From: a virus
Strand: one strand, 5' to 3'
Length of the DNA: 22,727 nt
IMG/VR virus record: IMGVR_UViG_3300036945_000156
Span: 1 to 22,727 of that record
How positions within the stretch are numbered: position 1 is the stretch's first letter; each line of letters starts with the position of its first letter. A model generated the notes under the pieces. That model made no database searches. It worked only from the letters and a program-made list of their open reading frames with translations, and had not been told where the DNA came from. This document shows positions 1 through 22,727 of this stretch, piece after piece. The translations under genes were made by a program, and so were the position numbers.

Positions 1-2548
1 TGTCCGTGTCTTCGATGAACGTGTCCGACTTGGCAGCGTTCCATGCCTGCGACAACATGGCGTCAAAGCTCTTGAGCTCCTGCACAACGTCTTTGGGCGT
101 AGACCCGGGCTTGGCGGCGACCGCCTGTGCAGCGTCCTTGACCAAACGTACTATCACCTCAACGTCCTTGGCGTTGCCACCCAGAACTTCACCCAGCACG
201 CGCAGAGCTTCGCGAGCCTCAGCAGCACGCATCTCGGCAGTGGATATAACAGCGTCAGCACGCTGCTTGGCAGCGGCGGCAGTGTCCTTGCCTTTGAGTG
301 GATCAGAGAACCGCTTGACGTTGCCGTACGCAGTCAGGTACGCCTTGTAAGACACAGCGAAGTTGCGGACAGCGTCAGCGATCTTGGTCGTCTTCTCGTC
401 GGCTTTCTTGCCGGGGTTCATGATGGCGTCGCGGATGGCCGTGAATGCCTGCTTGGTCATGGATGGGCGACCCTGCACTTTGCCAGCTGCGCCTTCGGCA
501 GATGCAGCAAGAGGGTTCTTACCCTTCAGCGGGGTAAGGCCAGCTTCTTCAATGATCGCATCTTCTTTGCCCGTGTCAGCCAAAGAAACACCCGCTGCGA
601 CCGGCGCAGCGGGTAAAGGCGCAGTTTGGGCTGCGCCAACCTCGGAGACACCACGGGCAACTGGTGCAGGGGAACTGGGCGTCACAGGCAAATCAAGCGA
701 CGGCAGCGATGTCAGGAGTTGTTGGGTAGGTGTGGGGGCAGGAGCCGCAGGGGCAGCTGGCTGGATGTCAGGGCCACGCAACGCAGTACGTTGGCCTTCG
801 GTGAGCGCCGCTGCGCCACCAGTCACAGGTGTTTGCTCTCCACGGATAGCGGTAGGCGCGTTTGGCCCAGCCAGTGCAGCTTGCTGCCCGGGGGTGAGCT
901 CGCCCGTCACAGGACTTGGGACTATGGGTGCTGGCTCAGGGAACGCTGGCCCAGTGCCACGGATTTCGTTCATCACCGACAGGGCTTCGTTCATCTGCCC
1001 ACGGAACTGGGCTTCGGGTGTGATGCCGAAGATGGGAGAGCCCTCAGTGCCGAAGAGTTCTGTCTGTGCTGGCTGAACTACAGGTGCTTCAGGAGCCTCT
1101 TCTGTGATTGAAGGGGTAGGCGGCACAACACGGTTGAACATGTCACGCTGCGGACTTGTGTCCATCAAGTTCAGCGGTGCGCCGCTGTCCAGCGCCTCTT
1201 GCGTCGCAGTCGACACGATGCGGTTTTCGAGGAACTGCAACTTCTGCTTGAACTCCTGCAGCTGCTGGTCAAATTGGGCATCGTCTGACGCACCACGCAT
1301 GACGTCCTGCACTCGGCGGGCTGCAGCAATACGCACGGATGAAGGCAAACTCAGGTCAGCCGCTGCCTGCTGGTCCGTCATGAAGTTGTCCATGAAGTTC
1401 TTGGCCTGTGCGTATTCGACATACGAAGTCACAGTGCTCATCGCACCGCCGCCAACAGCGCCCTTGAACGCGCCGATTAGATACTCGTTGAGAGCATCGT
1501 CACTCGTCATGGACTTGTACGCGCCAAAGCGCTCAATCGCAGACTGCGGAACTTCTGTCAGTGGGCCTTCAATGGCTGCGCCTCGTAACGCGCCAGTAGC
1601 GATCGAGCGGCCTGCGCCCTGCCCCAACAAGTCACGGGCTGCAACAGCGCCAACCTTGCGAGTCGCCATGCGAGCAATCGCTGCTTCTGGGCCAAGGGCT
1701 GTGTCGAGTGCTGCTGCGCCAGCGGCTGCGCCAGCTGCGCGGGTTTTGTCCTCGATGCCTTGCTCACGTTGCTCCCTACGGATGGAACCGTAAGACTCCA
1801 GCAAATTGGGCAAGAACACGCCAGCGCCGCCAAGAATAGCACCCAACGGGATGGACAGGCCACCAGTTAACGGTGCAAGAGCAGTGCCTAGCTTGGCTCC
1901 CGCAGTTGCGCCTGCTACAGCTTTGGCAAAATCTACAGACGCCTCACCAAGAGCTTCGCCAGCGGCTGTCATGGGCTTGGACAATATGTCGCCAGCGGTT
2001 TGAATCTGGCTAGGATTGCGTGCTGCAACATCAGCGCCATACTGCTCAAGAGCTTGTGCACCGGGCAGACCTACGTCACGGGCAGCAGAACCAACGCCGG
2101 ACAGGAATTGGCCAGAGCGGCGAGATGCGTCAGACAACAGGCCTTGGCTCTCGAAATCGCGCTGCAGGCGTTGTTTAACCTGTGAACTTGCAACAGGCAC
2201 AAACCCAGCTGGAAGCTGTTGATTGTCAGTGTCGAGCAAGGCTGCGTTGGCACGGCCTTCGTTCAGATCGAGCTTGAACGTCTTGCCGCCGCTGAACAGG
2301 TCATTGGTCTCGGGGTTGTAACCAACCACAGGCTCTCGCTGTGGACGCTGCGCTTGCAAATCGGCAGTCATGGTAGCTGTGCGGGCCTTCATCTGGCCAA
2401 GCAGTGCATCAGCAGTAGCGTTAGAGCCACCCGGGGCAAAGGTGCCTCCAATGGCTTCGGGCTTTGGCAGCCCTACGGCGGTAGTTGCGGCAACGCCGCC
2501 AAGCACGGATTCGTTCGCTTGCGCGTCGTAGTCGAAGAGGTTCTTCAT
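1..2548 (-). CDS. Very large internal virion / polyvalent-type protein, 3' end beyond the left edge
   Basis: I translated an uninterrupted frame of 849 codons from the ATG at 2548 to the left edge; no stop is reached, so the protein is longer than seen. Residues 140-380 are Gly/Ala-rich with hydrophobic stretches near 207-250 and 272-283 and a segment around 318-373 containing GAAIEGPLTEVPQSAIERFG. Similar Ala/Gly segments with an 'EGxxTExxQ' core occur in giant polyvalent and internal virion proteins of podoviruses. Residues about 480-660 are a Pro/Ala linker with an imperfect repeat (TPGQQAALAGP at 552, TEGQRTALRGP at 583), followed by a helical charged region. It is the last gene seen in the structural operon, after the P5-like protein, where ejection proteins usually lie. 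An ejected, membrane-active role is inference. No catalytic motif is visible in this part; an enzymatic domain could lie beyond the edge. Confidence 0.8.
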   Translation of the reverse strand, partial: MKNLFDYDAQANESVLGGVAATTAVGLPKPEAIGGTFAPGGSNATADALLGQMKARTATMTADLQAQRPQREPVVGYNPETNDLFSGGKTFKLDLNEGRANAALLDTDNQQLPAGFVPVASSQVKQRLQRDFESQGLLSDASRRSGQFLSGVGSAARDVGLPGAQALEQYGADVAARNPSQIQTAGDILSKPMTAAGEALGEASVDFAKAVAGATAGAKLGTALAPLTGGLSIPLGAILGGAGVFLPNLLESYGSIRREQREQGIEDKTRAAGAAAGAAALDTALGPEAAIARMATRKVGAVAARDLLGQGAGRSIATGALRGAAIEGPLTEVPQSAIERFGAYKSMTSDDALNEYLIGAFKGAVGGGAMSTVTSYVEYAQAKNFMDNFMTDQQAAADLSLPSSVRIAAARRVQDVMRGASDDAQFDQQLQEFKQKLQFLENRIVSTATQEALDSGAPLNLMDTSPQRDMFNRVVPPTPSITEEAPEAPVVQPAQTELFGTEGSPIFGITPEAQFRGQMNEALSVMNEIRGTGPAFPEPAPIVPSPVTGELTPGQQAALAGPNAPTAIRGEQTPVTGGAAALTEGQRTALRGPDIQPAAPAAPAPTPTQQLLTSLPSLDLPVTPSSPAPVARGVSEVGAAQTAPLPAAPVAAGVSLADTGKEDAIIEEAGLTPLKGKNPLAASAEGAAGKVQGRPSMTKQAFTAIRDAIMNPGKKADEKTTKIADAVRNFAVSYKAYLTAYGNVKRFSDPLKGKDTAAAAKQRADAVISTAEMRAAEAREALRVLGEVLGGNAKDVEVIVRLVKDAAQAVAAKPGSTPKDVVQELKSFDAMLSQAWNAAKSDTFIEDTD

Positions 2549-2551
2549 TGG

Positions 2552-2575
2552 TAGCCCCAGAGTGATCTGGGGCTA
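2552..2575 (-). promoter_or_regulatory. Perfect 10-bp stem, 4-nt loop hairpin just before the giant-protein start
   Basis: TAGCCCCAGA and TCTGGGGCTA are exact inverted repeats around a 4-base loop. The element fills much of the 45-base gap between two genes. On the minus strand it ends three bases before the ATG at 2548, and the only Shine-Dalgarno-like bases (GGGG) are in its 3' arm. No T-run follows on the minus strand, so it is a poor intrinsic terminator. It could hide the ribosome site, act as an RNA processing or stability element, or partly attenuate transcription. The inverted repeat is certain; the role is inferred. Confidence 0.7.
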
Positions 2576-2593
2576 TTCTATCGCGCTGTTAGC

Positions 2594-4336
2594 TTATTGG
2601 ATAGGCTGCAAACGAGGCTGTGACATCATGCCGCCGCCCAAGTCTTGGGCTGGCTGGAGCATCGCAATCTGGCCATTCTTCATGGTCACGAGCACTTGCT
2701 CTTTGCCGAGCCCACCAACGGTGTCAATCTTGGCCACATCATTGGCAGACAGCTGGCGGTCAAAGAGCGCTTTCTGTAAGTCTTTTTCTGCCATGGCGTT
2801 GACTTCGCGCAGCTTGTTGAGCCCCTTAACTTGCTCGACAGCGATCTCACCTTGCACCTTGAGCATGGCTTCGCGGCGAGCCTGCTCGGCCTTGGCAGCG
2901 GCACCAGACGCAACGGCGTAGAGTTGGTTGACGAACGTGTTGAGTGGCATGGGCTGCGAAACAGCCTTGTACTGGCTGGTGGCTGGGTCGAGGGCTACCT
3001 CGACAAAACCCTGCGGAGTCTGGGCGTACTGCACCCGAGCGGCTGTTGCCAGCTGCGACAGGGCTTGCTGATTGCCACCGATGGCTTGCGCCGAGGCGTC
3101 CACGAGCTGAGCAGAGAAACCACCAAAGCGGACCTTGTTGGCTTCCTCGCGGATTTTGCTGGCGACCTCGGCAGTAGGGGCCAAGGGCAACATGCGGTTG
3201 AGTTCTTGCAGGCGCAACTGAGCCATGCGAGATTCCTGCTGCGCACGGGCCGACAACTGCGTAACTTGTTCTGGGGTGAACTCTACAACAGGAATGGCGG
3301 GAGCGGCAGGGGCAGCAGGAGCGGCGGCCTGTGTGGGGGCAGCAGGGGCCACAGCTTGTGGTGCAGCGCCTTGGCCGAGAGGTCCGATGCCATTCTCAAA
3401 CTTAAACTTGGCTGCGGCAATGCGCTGCAAGACTTGGGGGTCTTGCATGTTGAGTGGGACGTTGGGGGCTACACCGAGTTGTTTCGCCACGAAGTTGACG
3501 TAGCTGGCAGTGCCAGCTGGGGTGTTGCCCGGAGCGTTAGCTGGAGACCACTTGCCCACGATCTGCTCAACAGTGTTCAACCCTTGCTGGCCGTATGACG
3601 ACAATAGGCCAATCGCAGCACGATCACCAGTAGCCATGTCGGGGAAGATCGCAAAGCCTTTGTCATCCACGCCAGTTGCGCCCATGCGGGTAGCGAAAGG
3701 ACTGGCGATGATGTTTCCACGATTGTTGTTGCGATAACCGCGAGGAGCGTCGGCTGCCGCAGCGGCTTGTTGTGGCGCTGCGGCAGGAGCTGGTGTACCG
3801 GCGTTGAGACGCTGGAGTTCCGCGAGGCGCTGAGCCTCTGTCGTGGGGGCAGTAGCCGTAGCAGCCTGTGGGTTGGCAAAACGCTGCATGCGTGCATCAC
3901 GCAAAGCCGCCATATTCTGGGGGCCAGTCATACCAGCAGGAGGTGTGTAGCCTGCTACGTTTTGGTAGGGGGCAGTGCCCGGAGTACCAGCACGAGCCAG
4001 ACGAGCCGTCTCAGCAGCCGACTGGTTGGGTGCACTTGGTTGCATGAACGCAGATGGGCCAGCGACAGGTGCAGCGGGGGCGGCGGGGGCAGCTTGCGCA
4101 GGAGACGGAAATGCAGGAGCCATAACACCGGGTGTTCCACCGGGCAACGCCTCTGGACCCTCTACGGGCTGCAACAAGCCTTGGCGAAACTGCTCTTGGC
4201 GAACAGACAGCGCATCTGCGGCCCGCATACGCTCCAGCTCACGAACTTGCTTTTCTGCAGCGCGTTCTTCGTCTGCGAACTGACGGCCAGCAGTCTGGGC
4301 AGCACTCATGCCACCGATCAAAGATTGGATGTTCAT
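2594..4336 (-). CDS. Virion protein with 'structural protein P5'-like domain
   Basis: The 580-aa product starts at the ATG whose first bases overlap the previous stop (ATGA). Residues 1-60 are a charged, probably helical segment. Residues 70-200 are a Pro/Ala-rich linker. Residues about 200-318 form a compact domain beginning GYRNNNRGNIIASPF and containing GFAIFPD, KWSPANAP and TASYVNFVAKQLGV. That pattern is the one commonly annotated as 'structural protein P5' in phages and is lysozyme-like in suggested role. A second Pro/Ala linker (320-350) leads to a helical C-terminus rich in Gln and Arg. Linkers on both sides of one domain suit a protein threaded through the tail. Peptidoglycan cleavage during DNA entry is inference; I did not identify a catalytic residue with certainty. 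Confidence 0.8.
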   Translation of the reverse strand: MNIQSLIGGMSAAQTAGRQFADEERAAEKQVRELERMRAADALSVRQEQFRQGLLQPVEGPEALPGGTPGVMAPAFPSPAQAAPAAPAAPVAGPSAFMQPSAPNQSAAETARLARAGTPGTAPYQNVAGYTPPAGMTGPQNMAALRDARMQRFANPQAATATAPTTEAQRLAELQRLNAGTPAPAAAPQQAAAAADAPRGYRNNNRGNIIASPFATRMGATGVDDKGFAIFPDMATGDRAAIGLLSSYGQQGLNTVEQIVGKWSPANAPGNTPAGTASYVNFVAKQLGVAPNVPLNMQDPQVLQRIAAAKFKFENGIGPLGQGAAPQAVAPAAPTQAAAPAAPAAPAIPVVEFTPEQVTQLSARAQQESRMAQLRLQELNRMLPLAPTAEVASKIREEANKVRFGGFSAQLVDASAQAIGGNQQALSQLATAARVQYAQTPQGFVEVALDPATSQYKAVSQPMPLNTFVNQLYAVASGAAAKAEQARREAMLKVQGEIAVEQVKGLNKLREVNAMAEKDLQKALFDRQLSANDVAKIDTVGGLGKEQVLVTMKNGQIAMLQPAQDLGGGMMSQPRLQPIQ

Positions 4337-5559
4337 ACTGCGGTTGCTCCTGCGGCTTTGGTGCGGGCTTCCTGCACGGTCTTGGTGGGCTGGCCGAGGT
4401 AATCCTCAAGCAGCTTTTGGAGCTGTGCCGAAGTCAACGTGCTTTGTTTCTGGGTGGCTTCAGCCTGACGGGCGTAGTAGTCTGCCACCGAGCTGGATGG
4501 AGTGTACGACAAACCGGGTACGGTAGAAGTCAACCCTTTGGCGGAGGTGAGTGCCGACTGCTGGGCAGCACGGCCAGTGTCCAAACCCTTGGTGTATGCG
4601 GCGGTTGCAGCGGTGGAGCCGCCCAGACGGGCGCGGCGAACTTCAGCATCAATCGCTGCCTTGCTCAAGCCACGGCGAGCGAGGTCTTTGCGCAGATTTT
4701 CGACACCCCGCTGGGTGGCAGCAGTTTGCTGCGCCATGCTACGAACAGCCATTTCCTGTGGGTTGTACAGACTACGGGCTTCGTCAAACGACTGTTGGGC
4801 TTGTTGGTTAGACAAACCAGCCATGCGCTGGTTCTCGGCCAGCGCTGCCATCTGAGACTGTTGCGCTTGTTCACGCATTGCCAGTTCGCGCTGGATTTGT
4901 TGGTCTGCTACACCTTGTTGTCTTTTGGCAGCGCTTGCACCGCGTTGCCCCGCGATAGCGCTTGCTAGGCCAGTGCCCAGCTTGACGACTTCAGCGTTTT
5001 CTTTGCCCCAAGCACCCAGTTGTTTAAGGCCAGCGTTGGCGCGTTCAAGTAGGCCGGGTTGCCCAAAAGTACCAAAGCCCATACCTTCCATGCCAACGGC
5101 GTCAGCAGCGGCGTACCCAGCAGCGGGGGTAACTCCCATGCCGCCGGTAATACCAGCCTGCGAAGGCGCTGCCGTAGTTGCAAACTGTGCGCTGCCTGAA
5201 GGCCCCATGGCCATGCTCGGTTGTGTACCTGCTCCGGCACCGAAAGTGGCGGCATAAGCAGGAGTGGCGCTGGTCGGAAGACCGGGAGTTTGCGCACCTG
5301 AACCGGCGGTACCAGCGTTGAACGTGTAATCCCAGAACGGGGTGGGCGCTTGTGTGCTGGGTTGCTGGGTTGCGCCATAGTCGTAGGCATTGCTACCCCA
5401 GTCGCTTACACCAGAGTAATCGTTTGTCTGCGGGGTTTGCTGCGGAGCTGCGCCGTAGTCGTAGGCATTGCTACCCCAGTCGCTTACACCGGAGTAATCG
5501 TAGTTCGTCTGCGGGGCAGAGTCGTAGTTAAAGCCGTAGTCATCAAAACCGAATTCCAT
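4333..5559 (-). CDS. Internal virion-type protein with tandem Tyr/Asp/Ser-rich N-terminal repeats
   Basis: I start this 408-aa protein at the ATG at 5559, which has GGAG eight bases upstream; a TTG two codons earlier would sit too close to that site. Residues 1-80 are Tyr/Asp/Asn/Gly-rich and hold two copies of DYSGVSDWGSNAYDYGA (21-37 and 47-63). Residues 80-170 are Gly/Ala/Thr-rich with VGMEGMGFG, a motif echoed in the next upstream gene. Residues 190-345 are predicted helical and Gln/Ala/Arg-rich, with a short hydrophobic piece near 194-204; the C-terminus is polar. Composition and position between two other large virion proteins suggest an ejection or tail-interior protein. I do not recognise a defined family, so the function is inferred from context. 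Confidence 0.72.
   Translation of the reverse strand: MEFGFDDYGFNYDSAPQTNYDYSGVSDWGSNAYDYGAAPQQTPQTNDYSGVSDWGSNAYDYGATQQPSTQAPTPFWDYTFNAGTAGSGAQTPGLPTSATPAYAATFGAGAGTQPSMAMGPSGSAQFATTAAPSQAGITGGMGVTPAAGYAAADAVGMEGMGFGTFGQPGLLERANAGLKQLGAWGKENAEVVKLGTGLASAIAGQRGASAAKRQQGVADQQIQRELAMREQAQQSQMAALAENQRMAGLSNQQAQQSFDEARSLYNPQEMAVRSMAQQTAATQRGVENLRKDLARRGLSKAAIDAEVRRARLGGSTAATAAYTKGLDTGRAAQQSALTSAKGLTSTVPGLSYTPSSSVADYYARQAEATQKQSTLTSAQLQKLLEDYLGQPTKTVQEARTKAAGATAV
5371..5499 (-). repeat. Two-copy in-frame tandem repeat, period 78 bp
   Basis: Bases 5371-5421 and 5449-5499 match at 49 of 51 positions, and the similarity carries on weakly into the spacer. Both copies are in frame and encode the same 17 residues near the N-terminus of the 408-aa virion protein. 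The near-identity, including synonymous positions, suggests a recent duplication. Confidence 0.9.
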
Positions 5560-5561
5560 GT

Positions 5562-7073
5562 TCAAGACTCCTTCGGCACGTCTGCGTACCGGCGTAACAG
5601 ATTATCGAAGAATTCCTGCCCTTTTGCGCGTACAACGTGCTCAGGAATGATGTATTCACCGTTGGCAACGCGCACGGGCTCGCCAGTTGACTCGTTAACC
5701 GTACCGATGGAGTCGGAGCGCCCAGTGCCGGGGCCGCGAATCATGCCACCACGGTTCATGCCGGGAGCCGCAGGGGTTACAGCGGCTGCACTTGTAGGAG
5801 GTACTTGTCCAGCGGGAGTGCTTTGTGCCAAAGCGCGGGCTGTGGCGATGATCTTTGTCACAACAGATGGGTCGTATGCCGATGGCAATGGAGTCATGCC
5901 CTGTGCAGCAACGAACTGACGCAACTGTGGGTACAGCGATGGATTGAACATGGCAGCTTCTGCTACACGGCCCATGGTTGTCACTTCCTCGGGAGTCAAC
6001 TCCCCAGAGTCCATCAGCTGCTGTGCACGGGCGACAATGGACTCACGCATCTGCGGGTTGCGCAAAATGGCGTTCACACGGTCGTTGACCGATGCGTTCG
6101 ACGGCACAGCACCCATGGCGATGCGGCCACCGCCAGCGTAACCCATGGCGAGCAAAGGGCCACCGTCAGCATAGCGCTTTGTAATACCGGGGCGATCGCC
6201 AATTAGACCGCCGTCAGCAAGACCTTCACCAGCTCCAATACCGCCGCCGCCATCACCAGCTCCAACACTGCCACCGCCATCAGCGCCCACGCTACCAACA
6301 CCCATACCATCCATGCCCACACCGTCGGCAGCGGCTATGCCATCGCTAGTACCGTCTGCACCGGTATCTGTACCGGTTGTGCCAAACCCAAGACTGCCTA
6401 TGTTACCGACACCAAGCCCTTCCATACCAACATTATTGGCAACAGATTCACCTTGGGCGGCAGCGGCGCTGTCAGCAGCACCCTTGCCAATCATCGCTCC
6501 TATAAATCCCCCGACGGGCCCAGCAATAGCAGAACCCATCAACCCGCCAATCGTTGAGCCAATAGCGGTATTGCTCACCGCCCCTGTTGACATCCCAGTA
6601 ACACCAAGCCCGATTGCGGCAGCGCCAAGAGGAGAAGCACCCATAAGTCCTGCCGCCATGCTTGCTGCGGGGCCCATGTTCCCCTGCGAGGCTGCAGCCA
6701 CAGAGCCAAGCGCACCCGACGCTATGCCGAGCCCTTGATTACCAGAGATGCCAGCTGCCAAACCACCAAGCGATGCGGCTGTACCCAACCCAGCTGCGGT
6801 ACCGGGCGAAATTCCACCGCCAGAGGACGTACCAGCCGAAGCGCTTTCGCCACCGCCAAACCCACCCTCCGTGGGAGTTTGCACAAAGCCAGATTCAGGC
6901 GACTCGTACGCAGCAGCAGCTGGAGTTGTAAATCCAGCGTTTACGTTGTTTACTGGGCGAGAACTGAAATAATCAACAGCTGTGCCGCGTCCTGTATTAC
7001 CAAAATACTGCACGCCTGACGTTGGAGTCAAGCCAGCCTGTGGGTACAACGAGCGTTCGAGGGAGGAGGCCAT
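5562..7073 (-). CDS. Gly/Ala-rich virion protein, probable tail/ejection protein
   Basis: The 503-aa product starts at an ATG with AAGGA six bases upstream and lies one base after the preceding stop. Residues 89-197 are a long Gly/Ala/Ser/Met hydrophobic stretch without charges until about 197, looking like several membrane-inserting helices. Residues 216-320 are extremely Gly-rich with GMEGLGVG and GMDGMGVG motifs. Residues 325-420 are helical and polar. The C-terminus (447-494) has GPGTGRSDSIG, then VANGEYIIP, then KGQEFFDNLLRRY. This tail module recurs in many phage structural proteins, often annotated as tail or tape-measure-like. A membrane-inserting ejection role is inferred from the hydrophobic block and the neighbours. 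No enzyme motif is seen. Confidence 0.78.
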   Translation of the reverse strand: MASSLERSLYPQAGLTPTSGVQYFGNTGRGTAVDYFSSRPVNNVNAGFTTPAAAAYESPESGFVQTPTEGGFGGGESASAGTSSGGGISPGTAAGLGTAASLGGLAAGISGNQGLGIASGALGSVAAASQGNMGPAASMAAGLMGASPLGAAAIGLGVTGMSTGAVSNTAIGSTIGGLMGSAIAGPVGGFIGAMIGKGAADSAAAAQGESVANNVGMEGLGVGNIGSLGFGTTGTDTGADGTSDGIAAADGVGMDGMGVGSVGADGGGSVGAGDGGGGIGAGEGLADGGLIGDRPGITKRYADGGPLLAMGYAGGGRIAMGAVPSNASVNDRVNAILRNPQMRESIVARAQQLMDSGELTPEEVTTMGRVAEAAMFNPSLYPQLRQFVAAQGMTPLPSAYDPSVVTKIIATARALAQSTPAGQVPPTSAAAVTPAAPGMNRGGMIRGPGTGRSDSIGTVNESTGEPVRVANGEYIIPEHVVRAKGQEFFDNLLRRYADVPKES

Positions 7074-7074
7074 C

Positions 7075-7422
7075 TTATTTCCTTACGTTCTGCAAGAGCG
7101 CATTGAGCGCGTTCTGGATGTTTGCTACGTCAACAGCAAGCTGCTGCATGTCGTTGAGTAATTTTATATAGTCGCTGCGTGCAGGTACATCAATACTTCC
7201 TCCACCAGTGGAAATTGTGAAGTAGTCTCCTCGCGCAGACAGTTGCTTCATAATCTGCCGTTCTGCAGGTTCGACGCTGACAGAGTCATTCGTAACTACG
7301 CGCCCGGGGCCACGCTGTCCCAGCATGATCTCGATGTTTTCTTTCATCGCAGCAAGAACGTCGTACTGCCACTGCGGAATCTGCTCCGAAGGAATTGCAG
7401 GGATACCTTGGAACTTAGGCAT
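7075..7422 (-). CDS. Conserved phage virion-operon protein, 115 aa
   Basis: The start is the ATG at 7422, which overlaps the stop of the hub-like gene as TGATG and has GAGG six bases upstream; an in-frame TTG one codon earlier is less likely. The N-terminus (MPKFQGIPAIPSEQIPQWQY) is followed by a helical ENIEIMLGQRG segment, a short beta-like middle and a C-terminal helix with regular hydrophobic spacing that may form a coiled coil. Small proteins of this kind commonly sit between hub and internal virion genes in podovirus-like genomes, which suggests a minor tail or assembly component. I cannot assign a function. Confidence 0.75.
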   Translation of the reverse strand: MPKFQGIPAIPSEQIPQWQYDVLAAMKENIEIMLGQRGPGRVVTNDSVSVEPAERQIMKQLSARGDYFTISTGGGSIDVPARSDYIKLLNDMQQLAVDVANIQNALNALLQNVRK

Positions 7423-9455
7423 CAAGCACCTCGCAGACCAGACATGGTCTCAGCCAAGTGGACAGCGCGAACCCGCACGTTGGTAGCGATACGGAACTCG
7501 AACGTGTCTGAACGGTAGCCAGCGGGAAGTCGGAACGCGTCGTCGTTTTCGCGAGATGCGGTGTATACCAACTTCTTGTTGACAAAAAACTGAAACGTAG
7601 CTGCTCGGTAACTTTGCTTGAACGGTGACAAATTGCTACCAGCAACAACGTGCTGGTTTACAAGCGCTGTACCCAACGCCCCAAAGCCGTCTAGCCCAGA
7701 GTCAATAATTGCTTGGTTTGCTGCCAAGATAGCAGCGTTTTCTGTGATAAGAGCAGCTTCGTCTTCGTCGCTGATGTAGTCCGCAATGACTCGCGCCGCG
7801 CCCATGTTGATGGGCTGCTTGGTCGTGAACACCTTGGACTTCCAGTCAAGACTTGCGTTGCCGATGTTTGGTGAGTTCCACAAGTACACAACGCCATCAT
7901 GGGCGTAGTAGAACTGATCAGTCTTGGCTTCGTAGTATGCAGCCGAGAAGATAATGTCCGTCTGCACCAGATGCCCGCCGACCTGCTCATTGCGCTCAAA
8001 CAAGAACGTGTGCGTGTTGTCAGAGCCAAAATATCGGCCACGGTAGTATGCGCCGTAGATCAGTGAAGGTGTGACAGCGGCAGACCATGTAGACCAACTA
8101 TGGACGTTCTTCGTAAGGTAGTCTGTGCCAATCGTTGTCGAGTACACAGCCAAGCCGCCAGCAGATGCCCACACCACGCCAAAACCGATGTTGATGATGG
8201 ACCGCTTGGACACACAGGGCAGGATGTAGTCTGTACGGGCACGGGAGATGGCCTCTGGGTTGTTACCGTCAAACTTCCATGGAGTCCGGTCAGTCAAAGC
8301 CAACAGGGTGGTGCCATACGCGCCAAGCCCGATAATCTGGGCATCGACTTGTTGGCGGTACTTGATGGGCCATGCGTGGGGATGCCCGGGTTCTGAGAAG
8401 CAAACAGTGTTCCCAAAAAAGCCGACCATCATGCCGTTGTGGATGGCCAACAAGCCCTGCATCGTTGGCTCTGGGGCGTCGTAGTCCTCAGACTCCAGCA
8501 CTGCATCCAGTGAAGACACATCTATGTCGTCCACGAAGCTCGTGGTACCGAGGTCCACTTCGCCAACGCGCAGATACACAGCCCCCGAAACAGTAGCCAC
8601 GGTGCGGTAGATTCGCACCTTCATGCCAGTCGTCTGATACCCAGCCCCATGGCTCCACGAGGCAGGTAAGCCTGAGACAGTGACGGTCTGACCTTCTTTT
8701 ACAAAGATGGTAGCAGAAGGCTCTGATGGCACGGACTCCTCGTCCCATGCCGTAAAGTACGTGAAAACGTAGTTGCGAGGCCCAGTAACGCCTGCGAGGT
8801 CAACACGACCTGCGGTGTCTGCTGTAGATGCCTCAGCTGCTCCAAAGTTAAAGTAGCTAAACGTAGTGCTGTTGATAACCGTGACCTGTACGTTGGTCAG
8901 GTTGTACCCAGTGCCGCCAAACGATGTTGTGGTAACAAAGTCACCTGTTGTCAGCCCGTGGGCAGCGCTTGTAACGATAGTGGCTGTGTTACCAGCATCA
9001 CGGGACCGCGTAACAGATGACTTTTGCGTAAACGCTGTTGCCGTGGCGACAGGGACAGCTGTAGGCAGCGGGAGACCAAGGATGTAACTCGCTGATGGGT
9101 ACTCTGTACCGCTAGTCGCTAAAGCGTAGTTAGTAGCTTTTGGTGCGCCGTCGCCTGTGAAATACACACGCTGTGTGGTATCGCCTTCAATCTGGGCCGT
9201 AGCAACATCAACGTCTGTGATCCAGTGCAACCACTTGTTATCGCCCGTTACAGGATCAACCAGTGGATATATTGTCTGCACCACCCCAGTTTTATCCAGC
9301 GTGTCGATTACCTCGGCCCGACGGTACGGCAACAAATCCCCAGACGACAAGTCGAGGTTGTACGCGTACTGGGCTACCGTATCCGGTAGCAGCTCAGGAC
9401 TGATCTTTGGCGCTTCACCAAAGAAACGCTGAATTTTTAGAGCGACACCGGCCAC
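7422..9455 (-). CDS. Tail hub / DNA-stabilization-like protein (P22 gp10 / T7 gp12 functional type)
   Basis: The 677-aa product starts at a GTG with GAGG eight bases upstream. The N-terminus (FFGEAPKISPELLP, then AQYAYNLDLSSGDLLPYRR) is the pattern seen in phage stabilization/nozzle-type proteins that close the tail. Residues about 159-218 look like an inserted small beta domain (AAHGLTTGDFV, later STTFSYFNF), and about 226-315 resemble a fibronectin-III-type beta sandwich. The remainder has repeated beta-strand stretches (for example HNGMMVGFFGNTVCFSEPG and GGLAVYSTTIG) that fit a beta-propeller. It would cap the portal and adaptor channel below the head. Family level is likely; the choice between P22 gp10-like and T7 gp12-like cannot be made by eye. 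Confidence 0.78.
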   Translation of the reverse strand: MAGVALKIQRFFGEAPKISPELLPDTVAQYAYNLDLSSGDLLPYRRAEVIDTLDKTGVVQTIYPLVDPVTGDNKWLHWITDVDVATAQIEGDTTQRVYFTGDGAPKATNYALATSGTEYPSASYILGLPLPTAVPVATATAFTQKSSVTRSRDAGNTATIVTSAAHGLTTGDFVTTTSFGGTGYNLTNVQVTVINSTTFSYFNFGAAEASTADTAGRVDLAGVTGPRNYVFTYFTAWDEESVPSEPSATIFVKEGQTVTVSGLPASWSHGAGYQTTGMKVRIYRTVATVSGAVYLRVGEVDLGTTSFVDDIDVSSLDAVLESEDYDAPEPTMQGLLAIHNGMMVGFFGNTVCFSEPGHPHAWPIKYRQQVDAQIIGLGAYGTTLLALTDRTPWKFDGNNPEAISRARTDYILPCVSKRSIINIGFGVVWASAGGLAVYSTTIGTDYLTKNVHSWSTWSAAVTPSLIYGAYYRGRYFGSDNTHTFLFERNEQVGGHLVQTDIIFSAAYYEAKTDQFYYAHDGVVYLWNSPNIGNASLDWKSKVFTTKQPINMGAARVIADYISDEDEAALITENAAILAANQAIIDSGLDGFGALGTALVNQHVVAGSNLSPFKQSYRAATFQFFVNKKLVYTASRENDDAFRLPAGYRSDTFEFRIATNVRVRAVHLAETMSGLRGA

Positions 9456-9469
9456 GGCCTATCCCTCGT

Positions 9470-9688
9470 TTACTTCTTGACGGGGCCACCGCACATGTAA
9501 GGCGTGGCTTTCTTGGTCATCTTGACCATACCACCATTCTTGTAGCCCATGGCGCTGATTTTTGCGCGATCTTTGGCGTCTTGCGCCGCTTGCTGAGCCT
9601 CAGCAATCTTGGCTGTGGTAGCTGGGTTCTCTGGTGTACGGCGAGGCTTGTATGCACCCATGGTGCCGGGGCGAGAAGAAGCGTTCAT
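9470..9688 (-). CDS. Small basic unassigned phage protein, 72 aa
   Basis: The ATG has AGGA seven bases upstream. The protein is Lys/Ala/Gly-rich, with a helical AKIAEAQQAAQDAKDRAKISAM core and a C-terminal KNGGMVKMTKKATPYMCGGPVKK-like tail that is basic and glycine-rich. Such GGMV/K tails are frequent in small proteins next to structural genes of environmental phages, but their role is not known to me. It is the first gene after the endolysin and after the largest non-coding gap in the window, 14 bases before the hub-like gene, so it may head the tail/ejection operon. Confidence 0.65.
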   Translation of the reverse strand: MNASSRPGTMGAYKPRRTPENPATTAKIAEAQQAAQDAKDRAKISAMGYKNGGMVKMTKKATPYMCGGPVKK

Positions 9689-9717
9689 GGTAAGTTCCTT
9701 ATGTTGGAAGTGACTGC

Positions 9718-9746
9718 ATTGTAAGCTGGTCAGCTGGCGCTGGCTA
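9718..9746 (-). promoter_or_regulatory. Possible sigma70-type promoter ahead of the tail/ejection genes
   Basis: On the minus strand TAGCCA (9741-9746, four of six to the -35 consensus), a 17-base spacer and TACAAT (9718-9723, five of six to the -10 consensus) lie in the 72-base gap between the endolysin and the 72-aa gene. This is the only sizeable non-coding space in the left half. The match is moderate and such matches arise by chance, so it is a candidate only. Confidence 0.3.
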
Positions 9747-9760
9747 GTGGGTGCTTACTT

Positions 9761-10378
9761 TTACGCGTACGTTGGCCCGCTAAGGCTCAAAAGCGCAAGT
9801 GCTTGGTTGGTGTGCAGGATGCGGTCGTTCAGGCCGATGGTTCCACCATTGATCTTCTTGGTCAGGGCTAGATTGTTGCCGGACTCGGCAATGGCGTTCA
9901 GCTTCTGTGTGTTCCAGAAGAACCCGGCAGTCAGTGCGGCGTACTGGGGAGTGGCCACCAGATCGGGCTCCATGATGAAGTCAACGCCCAGCGCCTTGCC
10001 TGCGTGGAAGTAGTTGGCCGAGCCAGTGAGCTGAATGCACCCACGGCCACGGAAGCGGTACCCATCACCAGACGCCTCGTCCCGGTTGCCCATGCGGTCA
10101 GCGTAGACCTTGTTGGCGATCTTCTTGGGGTTCTTTGCGTACTGGTTGGCAATCTCCAGCGTGGGGAAGCGACGTGGCCAGATTTTCATCAGCGTCTCGG
10201 CCCGGTAGTTCAGGTTCTCCTCCAGCACTCGGAAGTTGCCGCACTCATGCCCACACTGGCCGAGGAAAGCAGCCTGCTGGCGTGGTGTCGAGATATTGAA
10301 GCGCTTGAAGGTTTCGTTCAGCGGGTCAACCCACTTGGGGTCGATGTGCAGCTGTTTGAGTTGTTCACTGTTTACCAT
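9761..10378 (-). CDS. Endolysin, GH19 chitinase/lysozyme-like
   Basis: The 205-aa protein is a single GH19-type catalytic domain with no signal peptide or separate wall-binding domain. Diagnostic features are AAFLGQCGHECGNF around residues 36-49, with the probable catalytic acid Glu45, further acids Glu53/Glu54 nearby, the hallmark GRGCIQLTGSANY at 111-123, and KKINGGTIGLNDR at 174-186. The length is usual for phage GH19 endolysins. It would cut the glycan strands of host peptidoglycan after a holin gives access. GGAG lies eight bases before the ATG, and the gene overlaps the 3' end of the Rz gene by 14 bases, which ties it to the lysis genes upstream. Confidence 0.93.
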   Translation of the reverse strand: MVNSEQLKQLHIDPKWVDPLNETFKRFNISTPRQQAAFLGQCGHECGNFRVLEENLNYRAETLMKIWPRRFPTLEIANQYAKNPKKIANKVYADRMGNRDEASGDGYRFRGRGCIQLTGSANYFHAGKALGVDFIMEPDLVATPQYAALTAGFFWNTQKLNAIAESGNNLALTKKINGGTIGLNDRILHTNQALALLSLSGPTYA

Positions 10379-10859
10379 TCACGATGCTCCTTACTTCGTT
10401 GTAGGCGTCTATGCACGCGTTCAGTTGGTTGATGGCTTTGTCGCCGTCGGCGGCGATTTGAGCGATGAGCTGGAGGGTTTCTCGCTCGGCATCAGTAGCT
10501 TGGTCAGCCTGTCCGTCAGGTTTGGCTCCCGCTTCTGGGCTATTTCCGGCGGCAGGGGCGGCACTTGGGCTGGCTTGTACACAACTGGGGGTGGGGAGGC
10601 GCACCCTGCCAGCAGCAATGAGGCGATTAAGGTCAGTTTGTTTCTTAGCGACATCGGTGTTTGCCTTTCTCAGTTCTTCGTCTTTGGCGGTGACGGCCTT
10701 GGCCATCTCCTGCTCCTTGGCGCGGGACTCTTCGTTTTTGCGAGCGATCTCCACCTGCATCTCAGCGTCGCGCTGGGCCCAGCCCTTGTGGTGGCCGTAC
10801 TTGTACAGGCCAATCACCGTGAAAAACGTAACAACGACGATTACCAGCGGCCTGTTCAT
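10365..10859 (-). CDS. Rz: i-spanin, Rz-like inner-membrane subunit
   Basis: The 164-aa product has an N-terminal membrane segment (about residues 4-20) with a short cytoplasmic head, then a long charged helical region (about 27-82) rich in Glu, Lys and Ala, then a Pro/Ala linker and a second helix. This N-in type II layout with periplasmic coiled coil is that of Rz-type i-spanins. The decisive support is context: a proline-rich lipoprotein is encoded inside it in another frame, and the endolysin follows. It would join the outer-membrane lipoprotein to span the periplasm and fuse the membranes at the end of lysis. The start overlaps the holin-candidate stop as ATGA. Confidence 0.9.
   Translation of the reverse strand: MNRPLVIVVVTFFTVIGLYKYGHHKGWAQRDAEMQVEIARKNEESRAKEQEMAKAVTAKDEELRKANTDVAKKQTDLNRLIAAGRVRLPTPSCVQASPSAAPAAGNSPEAGAKPDGQADQATDAERETLQLIAQIAADGDKAINQLNACIDAYNEVRSIVNGKQ
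10421..10654 (-). CDS. Rz1: o-spanin lipoprotein, Rz1, nested inside Rz
   Basis: This 77-aa frame lies wholly inside the Rz gene, in the +1 frame relative to it. It has a textbook lipoprotein signal (MSLRNKLTLIASLLLAGC) with the lipidated Cys at residue 18. The mature part is short and proline-rich (PPPVVYKPAQVPPLPPEIAQ), then NLTDRLTKLLMPSEKP and a Ser/Pro/Thr tail. That is the classical Rz1 composition, and nesting in Rz is known from phage lambda. GAAAGG about nine bases before the ATG may serve as ribosome site. The protein would sit in the inner leaflet of the outer membrane and bind Rz. Confidence 0.93.
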   Translation of the reverse strand: MSLRNKLTLIASLLLAGCASPPPVVYKPAQVPPLPPEIAQKREPNLTDRLTKLLMPSEKPSSSSLKSPPTATKPSTN

Positions 10860-11374
10860 GCCTTGGTCTCGTTACGGGCAGTAGCCAAGACTTCACGCTC
10901 TGCGTCATCTTCCATGTGCTCTGGCGGGGTAGTGGGTGGCGGGCCGGGGGTCCATGACTCGTCAAGCTCTGGGTTCTGGTAACCCATCCAGTTGAAGTTT
11001 GGCATCACCGAAGGAGCCGGGGCGGGCTGGGGGGCCGGAGCAGGAGCTGGTGGTGGGGTAGGTGTGGCCGCAGGTGCAGCAGGCGGTGTGCCGCCCGTCA
11101 TGGCGTTGACTGCCGAACCAACAGCTCGTTTACCAACGATGCCGCCAATGCCACCCACGATCAGCAGCACGATGTCGTTGAGCATCTTGGTGTAGGCTTG
11201 GTCAATGGGGGCCATTGACTTGATCGGCTGGGTCACAAACGTCACCGAGTACAGCAACGCAACGACAATGAAAGTCAGGATCAACGTGATCATGATGACC
11301 ACGAAGCCCCAGATGCGGACCTCGATCTGTTCAGCGGACAGGTGTTGGTAATTCGGCAGGCTTAGTTTGATCAA
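10856..11374 (-). CDS. Holin candidate: two-TM protein with Pro/Ala-rich tail (TTG start)
   Basis: The start is a TTG at 11374 with GGAG seven bases upstream; the next ATG is inside the first membrane helix, so the TTG is preferred. The 172-aa product begins with a short polar segment (YQHLSAEQIEVRIWGF), then membrane helices at about 22-46 and 66-82, the second Gly-rich (LLIVGGIGGIVGKRAVGSA). A Pro/Ala-rich linker (97-122) and an acidic C-terminus follow. I recall similar proteins lying beside the small lipoprotein and MDPLT-type protein in environmental podoviruses. Holin function is inferred from topology and neighbours; it could also be an anchor or regulator. It overlaps the lipoprotein gene by 44 bases. 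Confidence 0.75.
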   Translation of the reverse strand: MIKLSLPNYQHLSAEQIEVRIWGFVVIMITLILTFIVVALLYSVTFVTQPIKSMAPIDQAYTKMLNDIVLLIVGGIGGIVGKRAVGSAVNAMTGGTPPAAPAATPTPPPAPAPAPQPAPAPSVMPNFNWMGYQNPELDESWTPGPPPTTPPEHMEDDAEREVLATARNETKA

Positions 11375-11549
11375 TTTGCTTCTCCAAGATAGGGGCTACC
11401 AGATACTCAGGGCACTGCTGTGTAAACTGGCAACGTGGTTTCTGGCACTGCTCTTTGTGGAAGTTGTCGGGATTCTGGCAGAAATACCGGTACCTTTCCT
11501 CACATCCCGCCAGCAAACCAAGCAGCGCTACAAAAATTAACTTCCGCAT
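11331..11549 (-). CDS. Small Cys-rich lipoprotein of the lysis region
   Basis: I use the ATG at 11549, with GGAG six bases upstream, instead of an earlier start at 11591. The 72-aa product then opens with a clean lipoprotein signal (MRKLIFVALLGLLAGC) and lipobox LAGC, Cys16 being the lipidated residue. The mature part has ERYRYFCQNPDNFHKEQC, then KPRC and QQCPEYL: four further cysteines (24, 35, 40, 46) that could form two disulfides in the periplasm. A related 'YRYPCQDP' lipoprotein is familiar to me from podovirus genomes next to holin-like genes. A second o-spanin, an outer-membrane block to superinfection or a lysis timer are possible; none is shown. Confidence 0.82.
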   Translation of the reverse strand: MRKLIFVALLGLLAGCEERYRYFCQNPDNFHKEQCQKPRCQFTQQCPEYLVAPILEKQIDQTKPAELPTPVR

Positions 11550-12028
11550 TTGGCACTCCTGCAATAGAAGTAAATCTCGATACCGACCCACATCAGGATG
11601 ACAAATACGACAACAGACAGCGTGACAGCGATCGCCAGCTCAAGGTTTTCCTTGCGCTTCTTGCGTGCTTGCTTGGCCGCATCTGCAGCCCTGCGGCGCT
11701 GGGCCTTGTCGTCTTGGTCCATCTGCTGACGGCGAGCGACGATCTTTTCCCAGATGTCCATGTTGTTCGGGAAAAACAACCCTTTGACTTGTTCCTCGAA
11801 GTTGCGTGCGTCAGCCAGCGCCAGCTCCAGCTCCACGGCCTTGCCCATGTTGGAGCCTTTGAAGCCACCCTTGTTGACTTCCTCCAACACCTGCACCGCA
11901 TCGGCCTTGGCGTCAAAGTATTTGCCCAGCACAGGGCCGAGGCTGCGCACGTCATCGACCGTCTTGACGGCTTTCTTGACGAGGTTAACCGCAGCACTGA
12001 CTGCTGCAAGGGCGGTTAGCGGGTCCAT
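11537..12028 (-). CDS. Tail-anchored MDPLT-type membrane protein of the lysis region
   Basis: The start is the ATG at 12028 (MDPLTALAAVSAAVNLVKKA); an earlier frame start at 12061 falls inside the neighbour. The 163-aa product has a hydrophobic N-terminal amphipathic helix, a middle with GPVLGKYFDAKADA and FEEQVKGLFFPNNMDIWEKIV, a highly basic helix (about 105-128, rich in Arg, Lys and Ala) and one C-terminal membrane helix (about 131-150). This fits a cytoplasmic protein anchored by its C-terminus. Similar proteins sit beside the lipoprotein and holin-like genes in environmental podoviruses. A role in lysis or membrane association is inferred only. The next gene's start overlaps its end by 13 bases. 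Confidence 0.78.
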   Translation of the reverse strand: MDPLTALAAVSAAVNLVKKAVKTVDDVRSLGPVLGKYFDAKADAVQVLEEVNKGGFKGSNMGKAVELELALADARNFEEQVKGLFFPNNMDIWEKIVARRQQMDQDDKAQRRRAADAAKQARKKRKENLELAIAVTLSVVVFVILMWVGIEIYFYCRSAKCGS

Positions 12029-12035
12029 AAAGGCA

Positions 12036-12353
12036 CTACCTCTTCTCCAACTTAGATTCAATCACCGCAATCTTCTGGCGGTTGTACTGGATGTCATCGC
12101 GGTTCTTTTGGATTTCCAACGACAGGTCTTGCCGCAGGCGCTCACGAGCTAACTCTGCCCCCGTGTTCGTAGCTTGTTTGTTGTCACTGGTGACGACCAA
12201 GCTGATTTTGCTGTTGAGTATTGTGACCTCATGGCTCAGGTTTGATAGAGACGACATGAGGTAGACCACGCAACTGAAAAGCAGTGGCAGGATTGCAAAC
12301 GTGATCTTTTCGATCAACGCGCCCTTGGCGCTTTCTTTAGACTCTTCAGCCAT
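12036..12353 (-). CDS. Single-TM, coiled-coil membrane protein of the lysis region
   Basis: I start at the ATG at 12353, which has GAGG six bases upstream, instead of an in-frame start at 12365. The 105-aa product has a polar head (MAEESKESAKGALIEKI), one membrane helix around residues 18-36 (FAILPLLFSCVVYLMSSL) and then a long helical region with heptad-like spacing (HEVTILNSKISLVV, later DDIQYNRQKIAVIESKL) ending in basic residues. The first eight bases overlap the 31-aa peptide gene. The layout resembles small phage membrane proteins of holin-associated or Rz-like type, but proline-rich partner and signal features are lacking. No confident function. Confidence 0.72.
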   Translation of the reverse strand: MAEESKESAKGALIEKITFAILPLLFSCVVYLMSSLSNLSHEVTILNSKISLVVTSDNKQATNTGAELARERLRQDLSLEIQKNRDDIQYNRQKIAVIESKLEKR

Positions 12354-12441
12354 GAAGTACCTCAACCATCACTTTGGTTGTCCAAATAACAATGCCGATA
12401 ATAAAAACTGCCGCGACCAAAGCCTCGGCAAAGTCTTTCAT
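12346..12441 (-). CDS. 31-aa single-TM peptide
   Basis: A short frame (MKDFAEALVAAVFIIGIVIW, then TTKVMVEVLHG) runs from an ATG that overlaps the upstream stop as ATGA to a stop that overlaps the downstream start by eight bases. Almost the whole peptide is one membrane helix (about residues 7-21) with acidic residues before it and basic/acidic ones after. Both overlaps are the style used by the other genes in this cluster, which favours a real gene. The ribosome site is weak (GGA seven bases upstream), so expression may depend on coupling. It could be a holin, pinholin or antiholin-like peptide; this is inference. Confidence 0.6.
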   Translation of the reverse strand: MKDFAEALVAAVFIIGIVIWTTKVMVEVLHG

Positions 12442-12617
12442 TTGAGTATCCAAACAGCAGAGAAGATCGTACCGCCCATAGACAGCAGCATCACGCCAGC
12501 GGTCTTGATCATAATGCCCTCAAGACGCTTTAGCCGAGCATTGATTTGTTCGTAACGAATAGCACAGACTTCTTCATGTGTAGACAGTCTTGCTTCTGTC
12601 GCGTTGATCGTAGTCAT
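12438..12617 (-). CDS. XhlA-like small membrane protein, 59 aa
   Basis: The ATG has GGAG six bases upstream and follows the tip-protein stop by 14 bases. The product has a polar N-terminus (ATEARLSTHEEVCAIRYEQI), a helical NARLKRLEGIM segment with leucine spacing and a C-terminal membrane helix (about residues 37-57, TAGVMLLSMGGTIFSAVWIL). A charged helix plus one C-terminal membrane span is the haemolysin XhlA layout, found with holins in phages, and the 'HEEVC..RY..I..RL.RLE' pattern is familiar from that type. It heads the string of membrane proteins leading to the endolysin, so a holin-associated role is likely but not proven. Confidence 0.72.
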   Translation of the reverse strand: MTTINATEARLSTHEEVCAIRYEQINARLKRLEGIMIKTAGVMLLSMGGTIFSAVWILK

Positions 12618-12631
12618 TCGTCACTCCACTT

Positions 12632-13234
12632 TTACTCGTACAAGATGTTGATGGAGCCAGCGTCAAAGGTGTCTGTGCCGTTGACTGTGGTGATGCGGAT
12701 GCGGTCAAGTGTTCCGGAAAGAGTTTTCCCGCCAACAAAAACGGTCATATTTGTTGCAGCAACACGCCCCACCGCCCCCGTTACGGTCCATGTATTTGAC
12801 CCCAACAGAGAAAACACCATGTTTCCTGTAAGACTTAAAGGAGAAGCCATTCCTACTTGCAACGCAATTCCGCTTGCTGGAGTGTCGGCTGTTGAAATGC
12901 TTGTAAATAATTCACTAGCGTTTCCCGTGTATCCAGATGTTTCAACAGACCCTGCACCCAATTGAACAATAGGTAATGAAGCTCCGTTCGTACTCACCCC
13001 ACTGAACATCACTGTGATCCGCTTAACCCACGATGGGATGCCGGTGAAGTCAATCAAAGTGCCCGAGGTGGATGCCACAGCAGTACCGGACACTAACGGA
13101 GCCAATGTGCCTGTAACAGGTACAAGGGTTTGGGTAAAGTTGCTGTTTGTTGCAGGGGGCGCAATAGTTGTAATGCCCGTCCCGCTTTGGGACAACATTT
13201 CAATGCTGCTGACAGCGATAGTTCCGTTTGCCAT
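12632..13234 (-). CDS. Fibre tip / receptor-binding-type protein
   Basis: The 200-aa product begins at an ATG overlapping the previous stop (TAATG) with GGAG eight bases upstream. The first 50 residues are Thr/Ser/Ala-rich. From about residue 58 it carries a pattern known at the ends of many phage fibre and spike proteins: GTLIDFTGIPSWVKRITVMF, a variable beta-rich middle (about 80-175), and a C-terminal TLDRIRITTVNGTDTFDAGS ending in INILYE. The conserved flanks around a variable middle suit a receptor-contacting domain. Here it is a free-standing gene rather than the end of a long fibre, so it may attach to one of the other fibre products. Confidence 0.82.
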   Translation of the reverse strand: MANGTIAVSSIEMLSQSGTGITTIAPPATNSNFTQTLVPVTGTLAPLVSGTAVASTSGTLIDFTGIPSWVKRITVMFSGVSTNGASLPIVQLGAGSVETSGYTGNASELFTSISTADTPASGIALQVGMASPLSLTGNMVFSLLGSNTWTVTGAVGRVAATNMTVFVGGKTLSGTLDRIRITTVNGTDTFDAGSINILYE

Positions 13235-13461
13235 TACAGTGTCTCCGCAATCAGTTTCAATTCAGGGATGCCAGAAGCAGCGTCAATTGCCATTTGGATT
13301 GCAGCGTACTTCTCACGCACAGCTTGACGCGCAGTTTCAGCAGCAGCAGCTTCACTTGGAATAGTGGCTTTAATGTCCAATGGCGCAAATTCAGCATCAC
13401 GGGCTTCACGGCGAATATCATGCACGATGGCCTTGGCTTTATCAATGTTGATGTTAATCAT
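13234..13461 (-). CDS. Small fibre-associated helical protein, 75 aa
   Basis: I use the ATG at 13461, which overlaps the preceding stop as ATGA, instead of the longer frame from 13476. The product (ININIDKAKAIVHDIRREAR, then a helical EAAAAETARQAVREKYAAI segment) is acidic/basic and mostly helical, without membrane segments. Small proteins of this type with an initial 'MININxDKAKxIxxDxIR' pattern are common directly after the 'IYPTDDGG' protein in phage fibre operons and are thought to aid fibre assembly. That role is inferred from position only. Confidence 0.8.
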   Translation of the reverse strand: MININIDKAKAIVHDIRREARDAEFAPLDIKATIPSEAAAAETARQAVREKYAAIQMAIDAASGIPELKLIAETL

Positions 13462-13634
13462 GCTGTGTATTCCCATGCGTTACGGAATGTGCGGTCTTCA
13501 GGGATGTCAGCAACATCCACGATCTTGTAGGGCTTGCCTTCAGGGATGTCTTTCATTGCTGCCTCAACAGACTCAGCGGGGATGATGATTGCCACGCCGC
13601 CGTCATCAGTGGGGTAAATGATTCGTTGGTTCAT
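13458..13634 (-). CDS. Small fibre-operon protein, IYPTDDGG type, 58 aa
   Basis: I found this short frame by translating the gap between two fibre genes. The ATG has AGGA six bases upstream, and the stop overlaps the next start (ATGA). The product starts MNQRIIYPTDDGGVAIIIPA and ends with YKIVDVADIPEDRTFRNAW. This combination is a widely seen small phage protein near tail-fibre genes, often annotated as a tail-assembly or fibre-accessory protein. No membrane segment or enzyme motif is present. A chaperone-like role in fibre maturation is inferred from its constant company. Confidence 0.82.
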   Translation of the reverse strand: MNQRIIYPTDDGGVAIIIPAESVEAAMKDIPEGKPYKIVDVADIPEDRTFRNAWEYTA

Positions 13635-13646
13635 GGTTTGTCCTAA

Positions 13647-14414
13647 TTAGCGGAAGATGGAAACGGCCACATACGTTGCATCTTGCCTAGTACCTCCGTC
13701 ACTAATTACATCAATAGCGACAGTGGTGGTGGTAGGTGCAATGCCATTTGCCAAATGAGCATAGGCGCCGGTGTTAGCCCCCGGAGTTCCAGCCGTTGCA
13801 GCAAACCCATAATTCGCGTCAGGCATTGCCGTGGTGAAGTTTACCGTGTAAGCGCCTGTCCCACGGTCAGTGATGCTGGTGACGTTCCCAGACGCACGAA
13901 TCGCCACAGTGCCAGTGCCGTTGAAGTTCACCCAAGCTCGGCAATCAAAAGCCGGATACAGCGTGGAGCCGCCAGTAATTACTGATGACTTTTCACCAGC
14001 AGTATCGACGCGCCAGCGGCTAATACCACCTGTTTGAATATCAAAATTGCGAGCCGCTGTTGAGCCTTGCTCGCGAGCATTTAGACCAATAAAATTCGTG
14101 CCAGCGGTGTCAGAGACAACTTCTAACCTTCTGTCTCTAGCAGAGGTTGACACTGCTGCCAGCACCCCTCCCGCTACCTGAAGTACATCCAACTTAGCCG
14201 TAGGCGAACCCGTACCGATACCCACGTTACCGCTGGCATCAATAGATACCGATGGCGCAGGAGCTGATGCGTTTACGCTGATAGCGCCAGAATTAGTTAG
14301 CAACGTGCCGGTTTGGTCAGGCAGTGACAGTGTTCGGTCGGTGTTGCTGTTTGGGCTGGCAATCGTAAACGTGCCTGTGCCGCTTGCGTTACCTGTTAAA
14401 GATATTTTGCTCAT
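13647..14414 (-). CDS. Tail fibre protein, 255 aa, with SGNVGIGT module
   Basis: The ATG overlaps the preceding stop (ATGA) and has AGGA five bases upstream. Residues 1-40 (GTFTIASPNSNTDRTLSLPD, then QTGTLL) are a typical phage fibre N-terminal pattern that also occurs in other fibre-repeat proteins. Residues 57-77 hold SIDASGNVGIGTGSPTAKLD, matched in the neighbouring S74 fibre. Residues 80-160 are beta-rich; about 160-255 form a C-terminal domain (FDCRAWVNFNGTGTVAIRAS, then TGAYTVNFTTAMPDANY) that is a recurring fibre-tip type ending in a beta strand. No S74 domain is present here, so it may use the chaperone of its neighbour or fold alone. Confidence 0.82.
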   Translation of the reverse strand: MSKISLTGNASGTGTFTIASPNSNTDRTLSLPDQTGTLLTNSGAISVNASAPAPSVSIDASGNVGIGTGSPTAKLDVLQVAGGVLAAVSTSARDRRLEVVSDTAGTNFIGLNAREQGSTAARNFDIQTGGISRWRVDTAGEKSSVITGGSTLYPAFDCRAWVNFNGTGTVAIRASGNVTSITDRGTGAYTVNFTTAMPDANYGFAATAGTPGANTGAYAHLANGIAPTTTTVAIDVISDGGTRQDATYVAVSIFR

Positions 14415-15232
14415 GCTTGTCCTTTCAGGGCGGCGATCTCAGCGCCTTGTGCATCAACGATGGCTTTGAGTTCTTGGATGGCTGCGGTCAGTGTGGCAAC
14501 CAAGAAGCTAGTGTCAATGCCTTGATACTGAGGGTTGCCTTCAGCGTCAACAGCGTCTTTTTCACCTGATACGCAGTCGGGAACAACTTCAGCCAGTTCG
14601 TGGGCAATAAAGCCCTGCCCTTCAGAACCATCAGCTTTCCATGTATAAGTGACAGGTTTAAGCGCAGAAACCGTAGTCAAAGCGCCAGTCATCGGTTGCA
14701 CGTTTTCTTTCAGACGGTAGTCGGAGGAAGTGTTGTAGGCAACTGTACTCGCACCATTTCTGGTAATTGTTCCAATAACGGTGCTGTTAAACAAGAACCG
14801 CGCAAACGATTCATTGACCCCTGCTGAAGATGAATGCCCAATGTTTATACGTGTGTATATACCAGAACCACCTGCTGAAACTTCCGCAGTAAACCCTGAA
14901 ACTGGAGTAGAAGAACTCGTAGTCCCCACCAGCAAGTTACCGCTGGAGTCAAGAATTACGCCGGTTGCAGGAGTCCCGCTGGCCCCTGACAACCATTGAT
15001 ATTGTGTAGCTCGCTCAATCTTTGAAGACCATGCAGAAGCAGCAGCATTTAAGCTGTCAAAAAACAGACTGCTTCCGCTTTCTGACACACGAAGACGGTT
15101 TGTTGAGCCAGTAACAACATCCAGCTTTGCACCCGGAGAACTCGTCCCAATACCCACGTTACCACTGGAATCCGTGAATACACTTCCATCGTTAGCTGTC
15201 AGACCGCTTGATCCGTTAATTACTACTGGCAT
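14411..15232 (-). CDS. Tail fibre with C-terminal S74 intramolecular chaperone
   Basis: The 273-aa product has AAGGGG just upstream of its ATG. Residues 20-40 carry the DSSGNVGIGTSSPGAKLDV fibre repeat, with a second shorter version at 93-105; the middle is beta-rich and Ser/Thr-rich. From residue 169 it has the S74 (endosialidase-type) chaperone: SSDYRLKENVQPM, LKPVTYTWKADG, GQGFIAHELAEVVPDCVSGE, and a C-terminal helix (VATLTAAIQELKAIVDAQGAEI). Ser170 and Lys175 have the five-residue spacing of the known self-cleavage Ser/Lys pair. Trimer folding and self-release of about 104 residues are expected from the family. Confidence 0.92.
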   Translation of the reverse strand: MPVVINGSSGLTANDGSVFTDSSGNVGIGTSSPGAKLDVVTGSTNRLRVSESGSSLFFDSLNAAASAWSSKIERATQYQWLSGASGTPATGVILDSSGNLLVGTTSSSTPVSGFTAEVSAGGSGIYTRINIGHSSSAGVNESFARFLFNSTVIGTITRNGASTVAYNTSSDYRLKENVQPMTGALTTVSALKPVTYTWKADGSEGQGFIAHELAEVVPDCVSGEKDAVDAEGNPQYQGIDTSFLVATLTAAIQELKAIVDAQGAEIAALKGQA

Positions 15233-15242
15233 TTTTTACCCC

Positions 15243-15875
15243 TTAAAGAACCACCCAGCGTGAGCCGCTGGAAACTGTAACTGTGACGCCCGAATCAACG
15301 GTGATCGGGCCTGTGCTCATGGCGTTCTTTGTAGCAGGAATCGTGTAATTTGTTGTGACGTTCTGGCCGTTCTGCACAAACACTTCGTCCGAGCCGCCGC
15401 CTGTGGCACCGCCGCCCACAGAGCCCCACGCTGTGCCGTTGTATCCTTCAAACTTGGAGACATCGGTGTTAAAGCGAAAATAGCCAGCAGCGGGTGAGCC
15501 ATCACGTTCGCTTTGTAAGCCAGTTGGAACAACCGCAGACCCTGTGTTGCTTGTCTTGCGCACAGAGTTATTGACCATGGTGTTGATCGCAGCTGCGTTT
15601 AGACGCAGCGCTACAGTGTCACCAGCCAACCACGAAAGCGCTGTAGTGCCGTCCTGAGCACGGACAATGGTCATCGTGTCCGTAGTACGAGCAGTGACTT
15701 TTACGATCTCACGGGCCAGTGAAGCATTCTCCAGAGTCAAGTAGAAGTAGTCACCAGCCGAAGGCGCTGGAAAACGAGCGCCATGCCCAAGTTCGACAGT
15801 AATGGTCGTAGCCGACGCGTTAATGCCTATGGACAGCTGCGAGTATGCGAAGTTGGTAAAGAGAATATCGTTCAT
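15243..15875 (-). CDS. Fibre/appendage protein, 210 aa
   Basis: The start has GAGG six bases upstream. The N-terminus (NFAYSQLSIGINASATTITV, then ARFPAPSAGDYFYLTLENA) and the following EIVKVTART and TMTIVRAQDGTTALSWLAGD pattern match a common phage structural module, used as a virion-attachment or fibre-base domain. About residues 104-150 contain GLQSERDGSPAAGYFRFNTD followed by KFEGYNGTAWGSVGGG, a recurring fibre joint. The C-terminus (about 160-210) is a beta-rich segment ending SGSRWVVL, typical of short fibre tails. It probably links the appendages to the tail. The specific attachment site is not visible. Confidence 0.85.
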   Translation of the reverse strand: MNDILFTNFAYSQLSIGINASATTITVELGHGARFPAPSAGDYFYLTLENASLAREIVKVTARTTDTMTIVRAQDGTTALSWLAGDTVALRLNAAAINTMVNNSVRKTSNTGSAVVPTGLQSERDGSPAAGYFRFNTDVSKFEGYNGTAWGSVGGGATGGGSDEVFVQNGQNVTTNYTIPATKNAMSTGPITVDSGVTVTVSSGSRWVVL

Positions 15876-15883
15876 GTTCTACC

Positions 15884-16570
15884 TCAAGCAAAGGGCCGCA
15901 TCTCAACGGCTGTATCTTCCACACCGTAGGCTTTTGTAGCCCGGATGCGAGCGGACGAAAGCATGTAAGTCCACTGTTTACCATGGACGATTGCTTGTTT
16001 TTCATTTGACCAGCTGCGGTTAGGCATGAACATGAGCTCGTGCAAAACACCGTGGAATACCACGCGGCTGAACTCTGCGTACAAGTCTGCATCCCACACA
16101 GTAGCGTCTTCTGCAGGGCGCAAGTACCCGCGCATGTACAGCGTGCCAGCTACGTCTGGAACGGGGGCCAGAAGGATTTCCCCAACAGTTCGTGACGTGT
16201 AATACTGCGCTCCACCGGGCTCGTTGTCAGGCCAGTTCGGAAAATACCGCTTGACAGCGCTGTATTTCTCCAGAGTCAGATCGCGTTTTTGGCCGTCGAC
16301 AACTGTGTAGACATCCGTCACGTCAGTGCACACAGCGTATGCAAACGGCGACAACGGAGCGTAGTTCAGCTGGTTCACAACCAGCGTTTGTGGGGGCAAG
16401 TCCTCCTGCCAAACTTTGCCACGCTGGCACAGATCAGTAACGATCTTTTTGGCTGTGCGCGAGATCGTTGGCGTTGGGCAACCGGGTAAAAACGCTGACA
16501 AGTAGTCACCCATGGCGTCGAACGCGATGGTACTGCTGGTGTCGACGACGGGGCTGAGGACAATAGGCAT
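15884..16570 (-). CDS. Tail adaptor/tube-like protein (T7 gp11-type position), 228 aa
   Basis: The 228-aa product is helix-strand-helix in look: an N-terminal helix (ISRTAKKIVTDLCQRGKVW at 36-54) following PGCPTPT, a beta section with DVYTVVDGQKRDL, KRYFPNWPDNEPGG, then EILLAPVPDVAGTLYMRGYL, and a C-terminal helix pair (VVFHGVLHELMFMPNRSW, then YMLSSARIRATKAYG). The order matches phage adaptor and tail-tube-A-like proteins that sit between portal and hub. Its small size and lack of fibre repeats separate it from the flanking genes. The ribosome site is weak. Family is inferred from fold pattern and position, not by a search. Confidence 0.65.
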   Translation of the reverse strand: MPIVLSPVVDTSSTIAFDAMGDYLSAFLPGCPTPTISRTAKKIVTDLCQRGKVWQEDLPPQTLVVNQLNYAPLSPFAYAVCTDVTDVYTVVDGQKRDLTLEKYSAVKRYFPNWPDNEPGGAQYYTSRTVGEILLAPVPDVAGTLYMRGYLRPAEDATVWDADLYAEFSRVVFHGVLHELMFMPNRSWSNEKQAIVHGKQWTYMLSSARIRATKAYGVEDTAVEMRPFA

Positions 16571-16582
16571 GTGACGTACCCG

Positions 16583-17734
16583 TTACTGGTTGATCTGCGT
16601 TACCGATAGGATAACAGATGGGATCGCCGGGCAAAAGGCTGTTGCGGGCAATGCTTCAAACGTAATAGACGTTGCGCTAAACGCGTACATCAGCTGAAAC
16701 TCCTGACCAGCCAGCATAGGCAGAACAAAATTCCACGCGGGTATCACTTCGGAATTGCTGCCTTGGATAGACACCTTAGTGGACGAGTTAGGAATATCAA
16801 CGCCACCGACCCGAGGCCATATGTACGCGTACCCAACGCTGGAGTTAGACTTCACCAACTGTGCAGAAAACTGAAAGTTGTACAGGCCAGCCCGTGAACA
16901 CACAACCTTGGAAGCATCGACACCATCGAGCGCTACGCCGACAGAAACATCTGTGCCGGTAAACACCACAGGGTACGCAGTGTCCGCTACCAGAGCAGAT
17001 TGATCTGCGTTGCATGTAAAGTTCCCGTAGCGAGCTCGCATGTGCAAGATTGGGCGAACCAGCAGCACACCAACCGTAGCGTTCACAGTCAATACCACCG
17101 CCACAGACACAGACACATTGGGCTCAGCAGGCTCAACCTTTGTGAGTCCACCAGCTATGGTCGGGTGCATGTATAGGATGTCGCCAGCAACCCACGACTC
17201 GCTGACCAGAGAGCCAGTAGTGTTAACGCCAGTCACCTTACCCTGCGTGCGGATTTGCCCCGAATTACCAACAGCGATAGTTTCAGCCACTACGCCAACT
17301 GTGTAGATAGGCATGAACGCAGAATTCGCCGTAGCCAGCTGCGCAGTAGGCACGCCGCCAGTTACGCCGACAAACTTAACGACTTGCCCCGGCACAAAAG
17401 TAGCGCCGTTGTTGTTTGTGACCGTGATATGCACACGATCAACGCTGTCGTTTAACTCGTCTGACGGGTCTTCCAGCAACACGTCAGAGATCGTAACTGT
17501 GGTAAACCCAGACTTAGCCACGCGAATGTCGTAGCGTCCGTCCGCAGCGTAGAACGACACGAGGCCAGTGGCGCTCGAAGTCAGAGGGTTTGCCCGTGGT
17601 GTGCTGGTACTATTTGTGGAGTACAGTGTGGCAAGCGTAAGTGTGCCTGCCACGTAAACAGTCACTGTTGCGTTGTCCAAAGGGACAAGCGCTCCGTTGG
17701 AGGTGGAGGTAATGGTTTCGATGAATTTTTGCAT
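16583..17734 (-). CDS. Fibre/appendage protein with C-terminal jelly-roll-like domain, 383 aa
   Basis: The ATG overlaps the preceding stop (TAATG). Residues 1-90 (VPLDNATVTVYVAGTLTLA, ATLYSTNSTSTPRANPLT, then GLVSFYAADGRYDIRVAKSG) form a known phage N-terminal beta domain that attaches fibres to the virion. Residues about 95-225 form a beta-rich middle (VPGQVVKFVGVTGGVPTA, ILYMHPTIAGGLT). About 230-383 look like a C1q/TNF-type jelly roll: NFTCNADQSALVAD, SRAGLYNFQFSAQL, VIPAWNFVLPMLAGQEFQL and a final VILSVTQINQ. Such domains often bind surface sugars. Its place between two adaptor-like genes is unusual and may mean that it decorates the head-tail joint. Confidence 0.78.
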   Translation of the reverse strand: MQKFIETITSTSNGALVPLDNATVTVYVAGTLTLATLYSTNSTSTPRANPLTSSATGLVSFYAADGRYDIRVAKSGFTTVTISDVLLEDPSDELNDSVDRVHITVTNNNGATFVPGQVVKFVGVTGGVPTAQLATANSAFMPIYTVGVVAETIAVGNSGQIRTQGKVTGVNTTGSLVSESWVAGDILYMHPTIAGGLTKVEPAEPNVSVSVAVVLTVNATVGVLLVRPILHMRARYGNFTCNADQSALVADTAYPVVFTGTDVSVGVALDGVDASKVVCSRAGLYNFQFSAQLVKSNSSVGYAYIWPRVGGVDIPNSSTKVSIQGSNSEVIPAWNFVLPMLAGQEFQLMYAFSATSITFEALPATAFCPAIPSVILSVTQINQ

Positions 17735-18378
17735 TACTTGCTCTCATTCTTGGCCATACCAGCCTCTTCGGTGTCAGTGATCTTGCGAGCAGTAAGACCG
17801 GCCCCAAGAGCGCTTTCGTAGGCGTCTTTAAACATCTTGGCTCGGCTAGACTCGACGTGCTCAGCGTCCATGGACTCCATGAGCCAGCACACGCCGTCAA
17901 GAAGCACAGGGAAATACGCATCTTGGAGTGCGACTGTGTCACCCAGCAGATATGTTGGCGTGCTCTTGGCGTATACGATGGTGAGCGTCTCGCCACCTGC
18001 TGCGGGTGGGTAGACGTAAAACCTGTTGGGGTCGCGTGGGTAGCGCATCCAGTTTGTAGCTGGGCCACCAACATCACCGCTCCAGTCGGGGAACATGAGG
18101 TCCAGCACCTCTTGGTTGATCTCTTTGACCGCCCTGTTTGCGCTGTTGAGCGCGACATCCATGAGACGAACAGAGTCCGCAGGGCATGCCTGCAGAGTAC
18201 CCGCCACACACGTCATAGGCGATACAGTAGAAAACAAGTCAGGACGTACTATCACCATGCGGCGCAGCACCTGATTGATCTTACGGACGATAAAGTTGTC
18301 GCTGTACCGGTACGGGGCTGTTTCATCCAACAGCATCTCCCGTGCCTCTAAGACGATGTCGGCGGCGGTAAAGCTCAT
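17734..18378 (-). CDS. Head-tail adaptor-like protein, 214 aa
   Basis: The ATG overlaps the preceding stop as ATGA. The product opens with AADIVLEAREMLLDETAPYR and YSDNFIVRKINQVLRRMVIVRPDLF, a helical pair found in phage adaptor (gp4/gp6-like and SU10-type adaptor) proteins. Then come a beta section (TLQACPADSVRLMDVALNS), DLMFPDWSGDVGGPATNW, MRYPRDPNRFYVYPP, LTIVYAKSTPTYL and a helical C-terminus (FKDAYESALGAGLTA). The trailing charged residues are typical of the portal-facing end. It would form the ring below the portal. The family is likely, but I could not compare it with a profile. Confidence 0.76.
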   Translation of the reverse strand: MSFTAADIVLEAREMLLDETAPYRYSDNFIVRKINQVLRRMVIVRPDLFSTVSPMTCVAGTLQACPADSVRLMDVALNSANRAVKEINQEVLDLMFPDWSGDVGGPATNWMRYPRDPNRFYVYPPAAGGETLTIVYAKSTPTYLLGDTVALQDAYFPVLLDGVCWLMESMDAEHVESSRAKMFKDAYESALGAGLTARKITDTEEAGMAKNESK

Positions 18379-18635
18379 GGCAGATTACGAGAGGCATCTT
18401 CTTGGATACGCTCTTCCTCGACAACGACGACTTCTGTCTCTACGACAGGCTGAGGGTCCAGAGCCTTGACGCGACGTGCACGTGGTTTGGATTCAACAAC
18501 TTCTGCGGTAGCCTCTTCGACAACTTCCTCAACGACTTCCTCAACAACTTCTTCGAAGTCTTTTCGTTGGGCGTAGGCCGGTTGCCAAATGTACAAAGTA
18601 CCGGATGGGATGTGGCGTAGCATGCGGTCAGACAT
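18375..18635 (-). CDS. Small acidic-repeat phage protein, 86 aa
   Basis: I choose the ATG at 18635 because GGAG lies six bases upstream; the earlier ATG at 18647 has no ribosome site. The N-terminus (MSDRMLRHIPSGTLYIWQPA, then YAQRKDFEEV) is compact. Then comes a glutamate/valine tandem (EEVV repeated three times), EEATAEVVES, a basic KPRARRVKALD, and a second acidic Val/Glu stretch. The first 30 residues follow a 'RH-PTG-IY-W-x-LAxRxDMEEV' pattern I recall from small phage proteins near head genes. Acidic beyond that point, it may bind a basic partner or act as a head accessory protein; no function is established. Confidence 0.72.
   Translation of the reverse strand: MSDRMLRHIPSGTLYIWQPAYAQRKDFEEVVEEVVEEVVEEATAEVVESKPRARRVKALDPQPVVETEVVVVEEERIQEDASRNLP
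18513..18560 (-). repeat. Imperfect 12-bp tandem repeats in the acidic-repeat gene
   Basis: Four consecutive 12-base units (on the plus strand CTCTTCGACAAC, TTCCTCAACGAC, TTCCTCAACAAC, TTCTTCGAAGTC) encode the Glu-Glu-Val-Val repeats. The two middle units differ by one base. Slippage could readily change the copy number. Confidence 0.8.
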
Positions 18636-18654
18636 TGTGATCTCCATGTAAATA

Positions 18655-18674
18655 GGGGGAGCATAAGCTCCCCC
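18655..18674 (-). terminator. 8-bp GC-rich hairpin after the decoration-like gene, weak terminator
   Basis: GGGGGAGC and GCTCCCCC pair perfectly around a 4-base loop, 20 bases before the start of the 86-aa gene and 23 bases after the stop of the 151-aa gene. On the minus strand it is followed by TATTTAC, a weak U-rich end, so it could be a leaky terminator or a stability element that lowers expression of adaptor and tail genes relative to capsid genes. A TTGACG-N17-TATGCT promoter candidate (18660-18688) overlaps it. Confidence 0.6.
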
Positions 18675-18697
18675 CGATTCTACGTCAACCTAGCTGA

Positions 18698-19153
18698 TTA
18701 GGCTTGGGCAGACGCAGCAGACACCACTTTACCGAACACGCGGACGCGGACGAGGCCCGAACCCAGCGCAACGGTATTCTGCTGCACGCGGACGTACGAA
18801 GCAGTTGTGGTGTTGACCACAGTGTTGGCAGCAGTGGCCAACTTAACGAGCTGTGTGCCAGCAGCGGCGTCAGTAGCCCAAGCAGTCAGGCCTGTCACGT
18901 CAGTGCCGCCGACTTGGATGTCCATAGTGCCAGTGGCAGTACCGGGGCGAACCACGGTAACGGTCGCAGCAGTGACGATGAAGCCAGCGTAAGCTGGGAT
19001 TTCAAAGAAATCCACAGTGTCAGTGGCGGCAACAGCCAGTTTGGAGCCATCCAGCTCAAAGTCCATGATCACTTCGCCGGGGAAGCTAGCGCGATCTGTG
19101 GAAGCGGGGGCGAGACCTGCGGTGCGCAGGTTAGCAATAGTTTTAGCAGCCAT
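18698..19153 (-). CDS. Probable head decoration / capsid-associated protein, 151 aa
   Basis: GGAG lies eight bases before the ATG. The product is Ala/Thr/Val-rich and almost entirely beta-strand-like (VIMDFELDGSKLAVAATDT, then GFIVTAATVTVVRPGTATG, DIQVGGTDVTGLTAW, and SYVRVQQNTVALGSGLVRVR). It has no signal peptide, membrane helix or enzyme motif. Its place directly after the major capsid gene and its abundance-type composition fit a decoration or head-stabilizing protein, which often follow coat genes. This is inference from position; a small head-completion or fibre-like role is equally possible. Confidence 0.62.
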   Translation of the reverse strand: MAAKTIANLRTAGLAPASTDRASFPGEVIMDFELDGSKLAVAATDTVDFFEIPAYAGFIVTAATVTVVRPGTATGTMDIQVGGTDVTGLTAWATDAAAGTQLVKLATAANTVVNTTTASYVRVQQNTVALGSGLVRVRVFGKVVSAASAQA

Positions 19154-19182
19154 TTCAATTTCTCCAGATTTGAGTTTGCGAC

Positions 19183-19204
19183 CCCCCGGGTGTTACCCCG
19201 GGGG
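19183..19204 (-). terminator. 8-bp GC-only hairpin after the major capsid gene
   Basis: CCCCCGGG and CCCGGGGG pair perfectly around a 6-base loop, extended by one wobble pair, in the 57-base gap after the capsid stop. No U-tract follows on the minus strand (TCGCAAAC), so classical termination is unlikely; protection of the abundant coat mRNA or partial attenuation fits better. The inverted repeat is certain and the role is inferred. Confidence 0.5.
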
Positions 19205-19210
19205 AGTTCA

Positions 19211-20149
19211 TCAGCCTTGACGGACGTAGCCGACAGACAGAGCTTCAGGCTTCACAACCTTGTAGCCGTAGACTTGCAAGCCACGGATGATGTTGCCGAA
19301 GGTGGACTCAGCACGCAGGCTTTCCATCTCGGTCATCTGCGAAGCGAAAGTCAGGCCCATCTTGGTGCCAGCGACCACGTTGAAGCACTTGTTGCCACCG
19401 TCAACGACGCTGTTCAGGTTGTGCGACACGTACAGAGTGAAACGGTCGATCATGCCCAAACGGCCATTGCGCAGGATGGAAGTGGCGTCACCGCTCAGCG
19501 AGGCGTCCTTCAGGTCAGACTTCTTGATCAGACCAGCCATCCAAGCAGGGATCACCAAGAAGCGATCGCTGTCAGGGCAGTTAGCCTCGTCCAACACGGT
19601 ACCCATGTCAACGATGAACTCGGTAACAGACTTGGTGCTGGAAGCGCCGTCTTTGGTCAGAGCCAAAGCAGAGCCGGTAGCGCCCAAGTTGATGTTGCCA
19701 GAGATGCGACCAGCGGTTGCACCACGGTTCAAAGCAGAGATGTCGGGCAACATGCCGGTCAGGACGTTGTCGTCGATGCGGATTTTCATCTTCTCAGATG
19801 CGTCCTTCGACCATGTGTCCATCAGGTTGATGTCAGCCTGAACCTTGTCCACGTCGTCTTCGATCGCAGCGAAATATTCGCCTTGGTCGATCAACAGCTG
19901 GATTTTTGGTTTGTCAGGACGCTCGACAGTCAGCGTCATACCTTTTTGGTATGGGCGGATTGTCAACTCAGGAGAGGTGCGAATGTTCACGGTATCACCC
20001 ATGGACTTGATCTCACCTTCATAGTCGGTGTTCGAGATCGCGGCCAAGACGGTGGCGTCGTAAAAATTCTCGATCAGCTTAGCTGACCAGATTTCAGGGA
20101 TGAAATTGCCGCTGTAATTGGCGGCACCGGGGGCGACTGGATAGGTCAT
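19211..20149 (-). CDS. Major capsid protein, HK97-fold type
   Basis: The 312-aa product has GGAG six bases before its ATG. The N-terminal region IPEIWSAKLIENFYDATVLA, then NTDYEGEIKSMGDTVNIRTS and MTLTVERPDKPKIQLLIDQG, is the coat-protein pattern of many short-tailed and P22-type phages. Later elements include DKVQADINLMDTWSKDA, ANCPDSDRFLVIPAWMAGLI, GRLGMIDRFTLYVSHNLN, KMGLTFASQMTEMESLRAES and a C-terminal GLQVYGYKVVKPEALSVGYV. The length suits a coat subunit without a delta domain. It follows the scaffold gene by 25 bases, the usual order. The family is well supported by pattern, though not by a search. Confidence 0.9.
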   Translation of the reverse strand: MTYPVAPGAANYSGNFIPEIWSAKLIENFYDATVLAAISNTDYEGEIKSMGDTVNIRTSPELTIRPYQKGMTLTVERPDKPKIQLLIDQGEYFAAIEDDVDKVQADINLMDTWSKDASEKMKIRIDDNVLTGMLPDISALNRGATAGRISGNINLGATGSALALTKDGASSTKSVTEFIVDMGTVLDEANCPDSDRFLVIPAWMAGLIKKSDLKDASLSGDATSILRNGRLGMIDRFTLYVSHNLNSVVDGGNKCFNVVAGTKMGLTFASQMTEMESLRAESTFGNIIRGLQVYGYKVVKPEALSVGYVRQG

Positions 20150-20174
20150 GTCTTACTCCAAAACAAAAAGTTGA

Positions 20175-21221
20175 TTAAGCTGCGCTCTGGACAACTCGTC
20201 CTTCGCGCTGGGCCAAAAAGATGTCGTTCTCCAACGTACGGGCTTCAGCCTCACGACCTTTGTAGCGACCATTCATCTTGTCAGCGTAGAACTGTGCAAT
20301 CTCTGAACGAGCCCACTGTTTCTTTGCTGTCGCTGCTGGAGGAGCCGAACCGGCGCTTGCGCGACCCGGTGCGATCTGACGCTCCAACTTCGAGACGTTA
20401 CTCGCTTGCTGGGGTGATGGGGTTGTGCTCGCAGCTGGGACGTTTGCAACGCCAGCCTCGCGCTTCCACTGCTCAAAAAAGTTCACAACACGTTCAAGGT
20501 TGAGGTTCGTATGCGCATCGGTCAGAAGAGTTTGACGCTGTAGGCCCGAGAGAGGGTCTTCAGACAACAGCCAATCGTGGAAACGAGGCTGCTCATTGAT
20601 CGTCTGCCAATCGGATACGCGCTTACCAAGCTGCTCATAGAATTTCTCGTGAGCTGTCTTGGCCTGATTGTCCGCAACTTGGCGAACAACAGGCACTACG
20701 CCTTGCAGCTGGTCGATACGGCTGATAAGCGTCTGCACAGCTTGGGCCAGAGGAGCCATCTCTTCGCGGGAAACACGGCGAGCGAACTCAACCATGTCGG
20801 AACCGTATTCTGAGACGTCTTTGTCTGTCACGTGGGCTGGGCGGCTGCTTTGCGCTGCGGGCTGGGGTGCAGCCTGCATCTGGGCGACCAATTGCTCCAT
20901 GTTGGCGAGACGTTGCGCGGTTTCATCCAAACTGCGTTTTTGCGCGTTGAATGTGCCTTGCAGCGAGCGCCAGCGTTGGGCGTAGGTAGGTCCGTTCTCA
21001 TCCTCGACCGAGGTGGCCGATGATTCAACAGGGGTTGCAACTGCAGTAGTGGTCGGCTCTACTCTGGTCTCAGTAGCTGGAGTCTCTGTGGGAGTCTCAA
21101 CTGCTACCGATTCGCTGGGTTCAGCTTCGCCTGCGGGCGTTTCGGCCTTTGGCGTGTACAGCTGGTCTGCGATGACTTTTGCGTCGTCGATCTGCTTCTG
21201 GAGTTGGGATGGTAATGCCAT
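20175..21221 (-). CDS. Capsid scaffolding protein
   Basis: The 348-aa product has AAGG six bases before its ATG. Residues 1-20 are helical. Residues 25-80 are a Glu/Thr/Pro-rich disordered stretch. About 80-200 is helical with coiled-coil potential (LDETAQRLANMEQLVAQMQA; AQAVQTLISRIDQLQG). The last 45 residues (KKQWARSEIAQFYADKMNGR, YKGREAEARTLENDI, FLAQREGRVV) are a positively charged helix-turn-helix, the typical coat-binding end of scaffolds. It lies directly before the coat gene. It would guide procapsid assembly and leave the head during packaging. No protease domain is seen. Confidence 0.87.
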   Translation of the reverse strand: MALPSQLQKQIDDAKVIADQLYTPKAETPAGEAEPSESVAVETPTETPATETRVEPTTTAVATPVESSATSVEDENGPTYAQRWRSLQGTFNAQKRSLDETAQRLANMEQLVAQMQAAPQPAAQSSRPAHVTDKDVSEYGSDMVEFARRVSREEMAPLAQAVQTLISRIDQLQGVVPVVRQVADNQAKTAHEKFYEQLGKRVSDWQTINEQPRFHDWLLSEDPLSGLQRQTLLTDAHTNLNLERVVNFFEQWKREAGVANVPAASTTPSPQQASNVSKLERQIAPGRASAGSAPPAATAKKQWARSEIAQFYADKMNGRYKGREAEARTLENDIFLAQREGRVVQSAA

Positions 21222-21247
21222 TTTGTACCTTGCTTTCTGCTAAGGAA

Positions 21248-21445
21248 TCAAGACCGTATGACCTGCCGAAGTTCGGTCAGTGCCTGCACCCGGCCTTTAA
21301 AGGTGCTGAAGTGCTCAGGGGTACCTTGCGACATCTGTTCCAGTTCGGCAGAGCGCAAGCGTTCCAACAGGTCAAGAAAACCCGGGAAGTGCTTGCCAAC
21401 CTGCTTGCACAGGTTTTGCTCGTCGTCTGAAAAGGTGAATCGCAT
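21248..21445 (-). CDS. Small helical protein at the head of the capsid operon, 65 aa
   Basis: The product (MRFTFSDDEQNLCKQVGKHF, then PGFLDLLERLRSAELEQMSQ) is mostly helical and has no membrane segment or signal. It is the first gene after the strong promoter candidate and precedes the scaffold gene by 26 bases. No clear ribosome site precedes the ATG, which is odd for a first gene; initiation may be weak or rely on a short leader. I do not recognise a family. An assembly cofactor is possible from context. Confidence 0.68.
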   Translation of the reverse strand: MRFTFSDDEQNLCKQVGKHFPGFLDLLERLRSAELEQMSQGTPEHFSTFKGRVQALTELRQVIRS

Positions 21446-21474
21446 GGTTAAAACACGTTCGTATGTGAGTACAC

Positions 21475-21502
21475 ACTATACATCAACATCAGCGTGTGTC
21501 AA
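21475..21502 (-). promoter_or_regulatory. Near-consensus sigma70-type promoter for the capsid operon
   Basis: On the minus strand TTGACA (21497-21502, six of six) is followed by a 16-base spacer and TATAGT (21475-21480, five of six). Expected transcription start is near 21468, giving a leader of about 20-25 bases before the 65-aa gene. The -35 box lies in the final codons of the 209-aa gene. The match is the best I found in the window and it stands ahead of the scaffold and coat genes, which need strong expression. Confidence 0.68.
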
Positions 21503-22118
21503 CATGCCTGCGGAATCTTCCGTGCGCAGCAAGTGCTGAGATTGCCACAGAATGGCTTGGTGGGAGCCTGCGCTCTCCTCGTGCCGAGCAAAAATGTGCG
21601 TCTGTAACGCTGAAGCTACCGCGAGACTTGGCTGCGCTGCGAGAGCCTGCGTTTACAACTCCGTTGGCAGAGATGTGTATGTTGCCGTAGGCCACAGCAG
21701 CACTATCGGCTACCACAGCAAAACTGTATGTACTGCGTCCAAGCACTGGTATCACCGCCACACCAGCGGACTCGACAAATGAAGTGCTTGTAACAGCTAT
21801 GCTGCCGTTAATTTTGCTGCTACCACCACACGAGGCTGATACTTTTCCTGCGCGTGTAGTTGTGGTTGTGCCTACTGCCGCCGCAAAACTGTGTTGAACA
21901 TGCTCAACAAACTCTGGGTTTACGACGACTAAGGTAGGAGAATGGGCGCTAGTTAGTGAGCGCCCACCTTTACAGAATGTCTTTACGTCGCTTATGCCGT
22001 AGAGCGGTGGTCCCCACTTCTTACGCTTTGGCCTGTCGACTTCAGGCGTGTAGTCTCCGACAGCATAGCCGTCTTCCCAATAACCGTAAACAACGTATTG
22101 ATCCGAGTAAGTAGACAT
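21489..22118 (-). CDS. Unassigned phage protein with Ser/Ala/Val-rich repetitive region, 209 aa
   Basis: The ATG overlaps the previous stop (TAATG). Residues 1-45 are aromatic and charged (VVYGYWEDGYAVGDYTPEVD; RPKRKKWGPPLYGISD). Residues 55-160 are Ser/Thr/Val/Ala-rich with alternating strands (TTTTTRAGKVSASCGGSSKI, VIPVLGRSTYSFAVVADSAA). The last 30 residues are basic. Such beta-rich low-complexity composition suits a surface or fibre-like protein, in line with the fibre-like gene end upstream. There is no known motif. The C-terminal codons hold the -35 box of the next promoter, so the exact end may be constrained by it. Confidence 0.6.
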   Translation of the reverse strand: MSTYSDQYVVYGYWEDGYAVGDYTPEVDRPKRKKWGPPLYGISDVKTFCKGGRSLTSAHSPTLVVVNPEFVEHVQHSFAAAVGTTTTTRAGKVSASCGGSSKINGSIAVTSTSFVESAGVAVIPVLGRSTYSFAVVADSAAVAYGNIHISANGVVNAGSRSAAKSRGSFSVTDAHFCSARGERRLPPSHSVAISALAAHGRFRRHVDTR

Positions 22119-22387
22119 TAAGCGTCTTCAGCGCCCTCGAACTCAGGCTTTTGCTTGATGATCTGATACAGGGCAGCGCGGTCAGCGCCAGCCACGTATT
22201 CGTCACCAGCAACTTGCACCTTGCCAGCGGACAGTGGCTGCTTGCCAGCGTCACGGGCTTCCTTGGATGCGTAGCCGTAGAAGGTCACTTCAGTGCCTTT
22301 GCCTTTGAAGTCTTCTTGAACAGCACCGATGTTCCAGTAGCTGGCAGGAATACCGAAGTCTGTATCGACTGATTTGATGAGGGCCAT
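22118..22387 (-). CDS. Small phage protein of the fibre region, 89 aa
   Basis: AAGGAG lies seven bases before the ATG. The product (MALIKSVDTDFGIPASYWNI, GAVQEDFKGKGTEVTFYGYA, SKEARDAGKQPLSAGKVQVA) is mixed alpha/beta with an acidic C-terminus. Comparable small proteins with an initial 'ALxKxVxTxxGIxAxYW' pattern are often seen beside fibre genes. It shares a TAATG junction with the 209-aa gene. A minor tail or fibre-associated role is inferred from position; no membrane segment or catalytic motif is seen. Confidence 0.75.
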   Translation of the reverse strand: MALIKSVDTDFGIPASYWNIGAVQEDFKGKGTEVTFYGYASKEARDAGKQPLSAGKVQVAGDEYVAGADRAALYQIIKQKPEFEGAEDA

Positions 22388-22407
22388 ACAATTCTCCTTG
22401 TTAATGT

Positions 22408-22727
22408 TTAACCGATGACTGCGAGTCGGCGAATTGTACCGCCCGAGTCTTTGATTTCGATGTAGCCGGTGATGGCTGCGTCAGCGGATGCTGTGCGAGT
22501 ACCAAAGCGCACGTTGCCTGTTCCTTTGGGTGTCAGGGTAAGGTCAATGTTGGTGTCGGAGCCATTTGTCGACAGTACGGGAGCCGCCCCAGCAATACCA
22601 CCTGTGATACTCAATCTGTTTACAGAGTTTGCTGTATGAGTAACAAGCAACTGCGTCTGCGTGAAGTTGTTTGTCTTTACTTCAAATGTGCCAGTGCCTT
22701 TTGTGCTGATTTGCATACCAGCGTTGG
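22408..22727 (-). CDS. C-terminal end of a fibre-like structural protein, start beyond the right edge
   Basis: The frame is open to the right edge (Asn-Ala-Gly precede the internal Met at 22716), so the ATG at 22716 is probably not the true start. The visible 106 residues have the repeat QISTKGTGTFEVKTN and later LTPKGTGNVRFGTRTASAD, followed by ITGYIEIKDSGGTIRRLAVI. This last block is a very common phage fibre/spike ending. It is the first gene seen of this operon, 20 bases before the 89-aa gene. The virion attachment part lies outside the window. Confidence 0.8.
   Translation of the reverse strand, partial: NAGMQISTKGTGTFEVKTNNFTQTQLLVTHTANSVNRLSITGGIAGAAPVLSTNGSDTNIDLTLTPKGTGNVRFGTRTASADAAITGYIEIKDSGGTIRRLAVIG

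Follow-up and report, generated by a model that had tools for sequence, protein, structure and literature searches.

A candidate promoter overlapping a hairpin that buries the ribosome site of a giant virion-region gene in an uncultured phage

The 45-nt gap before the giant gene of an uncultured phage contig may carry a promoter and an RNA lock built of overlapping bases, a control of the phage T4 gene e type that we hold at about even confidence. The window, the complete IMG/VR virus record G000 of 22,727 bases, carries all its recognisable genes on the minus strand. Profile matches, which may point to an epsilon15-like phage, included the major head protein (phrog_267; 19211-20149), an internal virion protein (phrog_511; 7422-9455), and a transglycosylase-like virion protein of 580 aa (2594..4336, minus strand; phrog_873, 4e-28); endolysin, spanin, and tail fibre families were also among the matches. 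The 580-aa gene ends at the gap, on the other side of which the giant gene (2..2548, minus strand) starts with an ATG at 2548 and runs off the contig end after 849 aa. In relatives, the full protein is 2073 aa (L003/G002) or 2017 aa (L002/G001) long. Neither Pfam nor PHROG matched it at E 0.001, and the phage records searched showed neither a match to this protein nor a DNA match to the window. In a distant homologue from L005 (4896-10676), the ART-PolyVal ADP-ribosyltransferase domain is matched below cutoff at residues 1714-1875, near the end of the 1927 aa seen.

Read on the minus strand from 2593 to 2549, the gap is GCTAACAGCGCGATAGAATAGCCCCAGATCACTCTGGGGCTACCA, followed by the ATG. Sequence, shuffles, and folds place in it a hairpin, TAGCCCCAGA/TCTGGGGCTA, with 10 perfect pairs and a TCAC loop (2552..2575, minus strand), and the bases CCA alone, 3 nt, separate its 3' end from the start codon. 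The sole Shine–Dalgarno-like bases of the giant gene, GGGG (2555..2558, minus strand), lie in the 3' arm and thus, by sequence and folds, inside a stable helix; the best anti-SD duplex 5' of the ATG (−4.7 kcal/mol) forms at the same four bases. The preliminary description had reported the perfect stem, its 4-base loop, the three-base spacing, and the location of GGGG within the stem, all of which we confirmed. Perfect stems of at least 10 bp with loops of 3–8 bases numbered two in the window, compared with a mean of 0.19 and a maximum of 3 in 100 dinucleotide shuffles; the second such stem is internal to the giant ORF. For the giant gene, opening the ribosome-binding site was predicted to cost about 22 kcal/mol (21.8), the highest of 23 genes tested (from 27 ORFs regarded as genes, 4 being omitted), the remaining 22 ranging from 3.2 to 15.0 kcal/mol.

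No U-tract follows the hairpin on the coding strand, as had been described before, none of the aligned leaders of the giant gene contains one, and a terminator scan of both strands listed nothing at the gap. An ordinary intrinsic terminator is thereby ruled out at this place. The scan's highest-ranked terminator-like site is within the giant ORF (590-614, minus strand, codons 646-653), where a 10-bp G+C-rich hairpin is followed by GTTTCTTTG; over the stem and the bases after it through TTTCTTTG, the window shares 32 of 33 bases with G002 and 33 of 33 with G001, and the stem is present in both.

The feature that the preliminary description had missed is the hexamer TAGAAT (2575..2580, minus strand), a proposed −10 box whose final T also opens the hairpin's 5' arm. 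With the usual sigma70 spacing, transcription starts 4–10 bases after the −10 box, and the predicted start is the A at 2568 (minus strand), the seventh base after TAGAAT. A mapped −10 consensus of TAnAAT with a weak −35 is described for Burkholderia cenocepacia (PMC4603805). The candidate −35 is weak: TATCCA (2598..2603, minus strand), 17 bp from TAGAAT and within the end of the upstream gene, scores no higher than 4 of 6, a level attained by 14% of random places, and a standard promoter scan did not list the site. At the same distance of 17 bases, the seven leaders (the window, G001, G002, G009, G014, G026, and G008) read TATCCA, TATTCA, TATCCA, TATCCA, TACACA, TAGTAA, and TAGATA, and in the first four of these the hexamer also codes for the end of the upstream protein. 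At some hairpin-free sites elsewhere, TAGAAT stands 16 bases after TAGACA (G003, G013, G020, and G021) or after TAGCAA (G014); a TAGACA-type −35 matching at 6 of 6 is reached by 0.1% of random places, a score that is partly circular as this form was derived from the same sites it scores, with look-alike contexts merged.

The overlap of box and stem has a predictable consequence for RNA folding. In the window, an RNA reading through from upstream was predicted to require 22.1 kcal/mol to open the ribosome site, and one starting 6 nt after TAGAAT 6.0 kcal/mol; corresponding values were 21.3 and 6.0 in G001, 19.9 and 6.1 in G002, 20.8 and 6.1 in G009, 17.1 and 7.9 in G014, and 13.8 and 2.3 in G026. 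The leader of the hairpin-free G008 showed no such fall (4.0 and 6.3 kcal/mol). In the window, a start anywhere from 4 to 10 bases past TAGAAT would leave a 5' arm too short for the stem, and the predicted cost of 22.1 kcal/mol drops to 5.8–9.1 kcal/mol. The read-through RNA would therefore be locked and the promoter RNA open. Long virion-operon mRNAs begun upstream would keep both arms, fold, and hardly yield giant protein; an RNA polymerase carrying a sigma70-type factor, possibly aided by a phage protein, would start at TAGAAT and, by beginning inside the 5' arm, would make an mRNA unable to form the stem, with GGGG and AUG exposed. As one message would be locked and the other open, the giant protein would come mainly from its own promoter, with a dose or timing separate from those of the upstream virion proteins. 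Both the use of the promoter and its effect on translation are what we infer from sequence at this gap.

A permanently closed site is a second way to read the high opening cost. A single long mRNA would be made, the hairpin would just keep translation of the giant gene low, and TAGAAT would not serve as a promoter, consistent with the cost topping all genes tested, the weak −35 of the window, and the silence of the promoter scan at the gap. We nevertheless consider such a static lock improbable, as a cost near 20 kcal/mol would nearly silence a gene lacking another start, and TAGAAT is retained in two hairpin-free relatives (G007 and G008), where a lock of this kind has no need of it.

Relatives with an alignable N-terminus of the giant protein were found in eight contigs (G001=L002, G002=L003, G009=L026, G014=L196, G026=L194, G027=L195, G007=L040, and G008=L041). 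All eight have TAGAAT 25–27 nt 5' of the ATG, and six have a hairpin at the gap, in three different pairings. The 10-bp stem of the window recurs in G001, G002, and G009; in G014, the first 19 bases equal those of the window and the 3' half is changed, giving an 8-bp outer stem, GAATAGCC/GGCTATTC; and in G026 and G027 a 14-pair stem with some G–U pairs joins TAGAAT itself to ATTCTA and extends as far as the A that begins the ATG. G007 and G008 keep TAGAAT and lack such a hairpin. Being identical at this gap to G026 and G008, respectively, G027 and G007 were omitted from the folds and the leader alignment, and G027 also from the stem-abutting count below. Neither TAGAAT nor a hairpin was found in the 12-nt gap of the distant homologues L004 and L005, matched at residues 136-362 (in L004 by reading), or in L012, which was reached via the upstream gene; among 19 transglycosylase relatives, the following gap was read in L006, L008, and L012, and L007 ends within the gene. 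Of 263 pattern matches in genome contigs, none could be confirmed as related to the giant N-terminus. An apparent wide spread of the hairpin's 5' half was rejected: the 15-mer TAGAATAGCCCCAGA occurs in 40 stretches of viral contigs, of which 4 come from the known gap (L025, L026, L027, and L152) and the other 36 read as unrelated sequence without the hairpin.

The presence of the hairpin in six of the eight contigs, together with the burial of the ribosome site, supports the structural control of translation suggested in the preliminary description, which had set RNA data for a normal terminator and a new promoter in the gap against it. A promoter candidate is present by sequence in all eight contigs, and structural control is not thereby removed: the promoter and the hairpin seem to form a single device. 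Among the window, G001, G002, and G009, the stretch of 32 bases running from TAGAAT to the ATG varies at 0–2 sites. Between the window and G002, 9 of the 17 bases before TAGAAT match, as do 43 of 80 third codon positions of unchanged residues, and the contrast with these surroundings argues that the TAGAAT–hairpin element is constrained.

Compensatory changes, the evidence proposed earlier for the stem, were not seen: in the leader alignment, outer pairs included, 0 of 15 pairs had changed on both sides. All pair changes across the seven leaders, six of them distinct, were one-sided (C–G → U–G and G–C → G–U). Column shuffles attained the observed pairing in 344 of 500 trials and in 312 of 500 with the outer pairs. 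Of all cells, 89.8% were paired, and after sliding the partners by one base the share was 38.3% or 54.5%, a drop that a structure drawn from one alignment row tends to give anyway. When the 3' side was shuffled 1000 times, an equally stable fold appeared 0 times for six of the seven leaders and in 66% of trials for the hairpin-free G008. As the leaders are related, these tests are not independent; on sequence grounds, we consider selection on the pairing at this gap likely.

The window shows no excess of TAGAAT (3 occurrences in total vs. 3.68 expected), and the 2 on the minus strand each lie at an intergenic hairpin. In 25 contigs with 520,953 bases, 16 of 62 TAGAAT abutted a perfect stem 8 bp or more in length, compared with 0.065% of all other hexamer occurrences. 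With look-alike contexts merged, 5 distinct stems remained in 42 distinct TAGAAT contexts (binomial P about 1e-10, a guide only since several contigs were picked for these very matches). Two other hexamers also had 5 distinct abutting stems: AAAGAA, but over 260 occurrences vs. 62 for TAGAAT, and AGAATA, which overlaps TAGAAT, over 111. Among relatives of the head protein, numbering at least 80, 48 were scanned over at most 1,300 bases each, and 9 of the 48 had TAGAAT beside a hairpin.

The other intergenic pair in the window lies in the gap 18648-18697, where a hairpin with 8 perfect pairs and a TTAT loop (18655..18674, minus strand) begins 2 bases after TAGAAT (18677..18682, minus strand). 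The proteins encoded after this gap match each other in all pairs by blastp (E 1e-4 or better in the seven-sequence set) in the window, G003, G013, G014, G016, G020, and G026, and all seven contigs have TAGAAT with a hairpin 0–3 bases later (G026 read by eye). The stems have five different sequences, with clear T-runs, i.e. a normal terminator, in two (G016 and G026). As the pairing here survives complete sequence change, the second gap gives stronger structural evidence than the giant-gene gap. The −35 scores are 1–3 of 6 in the four contigs scored, and the A-rich bases may partner the U-tract instead of being a promoter. The 90-aa ORF next to the gap was called from 18647; a start at 18635 is more likely because GGAG stands 6 nt before the second ATG (18635-18647).

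Hairpins without TAGAAT also follow genes of the head region. One, CCCCCGGG...CCCGGGGG (19183-19204), comes directly after the major head protein gene and has counterparts behind the head gene of L044, L045, L046, and L047, the L047 copy differing by one base. Many of the gaps that follow the head gene and its neighbour in the relatives L055-L091 have GGGGCTTCGGCCCC-type hairpins shortly before an AGGAG-like site, again with no TAGAAT.

TAGAAT also stands 13–17 bases before complete terminators with a T-run in G001 (near 20711, minus strand), G002 (near 11798, minus strand), and G014 (near 8200, plus strand). These sites are just past a gene end, in G001 and G002 right after the stop codon, and between them TAGAAT is kept and the bases separating it from the hairpin differ. 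They are outside what the switch model explains. Together with the TAGAAT-adjoining hairpins and T-runs of the second gap, located before homologous genes, they are in line with a transcription insulator, in which the hairpin mainly stops upstream transcription or shields the 3' end of the upstream mRNA, the promoter restarts transcription, and the ribosome site is hidden as a by-product of tight packing. For the giant gene we find this unlikely, as every aligned leader is devoid of a U-tract and the terminator scan was silent there.

Two further readings are very unlikely. A repressor could bind the dyad over the promoter start, the element then acting as DNA: the palindrome is perfect and overlaps the proposed promoter, and the loop is almost constant in the window, G001, G002, and G009. 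The dyad of G026, however, relies on G–U pairs, which are meaningless in DNA, and the second dyad of the window differs in sequence, which rules out an operator common to both; we regard a DNA operator as highly improbable. Equally doubtful is a processing site, e.g. for RNase III, that separates the giant-gene mRNA from the virion operon. An intergenic hairpin without a U-tract within that operon is what such a site might look like, but ten pairs are short for RNase III and the conservation of TAGAAT would be left unexplained. The Rfam 15 covariance models gave 0 matches at gathering score within the window, which also rules out a described RNA family, and nothing was found in support of the RNA processing mentioned in the preliminary description.

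The closest known systems are in phage T4. Long early transcripts of e, soc, 49, and I-TevI form an inhibitory structure, and transcripts from late promoters directly upstream lack its 5' portion and are translated well (PMC3014915, PMC2988022); a hairpin sequestering the ribosome site with a proximal late promoter is likewise described for segB and for mobE of phage Aeh1. As in the T4 e group so described, the ribosome site of the window lies in the 3' part of the stem and a candidate promoter directly upstream overlaps the DNA of the 5' part, which the short RNA would lose. The leader is not homologous in sequence to that group, and instead of the T4 late promoter TATAAATA, as given in PMC3014915, the box reads TAGAATAG with a −10 of TAGAAT. 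The targets differ too: lysozyme and homing endonuclease genes in T4, and here a giant gene ending the virion gene run. The resemblance of the arrangement to T4 gene e control is clear; that it acts in the same way we infer. A type of switch already known from T4 would thus be found in a different virus group, with a promoter that is likely on its sequence.

The hairpin also resembles intrinsic terminators in being short, G+C-rich, and intergenic, and true U-tracts occur in some second-gap relatives; unlike Rho-independent terminators, that of the giant gene has none. Among named phages, tblastn weakly matched the transglycosylase domain to epsilon15 gp15, over 18% of the query. In epsilon15 (Uetakevirus), as in the window, the weakly similar transglycosylase gene is followed by large genes of unknown function (gp15 to gp17). 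Unlike in the window, gp16 directly adjoins gp15, the 60 nt before it contain no TAGAAT, the hairpin is absent, and opening the gp16 ribosome site costs 7.4 kcal/mol. A literature search, mostly without subscription journals, did not show the arrangement reported for epsilon15-like phages among the matches listed.

Against the proposed switch count the lack of two-sided pair changes, the column-shuffle outcome, the weak −35, the promoter scan, and the ordinary abundance of TAGAAT, as well as the relatives with TAGAAT and no hairpin (G007 and G008) or with neither (L004, L005, and L012). More tentatively, at somewhat less than even confidence, the two gaps may be instances of a single module used repeatedly, in which a −10 box is joined to the 5' arm of a hairpin that only RNA from upstream could fold. 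At the giant gene, whose ribosome site is part of the 3' arm, it would be a translation lock; at the second gap, followed by a U-tract, it would be a terminator escaped by its own promoter. Such a module would write promoter and insulator in the same ~30 bases. If the proposed switch is real, the overlap of TAGAAT with a hairpin would be a simple rule for finding hairpin-escaping promoters in uncultured phages, and the T4 gene e switch would have a counterpart in another phage group, placed on a virion-region giant gene and working without a T4 late promoter.
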